Source: Muribaculaceae bacterium
GTDB taxonomy: Bacteria > Bacteroidota > Bacteroidia > Bacteroidales > Muribaculaceae
Direction: 5' to 3'
NCBI GenBank assembly: GCA_023667285.1
Contig: JAMPAK010000001.1
Location: 768,349 to 832,348, forward strand
Length of the DNA stretch: 64,000 bases
Shown: in pieces, positions 1 to 64,000 of the stretch
Position numbering within the stretch: the first letter of the stretch is position 1
How the letters are laid out: each line of letters opens with the position of its first letter
The notes under the pieces: generated by a model
The model's database searches: none
Seen by the model: only the letters and a program-made list of their open reading frames with translations
What the model was told of the DNA's origin: nothing
Translations under genes and position numbers: made by a program

Positions 1-1
1 G

Positions 2-1042
2 GGCGGACAGACATTCCTTCTGGGAACCCCCTCAGGCTCACGAGCAGAGGGAGAGATCATCTCCTCGATGGGCCACAAGTGGGAGCTCACATTCACGACG
101 CTCGTTGTGTTTGGTGGCGCCTTCTTTGCATCGTTTCCCCTATTCTATTCCACCAGTTTCGGAGGTGCCTACTGGCTCTGGATGTCTATTCTCATCAGTT
201 TCGTGCTTCAGGCTGTGAGCTATGAGTTCCGCTCCAAGCCGGGCAACGTCTTCGGTCGCGGCGTCTACGACATCTTCCTCTTTCTCAATGGAGCCTTTGG
301 CTGCATCCTTCTGGGTGTAGCTGTGGGAATGATGTTCTTTGGCGCTGAGTTCTCCGTCGACAAGGGGAATATTCTCGACGCCGGCGCACCCGTCATCTCC
401 CGTTGGGCTTCTACCCACGGCCTCGAGGCCATGGCAGACTGGCGCAACCTCGTTCTCGGTTTTGCAGTGCTATTTCTGGCCCGCACACAGGCTGCTCTCT
501 ATCTGCTCAACAACCACCCCACTGACAATGCCTTCTTCGAGACCAACCGCCGCCGCGTGCTTCTCAATGGAATCGTGTTTGTGGTGTTCTTCCTTCTGTT
601 TGTCGGACTCCTGCTCACAGCCTCAGGCTATCGCATAGAATTCAACGGAGGCCAGGAATTACCCTCCGTGTTCCGCTCTGAGGAAAATGTTTATCTCCAC
701 AACTATCTCCAGATGCCCGCCGCATTGGCAGCATTCCTCGTCGGGACAGTCATGGTGCTTTACGCAGTGATCCGCTCGGCATTTGCCCGCCACTGGACTT
801 GCGGCATCTGGTGGAGCGGCATAGGGACAGTGCTTGTGGTATTGTCGCTCTTCTGGGTAGCCGGATATAATAACACACCATACTATCCCTCGCTGGCCGA
901 CACATCTTCCTCGCTCACCATCTACAACAGTTCATCGAGCCACTTCACCCTCACAGCCATGAGCTGGGTATCTGTCATAATCCCCTTTGTCCTCGCCTAC
1001 ATCGCCTATGCATGGTGGTCGATGGACAGAAGAAAGAATTGA
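2..1042 (+). CDS. cydB: Cytochrome bd ubiquinol oxidase subunit II, 5' end missing
   Basis: Membrane subunit of the quinol-oxidising, high-affinity terminal oxidase bd, which consumes traces of O2 in anaerobes such as Bacteroidales. The frame is open to the window edge, and residues upstream of the first internal ATG (68) read as CydB (GGQTF near the start), so the gene begins outside the window. About 346 residues are visible. Several long hydrophobic segments and the CydB-like stretch GHKWELTFTTLV followed by GGAFFASFPLFY support the family. A strong terminator follows at 1074-1100. cydA is presumably just upstream, outside the view. Confidence 0.93.
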   Translation, partial: GGQTFLLGTPSGSRAEGEIISSMGHKWELTFTTLVVFGGAFFASFPLFYSTSFGGAYWLWMSILISFVLQAVSYEFRSKPGNVFGRGVYDIFLFLNGAFGCILLGVAVGMMFFGAEFSVDKGNILDAGAPVISRWASTHGLEAMADWRNLVLGFAVLFLARTQAALYLLNNHPTDNAFFETNRRRVLLNGIVFVVFFLLFVGLLLTASGYRIEFNGGQELPSVFRSEENVYLHNYLQMPAALAAFLVGTVMVLYAVIRSAFARHWTCGIWWSGIGTVLVVLSLFWVAGYNNTPYYPSLADTSSSLTIYNSSSSHFTLTAMSWVSVIIPFVLAYIAYAWWSMDRRKN

Positions 1043-1073
1043 CTTGCGAGTTAATAATTCATAAATAAGGTTA

Positions 1074-1100
1074 AAAAGCCCCACTCTGAGTGGGGCTTTT
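1074..1100 (+). terminator. Rho-independent terminator after cydB
   Basis: A perfect 13-bp inverted repeat (AAAAGCCCCACTC and its complement) has one base between the arms, so it would fold with a few bases of the arms in the loop. The right arm ends in four T. It separates cydB from the rimP operon. Confidence 0.85.
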
Positions 1101-1123
1101 AGCATTTATTCATACTTATTTGC

Positions 1124-1131
1124 TATCTTTG
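1124..1131 (+). promoter_or_regulatory. Candidate -7 element for rimP-nusA-infB
   Basis: TATCTTTG matches the Bacteroidetes -7 consensus TAnnTTTG, 58 bp before the rimP ATG and just after the cydB terminator. I see no clear TTTG at the -33 distance, so only half of the promoter is supported. Confidence 0.5.
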
Positions 1132-1189
1132 CAAACAGAAAGTCACGGAGGAGGCCACGGAGCTTCCTCCGGTTGTTTATATACATGAT

Positions 1190-1663
1190 ATGATTGACAA
1201 GAAAGAAGTAGAAGCCATCGTGAGCAATGCCATCGAGGGAACAGACGCCTTTATAGTTGATGTGACCGTCAGCCCTGCCAACGACATCGTCGTCGAACTC
1301 GACTCCTCCACCGGTGTCGACCTAGAGTTTTGCACCCGTGTGAGCGACCTCATCAACGCCGCTTTCAATCGCGATGACGAGGACTACTCTCTCGAGGTGG
1401 GCACCTCATCGCTCTCAGCGCCCTTCAAGGTTGTCGGGCAGTATGAGAAGCATTTGGGCGACTCTGTCGATATCCTCACGAAGGATGGACGCAAGTTCAC
1501 AGGAGTGCTCACCGCAGTCGATGGCGCCGCGCGCACCTTCACGGTCGAGGTGACCCGCAAGGTCAAAGAACCGGGCGAGAAACGCCCCCGCCTTGTGGCA
1601 GAGCCTGAGACCCTCTCCTTCGATGACTGCCGCTCTGTGGCCTATCATTTTGACTTTAAGTGA
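1190..1663 (+). CDS. rimP: Ribosome maturation factor RimP
   Basis: Cytoplasmic factor for late assembly of the 30S subunit. The 157-residue length, an N-terminal alpha/beta domain with EVGTSSLSAPFKV near residues 74-86 (the family's L-E-V-S-S-P-G-like region) and a C-terminal Sm-like beta domain (G-R-K-F-T-G-V-L and onward) fit RimP. It is first in the conserved order rimP-nusA-infB. nusA starts 42 bp downstream. Confidence 0.95.
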   Translation: MIDKKEVEAIVSNAIEGTDAFIVDVTVSPANDIVVELDSSTGVDLEFCTRVSDLINAAFNRDDEDYSLEVGTSSLSAPFKVVGQYEKHLGDSVDILTKDGRKFTGVLTAVDGAARTFTVEVTRKVKEPGEKRPRLVAEPETLSFDDCRSVAYHFDFK

Positions 1664-1705
1664 AATAAACCGACCCTTATTCCATAGACAACCCATCAAG
1701 AAAAC

Positions 1706-3031
1706 ATGGCTAAGAAAGAGGAAGCTCCCAACATGGTGGAGCGTTTCGCCGAATTTAAGGACCTTAAGAACATAGACAAGGCCACAATGGTCAGTGTGCT
1801 CGAGGAATCGTTCCGCAACGTCCTCGCCAAGATGTTTGGCACCGATGAGAATCTCGACGTAATCATGAACCCCGATAAGGGCGACGTGCAGATATTTCAG
1901 AATCTCGAGGTTGTGCCTGACGGCGAGGTGACCAATCCCAATCTTCAGATTTCGCTGACAGACGCCCGCACCGACGAGGATCCCGACGTCGAGATTGGCG
2001 AGGAGCATACAAAGGAAATCTTTTTCGCAGATTTTGGCCGCCGCGCCATCCTCAATCTCCGCCAGACCCTTCAGTCGAAGATACTCGACCTCCAGAAGGA
2101 GGCCATCTATTCAAAGTTCAAGGAACTTGAGGGCCAGCTCGTGAGCGGTGAGGTCTATCAGACCTGGTCGCGCGAGACCCTCCTGCTCGATGTGGACAAG
2201 AACGAGCTCCTGCTCCCCAAGAGCGAGTCGATTCCCGGCGACTATTTCCGCAAGGGCGAGACAGTGCTTGCCGTCATCTCGAGCGTTGACAATAAGAACA
2301 ATAACCCCAAGATTACAGTGTCGCGCGTCAGCGACACATTCCTGCGCCGCCTCTTCGAGCGCGAGGTGCCCGAGATTATGGACGGCCTCATCTCCATACA
2401 GGCCGTGGCCCGCATCCCCGGCGAGAGAGCCAAGATAGCCGTTGAGAGCTATGATGACCGCATCGACCCCGTGGGCGCATGCGTTGGCGTGAAGGGCTCT
2501 CGTATCCATGGGATTGTCCGCGAGCTCCACAATGAGAACATCGATGTGGTCCACTATACCCCCAACCCCTCTCTCTTCATCCAGCGCGCCCTCAGCCCCG
2601 CCAAGATCTCGAGCATCCATCTCGATGAGGACCAGAAGAAGGCTGAGGTCTTCCTGCGCCCCGAGGAGGTGTCTCTCGCCATCGGCAAGGGTGGCATGAA
2701 CATCAAGCTCGCCTCCATGCTCACTGGCTATGTCATCGACGTCTATCGCGACACCCCCGATGAGGTTGAGGACGACATCTATCTGGATGAATTCAAAGAT
2801 GAGATTGACGGCTGGGTCATCGACGCCCTCAAGGATATGGGTTGTGTCACAGCCCGCGAAGTCCTCAGGACCCCCCGCCAGGAACTCATCGACAAGGCCG
2901 ACCTCGAGGAGGACACCGTCGACAACATCATCGCCATCCTCAAGGCTGAGTTTGAGGAAGACGAGCCTGCCGCAGACAATGCCGAGGCCGACAACACTGA
3001 GGCCGGACAACCCGCAGAAGACCAGGAATAA
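1706..3031 (+). CDS. nusA: Transcription termination/antitermination factor NusA
   Basis: RNA polymerase-binding elongation factor that modulates pausing, termination and antitermination. Of its 441 residues, roughly 1-130 form the polymerase-binding domain. An S1 domain follows (the V-S-G-E-V-Y region), then two KH domains with the loops GVKGSRIHGIV and AIGKGGMN. A short helical, strongly acidic tail ends the protein. The acidic tail replaces the repeat domains found in gamma-proteobacterial NusA and is usual in Bacteroidetes. It lies 36 bp upstream of infB in the same operon. Confidence 0.97.
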   Translation: MAKKEEAPNMVERFAEFKDLKNIDKATMVSVLEESFRNVLAKMFGTDENLDVIMNPDKGDVQIFQNLEVVPDGEVTNPNLQISLTDARTDEDPDVEIGEEHTKEIFFADFGRRAILNLRQTLQSKILDLQKEAIYSKFKELEGQLVSGEVYQTWSRETLLLDVDKNELLLPKSESIPGDYFRKGETVLAVISSVDNKNNNPKITVSRVSDTFLRRLFEREVPEIMDGLISIQAVARIPGERAKIAVESYDDRIDPVGACVGVKGSRIHGIVRELHNENIDVVHYTPNPSLFIQRALSPAKISSIHLDEDQKKAEVFLRPEEVSLAIGKGGMNIKLASMLTGYVIDVYRDTPDEVEDDIYLDEFKDEIDGWVIDALKDMGCVTAREVLRTPRQELIDKADLEEDTVDNIIAILKAEFEEDEPAADNAEADNTEAGQPAEDQE

Positions 3032-3067
3032 AATCACCATAAAGCACTCATCTCCCCAAGCCAATAT

Positions 3068-5995
3068 ATGCCGAGAATAAAGATAAGTCAAGCAGCTAAA
3101 GAATTCAATGTCTCGATTCCCACTGTGGTCGAGCAGTTACAGAAAAAAGGCATCTCTGTGGATGCCAATCCTAACACACGCCTGGATGAGAGTGCTTTTG
3201 ACATCCTTGTTGAGGCATTCCAGCCTGACCGCAAAGAGAAAGCAAAGATTGACAGGATCCGCCACGAGAAGGAAAAGGAGAAGGCTCCCGCAGCCGCTCC
3301 GGCCCCTGCTAAGGAAGAGGCTGTGGCCGACAACAAGTCAGCCACACCGGCCGGACCTCGCGTGATAGGGAAAATCAATCTTGATTCCCATAACAACCCC
3401 ATAAAGCCTGAGGTGAAGCCAGAGCCTAAGCCAGAGCCCAAACCCGAGGTGAAGCCAGAGCCCAAACCGGAACCGACACCCGCAACTGCACCTAAACAGG
3501 AGCTTAAGTCGGAGTCCAAACCTGAGGCAAAGGCAGAACCCGCCCCGGCTCCAAAGCCCGAACCCAAACCGGAGGTAAAGGCAGAGCCTGCCCCGGCTCC
3601 AAAACCCAAGCCCGAGCAGAAACCTGCTCCCTCACCAACCCCCAAGCCTGAGGTGAAAACAGAACCAAAACCGGCTCCCAAGCAGGAGCCTGAGACACCG
3701 GCCGAGCCTGAGGTGTTCCGCTACAATACAGAGGCTCAAGTGACAGGCCCAAAGGTGATTGGCCATATTGATCTCTCGGCGCTCAACCAGTCAACCCGTC
3801 CCAAAAAGAAAGGGAAGGATGACCACCGCCGCGGCGGACAGAATGGTCAGAACGCCCAGGGAGCCCCATCAGGCCAGGCCGGACAGCGCAAGAAACGCCA
3901 ACGCATCGGCAAGGAGAAGGTCGACATCGAGAAGGCCGGTAACCAAGCTGCTGCAGAGAGCCAGCGCAGTGGTGGCAATGGCGGCGGAAACCGCAACGGC
4001 GGCGGAAACAACGGTGAGAACCGCCGTGGTGAGAACCGCCGCGGAGGGTCGAAGAATGACCGTGCAAAGCGTCCTGTCCACACTGAAGTCAGTGAGGAGG
4101 ATGTTCAGAAGCAGGTCAAGGAGACCCTGGCTCGCCTTACATCCAAGGACAAGGGACAAAAGAAGGGTGCAAAGTGGCGCAAGGAGAAGCGAGAGGCTTT
4201 CGCGGCCCACTCCCGTGAGGCAGCCGCTGAGGCAGCCGCTGAGAGCAAGGTGCTTCAGATCACAGAGTTTGTGACCGCAAACGACCTTGCCGTCATGATG
4301 GATGTGCCTGTCAACAACGTCATCGCCACATGTATGAGCATGGGCGTGATGGTGTCCATCAATCAGCGCCTCGATGCAGAGACAATCAACATCGTGGCCG
4401 AAGAGTTTGGATTCAAGACAGAATATGTCTCGGCTGAGGTGGTTGAGGCCATCAATCAGGAAGAAGATACTGAGGACCAGCTTGTCACACGCCCACCCAT
4501 TGTCACAGTGATGGGCCACGTCGACCATGGCAAGACCTCGCTCCTCGACTATATACGCAATGCCAATGTGATTGCCGGTGAGGCCGGTGGCATCACGCAG
4601 CACATTGGTGCCTATAATGTCACTCTCGCTGACGGCAGGCACATCACCTTCCTCGACACTCCCGGCCACGAGGCATTCACAGCCATGCGTGCCCGTGGAG
4701 CAAAAGTGACAGACCTTGTCATCATCATCGTGGCCGCTGACGACAATGTCATGCCGCAGACCGTCGAGGCCATCAATCACGCCTCAGCCGCCGGCGTTCC
4801 CATCGTCTTCGCCATCAACAAGATAGACAAGCCTGCTGCCAACCCCGACAAAATTAAGGAGGAACTCGCTCAGATGAACTACCTTGTGGAGGAGTGGGGC
4901 GGCAAGTATCAGAGCCAGGACATCTCTGCCAAGAAGGGCATAGGTGTCGATGAGCTCATGGAGAAAGTGCTTCTCGAGGCTGAGATGCTCGACCTCAAGG
5001 CCAATCCTGACCGTAGAGCCACAGGCGCTATCATCGAGTCGTCGCTCGACAAGGGGCGTGGCTATGTGGCCAATATCCTCGTCCAGAACGGTACACTCCG
5101 TGTGGGCGATGTGATACTCGCCGGAACACACTTCGGCAAAGTCAAAGCCATGTTCAACGAGCGAAACCAGCGTGTGAGCGAAGTGGGTCCCGCAGAGGCA
5201 GCATTGATTCTAGGTCTGAACGGCGCTCCCACCGCGGGCGACACATTCAATGTGATGGAGACAGAGCAGGAGGCCCGCGAGATTGCCACACGCCGTGAGC
5301 AACTGCAGCGCGAGCTCGGTCTCCGCACCACCAAGCGAACCACACTTGAGGAAATCGGCCGTCGCCGCGCCATCGGCAACTTCCATGAACTTAACATCAT
5401 CGTCAAGGGCGATGTCGATGGTTCAATCGAGGCTCTCTCTGACTCACTCATCAAACTGTCGACAGACGAGGTCAAGGTCAACGTCATCCACAAGGCCGTC
5501 GGTGCCATCTCGGAGAGCGATGTCACTCTGGCCGCCGCCTCCGATGCCGTCATCATCGGCTTCCAGGTGCGCCCGTCGCAGGCCGCCCGCCGTGCTGCTG
5601 AGCGCGATGGCGTGGAGATTCGTCTCTATTCCATCATCTATCAGGCCATTGAGGAGGTCAAGGATGCCATGGAAGGCATGCTCGCGCCCGAAATCAAGGA
5701 GGAGGTCATCGGTACAGCCGAAGTGCTCCAGACATTCAAGATTTCAAAAGTGGGCACCATCGCCGGTGCCATCGTGCGCGAGGGACGCATCAAGAGCCGT
5801 TGCAAAGTGCGCCTGATCCGCGACGGCATTGTCCGCTACACAGGCGAGCTCGGCTCACTCAAGCGCATGAAGGACGACGTCAAGGAAGTTGTCTCAGGTT
5901 ATGACTGCGGTCTCTCCATTGCCGGCTACAACGACATCGAGGAGGGAGACATCATCGAGGCATACGAGGAAGTCGAGGTTAAGAAATCCCTCTGA
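3068..5995 (+). CDS. infB: Translation initiation factor IF-2
   Basis: GTPase that brings initiator tRNA to the 30S subunit and promotes 50S joining. The protein has 975 residues. A small N-terminal helical domain is followed by a long low-complexity region (about residues 110-330) of Pro/Lys/Glu repeats and then Gly/Asn/Arg-rich sequence. The core follows: G1 GHVDHGKTS at about 483-491, G3 DTPGHEAF, G4 NKID, then domains II-IV. The ATG at 3068 gives the conserved N-terminus ([10 protein letters not shown]). The stop at 5993-5995 lies one base before the folK start. Confidence 0.98.
3408..3720 (+). repeat. Degenerate repeats encoding the Pro/Lys/Glu-rich IF-2 linker
   Basis: Short imperfect tandem units (for example GTGAAGCCAGAGCCCAAACC and variants) encode K-P-E-V-K-P-E-P type repeats inside infB. 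The variation between units suggests an old, drifting low-complexity tract. It stays in frame throughout. Confidence 0.8.
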
Positions 5996-5996
5996 T

Positions 5997-6476
5997 GTGA
6001 GAGTGCATCTCAACATCGGCTCAAACATAGGCCACCGCCGCTCCATGCTGGAGCGGGCGGTGGCCGCTTTGTCTTCAGTCCTTCCGGGGAGGATGCATGC
6101 ATCAACTCCTTTCGAGTCCGAGCCTTGGGGGTATAAGTCTGAAAATCGGTTTCTCAATATAGGGGTTATGATAGATATGACGGCCGATTTGGCGCCTGCG
6201 GAACTCATAGAGCGCGTCATGGCGGTCGAGCGGTCAATTTCCCAGGCGCCACACCGCGATGCGACAGGGGGCTATTGTGACCGTCTTATCGACATAGATG
6301 TCATTGCGGTCGACAAGCTGGTCATAAAGACACCCGTTTTGACGCTCCCACATCCACGCATGCACCTACGTCCGTTTGTCCTCATCCCTCTTCAGGAACT
6401 CGACCCTGAATGGACACACCCCATATTCCACAAGACCTCTTCTCAACTCTTGAAAGACCTGAAGGAGGTGAGATAA
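5997..6476 (+). CDS. folK: 2-amino-4-hydroxy-6-hydroxymethyldihydropteridine diphosphokinase (HPPK)
   Basis: Transfers pyrophosphate from ATP to hydroxymethyl-dihydropterin in folate synthesis. Diagnostic stretches are HLNIGSNIG at the N-terminus, FESEPWGY, the metal/ATP-binding CDRLIDIDVIAVD and LPHPRMHLRPFVLIPL. The start is a GTG at 5997 (159 residues). An in-frame ATG at 5889 would put 36 unrelated residues before the family's N-terminal strand, inside infB. The start sits one base after the infB stop, so translation is probably coupled. A GTG at 6003 is a possible alternative. Confidence 0.93.
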   Translation: MRVHLNIGSNIGHRRSMLERAVAALSSVLPGRMHASTPFESEPWGYKSENRFLNIGVMIDMTADLAPAELIERVMAVERSISQAPHRDATGGYCDRLIDIDVIAVDKLVIKTPVLTLPHPRMHLRPFVLIPLQELDPEWTHPIFHKTSSQLLKDLKEVR

Positions 6477-6480
6477 ATCA

Positions 6481-6520
6481 GCCCCACAGGAGGCCGGAAT
6501 CACCGTGCAGCCTGTGGGGC
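6481..6520 (+). terminator. Terminator after folK
   Basis: A 10-bp perfect stem, GCCCCACAGG / CCTGTGGGGC, with a 20-base loop is followed by TTATT. It ends the rimP-nusA-infB-folK operon and faces the end of the minus-strand gene at 6547, so it may serve both strands. Confidence 0.75.
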
Positions 6521-6546
6521 TTATTCTGTGAAGAGATGGCGCTCTG

Positions 6547-6711
6547 CTATTCCTTCTTTTTAGCGGAGGAGCAGTAGAGACCTATGAAGGCTGCGAACGC
6601 GACAGCGTCGCATATGAAACCAAACTTTCCAATCTCGCCCGTTATCCACATAACAATTTGAATCACAAAGATAACGGCGGCCAGGGCCAGTAATAAATCT
6701 CTTGTCTTCAT
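6547..6711 (-). CDS. Small predicted membrane protein (54 aa), unknown function
   Basis: Reading from the ATG at 6711 gives 54 residues: a hydrophobic N-terminal helix (LLLALAAVIFVIQIVMW), a short polar stretch with a Cys, a second hydrophobic stretch (AVAFAAFIGLYC) and a lysine-rich end. This looks like a two-helix inner-membrane miniprotein. It begins 35 bp after the 175-residue unknown gene and is probably cotranscribed with it. I recognise no family. The support is position, length and coherent membrane topology. Confidence 0.55.
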   Translation of the reverse strand: MKTRDLLLALAAVIFVIQIVMWITGEIGKFGFICDAVAFAAFIGLYCSSAKKKE

Positions 6712-6746
6712 AACGGTAGAATTTTTTGAGGGGAAGGGTAGGGGGC

Positions 6747-7274
6747 CTATATAGACTGCAGAGCCTGAAGGATCTCAAGGGCATCAAGACGCGAGAGTGT
6801 GCGCCGGCTCTTCAGCGCTGAGGCGAAATCGTGAGCCACGCTGTGGACACCTCTGTGGGTGAAGACGCGGGTCAGATAGTTGATGTTCTTGTCGAAGATG
6901 GAGTCAATCTCATCCTCCTCGAGTTGGCATGAATCGCGCCCCTCATCGAGTGCGAGAGCACGGAGCTCATCCACAACATCGGATGGAAGGCCTGTGTGGC
7001 GGTTGACGAGATAACGGCACAGGAGATTTGCAGTCATCATGGCTATGCCGAGGTTATAGTTCTTGAGAATCTGCCTCCAGGCTGTCTTGGCTGACACTCC
7101 CGGATTTCCCGCAAAGAAAAAATCGGGAGTCAGAGACATGGTCTGAGCGCCCTCAGGCCCGTCAAGCGATATTGCCGACAGAATCTCTTCGCCATCGAAG
7201 ACAACAAGGCTTATAGCCATTCCGGCCGCTCCATAACAGCGGTCAGTCTCATCAGTGTATCTGAGTTTTTCCAT
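6747..7274 (-). CDS. Conserved-looking protein of unknown function (175 aa)
   Basis: I do not recognise a family. The first 60 or so residues look like beta strands (AISLVVFDGEEILSAISLD). A helical middle contains FFFAGNPGVSAKTAWRQIL and NYNLGIAMMTANLLCR. The C-terminal half is acidic and helical. There is no signal peptide or membrane segment, so it is likely cytoplasmic. It lies 60 bp after the propeller protein gene and upstream of a 54-residue membrane protein. Confidence 0.75.
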   Translation of the reverse strand: MEKLRYTDETDRCYGAAGMAISLVVFDGEEILSAISLDGPEGAQTMSLTPDFFFAGNPGVSAKTAWRQILKNYNLGIAMMTANLLCRYLVNRHTGLPSDVVDELRALALDEGRDSCQLEEDEIDSIFDKNINYLTRVFTHRGVHSVAHDFASALKSRRTLSRLDALEILQALQSI

Positions 7275-7334
7275 AAAAACGCTAAATCTTTAGTCACCCG
7301 ACTCTCAATTATAACAAGCGTGACAGTGCTAAGG

Positions 7335-9794
7335 TTAGTTGACAACAAGGATTTTTGTCGCCACTGCGCCTGTCGACGAGGTGTCGTCGCCCGAGGATGC
7401 CATCACATAGTAGACACCGGTCTTGACCCTTTTGCCGTTCATATTGCAGCCATCCCATACGGCCATACCACCCTCAGAGGTGGTCTGATAGACCAGATGC
7501 ATGTCTGAGTCGACAATCTTCACCATGGAGTTCTCCATGAGGCCTTGGATTGTTATCCAGCCGCTGTAGTCAGGTGTGACAGGATTGGGATAGGCATAGA
7601 CCTCTGAGAAATCCTCACGTGCAGGGCCTGAGGAGGTAGAGAGCTCGTATAGTCCTGAGGGGGTGCCTATGAAGAGAGAATTTGTCTCCGTGTCGACATG
7701 GAGGCCGGTGATGGTGTTGGAGGGTAGGGCCGAGTTGGAGGTTGTGTAGACCTCGAGTATCTCATCGCCGCTTTCGCTCACGAGATAGAGACCTGAGTTC
7801 TCCGTGCCAATCCATTTGCGGTTGGAGTGGTCAACGGCAATTGACAGAATAAGATCGTTTTCAAGCAGATAGTCGGCAAGGTTTGTGCCGTCGTTGCGTG
7901 GCACCTTGACACGGTTGATGGTGAACGAGCTTGTCATCACCGTGTTGGGGTTGGGAATCACCACGACACCCGAAGAGGTGCCTATCCACACCTGTCCCTT
8001 CTGGTCCTCGACGCCACACACCCAGTGGAGGGGCTGGAACGACTTGCCGTCAGAGTCCATCACGGTGGCCCATCCGGCCTTCTTGTGTGACGCGGTCTCT
8101 GAGATTGTCCCGTTGTGCTGTATAGCCTCAAGGCCATATTCGGCATAACTGTCGAAAGCCAGAATTATATTGCTGCCGCGACAGATGACGAGACGGGAGT
8201 CACGGGCAGCAATCTGGCCGCCGAAATCGACTTTCACCCAGTCATCGCGCGTGATTTTCGAGAGGTCAGACTGGCGGCGCTTGGCTGCGGGGAGCATGGC
8301 CACGGCGGCAAGCTGAGGCGCGTTATAGGCATAGGAAGTCACCCACAGGTTCCCCTGATGGTCCACGGTGACAAACTGGCTCTGATATACCCACATTTTG
8401 GGAATGAGCGAGTTGCTGTCGTCAAAGTGTGCAGCCTGACGTCCATTCTCAAGGACATACAGACCCTCCAGACTAGAAGTCACATAGATGCGGCCCTCCA
8501 CATCGGGGTCCTCAGCCATCCAGGTAGGGGAGTAGAGGTGGGCGCCGTGGGCGTTGAGCTGTGCGATGCCCTGCACACTGGTGAATGTCAAATCATTGGC
8601 ATCAATTCGTGTAAAATTGCCGTCGCGATATATGTCGCCGTGAAACTCTGTGTCGTTTGTTCCCATAGTGGGATGATACTGAGACTCACCAAGGTTTGAC
8701 AGCAGGAATCCTCTCCCACCGGCGGCCGGATACATTCGCGCTATTGTCGAGAAACTTGTGGCCCCCGTCAGGGCAGTCTTGCCTGTCAGAACCGTTAAGC
8801 CCCCCTGATCATCAAGTCGATATTCACCCACACCGTCATCTGACGCGCTCCACAGCGACTTCTCAGGCCCTTTTGCGGTAGAGATGAGGTCACCTTTGAG
8901 AGGGGAGGGGATAGGCCAAGACTGAGTCCCTAAAGTGCCTTCCGGGGTGATGTAGCGCATCACACTGTCTGATGCGATGAAATATATACCCCCATCAGAG
9001 GCTCTGTCGAGGTTTTTGACAGAGATGCCGTCTGTGTTGAGGAGGTCACTGTTCGACACCTTAGTGCCACCTGCGTCTACGCGCGAGAGTTTCACCTTGC
9101 CCCACTGCAGGGACGCGAAACTATTGTCCTTGAGTGGTGTGAGCTGTGAGTAAGCGCCCCACATCGAACCTATCTGACGGAAATTTCCGAACTTGTGTAT
9201 GCGCGACCCATACTCGCAGAACATCATGGGGACAGACTCCTCAGGATATCCGTCAGGGATAAGAACAAGGCCATTGTCGAGAGCGACCATTGATAAGATG
9301 CCGTGTCCGTTGTAGATGCCTGACTCCTTGACCTCATGGCGCTTGGCATCGAAGATGACAAGACCGAACTCGGTGGCGACATATATAAGGTCGTCGTGGA
9401 AGGCCACATCGTTCACGCCCTTCGATGCGTTGACCGCGGCATCCTTGATATCAGGAAGATTGACGACATCCCCTGTGGCCGTATAGATGAGGTCTATGTT
9501 TGAGTTGTCGTAGACAACGGTGAGATAGTCCTTCACCTCGTTATAGTATATGTTCTTTACATGGAAGTCCGAGAGGTCTGGTCCGGCCACGTAGGTGCGT
9601 GTCTCGCCCGCTCCCTTGTCGAAGGAGTTAAGGCGTCCGCCGGTCACATACCAGAGCATCTTGTCTGTGTCGAGCAGATGAGTGTAGTCGCCTGAGACTG
9701 GATAGGACTTCAGAGTCCCTGTGGCAATTGCAGCCGTCATGAAGAGTGGAAGCATGGCGGCGAGGATAGAGAGTATGGTCAGTCGCTTGAGCAT
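7335..9794 (-). CDS. Secreted two-propeller protein with C-terminal Ig-like/CTD domain, PorZ-like
   Basis: An 819-residue exported protein with a signal peptide at residues 1-25. It has a long beta-propeller region with repeated blade motifs of the two-component-regulator-propeller type (VWIGTSSGVVVIP, KWIGTENSGLYLV, LFIGTPSGLYEL). The final 90 residues form a FlgD/CTD-like beta domain (AYPNPVTPDYSGWITIQGL through a final KILVV). This layout resembles PorZ, a surface component of the type IX secretion system. The assignment rests on architecture only, and an unrelated propeller surface protein is the alternative. It starts 4 bp after rdgB, in one operon. Confidence 0.75.
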   Translation of the reverse strand: MLKRLTILSILAAMLPLFMTAAIATGTLKSYPVSGDYTHLLDTDKMLWYVTGGRLNSFDKGAGETRTYVAGPDLSDFHVKNIYYNEVKDYLTVVYDNSNIDLIYTATGDVVNLPDIKDAAVNASKGVNDVAFHDDLIYVATEFGLVIFDAKRHEVKESGIYNGHGILSMVALDNGLVLIPDGYPEESVPMMFCEYGSRIHKFGNFRQIGSMWGAYSQLTPLKDNSFASLQWGKVKLSRVDAGGTKVSNSDLLNTDGISVKNLDRASDGGIYFIASDSVMRYITPEGTLGTQSWPIPSPLKGDLISTAKGPEKSLWSASDDGVGEYRLDDQGGLTVLTGKTALTGATSFSTIARMYPAAGGRGFLLSNLGESQYHPTMGTNDTEFHGDIYRDGNFTRIDANDLTFTSVQGIAQLNAHGAHLYSPTWMAEDPDVEGRIYVTSSLEGLYVLENGRQAAHFDDSNSLIPKMWVYQSQFVTVDHQGNLWVTSYAYNAPQLAAVAMLPAAKRRQSDLSKITRDDWVKVDFGGQIAARDSRLVICRGSNIILAFDSYAEYGLEAIQHNGTISETASHKKAGWATVMDSDGKSFQPLHWVCGVEDQKGQVWIGTSSGVVVIPNPNTVMTSSFTINRVKVPRNDGTNLADYLLENDLILSIAVDHSNRKWIGTENSGLYLVSESGDEILEVYTTSNSALPSNTITGLHVDTETNSLFIGTPSGLYELSTSSGPAREDFSEVYAYPNPVTPDYSGWITIQGLMENSMVKIVDSDMHLVYQTTSEGGMAVWDGCNMNGKRVKTGVYYVMASSGDDTSSTGAVATKILVVN

Positions 9795-9798
9795 TAGG

Positions 9799-10389
9799 TT
9801 ATCGTGTTTTCGTGATCTGTGTAAGGTAGTTTGTCAGCTGTGCGGTGGCACGTCCGCGGTGGGAGATAGCGTTTTTGGCATCAGGTGTCATGCGGGCAAA
9901 GGATAGAGTCTCCCCCTCCGGCCTGAAGATGGGGTCGTAGCCGAACCCACCGTCACCGTCAGGCTCAGTGAGAATCTCACCCTCGATGCTCCCGGTGAAT
10001 GTCCGCTCCTCGCCGTCGAGGATGAGGGCTATAACCGTCACAAACCGTGCGCGCCTGTCTGTCACGCCCTCGAGATTATGGAGCAGAAGCCTCATATTGG
10101 CTGCGCTGTCATGTCCGGGGCCTGCATAACGGGCCGAGAAGACCCCGGGGGCGCCTCCGAGCGAGTCGACCATCAGGCCGGTGTCATCGGCAAAACAGTC
10201 GTAGCCATAATGTTCCTTGACATATCGGGCTTTCTGGATGGCGTTCCCCTCGAGTGTGTCAGCAGTCTCCGGGATATCCTCATGACACCCTATCTCTGCG
10301 AGAGAGTGGATTATGAACCTGTCGCCGGCAATCCGGCGCAGTTCCTCGAGTTTGTGGGCGTTATTGGTGGCAAAAACTATTTCCTGCAT
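9799..10389 (-). CDS. rdgB: Non-canonical purine NTP pyrophosphatase (RdgB/HAM1 family)
   Basis: Hydrolyses ITP, dITP and XTP to the monophosphate, keeping deaminated purines out of DNA and RNA. At 196 residues it has the usual length. Family motifs are the N-terminal [13 protein letters not shown], the catalytic region [19 protein letters not shown], the FGYDPIF loop and the C-terminal ISHRGRA. It lies between the phosphoethanolamine transferase (28 bp upstream) and the propeller protein (4 bp downstream). Confidence 0.96.
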
Positions 10390-10417
10390 AGTTAATTCAA
10401 CGTATGGGATGGCCGTT

Positions 10418-11959
10418 TTATTGCCGCATGAGGCTCATTTCGTTCACCTTGGCGTCCGTTTCTATGCCCGCAGCGTCAAGTGTGGTGTGAAACATTGTCT
10501 CGGTCAGCGCTCTCGAGGCTGAGTTTTTGCGGAGGGCTTTGATTTTTTCAGGTCTGCGCCTGATGTATTCAGCCGAATACCACACGATGCAACCTGGATT
10601 GTGGAGCTCCGGATAATCAACCGGATGGAGGTAATGACCATCCTCCCCAAGAGCCTCCCCATGGTCAGAGATGTAGATGATGATGGCGTCGCGGTCGCAG
10701 AGTCTCGCGGCCAGTTGCCTAAGGAAATCATCGGTGGCCAGGATGGAGTTGTCATATGAATTGACGATCTGCTCCCTTGTCAGTTCAGATATTATACGGC
10801 TGTCTGTCTCCGGTTTGAATCGTGCCAAAGAGTCGGGATAGTGCGACCTGTACCACCAGTGCGAGCCGATTGTGTGGAATACCGTCAGCCGTGGCTTTCC
10901 GGATGTACGGTCAAGGGAGTCGTAGAGTGGCAGTAGGTCAGTGTCAAGCCATTTATCGAAGTTGTATAGACTCTTAGCAGCATTGCCATACATGAGGGTG
11001 TCTGCCTCATGCATGAAGTATGTGAAGGTGCGGACCGCATCCTGATTGGAGATCCATGCGGTCTCATAGCCGGCCTTCTTGAACAGTGTGATGAACGACT
11101 GCTCCCTCAGACTCCTCTCTGGGTGAATGGAGTCAGCCCGCGTCATGATGTGGGGGACGCTCACATGTGTGAAGCATGGGATAGTCCTCATCGCCGGGAT
11201 TGAGACCACGGCGGTGTCTGTGCGCAGCCACGGGGTGGTATCGCGTGTGTAACCGTTGACCGACATATGGTCTGCCCGTGTCGACTCCCCTATCACAAAC
11301 ACCACCTCCGGAAGCTCCCCCTCAGCCTTGACCTCAGCGTGGTCATATGTGTCGCGCTTCACCGTGGCCATCTCATTGTTGACCAGATATACCCTCATCG
11401 AGTAAAGCACAGAGGCAGGCATCCTGGCGCAGATGGGGCTTCTCAGCCGTCTGAATTGATGTGTGAAGGGTACGGCCGTCACAATCAGGAATGCAGCTCC
11501 CCACAGATACCACTTCCGCGGCGCCCGCACATAGCGCCATCTGTATACCGCCGCAAGGACTCCTATGGCTATACATATCACCATTATAGCCACGAGCATC
11601 GGACTCACCACCGTCAGACAGGTCTTGGCGTCGTTGACAAGAGCCAGTTCCACCACCTGAGGAGTGATGCTCACATTCATGGTGAGATGAAAATAGGTCA
11701 GCGCCCCTGACAGCCCCATGAGCAGTGGGAAGAGAATGGCAAAAACACCGCGGCTGAGGGTCATGAGACCTATCAGCGCGGTGTTGAATATCATGACCAC
11801 TGTCCAGTGGCCTGCAATGTTGACGAAACCTGTCAGCCCCGAAATGGGGGAGCCGTAGAAATCCAGCGTAGTGAAAATCATGGCATAGGCCAGTGAGCAG
11901 GCCAGCCAAAATCTCATGAAACTGTTGTCGTTTTTGATTTCGTGCTTACGTTGCAACAT
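10418..11959 (-). CDS. Lipid A phosphoethanolamine transferase (EptA-like)
   Basis: Inner-membrane enzyme with a periplasmic alkaline-phosphatase-fold domain that moves phosphoethanolamine to lipid A or another glycolipid. Of 513 residues, roughly the first 170 hold about five hydrophobic helices (DUF1705-like). The sulfatase-like domain then carries the nucleophile Thr in [17 protein letters not shown] and the metal/His motif [11 protein letters not shown]. In Bacteroidetes this modification is linked to cationic peptide resistance. The exact acceptor cannot be read from sequence. Confidence 0.9.
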
Positions 11960-11979
11960 CTTATAAGAGACACACTCTT

Positions 11980-12432
11980 TTATTTAGCGGCACTGTTGAT
12001 GAACTTCTTGAGTTCATCGGCCGTCATGAACCCCACGGCTGAGACAACACTGCTGTCGGGCATCAGCACAGATACCTGCGGGATGCTCGACACCCCGAAT
12101 TGTATCGCCGGGGTGGGGGAGTTGTCGACATTCACCGAGAGGAATATCGCCTTGCCTTCCATCTCCTCGGCTACCGAGTGGAATATCGGCCCGAATTTGC
12201 GGCATGGCGGACACCAGGCGGCGGTGAAGTCGATGACAATGGGAAGATTCGTATCGGGGCTGATAGCCTCGTCAGGCACTTCCCGAACAATGTTTCTTTT
12301 AGCGGTCGCAGCTTGCATTTCGGCCGCCGGCCTTGAGTCGGCCGGTGTCGTTGAGTCCTTTGTCGGCCGCGTGTCGCCACAGGCAGTGAGTGCCAGGGCT
12401 AAAACCGGAAGAATAAGGATTCGTGGAAACAT
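11980..12432 (-). CDS. Thioredoxin-fold lipoprotein
   Basis: Periplasmic-side thiol-disulphide protein. The start at 12432 is preferred because it opens a lipoprotein signal peptide with lipobox L-T-A-C (Cys18). The upstream ATG at 12504 would prepend 24 residues without signal character. A Ser/Thr/Ala-rich linker leads to a thioredoxin domain with active site WCPPC (residues 73-77) and the cis-Pro stretch SSIPQVSV. It ends 20 bp before the phosphoethanolamine transferase, suggesting co-expression. Confidence 0.88.
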   Translation of the reverse strand: MFPRILILPVLALALTACGDTRPTKDSTTPADSRPAAEMQAATAKRNIVREVPDEAISPDTNLPIVIDFTAAWCPPCRKFGPIFHSVAEEMEGKAIFLSVNVDNSPTPAIQFGVSSIPQVSVLMPDSSVVSAVGFMTADELKKFINSAAK

Positions 12433-12567
12433 GGTGGAGAGATGAGTTTTTGAGAAATGAGGTTTGAGAGATGATTTTGTTATTTTAAACCCTCCTGACC
12501 CCATCTTGGTTCATTCGGGCCGTTGTGCCTGTGGTTTCTCAACTCTCAATCCTCATCTCACTTGTTA

Positions 12568-13497
12568 TTACTTATTGAGAGCGGCATTGGTCTTGTGGAC
12601 AGCCTCAGCGCTCTTCTCGAAGAGTGCCTTCTCCTCATCATTGAGGTCGAACTCTACGATGCGCTCTATGCCGTTGCGGCCGATGATGGCGGGAACACCG
12701 ATGCATAGATCGCTCTGGCCATACTCGCCCTCCAGAAGAGCCGAGCATGAGATGAGTTTGCGCTCGTTGTGAAGCACAGCCTTCACCATCTGTGCTCCTG
12801 CCGCCCCGGGTGCATACCATGCTGAGGTGCCGAGGAGTTTGGTGAGGGTTGCGCCACCCACCATAGTGTCTGCTGCAACTTTGTCGAGAGTCTCTTTGTC
12901 GAGATACTCAGAGGCGGGGACTCCGCGCCATGCAGCATAGCGTGTCAGAGGGATCATTGTAGTGTCGCCGTGACCACCTATCACAATTCCCTCCACTTCT
13001 GTGGGATTTGCGCCAAGGGCATTGGCGAGGTTATATTTGAAACGTGCGCTGTCGAGAGCGCCACCCATTCCTATGATGCGGTTCTTGGGGAGACCGCTCA
13101 CCTTGTGGATCAGGTAGGTCATCGTGTCCATCGGGTTGGAGATGCAGATGATGATGGCGTTGGGAGAGTGGGCCAGCACCTGGTCTGTCACGCTCTTGAC
13201 AATGCCGGCGTTAACGCCGATTAGTTCCTCGCGGGTCATGCCGGGCTTGCGGGGAATTCCTGAGGTGATCACTACCACGTCGCTCCCCTCAGTGGCGGCA
13301 TAGTCATTGGTGACGCCGCAGAGGGTGGTGTTCAGATTGAGGATTGAGGCCGTCTGCATGATATCCATAGCTTTACCCTCTGAGACTCCCTCCTTGATGT
13401 CGAGGAGAACAACCTCATCGGCTATACCGCAGGTCACCAATACATTCGCACATGTTGCGCCGACATTTCCGGCGCCTACTACAGTTACCTTTGACAT
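12568..13497 (-). CDS. mdh: Malate dehydrogenase, LDH-like type
   Basis: NAD-dependent interconversion of malate and oxaloacetate, part of the reductive succinate/propionate branch in anaerobic Bacteroidales. The 309 residues have a Rossmann motif at the N-terminus (VTVVGAGNVGATCA), the catalytic loop with paired arginines (GIPRKPGMTREEL), VSNPMD-like ISNPMDTMTYL, and the active-site His in IGGHGDTTM. It has its own promoter (13524-13554). Confidence 0.97.
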   Translation of the reverse strand: MSKVTVVGAGNVGATCANVLVTCGIADEVVLLDIKEGVSEGKAMDIMQTASILNLNTTLCGVTNDYAATEGSDVVVITSGIPRKPGMTREELIGVNAGIVKSVTDQVLAHSPNAIIICISNPMDTMTYLIHKVSGLPKNRIIGMGGALDSARFKYNLANALGANPTEVEGIVIGGHGDTTMIPLTRYAAWRGVPASEYLDKETLDKVAADTMVGGATLTKLLGTSAWYAPGAAGAQMVKAVLHNERKLISCSALLEGEYGQSDLCIGVPAIIGRNGIERIVEFDLNDEEKALFEKSAEAVHKTNAALNK

Positions 13498-13523
13498 GAT
13501 TGTATCTATTTTGGTTTACGCCG

Positions 13524-13554
13524 CAAAATTAATGAAAAATTTCCATAATTACAA
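13524..13554 (-). promoter_or_regulatory. Promoter of mdh
   Basis: On the minus strand, TTG (13554-13552), 20 bp, then TAATTTTG (13531-13524) fits the Bacteroidetes -33/-7 consensus. The -7 ends 26 bp upstream of the mdh ATG. Confidence 0.7.
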
Positions 13555-13581
13555 TTTTTCACATAATCTTCTACACCAATC

Positions 13582-14754
13582 TCACACTCTGAACGAACTT
13601 CTCACTGAACCCCTCACAGCGAGATATCCAGTGAGCGTCACAGCGGCGATTATACCGAGTCCCCAGAGCATTGTGGGCCACAGTGAGGCTCCTCCGGCCC
13701 CGAGCTGTTCCATGGCAGGGTTCCACCATGCTGACACCCCCAGAAGCACAACGGCCGACAGCGCGTAGACTATGACGTTGACACTCACTATAAGCCTCAT
13801 ATACACTGAGATAATCTGACCGAACGTGTAGCCCAACAAAAGGAGGTCATGTATCTTTGATCGGTTTTTCTGCAAAAGGAGCCACACGCTCAACACCAGG
13901 ATGAACACCGCCAAAAGACATATGACCAGCCCCACTCCGGCCACGACGGCAGTGGCAAGCCCGAGCAGTCTAGTCATTTTACCCGTGGAGCCACGGTCTC
14001 CCGCAGCCTCTAGGTCATGGTCTCGCAGATATTCCATTGCGGCCGGGTCGCCCGGACTCTTCAGTTCGATTATGAGCCTTGAGGGGAGCGGTGGCGTCCC
14101 TGAGGAGAAACGATTGTTGGCCCATGTCATGAACCGCTCAGGGACGGCTATCGTGTTCAGACGCGAGGAGAATCCCGCTATCCGTGCCTCAATCCATTCC
14201 TGCCGTCCGTTGCCGCTGAGAGACAGACGCAGGGGGAGCGTGGAGATCATCTCCTCAGATATCTGAGGGAGGCCTCTGGCTGAGGCATATCCAAAGTTGT
14301 AGAGCGTGAGATAATCCTTGGAGATTATCACCGGAAGCGGTCTGCCACTCTCGGGCTCATAGGTGTCCCAGCCTTGAGGTGAGACATCGAAAAACTTATC
14401 AGGAATAGCCTCCAGGAAGAGGGAAGTGTACATCCTGGACCCTCCCATGCTCAGGCTCAGGGACACATTGAAGTCCGCGGCGGTGAAGGCCCCGGTCTCT
14501 GCGGCCCAGGGCTGTGAGGCTATCTCAGCCTGTTCCAGGGGTGAGAATGGGGAGACACCACCCAGCCCGCTTACACGCTTGGAGACGATGAGATAGTCTG
14601 AAGAGATGAACGAGTCGTCGCCTGAGGCCAGATGGGTCATCTCTCGATAGAACTGTATGGCCAGCAGCACAATTATCAGCCCGGCCATATTCGCCAATGC
14701 ATACCCGACCATCTGGACCGGACTGACGTTGTGGCGTAGAAGTCGGCTTATCAT
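13582..14754 (-). CDS. FtsX-like ABC transporter permease
   Basis: A 390-residue membrane protein. It has one N-terminal membrane helix (GYALANMAGLIIVLLAIQF), a periplasmic domain of about 230 residues, and three C-terminal helices (LGLATAVVAGVGLVICLLAV, then two more). This is the MacB/FtsX permease topology, here as a single half-size unit. Its start overlaps the stop of the partner ATPase by 4 bp. It may belong to a lipoprotein- or envelope-handling type VII ABC system. No substrate can be inferred. Confidence 0.85.
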   Translation of the reverse strand: MISRLLRHNVSPVQMVGYALANMAGLIIVLLAIQFYREMTHLASGDDSFISSDYLIVSKRVSGLGGVSPFSPLEQAEIASQPWAAETGAFTAADFNVSLSLSMGGSRMYTSLFLEAIPDKFFDVSPQGWDTYEPESGRPLPVIISKDYLTLYNFGYASARGLPQISEEMISTLPLRLSLSGNGRQEWIEARIAGFSSRLNTIAVPERFMTWANNRFSSGTPPLPSRLIIELKSPGDPAAMEYLRDHDLEAAGDRGSTGKMTRLLGLATAVVAGVGLVICLLAVFILVLSVWLLLQKNRSKIHDLLLLGYTFGQIISVYMRLIVSVNVIVYALSAVVLLGVSAWWNPAMEQLGAGGASLWPTMLWGLGIIAAVTLTGYLAVRGSVRSSFRV

Positions 14755-15413
14755 AGGTGCATCAGTTTGAAATCAGTGAGGGATAGTTTGTTGCCCACAG
14801 AGGTGGCTATCACGGCTGCGCCGCGGCTGTCAGCCTCTTCGGCTATCAGTGTGGCGATTGTGGTGTTGTTTCGGGCATCGAGATGGCTCACAGGCTCATC
14901 GACAAGCAAGAAGTCAAATGGCTGGCAGAGCGCCCTCACTATGGCTACCCTCTGCTGCTGGCCCACGGAGAGACGGCCAGCCTTCTCAGAAACCTTCCCT
15001 GAGAGTCCGACGCGCTTCAGCATCCCGACGATGGCGGCCTCCGTCTTGCAGTGTGTGAGATTGTTCTTTATCAGGATATTCTCCATGACGGTGAGTTCAG
15101 GGAAGAGTCTCATCTCCTGAGGCAGATAAGCCAGTGCATTGCGCCTCAGTTCACTCCAATGGCTCATGTCGAAATCCTTCACGGACACTCCGTCCATCAA
15201 TATATCACCGTCGAAATCTGTCCTGGCTCCATAGATGAATGAGCAGAGACTCGATTTGCCGGTTCCGCTCTCAGCCTCGATGATGTAGCGCTCCGGTTTA
15301 CGGAACACAATCTCAGGGCGGAGCCATATCTCAGAACCGCTCAGAGGCGGCTCTGTCTCGCTCCCCCTGAACACACGCGGGAGTACCCTCCTCAGTGTGA
15401 TTGACTCTATCAT
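14751..15413 (-). CDS. ABC transporter ATP-binding protein partnered with the FtsX-like permease
   Basis: A 220-residue nucleotide-binding subunit. Walker A reads AESGTGKSS, so the first Gly of GxxxxGK[ST] is replaced by Ala. The signature is LSVGQQQRV (LSGGQ-like). Walker B is FLLVDEP, followed by a switch-type region with S-H-L-D. The Q-loop YLPQEM is present. It overlaps both neighbours by 4 bp, so lipoprotein, ATPase and permease are translated together. Confidence 0.9.
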   Translation of the reverse strand: MIESITLRRVLPRVFRGSETEPPLSGSEIWLRPEIVFRKPERYIIEAESGTGKSSLCSFIYGARTDFDGDILMDGVSVKDFDMSHWSELRRNALAYLPQEMRLFPELTVMENILIKNNLTHCKTEAAIVGMLKRVGLSGKVSEKAGRLSVGQQQRVAIVRALCQPFDFLLVDEPVSHLDARNNTTIATLIAEEADSRGAAVIATSVGNKLSLTDFKLMHL

Positions 15414-16807
15414 AGGAATATGGAGAGGAGATTCATGAGAACGGGGCCGTTTGCACCGGGGAGTGTCACTGTGGCCTGCCCCTCAGTTCCGGCAAGAGAT
15501 GCCTCCAAATTCAGCCCCCATGCCGGAAGACCGGGTCCATAGGGCTTGAGCGACGGGACGGCCACACGCGCGGCTCCCTCCTTGTTGACAAACAGAGGTG
15601 CGAGCTCATTCTCTCCGGTGTCTGTGAACGGGCGGTTTGAGACTGCCAGATAGCCATCCACATTCCCGATGTGGAGGTTAAGCCCATACTGTCTGATTGT
15701 CATAATGCCGGTCTTGTCGTCGGTCTGAGGAGTGATTCCGCTTGTGAAGCAGATGGTTTTCACCTGCTGCATCAGTTGGTTTATCTTTTCCTGTGGCAAA
15801 TGGGCCATCAACGTGAACATCCAGCTGCCGGGGTCGATGTCTGTATAAGCCTCAGCGTCAGCCGGAGATGCAGCCAGCATCACAGTGCCGTCGATTGAGG
15901 CGAGATAAGGGATAGCCGTGGCGAGCATGGCTTGGGTCTGGAAGTCGCCCGACAGCATGGCGAGGTTACCGATGATGTCCCAGTCAAACTCGGGTGTGAT
16001 ACCAGCAGCCACTGCTATCACAGGGTCTGCGCTGATATAAGCCAGCACTGCCGGATTGAGAGGCTGCATCCCCTTGATGGGCTGCTTCTCGCCGTCCCCC
16101 TTCATTCTGCACCACTCAGCGGTGAGTTTGCCATCTTCTGAGTTAAGCGACGCCACATTCCACACCGATTCCTGAGCCTCGGCCTTATTCTTGTCACCGC
16201 CGACCTTTTCAGAGATGACGGCAATGTTGAGCATATTGTTGCCCTGGAGAGCGCGGCTTATCCCCGCTACTTTTCCCAGAGGGTTCTTCCCGGCACTCTC
16301 AAGCACCTCTTTGACGGCCTTGGCCGGACTCTGAGTCTCTGTTACCCACACCTGCCGGTCATTGGCCACAATCCAGACTCTTGACTTCATGCTGCCGACA
16401 TGCATCCCCTCGGCGTTATCGCCCCACATCACACGGTCGCCGCATGCCTCACGGAATTTGTCGAAACTCTCTATACCAAATGTGGCAAACGTCTTGCCAG
16501 CACCTGTAGAGAAAAGCGCTACCTCATCCAGTTCGGCTATATCCTGAGAGTCCAGACGCCCCATCAGGGAGCAGAACTCGACCACATCCTTCTCCATCTT
16601 GGCCTCCATGGCGGGGTCGAAAGTAGCCCCCTCGGCTGTGAACGTCACACCACACTCCTTGCTCAGAGCCGGAGTGTTCACCAATGCCACAACGTCGGCA
16701 TCGGCCGGAATAGTGTCTAGAATCTCAGTTGCGCCCTTCGAGCAGGAGGAAACGCCTGAGAGTATCACCGCAAGAGCGGCACATGTAATAAATTCTTGAA
16801 ATTTCAT
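15410..16807 (-). CDS. Lipoprotein of unknown function (DUF4836-like pattern)
   Basis: A 465-residue exported lipoprotein with signal peptide and lipobox V-S-S-C (Cys22). The start of the mature part (LDTIPADADVVALVNTPAL) and the repeated alpha/beta pattern recall the Bacteroidetes DUF4836 group, which is an impression without a search. It is first in an operon with the ATPase and FtsX-like permease, overlapping the ATPase by 4 bp, so it may be the partner of that transporter. A promoter lies at 16848-16878. Confidence 0.8.
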   Translation of the reverse strand: MKFQEFITCAALAVILSGVSSCSKGATEILDTIPADADVVALVNTPALSKECGVTFTAEGATFDPAMEAKMEKDVVEFCSLMGRLDSQDIAELDEVALFSTGAGKTFATFGIESFDKFREACGDRVMWGDNAEGMHVGSMKSRVWIVANDRQVWVTETQSPAKAVKEVLESAGKNPLGKVAGISRALQGNNMLNIAVISEKVGGDKNKAEAQESVWNVASLNSEDGKLTAEWCRMKGDGEKQPIKGMQPLNPAVLAYISADPVIAVAAGITPEFDWDIIGNLAMLSGDFQTQAMLATAIPYLASIDGTVMLAASPADAEAYTDIDPGSWMFTLMAHLPQEKINQLMQQVKTICFTSGITPQTDDKTGIMTIRQYGLNLHIGNVDGYLAVSNRPFTDTGENELAPLFVNKEGAARVAVPSLKPYGPGLPAWGLNLEASLAGTEGQATVTLPGANGPVLMNLLSIFL

Positions 16808-16847
16808 AATAACTTGTATCTGAGTCAGGTTGATGATTATAATAGTG

Positions 16848-16878
16848 CAAAAATACGCTTTTCAGACTGTAAATCCAA
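16848..16878 (-). promoter_or_regulatory. Promoter of the lipoprotein/ABC operon
   Basis: On the minus strand, TTG (16878-16876), 20 bp, then TATTTTTG (16855-16848). The -7 is about 40 bp before the lipoprotein ATG. It marks a transcriptional break from the long run of genes upstream. Confidence 0.7.
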
Positions 16879-16895
16879 TTGAAACCTACAAATTT

Positions 16896-17693
16896 TCAAC
16901 GGCGGAGCGCTGCGATGATGCGGACTGCGATGTAGACTGCGCCCATAGTGAGGACAATCAGGGCTGAGCATGGCACATCAATCACCGTGGCAAGCAGAAG
17001 ACCGCCGACGGAACATGTCAGCGACACCAGGATGCTCAACCACATGATGGAGATGAAGCGACGGGCAAAAACCTCGGCCACCATCTGTGGCAGTGCGAGC
17101 ATCGACATCAGAAGCATAACACCCACAAGCCTTATGGTCAGGACTATGCATACAGCAGTCATGACGGTCATGACGGTGGAGATAAATGTCACCGGGAGCC
17201 CTTTGACTCGGGCGAAGTCAGAGTCGAAGGCACAGATGACAATCTTGTCAAACCATCCGGCCATGAAGGCGATGAGAATCACCGTGAATCCGGCGAATAT
17301 CCAAAGGTCAGATCTCGAGATAGTCAGTATGTTGCCAAACAGGAATCCATTGAGTTCCGGCACATAGCCCGGGGTCATGAATATGAACAATGTGCCTAAA
17401 GCCATGCCGATAGCCCATATCACCGCTATTGCCGAGTCCTCACGCACTCTGTGGCGTGTGGACATCCATTGCACTCCCAGCGACGAGCCGACGGCAAACA
17501 GTGCAGCCGTAGCAACCGGACTGACCCCGAGCCAATATCCCAGCCCGAGACCTCCGAAGCAGGCGTGGGTAACACCTCCCGAGATTGAGACCAGCCGGCG
17601 TGTCACCACATAGGTTCCTATCATAGCCGAGGCCACACTGAGCAGCACAACCCCTATCAAGGCATTAACAAAGAATCCGTAGTTAAATATCAT
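16896..17693 (-). CDS. Metal ABC transporter permease (ZnuB/MntB family)
   Basis: A 265-residue ABC-3 family membrane subunit, with about eight hydrophobic helices and family stretches SGGVTHACFGGLGLGYWLG and VGVMLLMSMLALPQMVA. It would form the Zn(II), Mn(II) or Fe(II) channel of an importer. The ATPase and binding protein are not adjacent, so the partner subunits must be encoded elsewhere. The start overlaps the preceding Cys-motif gene by 4 bp. Confidence 0.9.
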   Translation of the reverse strand: MIFNYGFFVNALIGVVLLSVASAMIGTYVVTRRLVSISGGVTHACFGGLGLGYWLGVSPVATAALFAVGSSLGVQWMSTRHRVREDSAIAVIWAIGMALGTLFIFMTPGYVPELNGFLFGNILTISRSDLWIFAGFTVILIAFMAGWFDKIVICAFDSDFARVKGLPVTFISTVMTVMTAVCIVLTIRLVGVMLLMSMLALPQMVAEVFARRFISIMWLSILVSLTCSVGGLLLATVIDVPCSALIVLTMGAVYIAVRIIAALRR

Positions 17694-18082
17694 TTTTCCT
17701 CACAAAGCATAATCCATTCATCCCTAAGGGGCTCAGGCAAAGCCACTCCGCGCCTCGTCAGCGCTCCGCCCCATGCAAAGACCTCGCCGGGAATGAGTGT
17801 GTAGAGCACTTGGCGAAACTCCTCAATCTCCTCGTCGCTATAGTCTGTCGCCTCCTTGCCCCGGAATCGGTCCAGTTCCTCGTCTTCATAATAGTCTGGC
17901 CCCTCAACTCCGGTTGCTTTCTTCTCACACACGGCATGGAGTCCGCAGCACTCCTCGGCTGCAGTGTCTGCACTCGATTTCTCGGGCGTCTCCCCCTCCC
18001 CGTGGCTATCCTCGCGGTGTGTGAGCCTCAGAATCACACCTGCTAAGATTGTGACGGCTAATATGACTAATGCACCTGTCAT
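17690..18082 (-). CDS. Small membrane-anchored protein with EECC-x5-C motif, unknown function
   Basis: A 130-residue protein with one N-terminal membrane helix, an acidic linker, then the cysteine cluster EECCGLHAVCEKK. The C-terminal domain includes DYYEDEELDRF, FRQVLYTL and a final LPEPLRDEWIML. I recall similar proteins in other Bacteroidales, sometimes labelled phospholipase without clear reason. The three closely spaced cysteines could bind a metal or Fe-S cluster. It overlaps aroA upstream and the metal permease downstream by 4 bp each, so a metal-related role is plausible but unproven. Confidence 0.8.
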   Translation of the reverse strand: MTGALVILAVTILAGVILRLTHREDSHGEGETPEKSSADTAAEECCGLHAVCEKKATGVEGPDYYEDEELDRFRGKEATDYSDEEIEEFRQVLYTLIPGEVFAWGGALTRRGVALPEPLRDEWIMLCEEK

Positions 18083-19338
18083 TCCCCGGCCTCCGCTTCA
18101 ACGAGTGTGAATCCGGCTCCCCGTAACTGCTCCCAGAAGTCGGGATATGACTTGGACACCACCTCAGGATTGTTGATGACAATCCCGGGGAGATATATGG
18201 CGATGGGAGCAAGACACATGGCCATGCGATGGTCATCGTGGGTGTCAAACACCGGTATCTCCGTGATGGGGCGGCGCATGCCGTCCCACTCTATTACTCC
18301 TTCTGCAGGGACAGACAGATTCACCCCCGTCTTTAACAGTTCCACTCTCAGAGCCTCTATGCGGTCAGTCTCCTTTATGGCGAGTGTCGACATTCCTGTC
18401 AGCCTGAAGGGGATTCCGAGCATGGCGCAGGTCACGGCCACATATTGGGCAAGATCAGGATTGTCAGTGAAATCTATGTTCGCTCTGGCATCGGCGTCAG
18501 GATTGGCCGATATCTCAGGAAGCCCTTGCTCCCCTTCAGCCTCAGTGTCGACCCCCAGGCGTCCATATATCTCTGCCAGATGGCGGTCACCCTGCACGGA
18601 GTCCTTGACAGCAAGATTCTCTATGTTCATCACGCCCCCGGAGAGAGCCACGGCCTCATACCATACAGCAGCGGCGCTCCAGTCACCCTCGATGGGGCGG
18701 AGAGGGGCAGGGAGGTGATATTCACCTGAGGGTATGGTGACAACGCCGTCATAGAGTTCACCCTCTATCCCGGCATCCTCCATCATCTTCAGGGTCATGA
18801 GGATGTATGGCTTGGAGACCGGTTCACCCTTGAGCCTCAGCCTCAGGCCTTTTTCCATCGTCGGGGCGACCATCATCAGAGCCGAGATATACTGCGAGCT
18901 CACTGTGGCATCGATCTCAATCTCACCACCATGCAGTTGTCTCCCTTTGATAATCAGGGGCGGGAAGCCCTCCCGGCCCTCATATTCAATGTCGGCTCCG
19001 AGGCTTCGGAGTGCGTCTACCAGTGGGCCTATTGGCCTGTTTCTCATTCTCTCAGAGCCATCAATCCTCACATGAGGCTGGCCTAACCCGGCAGCATAAT
19101 AGGCTGTCAGAAATCTCATGGCGGTCCCTGCGGCGCCTACATTAATCTCAGTTGTTTCCGGATCAGAGATGGCTTTGACAAGGACATCTGTGTCATCGCA
19201 CTGAGCCACATCCCTCGGGAGCGTCGCTCCGGATGTAAGCCCCGTTATCACCAATGCACGTGCACTCATGCTCTTGGACAGCGGAAGCCTCACCGTGGCC
19301 TCCAGAAAGTCCTCAGGCGGAAATATCTGTATGGACAT
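18079..19338 (-). CDS. aroA: 3-phosphoshikimate 1-carboxyvinyltransferase (EPSP synthase)
   Basis: Condenses shikimate-3-phosphate with PEP in aromatic amino acid synthesis. The 419 residues show the family's LPLSKSMSARALVITGL near the N-terminus, VGAAGTAMRFLTAY, and the C-terminal KETDRIEAL and DTHDDHRMAM. It sits in the middle of a coupled gene run and overlaps the next gene by 4 bp. Its presence next to envelope genes has no obvious functional reason. Confidence 0.96.
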   Translation of the reverse strand: MSIQIFPPEDFLEATVRLPLSKSMSARALVITGLTSGATLPRDVAQCDDTDVLVKAISDPETTEINVGAAGTAMRFLTAYYAAGLGQPHVRIDGSERMRNRPIGPLVDALRSLGADIEYEGREGFPPLIIKGRQLHGGEIEIDATVSSQYISALMMVAPTMEKGLRLRLKGEPVSKPYILMTLKMMEDAGIEGELYDGVVTIPSGEYHLPAPLRPIEGDWSAAAVWYEAVALSGGVMNIENLAVKDSVQGDRHLAEIYGRLGVDTEAEGEQGLPEISANPDADARANIDFTDNPDLAQYVAVTCAMLGIPFRLTGMSTLAIKETDRIEALRVELLKTGVNLSVPAEGVIEWDGMRRPITEIPVFDTHDDHRMAMCLAPIAIYLPGIVINNPEVVSKSYPDFWEQLRGAGFTLVEAEAGE

Positions 19339-19353
19339 AATCTGAAAAATCGT

Positions 19354-19926
19354 TCATTTACCCTTCACATCGGTCACAATCACACCCGTGGCTCCACGCC
19401 ATGGAAGAGTGCCGTAATATTTCTTGACCGTCAGCACAACGGGTTTCCCCGTGCCCTGCCATGCCTGAACGGCCCGCCCAAGCGAATCGTCGGGGATGGA
19501 GAAGTTGACATCTCGCTGATATATCCTCGCGGTGTCTGTGAGCTGGCTCTCGGAGATCATCTCACCCTCAAAGGTCTTGCAGACAATACCCCGTTTCTCC
19601 ACATTCGTCACATATCCTATGAGTTTGCTCTCCTCTGTGTGAGGGACAAAGTAGCGGACATAGAAAGCCCCGGCTGCAAGACCGAACAACACAAGCCACA
19701 GCCACCAGAATCTATGGCGGCCGCGAGGCTTCCGCTCCTGCGAGGGGGTGCTCTCAGAGGGTGCGGGATTCTCCCTGCCTGTAAACTCAAAACTCCCCTC
19801 GGTCTTATTGCCGTCATTGGTGTCAGAGGACCCGGCTTCGGGATTGTTCACTGTGTTCTCACCCTTCTTCTCCTCGCTGTCGAAGTTGCTCAGGAAATAG
19901 TCCTTGTCTTCGTTAAAAAACTTCAT
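19354..19926 (-). CDS. Single-pass membrane protein of unknown function
   Basis: The start at 19926 is preferred: its ATG overlaps the flippase stop as ATGA, and the reading begins MKFFNEDKDYF. An upstream ATG at 19953 would extend deeper into the previous gene. The 190 residues form an acidic, disordered N-terminal part (about 70 residues), a basic patch, one membrane helix (WWLWLVLFGLAAGAFYV) and a C-terminal beta-rich domain of about 100 residues on the far side. I recognise no family. The topology is type II. Confidence 0.75.
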   Translation of the reverse strand: MKFFNEDKDYFLSNFDSEEKKGENTVNNPEAGSSDTNDGNKTEGSFEFTGRENPAPSESTPSQERKPRGRHRFWWLWLVLFGLAAGAFYVRYFVPHTEESKLIGYVTNVEKRGIVCKTFEGEMISESQLTDTARIYQRDVNFSIPDDSLGRAVQAWQGTGKPVVLTVKKYYGTLPWRGATGVIVTDVKGK

Positions 19927-20972
19927 TGTCTCTTCTTTGTGAGGGCTATCCACCCGAAGGTAATCAACCCGAGTATAATGAGATAGATTGTTTGTGTCCC
20001 CATAAGCATATTGGCAAAGGCGGCGCTATATCCATAGTCAAGTCCCGGAACTCCGGGTGCATAGAGCAGCAGCCCGAATATCATGGCCCACTGATAGGGG
20101 CCTATTCCTCCGTTTGAGGGGACAGCCATTGAGATGCTCGTTAGTGTGAAGCATACCATCAAGGCACGCAGCCCGTAGACATCCACCACCTCCCTCATTA
20201 ATGGGAATGACTGGAATGCAAACCACATCGAGCCGATGAAACTCCCCCAGAGCCCTACAGTCCATAGGAGCCACCATCCCTTGTGAGGCATAGTGGCTAT
20301 GACGGCAAATCCCTTCCAGAGACCTTTGAGTATGTCGCGTATCGTGGATATGACCTTATTCTCAGGATATTTCACCAGCATCCACACCGCAAAGATTCCG
20401 CATGCGGCAAGCACTCCCCAGAGAATGGGTGAGGTGAGCAGCCCCTTGATAAAGTCGAGTTGCTCAGGGTCCTGACTGAGGTAGGATTTCAGTTGTGACC
20501 CGGCGAATGTGAATGTGAAGAAGGTGATGAGCGCCACGCAGATGGTGTCGGCAAGCCTGTCGGCCACCATGGAGCCAAACACCTGAGTGAAAGGCGCGCT
20601 CTCCCTCTGTGCCACGAAGCCGCATCTCCACACCTCGCCGAGCCTCGGGAAAACGAGATTCACCGAGTATGTGCCAAAGACACTAAGGGTTAGCTCCCAC
20701 AGCCCAGCGTTAATGCCTAGAGCCTTGAGCTGTATCTGCCATCTGAGCGCCCGGCAGACATGGGCGCAGGTCATCAGTGCCAGATTCCCCCACATCCACC
20801 TGAAGTTGCACTCTGTCCTCATCACATGCCACATCTCCTTGATGTCCATGCCCTTGAAGAGTAGCCAGCAGAGTCCCGCTGAGATTATCAACGGAACCAC
20901 ATATTTGAGCAACATACCTGTGCGTGATGAAGCAGTCTTCTCCATAGATGGGGTGTTTGTTGAGGTTTGCAT
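19923..20972 (-). CDS. Flippase-like membrane protein (lysylphosphatidylglycerol synthase TM/UPF0104 family)
   Basis: A 349-residue polytopic protein, with about eight hydrophobic segments and the family stretch VFPRLGEVWRCG followed by VADRLADTI. The family includes the flippase half of MprF and glycan-lipid transporters, and this protein lacks a synthase domain. It starts 4 bp after the Ig-like lipoprotein gene and overlaps the next gene by 4 bp. The lipid or glycolipid handled is unknown. Confidence 0.88.
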   Translation of the reverse strand: MQTSTNTPSMEKTASSRTGMLLKYVVPLIISAGLCWLLFKGMDIKEMWHVMRTECNFRWMWGNLALMTCAHVCRALRWQIQLKALGINAGLWELTLSVFGTYSVNLVFPRLGEVWRCGFVAQRESAPFTQVFGSMVADRLADTICVALITFFTFTFAGSQLKSYLSQDPEQLDFIKGLLTSPILWGVLAACGIFAVWMLVKYPENKVISTIRDILKGLWKGFAVIATMPHKGWWLLWTVGLWGSFIGSMWFAFQSFPLMREVVDVYGLRALMVCFTLTSISMAVPSNGGIGPYQWAMIFGLLLYAPGVPGLDYGYSAAFANMLMGTQTIYLIILGLITFGWIALTKKRQ

Positions 20973-20976
20973 GACA

Positions 20977-23106
20977 CTAATATACTAACTGGGAGCCGCT
21001 CCCCGCTCTTTTAAGCCGCCCGTTGCCCGTGCGGGTACCGGAGCCTAGGCCGTTGTTGCGGGTGGCGTCGCGCATGAATGGATCGTCGAAGAACTCATCT
21101 TCCTCCTCATCATCGGTGCCTCCCTCAGGTTTCTCGCCCTTCTTGAGTTTGGGTTTGTTCTTCTTGATCTCCTGAGGCTTCTGCATGTCGACGGGGAGTT
21201 CATTGATGTTCCACTCCTGTTCAACATCCCAGTTCTTCCTAAGGTTTATCTTCTTGGGGAAATAATATACCTCCTCCGGCTGAATGGAGTCTGCCACAGA
21301 GCCGGTGGTCCACTCTCCGTCGCCGTTCGAGTCGATGAACAGGCGGACGTAATATGGTCCGGGGTTGATATATTCAAGATAAGCGTTGTTCCCCTCGACA
21401 CTCTTCTTCATCACCGGGTTGTCGCTGTTCAGGAGCTCGACAACGGCATTCCTGCCCTCTAGGCCTGAGATGTTAAGAGTAAGCGTCGAGTAGTCAGCCC
21501 GGGTCTTTGTTGTCAGGTCCTGGGTGATGGGGCGGTTGTGCAGACCGTTGATGTCCACGATGGCAGCTGAGTCAATGGTGATTCGATAGCGAGTCCCCTC
21601 CTCCCAGTCATAGGGAGCTGTATAGACCATGGGGCTTAGAGGATTGATCAGGTTAATCTCAGGAGCCTTCACGGGATACCACACGGAGTCGACCTCCATC
21701 TGCATGCTCACCGCGCTGCGGTCAAACGTGGCCACGGGCGTAGCGCTCTTGAACACCATGGGGGTGTTGAGGTCCTGCAGAGTCGGCGAGGTCATCTTGA
21801 AGTCGATATATTTACGCTCCTTCTCGGCTGTGGGCATCTCCATAAGTTCCATGGTGTCCTTCCCCTCCTCGCGCCGCTTTGCGTTGATTTTCATCACTTC
21901 CTCGTTGTGCTTGATGGCATGGTCAATCCTCTTCTGCAAGGCTTCTTGAGCCTTCTGTGCGGCCTCCATGCGGCGTTTCTTGGTGAACTGGCCGCGGTTT
22001 ATAAGCCTGAGGGTGTCTGTTGTCAGCGAGAGTTCGCCGAGGGTGTCGGTGCGCATGTAGGTGGCCGAGATGAAGATTGAGTCAAGGTCTGAGAGGGTCG
22101 TGTCCGTTATCCAATATTGCAGCGAGTCAAGCCGCGCGTTTGCATCTAGTGCAGCCCAGGTTGAGATATCGTCTCCGGCGCGGTGTGTGTTGACGAGCTT
22201 GATGGTGGGGAGGGTGTCGGCCTTTGTCCCGAATGTGAGCGAGATGCGGTCGAGGGCCGGTCGCTTATACTCCTTGAGATACTGGCTGGAATACCCCTCG
22301 TTAAACCATGTCAGCAGCAGGTCGTTGGGGAGGAAAGCGGTGGCGCCGCGTGTCACCACTGAGTCCCGGAGTCCGGTCTGGGTGCTCACCAGAGTGTCTG
22401 TCACAGTGGTCGGCATGGATGAGGGTGACACCGTGACGTCATAGAAGGCTATATCCTCTGAGCGGTCCCAGTGGTAGTCGCGGTTGACATCGTTGACTGC
22501 AAATACTTTATATTCCCCCGGACTGAGACCTCTGATGGTGAACTGCCCCAGTTGGTTTGTCTTTGTGATACGCTCAAGGGGCAGGGTAGTGATAGCCGTG
22601 TCAGAGAGATTGGAGTAGACCCCCACGAGCATCCCCTGGGCAGGCTCGAGCGTGCGCGCCTCGAAAACCATACCTGAGATACGCAGCGTGTCGATGGTCT
22701 CGCCTGTCGAGAAGTCGAGCGCCAGTCCGTCCAGAATGTTTCCCTCGTTGAGGTCGCGGACAGCATCGGCAAAGTCCACCGTGTAGGTCATGTCAGGCAC
22801 AAGCGAGTCGCGCAGTTCTATGTAGACCCTCCTTCCCACTGTTGAGATGGCCGGAGTGGTCTTCTGAGCTGGCGACACCACAATCTTGTTCATGGCATCC
22901 TCGAGGGTGATATTCTCATCAAATTCCACCATGATGCGCTTGCCGTCAAACCTGAGCTGTCCCATCTTAGGGTTCGACCTCACATAGACAGGGGGTGTCT
23001 CATCCCGTGGCCCACCCTCAGGACGCCCCATATTGGCACAGGCCACAAGCACACAGGCCGCAGCAAGCACCGGCAGAAATCGCAGTGATAGGTAGAATCG
23101 ATGCAT
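20977..23106 (-). CDS. Large lipoprotein with SbsA-type Ig-like domain
   Basis: The start at 23106 is chosen because it opens a lipoprotein signal with lipobox L-V-A-C (Cys23). The ATG at 23169 would add 21 residues of no signal character. The mature protein of about 690 residues begins with GRPEGGPRDETPPV and an Ig-like Big_5 fold (MVEFDENITLEDA). It then shows a carboxypeptidase-regulatory-like stretch (GQFTIRGLSPGEYKVFAV) and a charged, Lys/Glu-rich tail. Proteins of this design are widespread in Bacteroidetes with no fixed role. It follows ftsZ by 80 bp. Confidence 0.88.
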   Translation of the reverse strand: MHRFYLSLRFLPVLAAACVLVACANMGRPEGGPRDETPPVYVRSNPKMGQLRFDGKRIMVEFDENITLEDAMNKIVVSPAQKTTPAISTVGRRVYIELRDSLVPDMTYTVDFADAVRDLNEGNILDGLALDFSTGETIDTLRISGMVFEARTLEPAQGMLVGVYSNLSDTAITTLPLERITKTNQLGQFTIRGLSPGEYKVFAVNDVNRDYHWDRSEDIAFYDVTVSPSSMPTTVTDTLVSTQTGLRDSVVTRGATAFLPNDLLLTWFNEGYSSQYLKEYKRPALDRISLTFGTKADTLPTIKLVNTHRAGDDISTWAALDANARLDSLQYWITDTTLSDLDSIFISATYMRTDTLGELSLTTDTLRLINRGQFTKKRRMEAAQKAQEALQKRIDHAIKHNEEVMKINAKRREEGKDTMELMEMPTAEKERKYIDFKMTSPTLQDLNTPMVFKSATPVATFDRSAVSMQMEVDSVWYPVKAPEINLINPLSPMVYTAPYDWEEGTRYRITIDSAAIVDINGLHNRPITQDLTTKTRADYSTLTLNISGLEGRNAVVELLNSDNPVMKKSVEGNNAYLEYINPGPYYVRLFIDSNGDGEWTTGSVADSIQPEEVYYFPKKINLRKNWDVEQEWNINELPVDMQKPQEIKKNKPKLKKGEKPEGGTDDEEEDEFFDDPFMRDATRNNGLGSGTRTGNGRLKRAGSGSQLVY

Positions 23107-23186
23107 AATTACAGAACAATAAGTGCCATGCGAAAGATTGCCGACACCGTGGCAATCTTTCAGAGGCAATCTTTCAGATAGAAGGA

Positions 23187-24566
23187 CTAATAGGTGAACA
23201 CAGTGCCGTTGCTCTGCTGGGGTACGGCCTGTGAGGAGTCGGCGGCAGCCGCACGGATGCTCTCGACAATCTTGCGGTCGCGCTTGTAGGTAGGATAGCG
23301 CTCGAGGGTCTCACAGATACTCTCGTCGTCAAGCTGGTTCATCCCCAGAATGATTGTGGTGGACCGCTCCTTGCCTCCGGTTATCTCCTTGACCTTGTCC
23401 TGGCCATATTCCTCAGCCATGCGCTCCGTCAGGCTGTTCTCCTGGGCGGAGACACCGGGAGCGGCGTTGACGGATATGGTGTTTGTGGGTTCTAGGGTAT
23501 CCTTCTTCTTGGGGATCTCGAAGACAAATCCTCGCCCCTTGCTCCCTTTCATGATAGATGCCTCCTCATCGCGCAGCGTCACATCAAATCCGGCTGCAAG
23601 AATGGTGATTTTCACCTTGTTGCCGAGAGTCTCATCAAATCCCACACCCCACACGACATCTACCTCGGTGTTGAGCGACGAGATGAACTCCGTCAGTTCC
23701 GTTGTCTCGCTCATGAGGAAAGGCTGGTCTGACTTGGGGTCGAAGAAGATGTTGAATAGAAGTTTCTTCGAGCCCATTATGTCGCGATTCTTGAGCAGAG
23801 GGGAGTTGAGCGCATCGCGGATGGCAATGGACACACGACCCTCGCCCTCGCCATATCCTGTTGAGATAATGGCGGCGCCGCCGTCGCGCAGCGTTGTGTC
23901 GACATCATTGAAGTCAAGGTTTATGAGGCCGTTGGAGGTGATGATCTCCGAGATGGACCGCGCAGCTATCGACAGCGTGTCATCAGCCTTGCCAAACGCA
24001 TTGAGAAAGTCGAGGTCACCATAGATTTCATTGAGACGTTCGTTGTTGATGACCAGAAGCGCATCAACATACTTGGCCATCTCATCGGCTCCGGCTATCG
24101 CCTTCTTGATTTTCACCGGACCCTCAAAGAGGAAGGGGATGGTGACGATGCCGATGGTGAGGAGGCCGCGTTCCTTGGCTACCTGAGCCACAACGGGACC
24201 CGCACCTGTACCTGTGCCGCCACCCATTCCGGCGGTGATGAACACCATCTTGGTCTCATCATCGAAGAGACGGTTGATATCCTCGATGGCATCCTTGGCA
24301 TATGCCTCAGCCACCTCGGGCTTGTTGCCTGCGCCCAGACCGTCGCCTATCACCAGTTTGGTGGGGACGGGGGAATTGTTGAGACACTGGCGGTCAGTGT
24401 TGATGTTGACAAACGAGACATTCTTCAAGCCTCCGCGATACATGTGGTTCACGGCATTGTTGCCACCGCCACCCACACCTACGGCCTTAATGATTATGGT
24501 ATTGTTGTCCTCCGGCTTCTCAGGGGTGAAGGCCGAGACATCATCTATATTATCGTTGTATGACAT
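23187..24566 (-). CDS. ftsZ: Cell division protein FtsZ
   Basis: Tubulin-like GTPase that forms the Z ring. The 459 residues include AVGVGGGGNNAVNHMY, the tubulin signature GGGTGTGAGP (about residues 112-121), and the T7 synergy loop NLDFNDVDTTL. A long linker of over 100 residues precedes a C-terminal end (TVFTY) unlike the proteobacterial tail peptide. It lies 20 bp after ftsA, the conserved pair. Confidence 0.98.
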   Translation of the reverse strand: MSYNDNIDDVSAFTPEKPEDNNTIIIKAVGVGGGGNNAVNHMYRGGLKNVSFVNINTDRQCLNNSPVPTKLVIGDGLGAGNKPEVAEAYAKDAIEDINRLFDDETKMVFITAGMGGGTGTGAGPVVAQVAKERGLLTIGIVTIPFLFEGPVKIKKAIAGADEMAKYVDALLVINNERLNEIYGDLDFLNAFGKADDTLSIAARSISEIITSNGLINLDFNDVDTTLRDGGAAIISTGYGEGEGRVSIAIRDALNSPLLKNRDIMGSKKLLFNIFFDPKSDQPFLMSETTELTEFISSLNTEVDVVWGVGFDETLGNKVKITILAAGFDVTLRDEEASIMKGSKGRGFVFEIPKKKDTLEPTNTISVNAAPGVSAQENSLTERMAEEYGQDKVKEITGGKERSTTIILGMNQLDDESICETLERYPTYKRDRKIVESIRAAAADSSQAVPQQSNGTVFTY

Positions 24567-24586
24567 TTCTAAACTATATTATACGT

Positions 24587-26098
24587 TTAATCCTCATCGT
24601 CGACCTCCTCAGTGAAGATCTCAGCAAACTTTAATTTCCAACGGTCTGCCAGTTTACTCAGCGCACTCTTCTCCTTGGCTCCCGTATATGGATTTACCGG
24701 CCTGGGCGCCTCCCCTGCGGTCGTGGCAGCCTGAGTGCGCTGGTGTATTGTAGTGGTTGTGCGGACAGGCTCCTCGACGGGGCGATTGTTGCCCTGATAA
24801 GGATGCTGATAGACTGTCTGCTGTCTCTGCTCGGTCACGGAGTGGGCTTCAGTGCGTGTCTCTATCCGTGTTTCCGGCCGTGTCTCTGTCCGTATCTCTG
24901 TCCGTGTAGAGGGTGCGGACTGCTGTGTGGCCACGGGCTGTGTCACGATAGGGCGGGGACTTAGACACTCCACCGGCTCATTGTGGGCTGCCTCTGAGAG
25001 GACGGCAATCACATCAACTGCGTCGGCACTCTGTATGCGACCGTCAAGGATGCGCACCTTGTTGTCAGGAATACCCATCCTCACCTTCATCCCCGGCAGT
25101 ATCTGCTCCAGGCGGTTTGTGAAGCCGGCCAATCGCGCTCCGCGTCCTATCACCACCACACCTGCAGGGAGTTTGTCGGGCGTGAGTCCGGCATATTTTA
25201 TTTGTTCCACCACATTCATAAGGATTTCCCCGGCCCTGGCGCTGACATAATTGTTGACTGCGGCGATGTCAGTGTTGTCTGCCGGGCGTATCCCTGTCAT
25301 CTCAGTCCCCGGAAGAGCATTGCCGAAGGCTATCTTCAACTCCTCAGCCTTCTCCTCAAGATGATTGAGGGCTGTAATGTCGCGGGTGATGTTGCGCGAG
25401 CCCATCGGGAGTACTGCGAGATGCTGCAGCACTCCATTCTTGTATATGGCCACCGTGGTTGTCTCTGCCCCGAAGTCGACCATCATGCACCCCAGTCTCT
25501 TCTCGTCAGAGAGAAGCACAAGGTCTGCCTCAGCGAGCGGACGCACAATAATATCGGCTATTTTCAGCCCCATGCGTGTCTCAATGACCTGCACAAGATT
25601 CTTAAGCAGCTGCGAGCGGCAGCTCACCAGATTCAGGCGGGCTGAAATCTGCTGTCCATACATCCCCACAGGGCGCGCCGTGGGAGCATTGTCGACCCTC
25701 AGTTCCTTAGGCAATGCCTTTACCACCACATGGTCAGGAAGTTCGCGGCTAAGAGCTTCCTCGGTTATCTCTTTGATTATCTCGCGTGTAATCTCAGTCT
25801 CCTGCGAGTAGCGGCGCTCTATGTCGATGCTCTCAGATGTGAGCGAGCGTCCTCCAAGGCTGACATACACACGCTCAATCTTGCGCGGTGCTTCGCGCTG
25901 CTCTAGTCGGCTCACGACATTACGCACAGCCGAAGCGGTCTCGACAACATTGCGGATGCAGCCATAGCGCACAATGTCATAGATTTTCTCCTCCTCCACA
26001 GCCTTGACGCTCAGAAGGCCCGAAGGATCCACGGTGCCTATCGCACCCTTGATTTTTGAACTCCCTATCTCAAGGGCTATAATGGTCTTTTCTTCCAT
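24587..26098 (-). CDS. ftsA: Cell division protein FtsA
   Basis: Actin-like membrane tether of the Z ring. The N-terminal ATPase motif is IALEIGSSKIKGAIG, and the second phosphate motif is MVDFGAETTTVAIY. The 503 residues exceed the usual 420 or so because of a Thr/Arg/Glu- and Gln/Pro-rich linker (about residues 390-465, with R-T-E-x-R-T-E repeats). A C-terminal helix (SALSKLADRWKLKFAEIF) probably binds the membrane. Confidence 0.97.
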   Translation of the reverse strand: MEEKTIIALEIGSSKIKGAIGTVDPSGLLSVKAVEEEKIYDIVRYGCIRNVVETASAVRNVVSRLEQREAPRKIERVYVSLGGRSLTSESIDIERRYSQETEITREIIKEITEEALSRELPDHVVVKALPKELRVDNAPTARPVGMYGQQISARLNLVSCRSQLLKNLVQVIETRMGLKIADIIVRPLAEADLVLLSDEKRLGCMMVDFGAETTTVAIYKNGVLQHLAVLPMGSRNITRDITALNHLEEKAEELKIAFGNALPGTEMTGIRPADNTDIAAVNNYVSARAGEILMNVVEQIKYAGLTPDKLPAGVVVIGRGARLAGFTNRLEQILPGMKVRMGIPDNKVRILDGRIQSADAVDVIAVLSEAAHNEPVECLSPRPIVTQPVATQQSAPSTRTEIRTETRPETRIETRTEAHSVTEQRQQTVYQHPYQGNNRPVEEPVRTTTTIHQRTQAATTAGEAPRPVNPYTGAKEKSALSKLADRWKLKFAEIFTEEVDDED

Positions 26099-26143
26099 TT
26101 GGGGATATATGGTGGTGTTTTAATTTCTTGTCTAATCTATTTC

Positions 26144-27034
26144 TCAACTCCTCCTCATCACCGGTTTCTCAATGGTGGGGTCGACCCCGGCTTTGCTCTG
26201 TCCGGGGGCTATGCTGTCGCTGACGATCATGGCGTCGATGCTGACGGCCTCATCCTCGTCATAGTCCCTGACGGGGAGTTGCTGCACATGCCTGTGGCGC
26301 TTGGTAGCCACGAGCTGTCCACGCCATTTCAGCGACAATGTGTCATATTTCTCCCATCCCTGGCTCACGAGAACCTCTGAATAGAATCGCTTCAAGCGCT
26401 TGAACTTCAGAGGGATGTCTGAGAGGTCGCCAAGGTTCACTACATGCTCTCTGATTGAAGGGACGATAAAGATATCCGTAGGACTCTTCACGTCAATCAT
26501 GGTCACATAGGTGTTCCAGACAGAGTCTGAGGAGATGAAATCGAGCAGCGGGAGGAGAGACAATGGGGTGAACGTGGAGTCTGTCTCATCAAAATGTCCA
26601 TGAATCAGAGGGACATTCTTACGGAAACGGGCGCCGGCCTTGACACGTTTTCCCTGACGGTTGATATAGTAACTCCCGTCGCCGTCAAACACACGGGCCA
26701 CCGGTACTATCGGCTTCACCGAGATGCGGATGGTGCCGTCTGTATATCTCACCACCGAGGCGTCCTCGAGCTTATCCATCCCGAGGAGATGGCGCCTCAT
26801 GGCCTGGGTGTTGATGGCGGCGAGCTGCATCCCCACAGCCTTGGTGGGGAAACTGTCGAGCTCCGAGGCTATCTCATCGCGCGTGACGAAGCCTGAGGCA
26901 CCCTCTGTAGGCTCCACCTCAATCTCCACACCCCGACACACAGAGTTGTCACCGGCATCAGCTGACACCACCAGGGAGACAGCCAGATATGCGGCAAGCG
27001 TTAGGGAAAATATGATCTTTATATAGTTTGGCAT
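26144..27034 (-). CDS. ftsQ: Cell division protein FtsQ/DivIB-like
   Basis: Bitopic divisome protein of 296 residues. An N-terminal membrane helix (IIFSLTLAAYLAVSLVV) is followed by a POTRA-type domain (GFVTRDEIASEL and onward) and a beta domain. Identification relies on topology plus position between murC and ftsA, since the sequence family is weakly conserved. Confidence 0.88.
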   Translation of the reverse strand: MPNYIKIIFSLTLAAYLAVSLVVSADAGDNSVCRGVEIEVEPTEGASGFVTRDEIASELDSFPTKAVGMQLAAINTQAMRRHLLGMDKLEDASVVRYTDGTIRISVKPIVPVARVFDGDGSYYINRQGKRVKAGARFRKNVPLIHGHFDETDSTFTPLSLLPLLDFISSDSVWNTYVTMIDVKSPTDIFIVPSIREHVVNLGDLSDIPLKFKRLKRFYSEVLVSQGWEKYDTLSLKWRGQLVATKRHRHVQQLPVRDYDEDEAVSIDAMIVSDSIAPGQSKAGVDPTIEKPVMRRS

Positions 27035-27048
27035 AGATATTCAGAGGC

Positions 27049-28443
27049 TCAACTCTCTACAATCTGAGGCAGCAGGGTGTTGATGTCGCCGGCGCCTACG
27101 GTCAAAAGTATGTCAAAGTTACGATTTTTCAGCGTCTCCACCAATTTTTCTTTGGCTATTAATGTTTTATCTGTAATTTTAACATCTTTGAGTATCAGGT
27201 CGGAGGTCACACCCTCGATTGGCTCCTCGCGCGCCGGGTAGATGGGGAGAAGAAGCAGAGTGTCTGCGCCTGAGAGCGCGTCGGCAAACTCAGGGGCAAA
27301 GTCGCGTGTGCGTGAGTAGAGATGAGGCTGGAAGGCCACTGTGAGTTTTCTGTCGGGATAGAGAGCCTTGACCGAAGCAATCGAAGAGCGGAGTTCCTCA
27401 GGATGGTGGGCATAGTCGTCAATCACCACGCGACCTCGTCCGTTATCCTCCTTAAGCCATGTCTCAAAGCGGCGCTTGGTACCCTCAAATGTCGAGAGGG
27501 CTTCGCGTATGGCCATCGGGTCGAATGCCTCCGTGCAGGCCACGGCAGCCACGGCAGCCACGGCATTTGAGATATTTACCTCGACAGGGACACCGAGATT
27601 CACGTTGCGGATTGTTCCCCGCGGTGTCACAAGGTCGAATGTAATTGTGCCAGGCGAACGGCGCACATATGAAGCATGGAAATCAGGCTCCACTCCCTCG
27701 CCGTTCCATTCACCCTGATAGGTCATCACCTTAACATCCTCGTTGACCCTTGGTTTGAGTTTCAGACCCGTGTGGACAATAAGGGTACCGCCCGGACGGA
27801 TAAGTTCGGTGAACTTGGCGAAACTCTCCAGATATGCCTCCTCTGTGCCATAGATATCGAGATGGTCAGGGTCTGTTGCTGTAATCACGGCTATCTGTGG
27901 AGTGAGGTGGTGAAAGGAGCGGTCATACTCATCGGCCTCGATCACACTGTATTGTGATGAGGGTGATAGCAGGAAGTTGGTGCCATAGTTTTTCATCTCT
28001 CCCCCAACGAAAGCGTTGCATCCCACACCGGCCACGGTCAGTATGTGGGCTGCCATACTCGAGGTGGTCGTCTTGCCGTGTGTTCCGGCAAAGCAGAGAG
28101 CATCGCTTCCACGGGTTATGATGCCGAGAGCCTTGGCACGTTTCATCAGTTCAAAGCCATTCTCGCGGAAATAGTGGAGTATGGGCATGTCATTGGGAAC
28201 AGCCGGGGTGTAGATGGCCACGGTGTCAGAGGGATCACGGAAATTATCAGGAATCTCAGCGACCTCAGGCGTGAAGGTGATCTGGACACCCTCAGCCTTG
28301 AGTTCGTCGGTGAGCGCTGAAGGTGTGCGGTCATATCCGGCCACATTCTTTCCGCGACTCAGAAAATAGCGTTCGAGGGCAGCCATTCCAATCCCTCCTG
28401 CCCCTATGAAGTAAAAGTTTTTATATTTGTCAAAATCGTTCAT
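27049..28443 (-). CDS. murC: UDP-N-acetylmuramate--L-alanine ligase
   Basis: Adds L-Ala to UDP-MurNAc, the first amino acid of the peptidoglycan stem. The 464 residues contain the UDP-binding FIGAGGIGMAALERYFLSRG, the ATP-binding P-loop GTHGKTTTSSM, and the ligase motif DDYAHHPEE. Upstream is murG (42 bp), downstream ftsQ (14 bp). Confidence 0.97.
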   Translation of the reverse strand: MNDFDKYKNFYFIGAGGIGMAALERYFLSRGKNVAGYDRTPSALTDELKAEGVQITFTPEVAEIPDNFRDPSDTVAIYTPAVPNDMPILHYFRENGFELMKRAKALGIITRGSDALCFAGTHGKTTTSSMAAHILTVAGVGCNAFVGGEMKNYGTNFLLSPSSQYSVIEADEYDRSFHHLTPQIAVITATDPDHLDIYGTEEAYLESFAKFTELIRPGGTLIVHTGLKLKPRVNEDVKVMTYQGEWNGEGVEPDFHASYVRRSPGTITFDLVTPRGTIRNVNLGVPVEVNISNAVAAVAAVACTEAFDPMAIREALSTFEGTKRRFETWLKEDNGRGRVVIDDYAHHPEELRSSIASVKALYPDRKLTVAFQPHLYSRTRDFAPEFADALSGADTLLLLPIYPAREEPIEGVTSDLILKDVKITDKTLIAKEKLVETLKNRNFDILLTVGAGDINTLLPQIVES

Positions 28444-28485
28444 GTCTTATGTAGTGGTATGCGGTTTCTTTACTAAGCGAAATTG

Positions 28486-29577
28486 CTATCTCACACTGCC
28501 ATCTATAAGTTTGATTATCTCATCGACAATCTTCTCATCGGCGTTGTGGAGAGCCATCTTCCTGATGTTCTCCTCGAGTTGGCGTCGTTTGGCGGGCTGG
28601 ATGATGAGTTCCTTAAGCGTTGATGGGAGTTTTGCAACAGCATCCTTGTCGAGAATCATCACGGCGGCCCCACGGTCGGCTAGCGCCTCGGCATTATGAC
28701 GCTGGTGGTCCTCAGCCACGTTGGGAGAGGGGATAAGCACTGCTGCCTTCCCCAGATTCTGGAGCTCAGAGATAGTGCCTGCTCCTGCACGGGCCACCAC
28801 CAGGTCAGCAGCCTTATAGGCAACATCCATACGGGTGATGAACGTGGTGGCCTTCACATCGGGCATACCCTCAGCCATGGCCTGAAACTCATCGGCGCCA
28901 TACTTGCCGGTCTGCCACAGAAGCGAAACACCTTTAAGAGCCGGCAGCGAGGCTGCCACAGCCTCGTTAAGCGTACGCGCCCCCAAACTCCCCCCTGTGG
29001 CTAGCACTAGCAGTTTGCCTGGGTCAAAGCCGAGTTCTCGTTTGGCCTCCCCGCGTGTCAGCGAACACTCCTCGAGTTCCTTGCGCATAGGATTTCCGGT
29101 CTTTACAATCCTCGATGCAGGAAACCACTGGTCAGTCCCGTCGTAAGCCACACATATCTTCCCGGCCTTCTTGGCAAGAATCTTGTTTGTGACCCCCGGA
29201 TATGAGTTCTGCTCCTGAAGCAGGGTGGGGACACCACGCCTCTGCGCCTCTTTCAGCACCGGCCCGCTGGCATATCCTCCCACGCCTATGGCTATGTCAG
29301 GCTGGAAATCGCGCACAATCCTGCGGGCCTTGCGCATGGATTTGAACAGTTTCCACAGCACGGCAAAGTTTCTCCACAGCCGCCTGCGGTCAAAACCCGC
29401 CACGGGGAGACCCTCAATCTCATATCCGGCTGCCGGAACCTTCTCCATCTCCATTCGGCCCTCAGCACCCACAAAGAGTATATTTGCGTCCGGAAACCGC
29501 CGTTTCACAGCCCCGGCTATCGAGAGGGCCGGGAATATATGACCGCCGGTCCCTCCTCCTGAAATCAGAACATTCAT
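28486..29577 (-). CDS. murG: UDP-GlcNAc--lipid I N-acetylglucosamine transferase
   Basis: Peripheral membrane GT28 enzyme that makes lipid II from lipid I. The 363 residues include the N-terminal glycine loop ISGGGTGGHIFPALS, a second G-loop LATGGSLGA, and the donor-binding ARAGAGTISEL. Its start overlaps the ftsW stop as ATGA. Confidence 0.97.
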   Translation of the reverse strand: MNVLISGGGTGGHIFPALSIAGAVKRRFPDANILFVGAEGRMEMEKVPAAGYEIEGLPVAGFDRRRLWRNFAVLWKLFKSMRKARRIVRDFQPDIAIGVGGYASGPVLKEAQRRGVPTLLQEQNSYPGVTNKILAKKAGKICVAYDGTDQWFPASRIVKTGNPMRKELEECSLTRGEAKRELGFDPGKLLVLATGGSLGARTLNEAVAASLPALKGVSLLWQTGKYGADEFQAMAEGMPDVKATTFITRMDVAYKAADLVVARAGAGTISELQNLGKAAVLIPSPNVAEDHQRHNAEALADRGAAVMILDKDAVAKLPSTLKELIIQPAKRRQLEENIRKMALHNADEKIVDEIIKLIDGSVR

Positions 29578-30917
29578 AACTGCATGGTGTTTTCGCCCTG
29601 GAGTTCCTCAGGCAGGGCATCGAGTTCCTCACGTTTTTCCTGTATCTTGTTCGATTTACCTGTGGCGGTCCTGCTCACAGAGAGCATTATGCCAAAGGCA
29701 ATACTGGTCACGATAATCGACGTGCCACCCTTTGATATGAACGGCAACGGCTGCCCTGAGACGGGGAAGTAGCCCGTCACGATTCCAATGTGGAACAGAG
29801 CCTGAAGGGCAATCATCACGGCCATACCCATCACTAGCAGTGCCGGATAGGTGTGGGTGCAGCGCGAGGCTATGCTCGCAGCCCGCCCCAGGAGCCAGAG
29901 ATAGAGCATCAGCACTGTGATTCCGCCGATGAGGCCGAGCTCCTCGACCACAATGGCATAGATGTAGTCAGAGAAGGCCAGGGGCAGACGGGCTGCCTCA
30001 CGGGAATTGCCGGGCCCTACTCCTGTGATGCCTCCGTGAGCCTGCGCCATATAGCTCAGCACCTCCTGCCGGTTCTCGCCTCGGGCCGGAAGCTCCCATT
30101 TCGGAACCTCAGTGGCTTTGTGGCGCTCAAGGCGCGATATCCATGTGACTATACGAGACACTTTCTGTCCTTCCTCTTCCTGCGACTGCAGAGCCAGTTC
30201 GGGATTCTGCATCATCCTGTCGTGCTTCTCTTTCCAGGGAAGGTAGTCTGTGACATAGAGATAGCCTCCGGCCGCAGCAGCTATGATGAGAAATACAAGT
30301 CCGGCATAGATGATATGCAGGAATCTCACTCCGCCTATCACCATCATCGAGAGAGTAATCCCCACAAGCAGAGCGGTGTTGGTGAGTCCCTGAGTGGCCA
30401 GCATGGCGCTGAATATCACAAGCACAATACCGCTATAAATCATCCCACGGCCGGTGATGCCCACCCCCTTGGGGTTCTGGTTGAGTGTCATGAGCAGGGC
30501 CACCAGCAGTACAGCCGAGATTTTCACCATCTCAGCCGGAAACAACGTGAACCCGGCCACGGATATGGACCGCTTCGCACCGTTGATTTCCTCACCGAAC
30601 ATCAGCACACACACCATCATGGCGGCTGAGAGCACAGAGAAGACCACGGTGAAGAGGGCAAAATCGCTGTAGTGACGCTTGGAGAGAATCCACACAAGTC
30701 CGATGCCGCCGGCAAGCATGATGATATGGCGGATGATGGGACCCATCACTCCGAACGCCGAAGAGGCCACCTCACGCGAGGATGCGCTGTAGAGTTCGAC
30801 CACTGAGATGATGCACAGCGCTATCACTATGCCCCAGAGGTGCTTGTCGGCCCTGGCCACTGCCTTTGGCTTAGTGGCGGCGGTGGCTGAGGTGTTTGTA
30901 TTGACAGTTGCTTCCAT
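29574..30917 (-). CDS. ftsW: Lipid II polymerase FtsW (SEDS family)
   Basis: Divisome SEDS glycosyltransferase. Of its 447 residues, about ten hydrophobic segments can be seen, with family landmarks SYMAQAHGGITGVGPGNSREA, FSDYIYAIVVEELGLIG and the C-terminal GQPLPFISKGGTSI. A cytoplasmic charged tail follows. It overlaps murG by 4 bp and lies 20 bp after murD. Confidence 0.96.
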   Translation of the reverse strand: MEATVNTNTSATAATKPKAVARADKHLWGIVIALCIISVVELYSASSREVASSAFGVMGPIIRHIIMLAGGIGLVWILSKRHYSDFALFTVVFSVLSAAMMVCVLMFGEEINGAKRSISVAGFTLFPAEMVKISAVLLVALLMTLNQNPKGVGITGRGMIYSGIVLVIFSAMLATQGLTNTALLVGITLSMMVIGGVRFLHIIYAGLVFLIIAAAAGGYLYVTDYLPWKEKHDRMMQNPELALQSQEEEGQKVSRIVTWISRLERHKATEVPKWELPARGENRQEVLSYMAQAHGGITGVGPGNSREAARLPLAFSDYIYAIVVEELGLIGGITVLMLYLWLLGRAASIASRCTHTYPALLVMGMAVMIALQALFHIGIVTGYFPVSGQPLPFISKGGTSIIVTSIAFGIMLSVSRTATGKSNKIQEKREELDALPEELQGENTMQL

Positions 30918-30937
30918 AGAAGAGAGACTTTGTTATC

Positions 30938-32284
30938 CTATTTTAATTTGGCTACCTCCGATTTGAATTTCTCGCCTCTGTCCTCATAGCTTTTGAAGAG
31001 GTCGAAACTTGCACAGCAGGGTGAGAGCAGCACTGTGTCGCCGGGGTTGGCCAGGGATGCACATGTGCTGACGGCCTCCTCAATCGAATGAGTATCATGC
31101 ATCTCGATGTCGTGAGGGCCGAAGAAGTCAAGCAGTTTAGTGTTATCCTTGCCCATACACACTATGGCCTTGACCTTCTCCTTGACAAGGGGGAGTATCT
31201 CGTTATAGTCATTACCCTTGTCCTTGCCGCCGAGAATGAGGATGACATCCTTGGGCATCGACTCGAGGGCATACCAGGTGGAGTTGACATTGGTGGCCTT
31301 GGAGTCATTGATATAGCGGACACCATTGATGGTTCCACACGGCTCAAGCCTGTGCTCCACACCCTCGAAGTTGCCGAGCGCCTTGCGTATTTCCTCCTTG
31401 TCAATCTCCATGATACACCCTGACAGGGCCGCAGCCATGGAGTTGTAGAGGTTGTGGAGTCCGTTGAGCGAGAGTTCGGCTCGCGGCATCCTGAGTTTCT
31501 CAGATGGTGTGTCGACACAGAGGGTTCCCTCATCGTCTACCCAGGCCGCCGTCAGGTCTGACTCCCGGGTCTCCCCAAACGGATAGAGAGATGCCTCGGT
31601 CGTTATCTGCTCCATCTGGCGCCTTATCACCGGATCGTCCTGCCAGAAGATAAAGGCATCCTTAGGGGTAAGATTGTTGAGGATTCTGAACTTGGCGTTT
31701 ATATAGTTCTGCATCTTGTAGTCATATCGGTCAAGGTGGTCGGGGGTGATGTTGAGAATCACAGCGATATTGGCATGAAACTCATACATGTTCTCGAGTT
31801 GGAAACTTGAGAGCTCAATCACATATACCTCATGCGGGTCGCGTGACACTTGGAGCGCCAGGCTCTTACCCACGTTTCCCGCCAGACCCGCGTCTATGCC
31901 GGCCTCGCGCAACATATGGTAAGTCAAAAGCGTCGTTGTCGTCTTGCCGTTGCTCCCGGTGATACAGACCATGCGCGAGTCCGTGTAGCGCCCTGCAAAC
32001 TCAATCTCAGAGATTACAGGGATTCCTTTCTCAACGATAGCCCTGACAACAGGGACAGTCGGAGGGACACCGGGGCTCTTCACCACCTCAGTAGCATCCA
32101 GAATGCGCTCCATGGTGTGGCCACCCTCCTCCCACTCGATTCCCTCGCGGTCAAGCACCTCCCGGTATCGGGCCGGGATGCTGCCCGAGTCAGAGAGAAA
32201 AACATTCCAACCCTTGTCTTTGCCGAGGATGGCGGCTCCGACGCCGCTCTCACCTCCGCCCAGTATGACGAGATTCTTTTTCAT
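30938..32284 (-). CDS. murD: UDP-N-acetylmuramoylalanine--D-glutamate ligase
   Basis: Adds D-Glu to UDP-MurNAc-L-Ala. The 448 residues show the N-terminal LVILGGGESGVGAA, the P-loop ITGSNGKTTTTLL and the C-terminal SKATNVNSTWYAL and LSPCCASFDLF. It overlaps mraY by 4 bp. Confidence 0.97.
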   Translation of the reverse strand: MKKNLVILGGGESGVGAAILGKDKGWNVFLSDSGSIPARYREVLDREGIEWEEGGHTMERILDATEVVKSPGVPPTVPVVRAIVEKGIPVISEIEFAGRYTDSRMVCITGSNGKTTTTLLTYHMLREAGIDAGLAGNVGKSLALQVSRDPHEVYVIELSSFQLENMYEFHANIAVILNITPDHLDRYDYKMQNYINAKFRILNNLTPKDAFIFWQDDPVIRRQMEQITTEASLYPFGETRESDLTAAWVDDEGTLCVDTPSEKLRMPRAELSLNGLHNLYNSMAAALSGCIMEIDKEEIRKALGNFEGVEHRLEPCGTINGVRYINDSKATNVNSTWYALESMPKDVILILGGKDKGNDYNEILPLVKEKVKAIVCMGKDNTKLLDFFGPHDIEMHDTHSIEEAVSTCASLANPGDTVLLSPCCASFDLFKSYEDRGEKFKSEVAKLK

Positions 32285-33564
32285 CTTATTTTCAGTGTTA
32301 CGAAAGTCAGTACGGCCAGGAAGATGCCGAGAATCCAGAATCGGGTGACAATCTTGGCCTCATGGATAGGCACACGCGGAAACTTTATCACCGATGCTAT
32401 CCCTTCCTTCTGGAAATGATGGTGGATGGGAGCCATCTTGAAGAGCCTGCGCCCCTCGCCGTATTTGCGTTTTGTCATTTTGAAGTAACCCACCTGCATC
32501 ATCACCGAGATATCCTCAATGAAGAATATGGCACACAGCAGGGGGATGAGGAGCTCCTTGTGGATTAGGATGGCAAACACTGCGATAATGCCGCCTATGG
32601 TCAGCGATCCGGTGTCTCCCATGAACACTTGTGCCGGGAATGCATTATACCAAAGGAACCCTACCAGCGCACCTATGAACGCCGACATGAACACCACGAG
32701 CTCGCTGGAGCCGGGGATATACATGATGTTCAGATATGTAGAGTAGATGATGTTGCCCCCGAGATAGGCCATCACAGCAAGCGCTATGCAGATTATAGCC
32801 GAGACTCCCGCACAGAGGCCGTCGAGGCCGTCTGTGAGGTTAGCTCCGTTGCTTGTAGCAGCCACAGCGACAATCACCACGAGGATGAACAACACCCATC
32901 CGCATGTCTGTGCATATGGGCCCGCCCACTGCGTCAGCATAGCATAGTCGAAGTTATTGCCTTTCACAAAGGGGATGGTTGTCTGGGTTGTCTTCATGTC
33001 CGGGCCCACCTCATCCACGACAGTGTCTGTCACGGTATCGCCCCCCGCCATGCTCATCTCCACGGTGGTGGTGCGGGCTGTCACCTGGCGCTGGGTGATG
33101 TCAGGGCTCAGATACATTGTGAGGCCAACAAGGAGACCCAGCCCCACCTGGCCGATAATCTTGAACTTGCCCTTCATACCGTCCTTGTTGTGATACTTGA
33201 ACTTCAGGTAGTCGTCAAGAAACCCTATGGTTCCAAGCCAGAGAGTGGAGATGATGAGGAGCAGCATGTATATGTTCGACAGGTTGCCCACGAGCAGGCA
33301 AGGCACTATCAACGAGATGATTATAATTATTCCACCCATGGTCGGGGTGCCGGTCTTCTTGGTCTGGCCTTCCAGACCGAGGTCGCGTATCACCTCACCT
33401 ATCTGCATCAGTTGCAGACGGCTGATGATCTTGCGGCCTATGACCATTGATATGAAGAGCGAGAGCAGCAGGGCTGCCACAGACCTCACGGTGATGTAGC
33501 CCATCAGTCGCGCCCCGGGGAAGTCTCCCCAATTCTGCAGGTATTCAAAGAGCCAGTAAAGCAT
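32281..33564 (-). CDS. mraY: Phospho-N-acetylmuramoyl-pentapeptide transferase
   Basis: Makes lipid I on undecaprenyl phosphate at the inner membrane. Landmarks are TPTMGGIIII, the catalytic GFLDDYLK and NLTDGLDGL, and MAPIHHHFQKEG. The 427 residues exceed the 360 or so of E. coli because of an insertion (about residues 155-215, Thr/Val/Asp-rich) in a loop after ITQRQVTAR. Such an insertion is, to my knowledge, usual in Bacteroidetes. Confidence 0.97.
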   Translation of the reverse strand: MLYWLFEYLQNWGDFPGARLMGYITVRSVAALLLSLFISMVIGRKIISRLQLMQIGEVIRDLGLEGQTKKTGTPTMGGIIIIISLIVPCLLVGNLSNIYMLLLIISTLWLGTIGFLDDYLKFKYHNKDGMKGKFKIIGQVGLGLLVGLTMYLSPDITQRQVTARTTTVEMSMAGGDTVTDTVVDEVGPDMKTTQTTIPFVKGNNFDYAMLTQWAGPYAQTCGWVLFILVVIVAVAATSNGANLTDGLDGLCAGVSAIICIALAVMAYLGGNIIYSTYLNIMYIPGSSELVVFMSAFIGALVGFLWYNAFPAQVFMGDTGSLTIGGIIAVFAILIHKELLIPLLCAIFFIEDISVMMQVGYFKMTKRKYGEGRRLFKMAPIHHHFQKEGIASVIKFPRVPIHEAKIVTRFWILGIFLAVLTFVTLKIR

Positions 33565-33600
33565 ATGAATCTGTTGTCTTTATCGTTCTCTTCTGTTCTC

Positions 33601-35061
33601 TCATTTCACAGCGTTGAGTTCCCTCATCACTTCCTCGCGGTCATCGAAATGGTGCTTCACCCCGCAGATTTCCTGATAGTCCTCATGGCCCTTACCGGCC
33701 ACAAGGACAACCGTCCCGTCAGAGGCCATGGCTATAGCCTTGCTGATGGCCTCGCGTCGGTCAGTGATGTGGAGAGTCTTTGACCGGCCTTCCTCATCCA
33801 GACCGGCCTCCATGTCGGCCAGAATAGCCTCAGGCTCCTCAAAACGAGGATTGTCTGAGGTAAGAATCAGTCTGTTGCTGCGGGCAGCAGCCTCCTTGGC
33901 CATTATGGGGCGCTTCCCGGCGTCGCGGTTGCCGCCACATCCCACAACGGTGATGATCTCGCCGCGCGGCCCCACCACCTCACGGATGGTGTCGAGGACA
34001 TTCACCAGAGCGTCAGGCGTATGGGCATAGTCGACGATGGCGGTGACACCACCCTTGGAGCGGAAGGTCTGGAAGCGTCCGGCCACGGGAACCAACTGTG
34101 AGACGCACCTCAGCACCTCATCCTCAGGCCACCCCAGCAGGCGTGCCGCCCCATAGACGGCTGTGAGATTGTAGGCATTGAAGCGGCCCGTGAACATCGT
34201 CTCCACCTCCTTGCCGTTGAGGCTCAGGAGGGTGCCGTCGAGACGCTGCTCCACGATGCGCCCCATGAAGTCAGCCTCACCTCTCAGGGAGTAGGTGTAG
34301 CGCTTGGCCGCCGTATTCTGGAGCATCACTGCCCCATTGCGGTCATCGGCATTGGTGAGAGCGAATGAGCCAGCGGGGAGAGAGTCGAAAAACATTTTCT
34401 TGGCAGCGATATATGCCTCAAATGTCTTGTGATAGTCAAGATGGTCGCGAGTAAGATTGGTGAAGACACCACCGGCAAATTTCAGTCCGGCTATGCGGTG
34501 TTGGTGAGCGGCGTGCGAGCTCACCTCCATGGCTGCATACTCACATCCTGCCTCCACCATCTCGGCCAACAGACGGTTGATGGTGATGGGGTCAGGGGTG
34601 GTATGGTCAGTGGGGTAGGGGGTCGAGTCGACATAGTTGCACACCGTTGAGAGCAGTCCGGCCTTATGGCCCCTGAGACGGGCCATCTCATAGATGAGGG
34701 TGGCAGTGGTTGTCTTGCCGTTAGTCCCCGTGACCCCCACGAGACGGATTTTCTCTGACGGGTCGTCAAACCATCGGGATGCGAGCAGGCCGAGGGCTAT
34801 CGCGCTCGACGTCACCTTAATATATACTGTCCCCTCCTCGCGCTGCTCAGGGATGTTCTCACACACCACCACGGCCGCGCCGGCCTTGACAGCTGCTGGA
34901 ATGAACTTATGGCCATCGACGCTCACGCCCGGCACGGCCACAAACACCCAGCCCGGCTTCACCTCACGTGAGTCGGCCGTGAGGCCCTCTATATCGGTCA
35001 CTGTCGTCTCACCCACACTAGCCTCAGGGGTGATGGCCGACAGAAGTCTGTCTATATTCAT
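33601..35061 (-). CDS. murE: UDP-MurNAc-L-Ala-D-Glu:meso-diaminopimelate ligase
   Basis: Adds the third stem residue. The P-loop is VTGTNGKTTTATL, and the specificity motif LTSDNPRFEEPE (D-N-P-R) indicates meso-diaminopimelate rather than lysine. The 486 residues are the usual length. It sits between the division transpeptidase gene (48 bp upstream) and mraY. Confidence 0.97.
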   Translation of the reverse strand: MNIDRLLSAITPEASVGETTVTDIEGLTADSREVKPGWVFVAVPGVSVDGHKFIPAAVKAGAAVVVCENIPEQREEGTVYIKVTSSAIALGLLASRWFDDPSEKIRLVGVTGTNGKTTTATLIYEMARLRGHKAGLLSTVCNYVDSTPYPTDHTTPDPITINRLLAEMVEAGCEYAAMEVSSHAAHQHRIAGLKFAGGVFTNLTRDHLDYHKTFEAYIAAKKMFFDSLPAGSFALTNADDRNGAVMLQNTAAKRYTYSLRGEADFMGRIVEQRLDGTLLSLNGKEVETMFTGRFNAYNLTAVYGAARLLGWPEDEVLRCVSQLVPVAGRFQTFRSKGGVTAIVDYAHTPDALVNVLDTIREVVGPRGEIITVVGCGGNRDAGKRPIMAKEAAARSNRLILTSDNPRFEEPEAILADMEAGLDEEGRSKTLHITDRREAISKAIAMASDGTVVLVAGKGHEDYQEICGVKHHFDDREEVMRELNAVK

Positions 35062-35109
35062 TTATCTTTATCTTTAGCGGTTGCTATTGCTGTTTTTTAG
35101 TTAGTCTGT

Positions 35110-37206
35110 CTATCTTGCCAGTCCTAGATACACACGCGAGCCTTTTATCACCAGGGTTCCCGGAGCAGGGGTCTGTGTGTGGACAAATCCGGCACCGGTA
35201 ACTGCGACCTCATATCCTGCCGCCTCGAGGGTGGCGATGGCGTCGCGCGCACTGAGGCGTCTCACATCCGGAATCCCGCTCTGTGTGCGGTCCGGTTTGG
35301 CAAGGCTCTTTCCCTTGGCCAGCCCAAAAGGCTTCCTGAGCATGCCAAACGAGTTGCGGTCAGTGGATGCATAGAATGTTGGGCCTGCATCAGAGGGGGT
35401 GTCGGTCGCATATTCCGACTTATTGCCGAGCAGGCCGCGTGAATACAGTTTCATCGCGGTGTTCTTCAGCACCTGCCCTGAGGTGGTGGCCGCCCCGAAG
35501 AAGTTCTTGGTGGGGTGGCAGGTCAGCACCACGCAGGAGTATATGGGATTGTCGGCCGGGAAAAATCCGCAGAATGCCAGGCGCTTGCGCGAGGTGTCAT
35601 ACTGACCGGTCTCATAGTCAACCATATAGCATGTGCCGGTTTTTCCGGCAATCTTCACCAGATTGTTGCGCAGGAACTTGCCTGTGCCATGTTCGCCCCA
35701 CACAACCCGTGTCAGCATCTCCTTGATCTTTGAGGCTGTGGATGGTGAGCAGGCGCGTCCGTTGCCGATATAGCCGACGGGAAGCACGGAGTCGACCGAT
35801 CCGCGGAGCTCCTTCACAATTCTGGGTTTCACGAACACGCCATCGTTGGCTATGGCGTTGTAGAGCGCCAGTGTGTAGATGGGTGGTATCTCGGTGGCAT
35901 ATCCATAGCTCTGTCTCGACATGGCTATGCGCCCCTCGTTATTGTTCTTGACGCTGTCGATTCTTGGAGTCCGCTCTCCGGCTATGCCGGTGTTGAGCGG
36001 CTCTAGGAAGCCTGTCTGCTTGATTCTTGAATAGAAGCCCCCGGGGTTCGAGTCATACTTGCGGGTGATGATGCGCGCCATCCCTATGTTTGACGACTGC
36101 TCCAGAACATCCCCCACGCGGATGGCTGTGGAGTGGTGGGCATCCGTGATGGTGCGCCCCTTTGAGTATGACCACCCGGCACCGGTGGGGAGCATCTCAT
36201 CCATGTCGGTGACAATGCTGTCCTCGAGGGCTATCATCATCGACAGGGTCTTCACCACCGACCCCGGCTCATATCTCTGCACGGCTCTGTTCATGGCCTC
36301 GATATATCCGGGGCCATCGGGGTTCATCTCAAGGTTTGAGATGGCCTTGATGTCGCCGGTCTTCACCTCCATGAGGACGGCCACGCCCCATTCTGCGCCA
36401 CACGAGTCCAGGACATTGTTGAGCTCGCTCTCCAGAATGTCCTGCATCGCTATGTCGATGGTTGTCACCACATCACATCCGGGGACAGCCTCGACAGCGG
36501 CCATATCCTTGATATCCTTGGTGAGGTGCACCTTGCCCGTCGAGCCTTTCACGCCATAGAGGAGCGAGTCGAGAGCCATCTCGATGCCTGAGCGGCCATG
36601 GATCTCGGGAGACTCCTTGGTCTGTCCCACACGCCCTATGGACCTCTTGGCCATATTGCCGTAGGGGTTGAAACGTCTCATGTATTTCTCGAATGTCAGT
36701 CCCGTCCTGTTGCCGTTTCCGCGGTTGAAGTAAGGGAGCGACTTGAGCAGCTCCATGTCTGAGTGAGAGAGACCGCTGATGAGCCTGTGGTTTCTGGTGC
36801 GCTTGTTCTTGTCGGTGACCGAGAGTGGCTTCAGTATATGTTCCTTCCATTCCTGAGCGCTTTTCTCTGGGAAATATGTGGCCATCGCCTCAGACAGCAC
36901 ACCGATGGAATCGCGCAGCAGTTTCTCAGAGAATCTCTCGGCTCTGTAGTCTATGCGGGCCGTGTAGAAGTTAAGGTCTGTGGCAAGGATGCTGCCGTCC
37001 GCGGCCAGGATATTGCCGCGGTGAGGCTCGATGGCCTTGGAGAAATTCATCTCCTTCTCCACACGCTCGTTCCATTTGTCGGCGTCCACCACGGTGTTCT
37101 CCACCAGTTTCGCAACAATGCTCGCCGATAAGCCCAGAATCGCTATCACGATGAGCCCGTAGCGGAACAGTATGTTTGTCCTGTTGTCAATCTTTTTCTT
37201 TGCCAT
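35110..37206 (-). CDS. ftsI: Division transpeptidase (class B PBP, FtsI) with C-terminal PASTA domain
   Basis: Septal D,D-transpeptidase of 698 residues. It has an N-terminal membrane helix, a dimerisation/pedestal domain, and a transpeptidase domain with S-V-V-K (Ser316, Lys319), S-S-N near residue 370 and K-T-G-T at 522-525. A single PASTA-like domain forms about the last 60 residues (VRRLSARDAIATLEAAGYEV). PASTA on a division PBP is common in Bacteroidetes and may sense or bind peptidoglycan. Confidence 0.95.
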   Translation of the reverse strand: MAKKKIDNRTNILFRYGLIVIAILGLSASIVAKLVENTVVDADKWNERVEKEMNFSKAIEPHRGNILAADGSILATDLNFYTARIDYRAERFSEKLLRDSIGVLSEAMATYFPEKSAQEWKEHILKPLSVTDKNKRTRNHRLISGLSHSDMELLKSLPYFNRGNGNRTGLTFEKYMRRFNPYGNMAKRSIGRVGQTKESPEIHGRSGIEMALDSLLYGVKGSTGKVHLTKDIKDMAAVEAVPGCDVVTTIDIAMQDILESELNNVLDSCGAEWGVAVLMEVKTGDIKAISNLEMNPDGPGYIEAMNRAVQRYEPGSVVKTLSMMIALEDSIVTDMDEMLPTGAGWSYSKGRTITDAHHSTAIRVGDVLEQSSNIGMARIITRKYDSNPGGFYSRIKQTGFLEPLNTGIAGERTPRIDSVKNNNEGRIAMSRQSYGYATEIPPIYTLALYNAIANDGVFVKPRIVKELRGSVDSVLPVGYIGNGRACSPSTASKIKEMLTRVVWGEHGTGKFLRNNLVKIAGKTGTCYMVDYETGQYDTSRKRLAFCGFFPADNPIYSCVVLTCHPTKNFFGAATTSGQVLKNTAMKLYSRGLLGNKSEYATDTPSDAGPTFYASTDRNSFGMLRKPFGLAKGKSLAKPDRTQSGIPDVRRLSARDAIATLEAAGYEVAVTGAGFVHTQTPAPGTLVIKGSRVYLGLAR

Positions 37207-37240
37207 CTCTATCCTTGATGTCTCTGTTATGTTGATTCAC

Positions 37241-37561
37241 TCACTTGGCAATCCTGAACGGGGGCTGGGGCTGCACTCTCAGCCCCAGGTTGAGCGAGTC
37301 GACCATCTGCTGCATGGTTGTCTCGCGTGTGCGGCTCATGAACGAGCTCCGCTCGCGGTCCTTCTCGTTCTCGACTATCTCGAGCTGGCGCTCAAGGGCT
37401 GCGATGCGCTCAATGTTGTGGCGATATGTGAATTTCGTGGTGATGTAGATGACCATCACAATCACGAAGATGACTGTAGGGAGCCAGTGGCGGGCGAAAA
37501 AGTCGCTCGATATCACCGATCCGAAAGCCATCCGCTTTCCTATCCCCTGTTTCTTTGCCAT
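37241..37561 (-). CDS. ftsL: FtsL-like division protein
   Basis: A 106-residue bitopic protein: short cytoplasmic part, one membrane helix (about residues 27-46), then a coiled-coil stretch (RIAALERQLEIVENEKDRE) ending in NLGLRVQPQPPF. Position between rsmH and the class B PBP and this topology identify it. The sequence itself is too short to be diagnostic. Confidence 0.85.
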   Translation of the reverse strand: MAKKQGIGKRMAFGSVISSDFFARHWLPTVIFVIVMVIYITTKFTYRHNIERIAALERQLEIVENEKDRERSSFMSRTRETTMQQMVDSLNLGLRVQPQPPFRIAK

Positions 37562-37632
37562 ATATATGGTTTATATGAATCTTTATACCTTGGAAATCTA
37601 TCAGGATAAGTTAAAATCACCCTGACTGCCTG

Positions 37633-38568
37633 TCAATTGCCTCTGCCTATTTTCTCGGCGCAGCGGAGTTTGGCGCTCCTGGCCCTGGGGTTGCGCTCCA
37701 CCTCCTCTTCTGTCGGGACGATGGGCTTGTTTCCCAGAGGGCGCATGGGAGCCTCTGTGCGTCCGAAGAAGTCTTTCTCGACACGCCCCTCAATGTTGCC
37801 CGTCTTCATGAAATTCTTTACCAGACGGTCCTCCAGGCTGTGATATGTTATCACCGCGAGCCTTCCTCCGGGCTTCAGCACCTTGAGGGCACCGTCGAGC
37901 AGGTCGGCCAGAGCGTCGAGCTCATGGTTGACCTCAATGCGCAGTGCCTGAAACACCTGAGCCAGTTCCTTCTTCTCCTTGCGCGGGTCTATGAGGGGGG
38001 TGACTATCTCAAGGAGGTCGCCGATGGTCTGGAGAGGGTGTCCGCTCTCGCGGGCGCCGACGATTGTATCGGCCATCTTCCGTGCCTGTCCCAGCTCGCC
38101 GTAGAGTTTGAATATCCTTGAGAGGGTGTCGCGGTCAGCCTCCCGGAGGAGGGTGGCGGCCGTCATCCCAGCGCTGCGGTTCATGCGCATGTCCAGTGGT
38201 CCGTCTGCCCTGAACGAGAAGCCCCTCTCGGTGGCGTCGAAGTGGTGCGACGACACACCTAGGTCAGCCAGGATTCCGTCCACACCATCCACGTCATAGA
38301 ACCTCATGAAGTTGGTGATGAAGCGGAAGTTCGAATGGACCATCGTGAGTCTCTCCTCATCTACCGGCGCGCGCCTGATGGCGTCCATGTCCTGGTCGAA
38401 GGCATAGATATGCCCTCCGGCCGAGGCGTCCAGACGCGCCATGACAGCACTCGTGTGGCCACCCCCGCCATAGGTGGCGTCGACATATATACCGCCGGGC
38501 TTAATATCAAGAGCCTCAAGCGATTCGGCCAGCAGTGCAGGGGTGTGATAAGGGAGTTCTGAGGTCAT
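37633..38568 (-). CDS. rsmH: 16S rRNA (cytosine1402-N4)-methyltransferase
   Basis: SAM-dependent enzyme that modifies C1402 in the ribosomal P site; formerly mraW. The 311 residues contain YHTPALLAESLEAL, the SAM-binding VDATYGGGGHTSAV, DGILADLGVSSHHFD and the C-terminal YHSLEDRLVKNFM. It is the first gene of the division cluster here; mraZ, which usually precedes it, is absent. The promoter lies at 38597-38627. Confidence 0.97.
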   Translation of the reverse strand: MTSELPYHTPALLAESLEALDIKPGGIYVDATYGGGGHTSAVMARLDASAGGHIYAFDQDMDAIRRAPVDEERLTMVHSNFRFITNFMRFYDVDGVDGILADLGVSSHHFDATERGFSFRADGPLDMRMNRSAGMTAATLLREADRDTLSRIFKLYGELGQARKMADTIVGARESGHPLQTIGDLLEIVTPLIDPRKEKKELAQVFQALRIEVNHELDALADLLDGALKVLKPGGRLAVITYHSLEDRLVKNFMKTGNIEGRVEKDFFGRTEAPMRPLGNKPIVPTEEEVERNPRARSAKLRCAEKIGRGN

Positions 38569-38596
38569 TCGGAAATAGTGTGTGGTGTTTGGGGTT

Positions 38597-38627
38597 CAAA
38601 GTTAAGCAAAAAATTTGCAAAAGCAAA
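38597..38627 (-). promoter_or_regulatory. Promoter of the division and cell-wall cluster
   Basis: On the minus strand, TTTG (38627-38624), 19 bp, then TAACTTTG (38604-38597) matches the Bacteroidetes consensus in full. The -7 ends 28 bp upstream of rsmH. The rest of the 261-bp gap to the antiporter gene shows no other gene and no mraZ. Confidence 0.8.
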
Positions 38628-38829
38628 CACCGGGAAGGCAAAAAATTTATCTACAGACCACACATGAATTTACATTCGCAAATCGAACCAATTGGCTCAC
38701 AAGAATGTTTTTTTGATGAATGTGCAGGCCGAGGGGCTCCTCACTCCCTGTCCCGCCACATGACGACACATTTAACTATAGCTATTTATTACTCTCCTAC
38801 ACTCTCTAACATCCTAACATCAAAACGCT

Positions 38830-40536
38830 ATGTTCCACTGGTTTCTCGAGACGTTCAGGACCTATCCTTCCATCCCGATTTTCCTCACAATCGGCCTCGG
38901 CTTCCTGATAGGCAAGTTAAAGTACAAGACATTCTCCCTCGGCACAGTCACCTCGGTTCTCCTGGTGGGTGTTGTTGTCGGGCAGATGAACATCCCCATC
39001 GGCGCTCCCCTCAAGGCGCTCTTCTTCCTCATCTTCCTTTTTGCCATCGGCTATAAGTGCGGCCCGCAGTTTGTTGGCGCCATCCGTGGCCAGGGCATCA
39101 AGCAAGTCATATTTGCCTGCGTGGTCTGTGTGTTGTGCCTTGTAGTCACTTTCGTGTGTGCCAAGATTATGAATTATAACGCAGCCATCGCCACAGGCCT
39201 TTTCTCAGGCGCGCAGACCATCTCGGCTGTGATTGGCGTAGGCACCGACACCATCGGCACCCTCCACATCCCCGACGACCAGAAGAAGCAGTGGATCGAC
39301 CTCATACCTGTCTGCTATGCCGTCACCTATGTGTTCGGCACCGTTGGCTCGGCGTGGATTCTCGGCTCCCTCGGTCCGGCTCTGCTCGGAGGACTCTCAA
39401 AGGTCAAGAAGCAGACCAAGGAACTTGAGCTCCAGCTCGACCATTCTTCTCTCTCGTCAGACCCCGCCTTCGTCAATGGCAACCGTCCCATCTCATTCCG
39501 CGCCTACAAGGTCACCTCTGAGGATTTCTTCTCGACAGGCAAGACCATCGCTGAGATTGAGGCTCACTTCAAGAGCCTTGGACGCCGCATATTCGTGGAG
39601 CGTGTCCGCTCTGGCAATGAGTTGATCGACGCAGCCCCCACGGTCACCGTGAAACTCGGCGATGAGATAGTCCTCTCAGGCAGACATGAGTATATCATCG
39701 AGGATGAGAGCTGGATTGGGCCGGAAATCGACGATCCCGCCATCCTCACATTCAACGTTGAGCAGACCAAGGTGATGATCACCAAGAAGTCAGCCGGCCT
39801 CACGGTCGATGCCCTCCGCGCCAAGCCCTTCATGTATGGTGTGATGATCAAGTCGATCACCCGTCAGGGCGGAGTCCAGCTCCCTGTGCTTGCTCAGACT
39901 CAGCTCATGCAGGGCGACATGATGACCATCATGGGCCTTCCGCAGGAGGTGAGGGTGGCTGCCCCGGCCATCGGTGTCGAGGAGCGTCCCACCACAGAGA
40001 CCGACCTTGTGTTCGTCTCGCTCGCCATTGTTATCGGCGCCCTTGTCGGAGCGCTGACCATCAACTTCGGCAGTGTCCCCGTGAGCCTCTCCACCTCCGG
40101 TGGCGCCCTGATTGCCGGTCTCTTCTTCGGATGGCTCCGCACCAAGCGCCCATCCATGGGCATTATCCCCGACTCCTCCCTGTGGCTGATGAACAACCTG
40201 GGCCTCAACATGTTTATCGCTGTCATCGGCATTCAGTGCGGCCCCACATTCATCTCAGGCATCAAGGAGGTGGGCTGGATGCTCGTGCTCATGGGCGTCA
40301 TCTCTACCTCACTCCCGTTGATTATAGCCATGTTCCTGGGCGCCAAGGTCTTCAAGTTCCATCCGGCCATCAATCTTGGCTGCTGTGCAGGCTCCAGGAC
40401 CACCACCGCGTCGCTCGGAGCCATCACCGCGGCTCTCGACAGCTCAGTCCCCGCCATGGGCTACACCATAACATATGCCATCGGCAATACCCTCCTGATC
40501 TTGATGGGAGTGGCGATGGTGCTGATGTTTGTTTAG
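38830..40536 (+). CDS. aspT: Aspartate:alanine antiporter, AspT/YidE family
   Basis: A 568-residue membrane carrier. Two sets of hydrophobic helices (about 1-190 and 390-568) flank two cytoplasmic RCK_C/TrkA-C-like domains (around KVTSEDFFSTGKTIAEIEA and VEQTKVMITKKSAGLTVDA). The two membrane halves carry the related motifs GLFSGAQTISAVIG and GCCAGSRTTTASLG, the duplication typical of AspT. The decarboxylase gene that follows supports aspartate/alanine exchange, which builds proton motive force. The other YidE-group substrates are the alternative. Confidence 0.88.
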   Translation: MFHWFLETFRTYPSIPIFLTIGLGFLIGKLKYKTFSLGTVTSVLLVGVVVGQMNIPIGAPLKALFFLIFLFAIGYKCGPQFVGAIRGQGIKQVIFACVVCVLCLVVTFVCAKIMNYNAAIATGLFSGAQTISAVIGVGTDTIGTLHIPDDQKKQWIDLIPVCYAVTYVFGTVGSAWILGSLGPALLGGLSKVKKQTKELELQLDHSSLSSDPAFVNGNRPISFRAYKVTSEDFFSTGKTIAEIEAHFKSLGRRIFVERVRSGNELIDAAPTVTVKLGDEIVLSGRHEYIIEDESWIGPEIDDPAILTFNVEQTKVMITKKSAGLTVDALRAKPFMYGVMIKSITRQGGVQLPVLAQTQLMQGDMMTIMGLPQEVRVAAPAIGVEERPTTETDLVFVSLAIVIGALVGALTINFGSVPVSLSTSGGALIAGLFFGWLRTKRPSMGIIPDSSLWLMNNLGLNMFIAVIGIQCGPTFISGIKEVGWMLVLMGVISTSLPLIIAMFLGAKVFKFHPAINLGCCAGSRTTTASLGAITAALDSSVPAMGYTITYAIGNTLLILMGVAMVLMFV

Positions 40537-40571
40537 AAAATCTCATACCTAATTTAAAGACATAACTCCTC

Positions 40572-42209
40572 ATGACACCAAAAGATCCCGAGAACCGCGC
40601 TTACGAGAAAGCGCTCGAGAACATGAGTCCCTTTGAGATAAAAGGCACTCTCATCAACCTGGCTGAGAAGGATGCACAGCGATCCACAGCCACATTCCTC
40701 AATGCCGGACGTGGAAACCCCAACTGGCTCCTCTCTTATCCGCGCAAGGCTTTCTTCATGCTTGGCGAGTTTGCCATGGCTGAGGCTGACCGCGTGGCCT
40801 ACGACAAGGGGATAGGCATCGTGGCCTCTCCGACACAGGAGGGTGTGGCAGAGCGCTTCAAGGCGTTTCTGACGGCCAACATGGAGCGAACCGGCGCAAA
40901 GGTGCTCAACCACTTCTTCAACTACATGACCACCACATATGATGCCGACCCTGACGAACTGGTGTTCGAACTTGTCGACGGCATCCTTGGCGACCACTAT
41001 CCCACACCCCCGCGCATCCTCAAGTACACCGAGATCATCACCCGCGACTATCTGCGCTGGGCCATGGGCGGGAAGCCTGACGACACCACCGTCTACGACC
41101 TCTTTGCCACCGAAGGCTCAACCGCCGGCATGTGCTACGTGTTTGACACTCTGCAGGCCAACTTCCTCATGAAGAAGGGAGACAAGATGGCCCTCTTCAC
41201 ACCCTGCTTCACCCCCTACATCGAGATACCCGAACTGCGCCGATTCGAGTTTGACGTGGTCAATGTCTCGGCCAACGCCGTGGAGAAGGATGGCTATCAC
41301 GACTGGCAGTATCCCAAGGAGGAGCTCGACAAGCTCCGCGACCCCGCTGTAAAGGCCGTGTGCATCACCAATCCGTCAAACCCGCCCAGCGTGTGCATCT
41401 CTCAGGAAGTGCTCGACACCCTCGTGGATATCGTCAAGAAGGACAACCCCAACCTGATGATCATCACCGACGATGTCTACGGCACCTTCATCTCGGGCTT
41501 CAAGTCGCTGATGTACGTTCTGCCCTACAACACCATCTGCCTCTATTCGTTCTCGAAATATTTCGGAGCCACCGGATGGCGCGTGGCCGCCATGGCTCTC
41601 CGCTCAGACAAGAATGTGTTTGACGACCTCCTGGCTGCGCTCCCCGACGATGAGAAGGCCATCCTCAACAAGCGCTATGAGAGCCTTGTCCTCGACCCCT
41701 CGAAGATCAAGTTCATCGACCGCCTTGTGGCCGACTCGCGCCTTGTGGCTCTCAACCACACAGCGGGCCTCTCAACGCCTCAGCAGATACAGATGGCGCT
41801 CTTCGCCGGATTCGGCCTGCTCCATCACGAGGAACTCCAGCCCAAGCTCATCAACATGATCCACACCCGTCTCGACAACCTCTGGAGCACCACCGGCTTC
41901 ACACTTCTCCCGGATCCCAACCGCGCGGGCTACTACTCGGAGATCGACCTCATGGTGTGGGCCAAGAAGTTCTATGGTCAGGATTTCGCTGACTATCTCA
42001 ACAAGAACTATGAGCCGCTCGACTTCGTCATCCGCCTGGCCAATGAGACAGCCGTTGTCCTCCTGAATGGCGATGGCTTCGATGGCCCCAAGTGGAGTGT
42101 GCGCGCATCGCTCGCCAATCTTAACGCTGACGCCTACCTCAAGATAGGCACAGCCATCCGCAAGATTCTCGACGAATACCACACCCTCTACCTCAAAGCC
42201 AAGAAGTAA
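40572..42209 (+). CDS. aspD: Aspartate 4-decarboxylase (PLP-dependent, bifunctional aminotransferase family)
   Basis: Converts L-aspartate to L-alanine and CO2, consuming a cytoplasmic proton. The 545 residues belong to fold-type I: ATEGSTAGMCYVF, CITNPSNPPS, DDVYGTF, and the PLP lysine in LYSFSKYFGATGWR (Lys329). The N-terminal extension of about 100 residues is typical of AspD against ordinary aspartate aminotransferases. It follows the antiporter by 35 bp. Together they form the decarboxylation/exchange cycle known from Tetragenococcus. Confidence 0.93.
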   Translation: MTPKDPENRAYEKALENMSPFEIKGTLINLAEKDAQRSTATFLNAGRGNPNWLLSYPRKAFFMLGEFAMAEADRVAYDKGIGIVASPTQEGVAERFKAFLTANMERTGAKVLNHFFNYMTTTYDADPDELVFELVDGILGDHYPTPPRILKYTEIITRDYLRWAMGGKPDDTTVYDLFATEGSTAGMCYVFDTLQANFLMKKGDKMALFTPCFTPYIEIPELRRFEFDVVNVSANAVEKDGYHDWQYPKEELDKLRDPAVKAVCITNPSNPPSVCISQEVLDTLVDIVKKDNPNLMIITDDVYGTFISGFKSLMYVLPYNTICLYSFSKYFGATGWRVAAMALRSDKNVFDDLLAALPDDEKAILNKRYESLVLDPSKIKFIDRLVADSRLVALNHTAGLSTPQQIQMALFAGFGLLHHEELQPKLINMIHTRLDNLWSTTGFTLLPDPNRAGYYSEIDLMVWAKKFYGQDFADYLNKNYEPLDFVIRLANETAVVLLNGDGFDGPKWSVRASLANLNADAYLKIGTAIRKILDEYHTLYLKAKK

Positions 42210-42250
42210 AGGCAATTCTATTTGATACATAGCGAATAAACCCTCGGCCT

Positions 42251-42416
42251 AGCCGATAAGGCGCCCGTAGGTCGCCGAATTACACGTAGCCCCGGTCATG
42301 CGAGCCTCCCGAAGGGGGCGAGAATGCCCGGGGTTGCCGTCGTTTTACACGTAGCCCCGGTCATGCGAGGCCCTCCGCAGGAGGAGGGGTTGTCGCCTAC
42401 GGGCGCCTTATCGGCT
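42251..42416. repeat. Inverted-repeat-bounded intergenic element with two internal direct repeats
   Basis: Two perfect 21-bp arms (42251-42271, starting AGCCGATAAGGCGCCC, and its complement at 42396-42416) enclose two identical 25-bp direct repeats (42280-42304 and 42345-42369, containing TTACACGTAGCCCCGG). Each copy is followed by a GC-rich hairpin-forming stretch (CTCCCGAAGGGGG; CCTCCGCAGGAGG). There is no open frame of note. It may act as a terminator for aspD and looks like a REP/MITE-like unit. The gene-free gap here spans 42210-42619. Confidence 0.75.
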
Positions 42417-42472
42417 TCGCAGGGGTAATATGCACTGGATGTGAGGGGGGCGTGAAAATTTGTTGATTTTAT

Positions 42473-42504
42473 TTTGTGTGTTAGCGGATGATTGACTATC
42501 TTTG
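42473..42504 (+). promoter_or_regulatory. Promoter of the secreted Big_2-like protein
   Basis: TTTG (42473-42476), 20 bp, then TATCTTTG (42497-42504) fits the Bacteroidetes consensus. The leader to the ATG at 42620 would be about 110 bases long. Confidence 0.72.
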
Positions 42505-42619
42505 CGAGGATTAATGGCGTAATGTCAAGCGAGTTGCAAGCGGCTCGCATGTCGTTAGTTTAGAATAATCCGTTTCGAGCTTCAAAAACAAACAATAATA
42601 CCAAAAACAATCATCGCTT

Positions 42620-44044
42620 ATGAAAAAACTTTTACTCAGCGTCTTTGCTGCGCTCGCATGCGTGGCAACTGCCGTTGCTGATGAGGTCACCTATACTTTT
42701 ACTGGTGAGGGTGATGCCTACGGCCTGACACGCACAAGTGACTCTGGTGCGGCTTATTATATGACCGGCACAACATTGACAAATGGTGCATCGACCATTG
42801 AAATCCTCGGTAGCGGAGATTCTAATAAAGAATATGGCAATGGTGTTCGCCTTTGGACCGATGGCCTCCGCATCATGAAGAAATCAGGCCTCATCATCAA
42901 GGCCGGCGGTGTCAGCATCACAAATGTCAAGATCACAACTACCAAAAATAACGGTCCAGCAAGTTTTGATGTCAATGACAACCAATCTTTCACATCAGAA
43001 TCCGACAATACAAAAATTGGCACATGGACCGGTTCTGCCACTGAAGTTAAACTCATCAACAATGGCGATAAAGGTCTTAAAGGTACTGTTTGTGTTACAG
43101 AAATTGTTGTGACATTCGAGGCAGGTGCAACCCCCGACACCCGCAAGGCTGCAAACCTGAAGTTCCCCGAGGAGTCTTATACCATTTACTTTGGCGATCC
43201 CTTCACCGCTCCTACCCTCACAAAGGACACAAATGCTGAGGTGACATATTCGTCAGACAAGGAGACTGTAGCCACCGTCAACGCTACAACCGGCGAGGTC
43301 ACAATCGTAGGTATCGGCACTGCAAACATCACAGCCAAGGCTGAGGCCAACGATGAGTATCTCGCAGGCTCTGCTTCCTATAAACTTACTGTCGACTGGA
43401 AGGCTCCCGATGGCGCTATCTTCTCATTTGGCAAGACCGAGGAAGTGTTCTCATTCGAGAACCCCGAAGGCCTCAATGTTTGGTCATTAGACAAATCATA
43501 TGGTCTGAAGGGCACCGGATATCTGAATGGCCAGACCAACGCTGCTACAGCCGTGGCTTACACCACCGACCTCATCGACCTGACAGCCAAGAAGAACGTG
43601 AAGCTCTACTTCTCAAACGCTCTCAACAACTACAAGCTCAACAACGCTATGATCGACGTTGCTGACTTCGCAGGCAAGGGCTACGCCACCGTTGTGGCCC
43701 GCAGGCAGGGTGAGACAACCTGGACACATGTTGCCGATATCACCAACCCCACATCCTTCAGCTGGAATTTCTATGAGAACGACGCTGTGTCGCTCGACGC
43801 CTTCATGGGCACGAAGATCCAGGTGGGCTTCCAGTATATGTCGACCGCCGAGGTTGCCGGTACATGGGAAGTGCAGCATGTCTACATCATGGCTGAGGAC
43901 ACCGTAGGCATCGAGGATATCGAGGCTGCCGACGCCGAGGCTCCCGTTGAATACTACAACCTGCAGGGCATCCGCGTAGAGAATCCCACCAACGGTCTCT
44001 ACATCCGCCGCCAGGGCAACAAAGCCACCAAGGTGATTCTCTAA
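42620..44044 (+). CDS. Secreted protein with Big_2-like domain and C-terminal sorting-like motif
   Basis: A 474-residue exported protein. The signal peptide covers about residues 1-20 (MKKLLLSVFAALACVATAVA). A beta-rich N-terminal domain follows, then a bacterial Ig-like Big_2 module (VTYSSDKETVATVNATTGEV, about 200-265), then a jelly-roll/choice-of-anchor-like region. The end, YYNLQGIRVENPTNGLYI followed by a short basic tail, is of a kind seen on many secreted Prevotella and Muribaculaceae proteins and may be a sorting signal. The function is unknown. The first half has slightly lower GC than its neighbours. Confidence 0.85.
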   Translation: MKKLLLSVFAALACVATAVADEVTYTFTGEGDAYGLTRTSDSGAAYYMTGTTLTNGASTIEILGSGDSNKEYGNGVRLWTDGLRIMKKSGLIIKAGGVSITNVKITTTKNNGPASFDVNDNQSFTSESDNTKIGTWTGSATEVKLINNGDKGLKGTVCVTEIVVTFEAGATPDTRKAANLKFPEESYTIYFGDPFTAPTLTKDTNAEVTYSSDKETVATVNATTGEVTIVGIGTANITAKAEANDEYLAGSASYKLTVDWKAPDGAIFSFGKTEEVFSFENPEGLNVWSLDKSYGLKGTGYLNGQTNAATAVAYTTDLIDLTAKKNVKLYFSNALNNYKLNNAMIDVADFAGKGYATVVARRQGETTWTHVADITNPTSFSWNFYENDAVSLDAFMGTKIQVGFQYMSTAEVAGTWEVQHVYIMAEDTVGIEDIEAADAEAPVEYYNLQGIRVENPTNGLYIRRQGNKATKVIL

Positions 44045-44064
44045 ACTCATCACCTAACCACCAC

Positions 44065-44106
44065 AACACCCCCGGCCCCCACGCGAGGCCGAGGGTGTTT
44101 TTTCGT
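44065..44106 (+). terminator. Terminator after the secreted protein gene
   Basis: A 13-bp stem AACACCCCCGGCC / GGCCGAGGGTGTT with one mismatch and a short loop is followed by a run of T. A second small hairpin (CCCGAGCCTTCGGG) comes just after. Confidence 0.8.
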
Positions 44107-44179
44107 GTGTCCCGAGCCTTCGGGATTGTTATTTCGGCGCCCTGCGGACTACGATTACACGTATGTCAGCAATGTTAAA

Positions 44180-44222
44180 TTACAATAAATCTCAGAATTA
44201 AATCTAATTCTTACTGTTGTAA
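44180..44222. promoter_or_regulatory. Nested palindrome upstream of the Panacea gene, candidate operator
   Basis: An inner inverted repeat AGAATTA / TAATTCT (44194-44200, 44205-44211) sits inside an outer one, TTACAA / TTGTAA (44180-44185, 44217-44222), with almost the same centre. The outer right arm overlaps the possible -33 of the promoter, a good place for autorepression by a toxin-antitoxin pair. Confidence 0.45.
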
Positions 44223-44245
44223 TACAAAAAAATTCGCTATATTTG
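44217..44245 (+). promoter_or_regulatory. Promoter of the Panacea/GNAT-like pair
   Basis: TTG (44217-44219), 18 bp, then TATATTTG (44238-44245), which fits the -7 consensus. The Panacea ATG is 35 bp downstream. The -33 spacing is one or two bases short, so the -7 is the firmer part. Confidence 0.6.
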
Positions 44246-44280
44246 CAACGAGCGAAAACTGCGCATAAATAAAATAAGGT

Positions 44281-44766
44281 ATGATAGATGTCATTCAAGC
44301 TGCATCCTATATATATAATCGGTATCACGATCAGTTTTATAGGATTATTGATGAAATGAAGCTGCATAAACTGCTTTATTTCACTCAACGTGAATCTATT
44401 ATAGAGACTGGAGAACCCATGTTTACGGCTCAATTTGCTGCATGGAAATATGGTCCTGTTTTAGTGCAGATTCGTGAATGCTATCGTAATCAGACACTCA
44501 ATGACCCTATTGATGGCAAAGATTTGGAAAAGTATCAACCAGTGTTTGACTACGTTTTCGAAAATTATGCGAAAAAAAGCTCGTGGAGTTTAAGCATGTT
44601 ATCCCATGGAGAGGTTTCATGGCAGAGAGCACGAAAGAACACTCCTGAGGGTGAGAAATGCACGTCTCTTATCAGAGTAGAGGATATTCGGGAAGATGCC
44701 GAAAGGATTAAGACACGTCGATTCTATTTTAACGAAATTCTCCCTCAGATAAGTGCGAATAACTAA
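44281..44766 (+). CDS. Panacea-domain protein (DUF4065/SocA-like), putative antitoxin
   Basis: A 161-residue cytoplasmic protein with the Panacea pattern: DVIQAASYIYNRY at the N-terminus, then EMKLHKLLYFTQRE, then FAAWKYGPVLVQI. Panacea proteins are known antitoxins that neutralise many unrelated toxins encoded beside them, or proteolytic adaptors such as SocA. The gene has its own promoter and the next gene starts inside its last codons (14-bp overlap). Base composition is AT-rich (about one third GC in a line I counted, against over half nearby), which suggests transfer. Confidence 0.82.
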   Translation: MIDVIQAASYIYNRYHDQFYRIIDEMKLHKLLYFTQRESIIETGEPMFTAQFAAWKYGPVLVQIRECYRNQTLNDPIDGKDLEKYQPVFDYVFENYAKKSSWSLSMLSHGEVSWQRARKNTPEGEKCTSLIRVEDIREDAERIKTRRFYFNEILPQISANN

Positions 44767-45622
44767 AGAGCAGGAATCCATTCTAAATGGATTCAAATGT
44801 GTCAGAGCAAGCAGCATAGAGCCATCTCGTTTGAATTCTATCTGTGGTCCCATCATTGATGGCAAAAACAGGTCATCGTTGATTGATCATTTCCGTAATT
44901 CCAAGCATCTGGAAGATGATAGAGAGGGGGCATTGGCCTCATATGTGATTCTCAACAATAGTGGGGATGTTCTTTCGTTTTTTTCAATAAGATGTGGCGA
45001 ATTGTTTGAAAAAGTAGATCATCAAAAGATGATATTAGGTCACAATGCATTGATTGGGATGAACATATTACGTACCACTCCGGACATTTCAGAGGAAGAT
45101 CGCAATAAAGCATTACAGGCAATTGAAGATGCTCTTAATGCAGGATTAAGTATAGACGACTTTGTTTTCTATGCCGGCAAAAAACACACTTATCTGGGAG
45201 ACGTATCGAAGGAACCAAGCAGTGAGGTTAGCCGAGTATCAGTCGTTTATTCAGGTGTTGAATTGAAGTTTTTTGGAATCAATGACAATGCCAGACCATT
45301 TTGGAAAAGCCTGAACCTCCCCAGAAAAATGGGTGAAACGTTGTTCTGGCATTTCATAGTTCCTAAAATTGAAAAGTTAAGGGAAATAGTGGGGTGTCAA
45401 TATATGTATCTGTTTGCAGCTGATCAGGAGGCTGATGGGCATCTAGTGACATACTATCGCACCGTTCTACATATAGATGCACCCTCAAGATTGGCATCAA
45501 ACAAACCATATTTTGATTATAAGAGCATGTTCCTATATCAGGATATAAACCGTTTGTACGAACATAGAAGGTTGTTTTTAGATTCCTTTAATCCGGATGT
45601 CGGGGATGGAGATATTGTTTAA
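44753..45622 (+). CDS. GNAT-like protein, putative toxin partner of the Panacea antitoxin
   Basis: A 289-residue protein starting at a GTG that overlaps the Panacea stop region, so translation is coupled. The first 80 residues include ALASYVILNNSGDVLSFFSI, like the early strands of GNAT acetyltransferases. Later, ELKFFGIND, RKMGETLFWHFIVPKI (an R-x-x-G-like acetyl-CoA loop) and MYLFAADQEADGHLVTYY fit strands 4-5 and the C-terminal part. About 100 residues between these halves are an insertion. Known GNAT toxins acetylate aminoacyl-tRNA. GNAT membership and toxicity are inferences. Like the Panacea gene, it is AT-rich. Confidence 0.6.
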   Translation: MRITKEQESILNGFKCVRASSIEPSRLNSICGPIIDGKNRSSLIDHFRNSKHLEDDREGALASYVILNNSGDVLSFFSIRCGELFEKVDHQKMILGHNALIGMNILRTTPDISEEDRNKALQAIEDALNAGLSIDDFVFYAGKKHTYLGDVSKEPSSEVSRVSVVYSGVELKFFGINDNARPFWKSLNLPRKMGETLFWHFIVPKIEKLREIVGCQYMYLFAADQEADGHLVTYYRTVLHIDAPSRLASNKPYFDYKSMFLYQDINRLYEHRRLFLDSFNPDVGDGDIV

Positions 45623-45630
45623 ACAAACAA

Positions 45631-45674
45631 AGAGTCCATAACTCTGTGGGGGGGAACCACGGGTTATGGACTCT
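45631..45674. terminator. Terminator between the island and efp, probably bidirectional
   Basis: A perfect 12-bp stem, AGAGTCCATAAC / GTTATGGACTCT, with a 20-base loop. On the minus strand it is followed by TTGTTTGTTT, so it should end efp transcripts. On the plus strand the tail is weaker. Confidence 0.8.
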
Positions 45675-45695
45675 CTTAGATTGTGATAGGGGGAA

Positions 45696-46259
45696 TTATT
45701 TGACGCGCTCTACATATGAGCCGTCGCGGGTATCGACACGCACTTTGTCGCCGATATTGCAGAAGAGGGGCACGCGTATTTCGGCTCCTGTCTCGACTGT
45801 GGCGGGCTTGAGGGTGTTTGTGGCTGTATCGCCCTTGATGCCGGGCTCGGTGTAGGTAATCTCGAGCACAACGGATGTGGGCATCTCGCAGGTGAGGATT
45901 GTCTCAGACTCTGCATGCACGTTTGCCTCGCAGACGTCACCTTCCTTGAGGAACTCTACTCCCTCGATGCTCTCGCCGGGGAGGATGACCTCTTCCCAAG
46001 TCTCGGTGTGGAGGAAGTGGTAGCCCATGTCGTCCTTGTATGAGTACTGGTAGGGGCGGCGCTCGATGCGGACCTCATTGACCTTTACGCCTGAGTTCCA
46101 TGTCTTGTCGAGGATGCGGCCTGTGCGGACGTTCTTGAGTTTTGTGCGGACAAAGGCGGGGCCTTTGCCGGGTTTCACATGAAGGAATTCAACGATGAAG
46201 TAGTACTGGCCATCGATGTCGAGGCACATTCCGTTTTTAAAATCTGCAGTTGTTGCCAT
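45696..46259 (-). CDS. efp: Elongation factor P
   Basis: Rescues ribosomes stalled at polyproline. It has 187 residues with three beta-barrel domains: N-terminal KOW-like ([22 protein letters not shown]), the middle OB fold and C-terminal [18 protein letters not shown]. The tip residue in V-K-P-G-K-G is Lys, the usual modification site. IF-2 and FtsA in this window carry proline-rich tracts that would need it. Confidence 0.97.
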
Positions 46260-46297
46260 TTCTTATGGTAGAAGTTGAGAGTTTTAGTAATAATGAA

Positions 46298-46873
46298 TCA
46301 ATTGCCGCAGCCTCCACAGCAGCCGTCGCTGCCACAGTCTGAGCCTGAGCCGCCGCCGCCACATCCGCCACATCCGCCCATGTAGGGACGGAGTTCCTCA
46401 GGCGAAGGCTCGCGGACGGTGAGGACACGGCCTGTGAAGTGGAGGTCCTTGCCCACGAGGGGATGGTTGAAGTCCATTGTGACATTGTCGGCGGTGAGGC
46501 TCTTGACGATGCCGGTAATCTGATAGCCGTCGGCCGTGATCATGGGGAGCTCCGCACCGGGCTTGACGCGGTCAGTGTCCACCTGGCCCTCATCGTCGGT
46601 GAAGATGTCGATGGGGAGTGTGACCACGTCGTCAGGAGAGTATAGGAATCCTTTCTCGGCGGGGACTGAGACGTCGAAGGTGTCGCCGGCTTTCATCCCT
46701 GCGAGCCTGGTAGCCAGCCCCTCCACGAGGCCTGGTGTGATGCCATAGATGAATGCCTCGGGCTGTGAGGGCTCGACAGTGTGGACGGGATCTTTGTGGC
46801 CGTCGGAGCCAACGGTGTAAAGGTCGTAGGCTATCTCGACATACTGGCCTGGGGTGATGGTGTCTGTGGCCAT
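46298..46873 (-). CDS. slyD: FKBP-type peptidyl-prolyl isomerase, SlyD-like
   Basis: A 191-residue prolyl isomerase with inserted-in-flap chaperone domain. The FKBP part begins VEIAYDLYTVGSDG and includes GITPGLVEGLATRLAGMKAGD. The C-terminal 30 residues are Gly/Cys-rich (CGGCGGGGSGSDCGSDGCCG), a SlyD-type metal-binding tail here built on Cys rather than His. It starts directly after the stop of the zinc-ribbon gene, with no spacer. Confidence 0.92.
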   Translation of the reverse strand: MATDTITPGQYVEIAYDLYTVGSDGHKDPVHTVEPSQPEAFIYGITPGLVEGLATRLAGMKAGDTFDVSVPAEKGFLYSPDDVVTLPIDIFTDDEGQVDTDRVKPGAELPMITADGYQITGIVKSLTADNVTMDFNHPLVGKDLHFTGRVLTVREPSPEELRPYMGGCGGCGGGGSGSDCGSDGCCGGCGN

Positions 46874-47662
46874 TTACTTGGTTGTCTTGGGTTCCTCAGG
46901 AGCTATGCCTGCGAGCTCGGGGTCAATCATGATGCGGCCGCAATACTCACACACGATGATTTTCTTGTGCATCTTGATTTCCATCTGCCGCTGGGGCGGG
47001 ATGCGGTTGAAGCAGCCGCCACATGCGTTGCGCTGGATGTAGACAACGCCGAGGCCGTTGCGGGCGTTCTTGCGGATGCGCTTGAAGGCGTTGAGGGTTC
47101 GGGGGTCGTCGATCTTAGCCTCGAGGTCCTTGGCCTTGATGCGGAGCTGCTCCTCGTCCTTACGGGTCTCGGAGATGATCTCCTCAAGCTGCTGGCGCTT
47201 CTCGGCAAGCATGTGGTTGTGGTCTGAGAGGTTGATGGTGGCGCTGTCAATCTCGGCGCTCTTGGTCTCCATGTCGCGGGCATACTGGTTGATGCGCTTC
47301 TCAGAGAGCTGGATCTCGAGGGTCTGATATTCGATTTCCTTAGTCAGGAGGTCGAACTCGCGGTTGTTGCGGACATTGTCGAGCTGGGTCTTGTAGGTGT
47401 CGATTTTTGTCTGTGCTTCGAGAATCTTGTTGTGTTCTGTCGCCATGCGGCTGCGGAGGTCCTCGATTTCGGCTTTGAACTTATCGATACGTGTGTGGAG
47501 ACCCTCGATGTTGTCCTCAAGGTCGCGCACCTCTTCGGGGAGCTCGCCGCGGATGGTGCGGATGCGGTCTATCTCTGAGAGGATTGTCTGGAGTTCATAG
47601 AGCGAACGCAGGCGGTGTTCCACCGAGTTGGTCTGGTCGTTTTTGTTTTGCTCTTTGGCCAT
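46874..47662 (-). CDS. Coiled-coil protein with C4 zinc ribbon (CT398-like)
   Basis: A 262-residue protein. A long coiled coil (about residues 15-190) leads to a C4 zinc ribbon with CGGC then CEYCGR. The family is conserved in many bacteria with unclear function; structure suggests protein or nucleic-acid tethering. Its stop is followed at once by the slyD start. A TAACTTTG -7-like element lies on the minus strand at 47753-47746, inside the end of the upstream gene. Confidence 0.9.
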   Translation of the reverse strand: MAKEQNKNDQTNSVEHRLRSLYELQTILSEIDRIRTIRGELPEEVRDLEDNIEGLHTRIDKFKAEIEDLRSRMATEHNKILEAQTKIDTYKTQLDNVRNNREFDLLTKEIEYQTLEIQLSEKRINQYARDMETKSAEIDSATINLSDHNHMLAEKRQQLEEIISETRKDEEQLRIKAKDLEAKIDDPRTLNAFKRIRKNARNGLGVVYIQRNACGGCFNRIPPQRQMEIKMHKKIIVCEYCGRIMIDPELAGIAPEEPKTTK

Positions 47663-47686
47663 ATTGGATAATGATGTTGTAATCTT

Positions 47687-48472
47687 TCAACGGTTTTTCA
47701 CGTGATATGACACAGGTGTATGCTCACATGTGCACATACGGAGTGCAAAGTTAGGAAATTTTTTGGAGATAATGTTCGAAAAAATTGATTTAGTGCATAT
47801 TTCGCTCTCATAATGCCCGGTGTCGACCAGGATTATATCGTTTCCGCGGTCGAGGAAGTCGTGATAGCGGATGTCTGAGGTGATGTAGGCGTCGGCTCCC
47901 GCGGCTATGGCTGTGGAGATGAACTCTCCCCCAGAGCCGCTGCATATGGCCACCCTGCTCACCTCTGAGCGGCGTCCGGGTGTGAGACGCACTCCGCCTC
48001 CATAGAGGTCAAGCACTTTATCGATGAAGCATTCACGGTCAATGGGGGTGGGAAATCTACCCACCACTCCGAGCGAGGTAGAGGGGTCGAGGACAGATGT
48101 GTCCGTGAGACCCAGGCGGGACGCAAGCCATGAAGAGGGGCCGCATGGAGCCACGTCGAGCGCAGTGTGGGATGAGTAGACGGCTATCCCTGAGCGGATG
48201 GCGCGGATGACGCTGTCGGCCTGCAGGGAGCCTCCGTCGAGTATGGACCGCAGTCCCTTGAAGATAAGCGGGTGATGGCTCACGATGAGGTTGCAGCCAC
48301 TCTCGTGGGCCTCGTCGACCACAGCGGGGGTGACGTCGAGACAGAGCATGGCGCCGGTGCACTCGGCCTCTGTCCCCAGGGGGGCTATCTGCCACCCGGA
48401 GTTGTCCCACGACTCCTGGCCGGAGAGGGGGGCCACCTCCTCGATGGCGTCAGCGATGGCTTGGAGGGTCAT
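47687..48472 (-). CDS. Nif3-like dinuclear metal-centre protein
   Basis: A 261-residue Nif3/YbgI/DUF34 protein forming toroidal hexamers with two metals per subunit. Metal-site motifs are LIVSHHPLIFKG and YSSHTALDVA near the N-terminal third and VDTGHYESE near the C-terminus. A role in GTP cyclohydrolase-like chemistry or metal handling has been suggested for the family but is unsettled. The order Nif3-like, zinc ribbon is common in Bacteroidetes. Confidence 0.93.
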   Translation of the reverse strand: MTLQAIADAIEEVAPLSGQESWDNSGWQIAPLGTEAECTGAMLCLDVTPAVVDEAHESGCNLIVSHHPLIFKGLRSILDGGSLQADSVIRAIRSGIAVYSSHTALDVAPCGPSSWLASRLGLTDTSVLDPSTSLGVVGRFPTPIDRECFIDKVLDLYGGGVRLTPGRRSEVSRVAICSGSGGEFISTAIAAGADAYITSDIRYHDFLDRGNDIILVDTGHYESEICTKSIFSNIISKKFPNFALRMCTCEHTPVSYHVKNR

Positions 48473-48554
48473 ATGTTATGGCGATTTGATAAAAAATACA
48501 CCAGTCCGGCCTTGAAGGGGTAGGGGAGGCCGGACCGGTGAGTGGGGTTATGTG

Positions 48555-50309
48555 TCAATCCTTGAGATCGAGTCTGATCTGAAGTTCGTCGAGCTGCGAC
48601 TCGTCGATAGCCGAGGGGGCATCGATCATCATGTCGCGGCCGGAGTTATTCTTGGGGAAGGCGATGACGTCACGGATGGAGTCGAGACCGGCCAGGATGG
48701 AGACGAAGCGGTCAAACCCGAAGGCAAGACCGCCGTGAGGGGGCGCGCCATACTTGAAGGCGTTCATCAGGAAGCCGAACTTATACTGGGCATCCTCCTC
48801 TGAGAGGCCGAGCAGACGGAACATCTTGTCCTGGAGCTTTGCCTCGTGGATGCGGATAGAGCCGCCGCCGAGCTCGTTGCCGTTGACCACCATGTCGTAG
48901 GCGGTGGCGCGGACAGCGCCGGTGTCCGTGTCGAGCATGTCGATGTCGTCAGGGTTGGGCGAGGTGAAGGGATGGTGCATGGCATAGTAGCGCTGTGTCT
49001 CGTCGTCCCACTCGAAGAGGGGGAAGTCTACCACCCAGAGGCATGAGAACTTCTGAGGGTCTCTGAGACCGAGACGCGAGCCCATTTCGAGACGCAGTTC
49101 GTTGAGCTGCTTGCGGGTCTTCATGGTGGGACCTGCCAGAATGAGCATAAGGTCGCCGGGATTTGCGCCGGCGCGCTCGCCCCAGCCACGGAGGGCATCG
49201 TCGGTGAAGAATTTGCCAACTGACGACTTTATGGAGCCGTCCTCCTCAAACTTGACCCACATGAGCCCCTTGGCGCCCACCTGCGGACGCTTCACGAAGT
49301 CTGTCAACTGGTCAATCTGCTTGCGTGTATATGAAGCACAGCCGGGAGCCACGATGGCGCCGACATACTCGGCCTCGTCCATGACTGAGAATCCGCTTCC
49401 TTCGGTGAGGTCCTTGAGCTCGACAAAGGTCATGCCGAAACGTGTGTCGGGCTTGTCGGAGCCATAGAGCCTCATGGCGTCGGCCCACGTCATGCGCGGG
49501 AATGGCTCGGTGAAGTCTATATCTTTGACATACTTGAAAATATGCTTCACAAGTCCCTCAAACATCTGCAACACATCCTCCTGGGTGACAAACGACATCT
49601 CGCAGTCAATCTGTGTGAACTCCGGCTGGCGGTCGGCGCGCAGGTCCTCGTCGCGGAAGCATTTGACAATCTGGAAGTAGCGGTCAAATCCGCTCACCAT
49701 GAGAAGCTGCTTGAAGGTCTGGGGCGACTGTGGGAGGGCATAGAACTGCCCGGGATTCATGCGCGAAGGCACCACGAAGTCGCGCGCACCCTCGGGAGTA
49801 GACTTGATCAACACAGGTGTCTCCACCTCGAGGAAACCCTTGGAGTCGAGATAGCGGCGTATCTCAAAGGCCATCTTGTGGCGCAGCTCAAGGTTGGAGC
49901 GCACACATGAACGGCGCAGGTCGAGGTAGCGGTATTTCATGCGGAGGTCATCACCGCCATCGGTGTTGTCCTCGATGGTGAATGGCGGCACGTCGCTGGT
50001 GTTAAGCACCTTGAGGTCCTTGGCAATAATCTCGATGTCGCCGGTGGGGATATGGGCGTTTTTGCTTGTGCGCTCGGCCACCTTGCCTGAGATCTGGACC
50101 ACGTATTCGCGTCCGAGTTTGTTGGCGGCCTCACAGAGGGCTGCGTCAGTATCCATGTCGAAGACGGCCTGGGTGATGCCATAGCGGTCGCGGATATCAA
50201 CAAAAGTCATGCCCCCCATCTTGCGGGTGCGCTGCACCCACCCGGCGAGGGTCACGTCGCGGCCGGCGTCTGAGAGGCGCAGTTCGCCGCAAGTATTTGT
50301 CCTATACAT
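48555..50309 (-). CDS. aspS: Aspartyl-tRNA synthetase
   Basis: Class II synthetase of 584 residues. It has an N-terminal OB-fold anticodon domain ([22 protein letters not shown]), motif 2 ([18 protein letters not shown]), the bacterial GAD insertion, and motif 3 ([15 protein letters not shown]). The Bacterial-type length suggests an Asp-specific (discriminating) enzyme, though this is not certain. Promoter at 50342-50372. Confidence 0.97.
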
Positions 50310-50341
50310 ATATTATTGATAATGTGATTTTGTCTTTTGCG

Positions 50342-50372
50342 CAAAATTACGCAAAAATCCCCACCCCACAAA
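50342..50372 (-). promoter_or_regulatory. Promoter of aspS
   Basis: On the minus strand, TTTG (50372-50369), 19 bp, then TAATTTTG (50349-50342), a full consensus match ending 32 bp before the aspS ATG. The gap 50310-50681 between aspS and recA also contains a hairpin (50382-50410) and the recA promoter region, but no gene I can support. Confidence 0.8.
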
Positions 50373-50539
50373 AAAACCAAACGAGAAGATGATATCACAT
50401 CGTCTTCTCGCTTAGATAATAAACCAATCATTATCACATTTCTTGCAATGGAAAAAGTAATTTTTCTATATCTTTTCAACGCACGGATGGACGAATGGTT
50501 CACAGGGTTTGAAAAAAAATCACATAAAAACTGTATTTT

Positions 50540-50647
50540 TTTGCTCATGAGGCGTGAATTTGCTATTTTTACGGTGAAATAAGCCTTTGCTTAACATATT
50601 TTATGCCACTTGGGTGATGATGATGCCCATCAATGGCACTAAATTTG
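50540..50647 (+). promoter_or_regulatory. recA promoter region, two candidates
   Basis: TAAATTTG (50640-50647) matches the -7 consensus 34 bp before the recA ATG but lacks a good -33. An upstream pair TTTG (50540-50543), 20 bp, TATTTTTA (50564-50571) has the right spacing with one -7 mismatch. I cannot choose between them and saw no recognisable SOS box. Confidence 0.45.
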
Positions 50648-50681
50648 CATCATAGAAAGATAATAAAACTCATAATCATAA

Positions 50682-51869
50682 ATGGCAAAGAAAGAAACAA
50701 CCAAGGCACCCGTCGGGACGACTGACCCGGCGAAGGCCAAACTCAACGCCCTGGCCCAGGCCATGGGGAATATTGAGAAGAACTTCGGGCGCGGAGCCAT
50801 AATGAAACTCGGCGACGAAAAGATCGAGGATGTGGATGTGATTCCCTCAGGCTCCATCGGTCTAGACTATGCCCTGGGTGTGGGTGGCTACCCGCGCGGC
50901 CGAATCATCGAAATCTATGGCCCGGAGTCGTCAGGAAAGACAACCCTCGCCATCCATGCCATAGCCGAGGCTCAGAAGGCCGGCGGCATTGCCGCTATCA
51001 TCGACGCCGAGCATGCCTTCGACCGCTTCTATGCAGAGCAGCTCGGGGTGGACGTCAACAACCTCCTCATGGCCCAGCCTGACAACGGTGAGCAGGCCCT
51101 GGAGATTGCCGAGGCTCTCATCAGGTCGAGCGCCATCGACATCCTCGTGGTCGACTCAGTGGCCGCTCTGACACCAAAGAGCGAGATTGACGGCGACATG
51201 GGTGACAAGAATGTGGGTGTGCAGGCACGCCTCATGAGCCAGGCCATGCGCAAGCTCACCGGCACTATAGCCCGCACCAACACCTGCTGCATCTTCATCA
51301 ATCAGCTTCGCGAGAAGATAGGTGTGATGTTCGGCCCCTCGGAGACAACAACCGGCGGCAATGCTCTGAAGTTCTATGCATCCGTCCGCATAGACATCCG
51401 CCCCTCCACAGCCATCAAGGATGGCGACGAGGTGCTTGGCAAACTAACCAAGGTTAAGGTTGTCAAGAACAAGGTGGCGCCACCCTTCAAGCGCGCTGAG
51501 TTTGACATTATGTTTGGCGAGGGCATCTCGCGCAGCGGTGAGATCATCGACCTGGGGGTCAACCTCGGCATCATCAAGAAGTCTGGCTCGTGGTTCTCTT
51601 ATAATGACTCCAAGATAGCCCAGGGACGCGACGCCGCCAAACGTGTCATGCAGGACAATCCCGAACTGGCCGATGAAATCGCGGCCAAGATCATGGAGGC
51701 TCTCCGTGCAGGCTCGGCCACAGGAAAGAAGAGCGCAGCTCCAGCCGTCAAGCCTGCCCCCAAGGACAAGGCTGACAACATCGACGCTGACATCGCCGCC
51801 ATCCCTGACGACCTCGACGACGGGACACTCCCCCTCCCTGACGATTTCTCCATCGAGGAAGATATCTAA
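50682..51869 (+). CDS. recA: Recombinase RecA
   Basis: ATP-dependent strand-exchange protein and SOS co-protease. The 395 residues contain Walker [10 protein letters not shown], the Walker B region [11 protein letters not shown]1 and L2 loops ([14 protein letters not shown] and onward) and the C-terminal domain. The tail beyond about residue 340 is an added Ala/Lys/Pro stretch ending in a strongly acidic [14 protein letters not shown] segment, longer than the usual 345-residue form. Confidence 0.98.
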
Positions 51870-51886
51870 GGAACTATACTCTGAAA

Positions 51887-51919
51887 CAACAGGCTCCCCG
51901 CGACACGGAGAGCCTGTTG
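51887..51919. terminator. Terminator between convergent recA and the secreted-protein operon
   Basis: A 14-bp stem CAACAGGCTCCCCG / CGGAGAGCCTGTTG with one mismatch and a 5-base loop. T-tracts are weak on both sides, but placement between two gene ends supports the call. Confidence 0.7.
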
Positions 51920-51944
51920 CTCTATATATGAGTTTGAGAATGGA

Positions 51945-52643
51945 TTATCTCACATGGATCTTTCCGGTGGTGCGTGCTCCGGCAGAAGTGGTGACAGTGT
52001 AGATATATATACCGGGGCGGAGCGAATGGGTGTTGACCGTCCCACGTCCCTCAGCCTTCACGGCGAGCACCTGTGTTCCTGTGATGGAGTAAAGGCTGAT
52101 ATTGGCCGGGGCATTGAGGTTATACTCTATTCCGGCGGGCGAGGCCCACACTTCCTTATCCTTGGCAATCTCACGGATGCCTGAGGAATTGGGTCCCATA
52201 ACGAGAGTGAACGAGGCTGTGGTGCCATAGGAGGTGTCCTCTGCGTCAAACTTCACAGTGATGGTGGGTACATCTCCCTGCATCTCGGGATTCTCGAAGT
52301 GGAACTCGAGGTCGAGTTTCTCGCGGGTGTTAATGGTGACATTGTTCTTTGTCACAGAGGTCCCGGCCTCACATTTGCTCCCGGCACACATCTGTATCAC
52401 CTGACCTGAGGTGCAGGCGGCTGTCACCTTGACGGTCTTGGTCACGAGGTCGGACCAGAGATAGAGGGGTGGGGCAATCTTTACTGATTTCCATCCGTCG
52501 CCCAGATCCTTGACCTCAGTGTCCGTGTAGGCTACTGTCGAACCGTTGGCTATCGGGGAGTCACCCATATAGAATGTCAGCTCGCGCGCCGACATGGTGC
52601 CGACAGCGAGCATGGCAAGCAGGAAAGCGTAGATTTTCTTCAT
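51945..52643 (-). CDS. Secreted protein with type IX CTD-like C-terminus
   Basis: Starting at the ATG at 52643 (an ATG two codons earlier is possible), it opens with the signal peptide MKKIYAFLLAMLAVGTMSA. A beta-rich domain of about 130 residues carries three cysteines. The C-terminal 75 residues match the type A sorting pattern: NISLYSITGTQVLAV, then LRPGIYIYTV, ending K-I-H-V-R. It follows the Omp28-like gene by 11 bp. Function unknown; surface delivery is inferred from the C-terminus. Confidence 0.8.
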   Translation of the reverse strand: MKKIYAFLLAMLAVGTMSARELTFYMGDSPIANGSTVAYTDTEVKDLGDGWKSVKIAPPLYLWSDLVTKTVKVTAACTSGQVIQMCAGSKCEAGTSVTKNNVTINTREKLDLEFHFENPEMQGDVPTITVKFDAEDTSYGTTASFTLVMGPNSSGIREIAKDKEVWASPAGIEYNLNAPANISLYSITGTQVLAVKAEGRGTVNTHSLRPGIYIYTVTTSAGARTTGKIHVR

Positions 52644-52660
52644 AAGCATATCTTTTTTTA

Positions 52661-53446
52661 TTATTTTACATTTGTTCTGGCGGCCTGGACCACACCTGAG
52701 GCAGTCTCGAGGAAAGCCACGATGGAGAGGTTGGCGGTGTTCCAGGTCTCACGCTCGTTTGTGCGCACCTCCTGAGCGAAGGTCAGTGTCTCGTGGATAT
52801 GGGCGGAGAGTTTCACCCCCTGTCCCTCTATACCGTTAACAGCACAGCGGTAGACATTGTTGTGGACATAATCAGGAATTTCGGCTCCACGCTCGTTCAA
52901 TTGCTTTGCCACAATGCTGCTCTCCAGCACCCAGACGTGGAGCGTGGCCTCGAGGTCGGCCTCGGGCTTGATGGTGGCGGTAATGCTGATGGAGCCGTCG
53001 GCGCATGTGGCATCGAGGTCTATGTCCACATTGGTGGGGAGGGCCAGCTGCTCACGCACGGCTGTGGCCCAGGCGTCCCTCTCGAGAGCGGGACCCACAC
53101 GGTTTATCACGCCCATGGGAAATCCGGTGATGCCCCAGCGGTCACAGAGGGTGTTGCCCTCGGGCTGCATCAGCCCTACGACCCGCTGGCGGTTCTCTAC
53201 GGCAATCCCGAAGTATCCGGCATGGATGCTGACAGGGATAAGATTGTCGGGATATTGCTGCTCAAGGAGCTCGAGGGTCTCATGGGCAGCAGGACAGTTC
53301 ACACAGTTCTGCCCGGTGAAGTCTTCGATGATGATGGCTCTTGCAGGGGTCACACCTTCGACTGCCACAAATCGCTCATCGGAGTCGATATCGTTGCATG
53401 CACTCAGGGTTATGACGGCAAGGAGAGAGAAGAGGAGGTATTTCAT
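52661..53446 (-). CDS. Omp28-related lipoprotein with thioredoxin-like fold
   Basis: A 261-residue lipoprotein with lipobox L-S-A-C (Cys17). The mature part has a thioredoxin-like start, IIIEDFTGQNCVNCPAAHE, with C-V-N-C (Cys48, Cys51), as in the Omp28 family of Bacteroidetes, and a C-terminal Ig-like half. It may carry out thiol chemistry at the cell surface or in the periplasm. It sits between the DUF6029-like barrel and the CTD protein. Confidence 0.88.
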   Translation of the reverse strand: MKYLLFSLLAVITLSACNDIDSDERFVAVEGVTPARAIIIEDFTGQNCVNCPAAHETLELLEQQYPDNLIPVSIHAGYFGIAVENRQRVVGLMQPEGNTLCDRWGITGFPMGVINRVGPALERDAWATAVREQLALPTNVDIDLDATCADGSISITATIKPEADLEATLHVWVLESSIVAKQLNERGAEIPDYVHNNVYRCAVNGIEGQGVKLSAHIHETLTFAQEVRTNERETWNTANLSIVAFLETASGVVQAARTNVK

Positions 53447-53486
53447 CTGTCTGTTGTGATTTCTGATTGGAGAGAGATTGGTGTAT

Positions 53487-55181
53487 TTAGAAGTTGTAAC
53501 TGTATGCTATCTGGAAGCCTTTGGTGGCCTGGACGTAGCGGCAGACACCGCCTGAGCAGTTGAATCCGGCGCGTGTGCGTCCATATGAGACCTGCAGACG
53601 GTTAGCACGATAGTTTCCGGCCAGACCAGCCATGTAGTAGTGTGTGCCGGTCTCACCGCAGTTCCATGTATCAGACACGCTGACCATGAGATAAGGTGCC
53701 ACAGAGAGTTCCAGAAGCCCGTAGGCCCAGTCCTTCTGATCCTGGTGTGTGTGGAGATACTGAAGCTCATTGCGGAGAGTGAATCGGTTGTCAATCTTCC
53801 ATTTCGTGTCGAGCACGAATATGTTTGACCTCACCTTGCCCCCCTTTCCCTCAATGATGGTGCGGTTGCTCATCTGGTTCATGTATAGGAATGTGAATGT
53901 GAGCGGACGGGAGACACGCTTGTCTATCGTGACATTGAAGTCGTGATAGAAATTCTCTCCCATCCCGAACACAGAAGGATGGAAACCGTCAGTGCCGCTT
54001 ATGGAGTTGACCGAGCCGAGATACTTGCCCGTATGGTCGAGGCCACGGATATAACTGCCGTTGAGTTTCACCTTGGTGCCATACTTTCCGCCCAGAAGGG
54101 TGTGGCGCTTGAAAGTGTAGGCCACAGAGCCCTGGAAAGCCCACTCGCCCGGGGCCGCCTGGGTGGCATAGGGGTAGAGAGCCGGGAGGGTATAGGTGTG
54201 CTGATAGGAGAAGGCCGGCATATTGTTGAGGAAGGCTGAGGAGCCTGACATCATGCGCTGCGAGCGATAGGCCATGTTCTCCGAGCGCTTGGCCTGGAGC
54301 AGGACGCTCAGCCCCTTGCGCGAGTATGTGGCCGAGAGCATGGCTGCAGTTCCCTTGCCATAGGTATAGTCATTGTCAAACGAAGGGTCCTGTCCCTTCC
54401 ATGCAAACTCTCCAAGTACAGAGAAGTCACCCTTCTGCACCTGGGTTCTGAGGTCCCATGCGCTCACCGAGCGCGGGACATTCAGGCGGAAGTCCGTGCC
54501 GGGCTTCATGATGGTCTGCATATCCTCATGCTTCAACACATAGCTGGCACCCACCATCCAGCCAATTCCATTGGAGCGGAGGGCCGATGAGAGCTCATCA
54601 ATGTTTATCTCTGCATCGGCGCCATATACGCGCGATGACTTTTTCCAGTCCCAGTAGCGCCGCTGCACACCTCCGAGAGCCGTGATCCTCACGCCGCTGA
54701 CGGGGGAATATTTGAGTCGTCCGCCACGGATGGAATTATCTATGCCTAGAGAACGTTCCTGATAGGTCCGCAGGATGAATCCACTGCCAAACTGCTCATA
54801 GAAGTCCCCCGCAGTAAGCTCAAACCCCTTATAGCGTCCCTTGGCATAGATATTAGGCACACCCCATCCCTTGAAGTCCGGCTCATAGCCGGGAAGGGGC
54901 CAGCGCATGAACTCGACTCTCACACCGGCGTCGACATAGCGGCTGATCATGTTGAGGTCAGCATAAGAGTTGAAAAGGATTGTGCGGTCATACTCTTTGC
55001 TGTTCATCTCCTCCGGACTCATTATATCGGCGTCCTTCTCAGGGAATAAGCCGTCAAACTGGACAGACCCATGGAAGGCCACACCATTATCGCCCCCGAC
55101 CGTAAAGGCCGTAGCAGGCGCTGCCACAGACAGAGCGGCGGCCGCGAGGATATGTGTGAAATTCATGCGGAGTTTCATCAT
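53487..55181 (-). CDS. Outer-membrane beta-barrel protein, DUF6029-like
   Basis: A 564-residue exported protein with a signal peptide (about residues 1-25) and alternating amphipathic strands to a terminal FQIAYSYNF, ending on an aromatic residue as outer-membrane barrels do. The N-terminal RVEFMRWPLPGYEP and FEQFGSGF-like stretch (FYEQFGSGFILR) recalls DUF6029. Start overlaps the thioredoxin stop as ATGA. Role unknown; coupling to two thiol proteins suggests an envelope assembly partnership. Confidence 0.82.
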   Translation of the reverse strand: MMKLRMNFTHILAAAALSVAAPATAFTVGGDNGVAFHGSVQFDGLFPEKDADIMSPEEMNSKEYDRTILFNSYADLNMISRYVDAGVRVEFMRWPLPGYEPDFKGWGVPNIYAKGRYKGFELTAGDFYEQFGSGFILRTYQERSLGIDNSIRGGRLKYSPVSGVRITALGGVQRRYWDWKKSSRVYGADAEINIDELSSALRSNGIGWMVGASYVLKHEDMQTIMKPGTDFRLNVPRSVSAWDLRTQVQKGDFSVLGEFAWKGQDPSFDNDYTYGKGTAAMLSATYSRKGLSVLLQAKRSENMAYRSQRMMSGSSAFLNNMPAFSYQHTYTLPALYPYATQAAPGEWAFQGSVAYTFKRHTLLGGKYGTKVKLNGSYIRGLDHTGKYLGSVNSISGTDGFHPSVFGMGENFYHDFNVTIDKRVSRPLTFTFLYMNQMSNRTIIEGKGGKVRSNIFVLDTKWKIDNRFTLRNELQYLHTHQDQKDWAYGLLELSVAPYLMVSVSDTWNCGETGTHYYMAGLAGNYRANRLQVSYGRTRAGFNCSGGVCRYVQATKGFQIAYSYNF

Positions 55182-55678
55182 TCAGCGGAGATGAGTGAGC
55201 GTATTTTCTTGATCACTTCAGTCTCTGAGCCGTCCGTATATCCGGAGTGGGAATAGACTATCTCCCCCTTGCCATCTATGATGAGCATATGAGGGATGAG
55301 CTGTATGCCCAGAGCATTCTTGAACTCAGAGTTGGGGTCGAGCAACACCTCATAGTCCCACCCTTCTGCGTCAACAAGAGGTTTCACCTTCGAGACATTC
55401 TGTGCCTCATCGATGGAGACGATATACATTTTCATACCTGTCTCATCCTGCCAGTCGGGATAGACCTCGGCAATTGCCGCGAGCTCACGCTTGCAGGGCT
55501 TGCACCATGTGGCGAAGAAACTGATGGCAAACGGCTTCCCGTCGTTCGATAATGTGGCTGTGTCTACAGTCTTGCCGCTGAGGTCCTTGACCTGGACTGA
55601 TGGAAGTTGTGCCGATGACTCCAGGGCGGCTGTGAGACATAGTGTCAGTGAGAATATAAGGCTAAAAACTGCTCGCAT
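55178..55678 (-). CDS. TlpA-like periplasmic thioredoxin
   Basis: A 166-residue exported thiol-disulphide protein. The signal peptide is about residues 1-23, the active site is WCKPC (58-62), and the cis-Pro stretch is QLIPHMLIIDG. It is first in the operon with the DUF6029-like barrel, Omp28-like lipoprotein and CTD protein. A reductase acting on these or on cytochromes is plausible. Confidence 0.9.
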   Translation of the reverse strand: MRAVFSLIFSLTLCLTAALESSAQLPSVQVKDLSGKTVDTATLSNDGKPFAISFFATWCKPCKRELAAIAEVYPDWQDETGMKMYIVSIDEAQNVSKVKPLVDAEGWDYEVLLDPNSEFKNALGIQLIPHMLIIDGKGEIVYSHSGYTDGSETEVIKKIRSLISAE

Positions 55679-55702
55679 ATCAAAATTTACTTTTTAAGTA
55701 TG

Positions 55703-55734
55703 CAAAAGTAACTAAAACTCATGGATTGTGCAAG
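55703..55734 (-). promoter_or_regulatory. Promoter of the tlpA-like envelope operon
   Basis: On the minus strand, CTTG (55734-55731), 20 bp, TACTTTTG (55710-55703). The -7 ends 24 bp before the ATG. Confidence 0.68.
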
Positions 55735-55865
55735 TTCCACATTAAGATTTTAACCGACACATGTTCTCATAGACAAACCTGGAGGCTTAGATAAACTTAT
55801 TCTTAACTGTTTTAGGTCATATTTTTACAATTCAATTACAAATTTCGGACATTTTGGAGACAAAT

Positions 55866-55896
55866 TTTGCAGGAATCTTGTTTTTTATTATTTTTG
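55866..55896 (+). promoter_or_regulatory. Promoter of the OmpR-type regulator
   Basis: TTTG (55866-55869), 19 bp, TATTTTTG (55889-55896), a full consensus match 25 bp upstream of the GTG start at 55922. Confidence 0.78.
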
Positions 55897-55921
55897 CAAC
55901 GTTACAAGACCATAGAACACA

Positions 55922-56629
55922 GTGACTACTGCAAATCCATCACAGAAAATCCTTATTGTCTCCGGAGACAATACCATCAACGCCATGCTTTTCGACAATC
56001 TACGTGCCGAAGGATATGACGTCAAGGTCGTCTCCGCTGCTGAGGAGGCACTCATGCTCCAGGTCGACTCTTACCAGCTGGTCATCTCTGAGGTTGAACT
56101 TCCGGGTGAGATTGACGGATATGAGCTATTGGAGCGCCTCAAGGAGGACCGACTCACCGCAGGGGTCCCGCTGATGTTCTGCTCATGCCGCGACAGTGAG
56201 AACGATGTGATAAAAGGCCTCAACCTGGGTGCCGACGACTATATCATACGTCCTTTCTCCCTCAGGGAGATGATGGCGAGAGTGCGTTCAGTGCTTCGCC
56301 GCCACCGCAACATGGGACCCGCCTCTAACAGCCGCATCATAGAGTATCGAACACTTATACTTAACATCGACTCGCGCGGACTTATCATCGACGGAGAGGC
56401 CGTCTCTCTCTCTCCCACCGAATTCTCCATTCTAACCCTGCTGCTCAGGTCGCGCAACAAACTCTTCAAGCGCGAGGAAATATTCTCACATGCATGGCCA
56501 GGCGAGCAGCTTGAGAATCCCAGACTTGTCGATGTCAACATCTCCCGCCTGCGCAAGAAACTTTCTGGCTATGCCAAGAATCTTGTCAACAAATCAGGAC
56601 TGGGCTACGGGTTTGTCGACAAGGTCTGA
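55922..56629 (+). CDS. OmpR-family response regulator with atypical receiver
   Basis: A 235-residue protein starting at a GTG. The receiver (about 9-125) ends in the alpha5 region, followed by a winged-helix DNA-binding domain (LSPTEFSILTLLLRSRNKLF, then DVNISRLRKKL and GLGYGFV). Key receiver positions deviate. The phosphoacceptor Asp is Glu57 (LVISEVELPG), the Lys is Arg110 (IIRPFS), the Thr/Ser position reads C-S, and only one of the usual acidic residues near the N-terminus remains (VSGDN). This suggests a phosphorylation-independent regulator. No histidine kinase is adjacent. rnhB follows by 21 bp. Confidence 0.9.
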   Translation: MTTANPSQKILIVSGDNTINAMLFDNLRAEGYDVKVVSAAEEALMLQVDSYQLVISEVELPGEIDGYELLERLKEDRLTAGVPLMFCSCRDSENDVIKGLNLGADDYIIRPFSLREMMARVRSVLRRHRNMGPASNSRIIEYRTLILNIDSRGLIIDGEAVSLSPTEFSILTLLLRSRNKLFKREEIFSHAWPGEQLENPRLVDVNISRLRKKLSGYAKNLVNKSGLGYGFVDKV

Positions 56630-56650
56630 ACTTCCCCACACTTTCTACAG

Positions 56651-57250
56651 GTGAAGAAACCGCCAGTCATCCTCCCTTCATGCCTCACTCCATTCGTGCT
56701 TGAGGCCGGGTGTGACGAAGCCGGACGCGGATGTCTGGCCGGACCGGTGTGCGCCGCCGCCGTCATCCTCCCAGACGGTTTCGAGCATCCGCTCCTCAAC
56801 GACTCAAAGAAACTCACGGAGACCCGGCGCGATGAATTGCGCCCCATCATCGAGAGTGAGGCCGTGGCATGGGCAGTGGGATGGGCCTCACCTCTGGAGA
56901 TAGACACAATCAATATCCTTAACGCCTCAATTCTTGCCATGCACCGCGCGCTCAACCTCCTCAAAGTCCGTCCCGGCGAAATTGTAGTCGACGGAAACCG
57001 CTTCAAGCCATATGGCGACACTCCTTATAAAACCATTGTCAAGGGCGACGCCACGCTCGGCAATATAGCAGCCGCCTCTATTCTCGCCAAGACACACCGC
57101 GATGAACTCATGCGCCGTCTCGCAGCGGAGTGTCCAGGCTACGACTGGGAGATAAACAAAGGCTACCCCACCGTGGCCCACCGCGAGGCTATAGCCCGCC
57201 TGGGCCTCACATCCCATCACCGCAAGACATTCAAGTGGCACATCGACTGA
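56651..57250 (+). CDS. rnhB: Ribonuclease HII
   Basis: Cuts RNA in RNA:DNA hybrids and starts removal of single ribonucleotides. The 199 residues include the catalytic [15 protein letters not shown] (Asp22, Glu23), [14 protein letters not shown] and [10 protein letters not shown], and the [10 protein letters not shown] region. The start is the GTG at 56651, 21 bp after the regulator gene, giving a normal N-terminus. Confidence 0.96.
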
Positions 57251-57274
57251 AGCCAACTATCTGTTCTCACATCA

Positions 57275-57313
57275 ACACCCATCCCCGCTACGCAGCCGAG
57301 ATGGGTATTTTTT
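57275..57313 (+). terminator. Terminator after rnhB
   Basis: AACACCCATC pairs with GATGGGTATT (one mismatch) around a GC-rich loop and is followed by six T. It ends the regulator/rnhB transcript. Confidence 0.7.
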
Positions 57314-57354
57314 CTCTGCCATCTGCATAGTCTGCTATTGCTTGATTCAACAAG

Positions 57355-57618
57355 TGTTGATAAGTGTGTTGATAAGTGTTGATAACAATTCAATAGATTT
57401 TAATAAACAGCTCTTGACATGTATTGGTTCATGCTCGTATAGACAAGATGGTGAGTAACCCAAAATAGTTATTGTTTATCTTTCAGAGGGTTTTCCATAG
57501 GGTTATCTACAGAAACCGGTTGTTTCATTCACAAAAAGTTCTTAACTTTGCACATTATTAACAGGATGTTAATAACTACACTAAGATACTGAGTGACAGA
57601 TGCAAGAGATGTTCATAA
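57355..57618. other. Cluster of DnaA-box-like sites, candidate replication-related region
   Basis: Within the 510-bp gap 57251-57760, three identical TGTTGATAA sites (complement of TTATCAACA) lie in tandem at 57355-57363, 57367-57375 and 57377-57385. TTATCTACA is at 57503-57511, the related TTATTAACA and TGTTAATAA at 57555-57563 and 57567-57575, and TGTTCATAA at 57610-57618. A very AT-rich stretch follows at about 57710-57760. No protein gene fits. This could be an origin, a DnaA-titration site or a DnaA-regulated promoter. dnaA is not in view. Confidence 0.4.
57520..57575 (+). promoter_or_regulatory. Promoter with adjacent palindrome upstream of nadA
   Basis: TTG (57520-57522), 20 bp, TAACTTTG (57543-57550) fits the consensus. 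The expected start site falls inside a perfect inverted repeat TTATTAACA / TGTTAATAA with a 3-base gap (57555-57575), a possible operator. The leader to the nadA ATG would be about 200 bases. Confidence 0.55.
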
Positions 57619-57760
57619 ACCATTGAATAATGTTAACCATACATCAATAACCCTTATATGCAAGCATTTCAGGTGAAAGTTATTGCACATTTCTACAGAC
57701 ATTACTCTTTTTCTTAAATAAATCTTTTTCAAAAAAATTTTTTTCAAATATAAATAATCA

Positions 57761-58726
57761 ATGAAAGCAGACAAAGGGTATGTGGAGGCCGAGGTGGCTC
57801 CGGGCATTGATTTTGCAGCCGAGATAGCGAGGCTGAAAAAAGAGAAGAATGCCGTCATCCTGGCTCACTACTATACGCTGCCTGAGATTCAGGAAGCGGC
57901 TGACTTCATAGGTGACTCACTCGCCTTGGCACGGATTGCCGAGCGGCTCGACAACGACATCATCGTGATGTGTGGAGTCCACTTCATGGGAGAGACAGTC
58001 AAGATTCTCTGTCCTGACAAGAAGGTTCTGGTGCCCGACCTTAACGCCGGATGCTCCCTTGCCGACAGCTGTCCCGCTCCTGACCTCGAGAAGTTCATAG
58101 CAGAACATCCCGGACACACCGTCATATCATATGTCAACACATCGGCTGCCGTCAAGGCTCTCACCGACATTGTGGTCACCTCTGGAAATGCCATGCAGAT
58201 TGTGGGATCGCTCCCGGAGGATGAGAAGATAATCTTCGGCCCTGACCGTAATCTGGGCAACTACATCAACTCGCAGACAGGGAGAAACATGGTGTTGTGG
58301 GACGGTGCATGTCATGTCCATGAGCAGTTCTCCCTCGAGGGGATACTACGGCTGAAGAAGGAACATCCTGAGGCCAAGGTCCTTGTCCATCCCGAGTGTC
58401 CAGCACCCGTCAGACTGGTAGCCGACAAGGTTGGCTCCACCGCTGTCCTGCTGAAATGGGCCGAGGACTCACCTTATAATGAATTCATAGTGGCTACAGA
58501 GAGCGGTATCCTCCATGAGATGAAGCGCAGGTGTCCCGACAAGGTGTTCATCCCGGCTCCTCCGTCTGACTCCACTTGTGCTTGCAACGACTGCTCCTTC
58601 ATGAAGCTCAACACAATGCGCAAACTCTATCTGACTCTCCTCCATGAACTCCCCGAAGTGGAGGTTGACCCGGCTATAATCGACCGTGCGCGCCGCCCCA
58701 TCGAGCGTATGCTTCAGATGAGTTGA
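57761..58726 (+). CDS. nadA: Quinolinate synthase
   Basis: Fe-S enzyme condensing iminoaspartate and DHAP in NAD synthesis. The 321 residues show LAHYYTLPEIQEAADFIGDS, MCGVHFMGETVKIL and CACNDCSFMKLNT. The [4Fe-4S] ligands are probably Cys71, Cys184 (GACHVHEQF) and one of Cys273/275/278. nadB is not nearby. leuS begins 24 bp downstream. Confidence 0.97.
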   Translation: MKADKGYVEAEVAPGIDFAAEIARLKKEKNAVILAHYYTLPEIQEAADFIGDSLALARIAERLDNDIIVMCGVHFMGETVKILCPDKKVLVPDLNAGCSLADSCPAPDLEKFIAEHPGHTVISYVNTSAAVKALTDIVVTSGNAMQIVGSLPEDEKIIFGPDRNLGNYINSQTGRNMVLWDGACHVHEQFSLEGILRLKKEHPEAKVLVHPECPAPVRLVADKVGSTAVLLKWAEDSPYNEFIVATESGILHEMKRRCPDKVFIPAPPSDSTCACNDCSFMKLNTMRKLYLTLLHELPEVEVDPAIIDRARRPIERMLQMS

Positions 58727-58750
58727 GATGAAAACACTTCACAGATAATT

Positions 58751-61528
58751 ATGGAATACAATCATAGAGAAATTGAGAAGCGCTGGCAGAATAAATGGCG
58801 CGATGAAAAGGTCTATAAGACCGATATAGACAAATCGAGACCCAAGTTCTATGTGCTCGACATGTTTCCCTACCCCTCAGGCGCGGGTCTGCATGTGGGG
58901 CATCCACTGGGCTACATAGCGTCAGACATCTTCTCGCGCTACAAGCGTCTGAGAGGATTCAACGTCCTTCACCCGATGGGATATGACGCTTATGGCCTCC
59001 CAGCTGAGCAGTATGCCATCCAGACTGGACAGCATCCTGAGAAAACCACACGTCAGAACATAGCCCGCTATCGGGAGCAGCTCGACAAGATTGGCTTCTG
59101 CTATGACTGGGACCGTGAGGTGAGGACATGCGACCCCGGCTTCTACAAATGGACCCAATGGGCCTTCATGCAGATGTTCGGCCACTACTACAGTAAGAAT
59201 GAGAAGAAGGCGCTCCCCATCAGCCTTCTAGTGGAGAGTTTTGAGAAAAACGGCTCAGAGGGCATAGATGCCGCCTGCGGAGAGGAACTCTCGTTCACAG
59301 CCGATGAGTGGAAGGCCATGAGCGACAAGGAGAAGAGCGACACACTCATGAACTATCGCATAGCCTATCTGGGCAACACGATGGTAAACTGGTGTCCGGC
59401 TCTCGGCACTGTGCTTGCTAACGATGAGGTAAGTGAGGGTGTGAGTGTGCGCGGAGGTCATCCTGTGGAGCAGAAACTCATGTATCAATGGTGTCTGCGT
59501 GTCTCTGCTTATGCACAGCGTCTGCTCGACGGTCTCGACTCTGTCGACTGGACAGACTCTCTCAAGGAGACTCAGCGCAACTGGATTGGCCGCTCTGAGG
59601 GAGCCGAGATGCGCTTCCCGGTGGCCGGCAGGGACGATCTCTCACTCCTTATCTTCACCACTAGGGCCGATACTGTGTTTGGAGTCACCTTCATGGTGCT
59701 TGCGCCTGAGAGTGAGTATGTAGATATGGTCACCACTCCCGAGCAGCGCAAAGCTGTAGATGAATATCTCGACTCCATCAAGCATAAAACCGAGCGCGAG
59801 AGGATGATAGACAAGAAAGTGTCAGGAGTCTTCACAGGTTCCTATGCTGTGAATCCTCTCACCGGACGTGAGATACCTATATACATAAGCGACTACGTTC
59901 TGGCAGGATATGGGACAGGCGCCATCATGGCTGTCCCGGCCCATGACAGCCGAGACTATGCCTTCGCCCGCCACTTCGACCTCCCCATCATACCTCTCAT
60001 CGAGGGCGCAGAAGTGAGCGAGGAGAGTTTCGACGCCAAGAGCGGAAAGATGATCAACAGTGCCTCTGACCGCCTCAACCTCAACGGACTTGAGGTGAAG
60101 GACGCCATTGCCGCTGCCAAGCGCTACATCGAGGAGGCAGGCATAGGGCGCGTGAAGGTCAACTATCGCCTGCGCGACGCCATATTCAGCCGCCAGAGAT
60201 ACTGGGGAGAGCCATTCCCCGTCTACTATAAGGATGGAATCCCCACTCTGATGAACGAGGACAAACTTCCTCTCCTCCTCCCCGAGATTGACAAATATCT
60301 CCCCACAGAAACCGGAGAGCCTCCTCTGGGGAGAGCCAAGGGTTGGGTCACAGAGGATGGCTACCCCATCGAGCTCAACACTATGCCCGGCTTCGCGGGA
60401 TCGTCGGCCTACTATCTCCGCTACATGGATCCTCACAACGATGAGGCTCTCGTGGGTAAGGAGGCTGATGAATACTGGCGTAATGTAGACCTCTACATCG
60501 GAGGTACCGAGCATGCCACCGGCCACCTCATATACTCAAGATTCTGGAACAAGTTCCTCTACGACCTGGGTGTGGTCTGCGAGCCTGAGCCTTTCAAGAA
60601 ACTCATCAACCAGGGCATGATCCAGGGCAGGAGCAATTTTGTATATCGCATCAAGGACACAAACACCTTCGTCTCAGCAGGCCTGAAGAAGGACTATGAC
60701 GTCACACCTATACATGTGGATGTCAACATTGTGAGCAACGATATCCTCGACCTTGAGAAGTTCAAGGCATGGCGTCCGGAGTTCAACACTGCCGAGTTCA
60801 TCCTAGAGGATGGCAAATATGTGTGTGGATGGGCTGTCGAGAAAATGTCGAAGTCTATGTTTAACGTTGTCAACCCTGACGACATAGTGGAGCGCTATGG
60901 AGCCGACACTCTCAGGCTCTACGAGATGTTCCTCGGTCCGCTCGAGCAGAGCAAGCCTTGGGACACAAACGGCATCGACGGTGTGAACAGATTCCTAAAG
61001 AAACTCTGGGGTCTATATTATAAAGGTGACACACTCCTTGTAGACGACTCCAAGCCCTCGCCTGAGGCTCTCAAGTCGCTTCATAAACTCATAAAGAAGG
61101 TTACGGGCGATATCGAGACCTTCAGCTACAACACCTCTGTGGCTGCGTTCATGATATGTGTCAACGAACTCACCCAGATGAAATGTCACTCACGCGCAAT
61201 CCTCGAGCCACTGCTTATAGTGCTTGCGCCCTTTGCACCCCACATAGCAGAGGAACTATGGCACACAGCCATAGGCCACGACACCACCATCAACGATGCC
61301 CGCTGGCCCGAGTGGAACGAGGAGTATCTCACCGAGTCAACCACCCGCTATGCCGTCTCATTCAATGGCAAGGCCCGTTTCAACATCGATGTTCCCGCCG
61401 GCATGAAGCCCGATGAGGTCCAGGCCGTGGCCATGGCTCACGAGGGTGCCTCCAAGTGGCTTGACGGTAAGACGGTGAGAAAAGTCATCGTCGTTCCCGG
61501 CAAGATTGTGAATATAGTAGTAGGCTGA
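58751..61528 (+). CDS. leuS: Leucyl-tRNA synthetase
   Basis: Class Ia synthetase of 925 residues, with the HIGH-equivalent HVGHPLGY near residue 45, a CP1 editing domain ([18 protein letters not shown] and [19 protein letters not shown]), KMSKS at 698-702 and the C-terminal anticodon region. The length is slightly above the usual 860-900. A strong terminator follows. Confidence 0.98.
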
Positions 61529-61551
61529 GAATCCCCGGCATAATATTTTAA

Positions 61552-61589
61552 AAAATCGGGCGGAATATGAGGTTATTTCGCCCGATTTT
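61552..61589 (+). terminator. Terminator after leuS
   Basis: A perfect 11-bp stem AAAATCGGGCG / CGCCCGATTTT with a 16-base loop; the right arm ends in T4. Confidence 0.85.
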
Positions 61590-61592
61590 GCA

Positions 61593-61600
61593 TAACTTTG
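61593..61600 (+). promoter_or_regulatory. Candidate -7 element of pyrH-frr
   Basis: TAACTTTG fits the -7 consensus 38 bp before the pyrH ATG. The -33 region falls in the leuS terminator and shows no TTTG. Confidence 0.5.
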
Positions 61601-61638
61601 TGGAAAACCCTTAACACTTATTTCCTAATAGAATAAAA

Positions 61639-62352
61639 ATGGAACTGAAATATAAGAGAATACTCCTCAAACTCAGCGGTGAGTCGCTCATGGGTGCCCA
61701 AGGCTACGGCATCGACACTGAGCGCCTCGGCCAGTATGCCCGTCAGATTGCTAAGATTGTATCAATGGGCGTTGAGGTTGGCATAGTGATTGGTGGAGGC
61801 AACATTTTCCGTGGTCTCTCCGGTGCAGCCAAGGGATTTGACCGTGTCAAGGGTGACCAGATGGGGATGCTCGCCACTGTCATCAACTCCCTGGCACTCT
61901 CGAGCGCCCTCGAGGCCATAGGACAGCCTGCCCGTGTGCTGACAGCAATAGGGATGTTTCCCATAGGGGAGCAGTATTCCAACCGCCGGGCCATCGAGAC
62001 AATCGAAAAAGGCGAGGTAGCCATCATGGCCGGAGGAACAGGCAATCCCTTCTTCACCACCGACACCGGCAGTGCCCTCCGCGGCATAGAGATTGGTGCC
62101 GACATCATGCTCAAGGGCACACGTGTGGATGGCGTCTATACAGCCGACCCTGAGAAGGATCCCACAGCCACCAAGTTTGATGAGATATCATATGATGAGG
62201 TACTGGCGCGCAATCTCCGCGTCATGGACATCACAGCCACAGCCCTCTGCAAGGAGAACGGACTCCCCATCCTTGTCTTCGACATGGACACCCCCGGCAA
62301 TCTCCTCAAGGTCATCGAGGGTGAGCCTATTGGCACCCGCATCCACCCATAA
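61639..62352 (+). CDS. pyrH: UMP kinase
   Basis: Phosphorylates UMP to UDP. The 237 residues of the amino-acid-kinase fold have the N-terminal ILLKLSGESLMG, VGIVIGGGNIFRG, GTGNPFFTTDT and the UTP-responsive central loop. The order pyrH-frr (24 bp apart) is conserved in bacteria; tsf is not present directly upstream here. Confidence 0.97.
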   Translation: MELKYKRILLKLSGESLMGAQGYGIDTERLGQYARQIAKIVSMGVEVGIVIGGGNIFRGLSGAAKGFDRVKGDQMGMLATVINSLALSSALEAIGQPARVLTAIGMFPIGEQYSNRRAIETIEKGEVAIMAGGTGNPFFTTDTGSALRGIEIGADIMLKGTRVDGVYTADPEKDPTATKFDEISYDEVLARNLRVMDITATALCKENGLPILVFDMDTPGNLLKVIEGEPIGTRIHP

Positions 62353-62376
62353 AAACATTCTAATACCCATATAAAT

Positions 62377-62934
62377 ATGTCCCCTTCAGATTACTTAGAT
62401 CCCGCTGAGGAGAAAATGGAGCTCGCAGTCGCTTATCTCGACGAGGCTCTCGCACACATCCGTGCCGGCAAGGCTAATCCAAAGATTCTCGATGCAGTGC
62501 GTGTGAACTACTATGGCTCGAATGTGCCCATCTCAAATGTGGCCAACGTGGCTGTCCCCGATGCCCGCACCATCACCATCACACCTTGGGAGAAGTCTAT
62601 GTTCAAGGAGATTGAGAAAGCCATCATCAACTCCGAGCTCGGCATCATGCCCGAGAACAACGGCGAGATTATCCGCCTGGCCATCCCGCCCCTCACTGAG
62701 GAGCGCCGCAAGGCCCTCGTGAAGCAGAGCAAAGGCGAGGCTGAGAACGCCAAGGTCAGTGTACGCAACGCACGCCGCGACGCCATCGAAGGCTTGAAGA
62801 AAGCCGTCAAGCAAGGCATGAGCGAGGATGTTGAGAAGGATGCCGAGACATCTGTCCAGAAACTCCACGACAAATATCTCAAGAAGATAGACGAACTCTT
62901 CGCCGCAAAGGAGAAGGAAATCCTCACCGTCTGA
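62377..62934 (+). CDS. frr: Ribosome recycling factor
   Basis: Splits post-termination ribosomes with EF-G. At 185 residues it has the standard length, with [15 protein letters not shown] near residues 25-40, the beta domain ([15 protein letters not shown]) and the C-terminal long helices. Second gene of the pyrH operon, ended by the terminator at 62965-63010. Confidence 0.97.
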
Positions 62935-62964
62935 CACACCGTCTCACCCTCTCATCAATTATAT

Positions 62965-63010
62965 AGCCAACTGCCACACCTCCCGAGGCCGGGACGTGTG
63001 GCAGTTGGCT
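62965..63010. terminator. Terminator between convergent frr and the hydrolase gene
   Basis: A perfect 15-bp stem AGCCAACTGCCACAC / GTGTGGCAGTTGGCT with a 16-base loop. It lies between two gene ends and probably serves both strands. Confidence 0.85.
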
Positions 63011-63035
63011 AATTCTTATATATTGGCTCAATACA

Positions 63036-64000
63036 CTAGTACATGGGCTTGAAAGGCTCCGTGCGGAACAGATGGCGGTTTGCATCGCCAACATAGTCGA
63101 TGCTCTTGGCCACATCTATCTTCATCACCGGCGCACCTTTACGGAGGTCGCACTTCCCGAGGTCAATATAGAAGATGCCGTCATTGGTGACAACGTCAAA
63201 ATAATATCTCAGGTCGCGTATGTTGGCATACGAGCGCCACTGTGTTGCTGAGAGATTGGCATCACCTGAAGTGTAGGTGAACGGGACAGAGACATTGGCC
63301 ATAATAGAGCGGATTATAGAGAAACCTAAAGCCGCATCGCCCGTCTTCTCAACATGATTGTCAAAGAAATAACCCCTCACAAACCTGTCAGGGCTGCTCA
63401 CCGTGCCGGGGAGAGTATGTGTGCCACCCTTGGCCACCCAATACTCATTTATAGCCGTAATCTGCGGATATGTAGGGTCATTTGTGAGCACCGGGATATC
63501 CTGTCCCTCATACAGTTTCACTGTTCCATGGTCAAACTCCAGGATGACGGAGCGCCCTGCGGCGTCGGTGATGCCCCAGTGCAGGGCCGACACTGTCCCA
63601 CCGTCAAAAGTGGCGCCCGTGATGTTGAAGTCGTGCTTCTCCAGCAGCTCTACAGCCTCAGGAGTGGTGGCACACAGGTCAAGGATCCACGCCGGAAACA
63701 TCGCCAGAGACATGGGCGGACGGTTTGTTGTCGAGTCATTCTCATAGACAGTCCCCTTGCAGAAAAGTCCGTTCACCACCAGCCCCTTCTCATTCATACC
63801 CTCTGTCACGCCGCCGTCATAGCCCACGGCATAGACTGCGCCATATTTCGATGTCCACTCCACGGCGCCGGGAAGTGAGTGGCCTTTCTTCTCCATTCCG
63901 CGCGGATAGACATAGAGATTTGTAGGGATGGGGTTCTTCCAGTCGAGCGAGCGGCCCACTATGCGCAGGCTGTCGTTACCCACATAAAGCACACGTGTGC
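63036..64000 (-). CDS. Choloylglycine hydrolase / penicillin V acylase family protein, 5' end missing
   Basis: Ntn-hydrolase (linear amide C-N hydrolase; bile salt hydrolase relatives). The frame is open past the GTG at 63992 to the window edge: the residues before it read T-R, and the last two bases of the window (GC on the minus strand) fit the Cys codon of the family's C-T-R start. The nucleophile and any signal peptide are thus cut off. Visible active-site stretches are GRSLDW, VVNGLF, LHWGITDAAG and VLTNDPTYP. Bile salts, penicillin V or N-acyl homoserine lactone-like amides are possible substrates. Confidence 0.88.
   Translation of the reverse strand, partial: TRVLYVGNDSLRIVGRSLDWKNPIPTNLYVYPRGMEKKGHSLPGAVEWTSKYGAVYAVGYDGGVTEGMNEKGLVVNGLFCKGTVYENDSTTNRPPMSLAMFPAWILDLCATTPEAVELLEKHDFNITGATFDGGTVSALHWGITDAAGRSVILEFDHGTVKLYEGQDIPVLTNDPTYPQITAINEYWVAKGGTHTLPGTVSSPDRFVRGYFFDNHVEKTGDAALGFSIIRSIMANVSVPFTYTSGDANLSATQWRSYANIRDLRYYFDVVTNDGIFYIDLGKCDLRKGAPVMKIDVAKSIDYVGDANRHLFRTEPFKPMY

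Follow-up and report, generated by a model that had tools for sequence, protein, structure and literature searches.

The question raised by this locus is what a short AT-rich island of two overlapping genes does in the genome of a Muribaculaceae bacterium. Within the window, i.e., the whole stretch of 64,000 nucleotides that was analyzed, two open reading frames are present on the forward strand as a first-pass annotation had described them: a Panacea ORF at 44281–44766 (161 aa, ATG start) and a second ORF at 44753–45622 (289 aa, GTG start), overlapping by 14 bp. The cassette (44155–45675) has a GC content of 38.6%, while efp has 55.1%, the upstream gene 51.1% and the window as a whole 54.3%; the cassette is the GC minimum, as no lower 1521-bp stretch was found on sampling the window every 50 bp. 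The Panacea gene has a GC content of 38.7% and the second gene of 39.3%. The island is therefore indeed poor in GC compared to the window; the earlier value of about 30% is an underestimate, since only the 126 bp in front of the Panacea gene are that low (27.8%). The GC content of the pair is below that of the flanks also in 12 of 14 relative loci, by a small margin in three of these (L003, L010, L011), and not below it in L015 and L017.

Signals for a joint expression were found on both sides of the pair. A site at 44217–44245 (forward strand), 35 nt ahead of the start codon of Panacea, matches the pattern TTG-N18-TATATTTG, which we take to be a Bacteroidota-type promoter motif. In its strict form the pattern is present 13 times on the two strands of the window, and 9 of 14 loci have the looser pattern TT-N18-22-TANNTTTG in the 150 nt preceding Panacea, a raw count that includes the near copies L004 and L008. 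A sigma-70 promoter scan gave no excess (3 versus 4.8 expected), and an Rfam scan of 43900–45800 gave no match. The toxin gene and efp converge, and a hairpin in the interval (45631–45674, forward strand) is a possible terminator: the fold of 45620–45690 has −30.1 kcal/mol and a z-score of −5.7, with 0 of 200 shuffles being equally good. This hairpin 3′ of the toxin gene has no T-run on the forward strand and is absent from the sites of a terminator scan. One shared promoter and one shared terminator for the pair are plausible.

The identity of the first protein was confirmed. It matches PF13274 (SocA_Panacea, DUF4065) with an E-value of 2.8e-15 and 57.6 bits against a Pfam cut-off of 25.7 bits, and phrog_1281 with an E-value of 7.2e-28, and it falls short of the cut-off of the type VI SocA equivalog NF047745 (44.5 versus 190 bits). 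The model (pLDDT 93.7) shows a single compact domain and a long helix at the C-terminus, i.e., a stand-alone Panacea domain that is predicted to be an antitoxin. Among solved structures the model found no match at E ≤ 0.001.

The second protein is far less obvious from its sequence. No Pfam match was found, and neither protein of the pair matches DUF1778. Over the 14 members of the toxin family (alignment A1, comprising 14 of 15 toxin loci with the broken L008 gene excluded; 275–294 residues) no Pfam family recurs consistently, the best E-value being 0.0088 and each family being matched by at most two members. PADLOC gave no match for the second protein, NCBIfam one at an E-value of 0.18, and sequence searches of the PDB one match each at E-values of 2 and 0.98 only. 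The acetyltransferase family phrog_1758 is matched weakly by the window protein (E 6e-4) and at E ≤ 1 by 10 of 14 members, the best at 1.3e-9. Comparison of the family profile with compact GNATs by hhalign was also weak, with a probability of 25% for the whole profile, 77% for the N-terminal and 6% for the C-terminal part.

The structure is more informative. In the AlphaFold2 model of the 289-residue protein (pLDDT 82.2) a GNAT fold is seen that carries three extra helices between β3 and β4. The top 18 entries of VIA-align (Z 14.5–16.8) are TacT, TacT2, TacT3, AtaT, AtaTR, AtaT2, KacT, GmvT and the ‘bacterial toxin’ 7byy, and the entry following these is another GNAT with a Z of 12.7. The first 15 rows of Foldseek contain the same GNAT toxins, with E-values from 8.5e-7 to 1.1e-4 and TM-scores of 0.40–0.45 by query length and 0.64–0.77 by target length; other GNATs are mixed in thereafter. 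Viral structure models gave one match at E ≤ 0.001, a 138-aa phage acetyltransferase. The acetyltransferase fold on which the first-pass annotation had staked its reading was thus found by both methods, and in the model this fold is closest to the AtaT/TacT group of toxins, so that the gene at 44753–45622 is predicted to encode a divergent GNAT toxin.

The two GNAT halves had been described as separated by roughly 100 residues. Fold and insertion are both present in the model; the insertion is shorter, with 73 residues (codons 88–160, 45014–45232, forward strand, from DSSP of the model) in the window protein and 61–82 across the 14 members. Its helices cover residues 90–108, 114–129 and 134–150, flanked by β3 (73–87) and β4 (162–176). 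No other stretch of the protein is as variable as the insert, whose pairwise identity is 0.22 compared to 0.41 in each flanking part. This fast-evolving insert is the best candidate for contacting Panacea or for the choice of tRNA. For three tacAT paralogues a helix of the toxin is described to insulate the systems from each other by its presence and size (in the text available of PMC10305079), and by analogy the three-helix insert may have a similar job.

The predicted active site of the toxin family looks partly kept and partly changed. The loop of GNATs that binds the cofactor has the motif (Q/R)-x-x-G-x-G/A, and AtaT (6gts) carries it as Q-G-Q-G-W-G. In the window protein the corresponding acetyl-CoA pyrophosphate loop is degenerate and reads LPRKMG (codons 189–194, 45317–45334, forward strand; placed by family alignment and hhalign). 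The last glycine of the motif alone is kept: G194 is invariant in 14 of 14 members, and the positions of the first Q/R and the first G are not conserved. Hhalign pairs G194 with the last loop glycine of the compact GNATs, with a weak score and a probability of 6%. As the loop retains only this glycine, the binding of acetyl-CoA is not assured. Spacings relative to AtaT, counted by eye on the alignments, point in both directions. From the end of β4 to the loop glycine the window protein is eight residues longer than AtaT, and a short helix is placed there. From the invariant glycine after the next helix to the alanine of the following strand (G214 and A222) the spacing is 8 in AtaT and in the family. 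The catalytic tyrosine is Y144 in AtaT and Y145 in KacT according to the titles of the PDB entries. In the family Y235 is invariant in 14 of 14 members and follows the strand alanine by 13 residues compared to 9 for the tyrosine of AtaT. Lying four residues further from the preceding alanine than the catalytic tyrosine of AtaT, Y235 is of uncertain role. Taken together, the active site may be kept in part, with the G214–A222 spacing as in AtaT, and changed in part, with a different loop and a different spacing of Y235.

Next to the fold, the association of the two genes was followed across genomes. A single-sequence search over 397 genomes from the same bacterial family found the toxin gene in 14, spread over 8 of 30 genera with the own genome counted, and in samples of the genus (27 genomes), the order (295) and the phylum (395) the own genome was the sole match. 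An additional locus (L017) lies on a 100-kb contig labeled Lachnospiraceae, and L016 and L003 are one and the same contig. Panacea is located directly upstream and on the same strand in 14 of 15 toxin loci. In the fifteenth (L009) the contig ends 97 bases upstream of the toxin start, and another contig of this genome (L117) opens with the 3′ end of a Panacea gene, which belongs to the same subgroup (score 163.6 bits). Homologues of the toxin that stand apart from Panacea were not seen where upstream DNA was present. The distance between the two genes varies between −17 and +14 nt in the 14 loci for which it was measured, so the overlap of 14 bp, from which translational coupling had been proposed, holds for the window and is not constant. 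Of the 397 genomes from the bacterial family, 101 carry a Panacea gene of any kind, which shows that the pairing with a GNAT is one of several Panacea pairings there. The profile of the Panacea subgroup (A2) was run over 50 Panacea loci (L086–L135; the 30 best and 20 hand-picked from a longer list, two genes being present twice) and scored 211 bits for L116, 164 for L117 and 77 for the next; the toxin profile matched over the same loci only a remnant in L116. Distances between the Panacea proteins and between the toxins correlate in a mirror test (r 0.95, 0 of 5000 permutations, 13 pairs), which shows shared descent and not contact. The partnership of Panacea and toxin is real and conserved as a two-gene unit.

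Close homologues of the toxin were not found in phages and plasmids (tblastn) or in viral contigs, where the search relied on short conserved stretches and returned pattern candidates and no relative; the members L014 and L006 as queries gave no match in phages either. Genes of the phage and plasmid loci L019–L023 were rejected as relatives, since none matches A1 better than an E-value of 0.25. The annotated partners of Panacea in these loci are MazF-like in L019 and L021, and none stands directly beside Panacea in L020 and L022; L023 carries no annotation. By the same value the Panacea partner on a Parabacteroides plasmid (L024) was rejected; in this locus (L024:2447-3650) the Panacea gene overlaps a hypothetical gene, unrelated and annotated with 251 codons, which is a further unassigned partner of Panacea in Bacteroidota.

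Several comparisons indicate that the island is horizontally mobile. In L047, from the same genus, the pair is absent, and flanks that are 75% and 82% identical lie 239 bp apart compared to 1648 bp; L047 is the only one of the 26 other genomes of the genus that has both flanks in the loci retrieved, which reached 1.5 kb beyond efp. Two loci from two genera (L080:7463-10420 and L081:5896-8855) share a block of 2,966 bp with 89% identity, in which a tyrosine-recombinase-type gene accompanies the toxin and Panacea genes. No similar surroundings of this block were found and no clear terminal repeats were seen; the 3-kb block is possibly a minimal mobile element. In L017 (L017:5520-6882) the GC content is low around the pair and the Bacteroidota promoter pattern is missing, a context that suggests transfer between phyla if the Lachnospiraceae label is right.

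Moreover, decay is one-sided and hits the toxin gene in two loci. In L116 (1111-1724, reverse strand) a full Panacea frame stands next to a toxin frame cut to 59 codons, about 53 of them corresponding to the N-terminus of the toxin. In L008 (1492-2369, reverse strand) the toxin frame is split into two ORFs with the upstream Panacea intact, and this break is possibly real decay or an assembly error. An intact toxin with a broken Panacea was not seen, in a search that, save for the 50 Panacea loci, started from the toxin. Both genes are under purifying selection between the window and L016, a relative with 70% identity: Panacea has a dN of 0.11 and a dS of 1.55, and the toxin has a dN of 0.20 with a dS that is not computable and identities of 76%, 84% and 43% at codon positions 1, 2 and 3.

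Among described systems, the closest in gene content is VcaA-VcaT of Varibaculum cambriense, a DUF4065-GNAT pair of clade C for which toxicity, neutralization and acetylation of mainly Gly-tRNA are reported (in the part of PMC9177977 that treats it). It resembles the window pair in a DUF4065 gene adjoining a GNAT toxin gene and differs in the host lineage. The pairing of Panacea with a GNAT is therefore already known, and the idea that it is unprecedented has to be dropped. What this locus adds, judged against toxins of the AtaT/TacT group, is a divergent toxin subfamily with a helical insert and a loop retaining only the last glycine. The toxins AtaT, TacT, KacT and GmvT share the fold and give the best structural scores; however, their chains have about 150–196 residues compared to 275–294 here and by their length lack such a helical insert, and AtaT has a full Q-x-x-G-x-G loop, unlike the window toxin family. 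The antitoxin of the AtaT/TacT group is a DUF1778 ribbon-helix-helix protein, as given in PMC9177977, whereas the partner in the window is Panacea. Panacea antitoxins occur with many toxins in the PanA-PanT systems, which, like the window pair, combine Panacea and a toxin in a two-gene unit, with a stand-alone Panacea in some (as far as presented in the accessible text of PMC8832971 and PMC10440598). The main texts of these two papers, as distinct from their supplementary tables, contain no words beginning with GNAT or acetyl. The 281-aa Panacea partner toxFtsL of Gelidibacter was rejected as a relative: its description in PMC10440598, as far as available, gives GAF and FtsL-like parts, predicted membrane helices and no GNAT fold. 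The compact phrog_1758 GNATs of the same bacterial family (L025–L044) are distant sequence kin of the window toxin; they are shorter (frames mostly 170–223 aa) and often have a more canonical loop, e.g., G-Q-G-L-G. Their best PDB matches (alignment A3, 17 of 20 loci) are AtaT2, AtaT, TacT3, GmvT and KacT, and the window Panacea subgroup has no match in the 20 loci. No title or abstract was found that describes this toxin subfamily, in a search that covered few subscription journals and preprints. In the accessible text of two further papers, a gut metagenome insert carries a DUF4065 gene with GNAT genes elsewhere in the clone (PMC3861447), and a Serratia phage carries a DUF4065 gene (PMC7556043).

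We consider it rather probable that the island is a mobile toxin-antitoxin module in which Panacea neutralizes a GNAT toxin that probably acetylates aminoacyl-tRNA. The toxin-antitoxin role, one of two that the first-pass annotation had named, is the best reading. The module would be a horizontally mobile pair with the antitoxin encoded first, and the toxin would be a divergent member of the AtaT/TacT group. It would most likely take an acetyl group from acetyl-CoA and place it on the amino group of charged tRNA, by which translation would stop. Panacea, carrying no extra neutralizing domain, would most likely bind the toxin directly and thereby keep it inactive. Loss or remodeling of Panacea, perhaps by phage infection or by loss of the element, would set the toxin free. 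The acetylation of tRNA is the most likely mechanism, weakened by the altered cofactor loop.

This loop opens the way to a toxin that has the GNAT fold within a toxin-antitoxin module and acts on another substrate such as a protein, a polyamine or a small molecule, uses another acyl donor or works by binding, with the insert serving target recognition. The degeneration of the loop in all aligned members and the variability of the insert speak for it, as does PacT, a GNAT toxin that also binds Fur (described so in the text available of PMC9561280). However, every one of the top structural matches is a GNAT toxin from the tRNA-acetylating group, and the invariance of G194, Y235 and the alanine of the preceding strand suggests a kept active site, so that we hold this alternative to be unlikely. 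It is doubtful as well that the rebuilt loop and the helical domain mark a toxin subfamily whose substrate, donor or neutralization lies outside the described tRNA acetylation, with Panacea contacted via the insert. A more radical alternative denies the toxin-antitoxin character and assumes an acetyltransferase that is not toxic and is accompanied by a regulator or adaptor protein of the Panacea type. The toxicity of the second protein is a prediction, and metabolic enzymes are common among GNATs; against this stand the strict pairing with a domain that is mainly known from antitoxins, the one-sided decay in two loci, the mobility and the placement within the toxin subgroup of the fold, which make this alternative very improbable.

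Compatible with the toxin-antitoxin module is a biological role in abortive infection against phages, in which Panacea would be the sensor and the GNAT the effector. The authors of PMC10440598 favor Panacea as a sensor in the text accessible, and the low-GC cassette and the patchy distribution agree with such a role. The neighborhood gives little support to the defense role that had been proposed alongside the toxin-antitoxin reading. When 97 neighbor proteins were pooled (97 of 145 listed ORFs; left out were the genes of the pair itself, the whole of L074 as a near copy of L078, and some small or edge ORFs), 47 PADLOC families were matched, and among the matches listed RT_UG29, a reverse-transcriptase defense model, hits one neighbor with an E-value of 1e-42. 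Scanned individually, 4 of 30 neighbor proteins matched. One is clear, the AbiLi-type ATPase gene of L085 (2058-4033, forward strand; E 4.2e-72), which is separated from the toxin gene by about 3.5 kb; those in L084, L080 and L017 were judged to be general ATPase matches or weak domain matches. A gene of 218 codons follows the AbiLi-type ATPase gene. However, 26 of the 30 neighbors gave no PADLOC match, and the direct neighbors include ordinary genes, i.e., a GHL10 hydrolase, a permease, a D-Tyr-tRNA deacylase and a glycosyltransferase. We regard abortive infection as possible, on the unlikely side. The D-Tyr-tRNA deacylase gene (L083:1533-1982) lies directly downstream of one copy of the pair, which is probably chance; both concern charged tRNA.

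The locus extends the pairing of Panacea and GNAT, of which one tested pair was found in print, to a gut lineage, taken to be Bacteroidales, whose predicted toxin is strongly altered. Provided that this toxin is active, the family would be a natural test of how much change of the GNAT core, i.e., the loss of the loop motif and the insertion of helices, is compatible with the acetylation of tRNA. Under the same premise it would likewise allow a test of how a single antitoxin domain is able to neutralize unrelated toxins.
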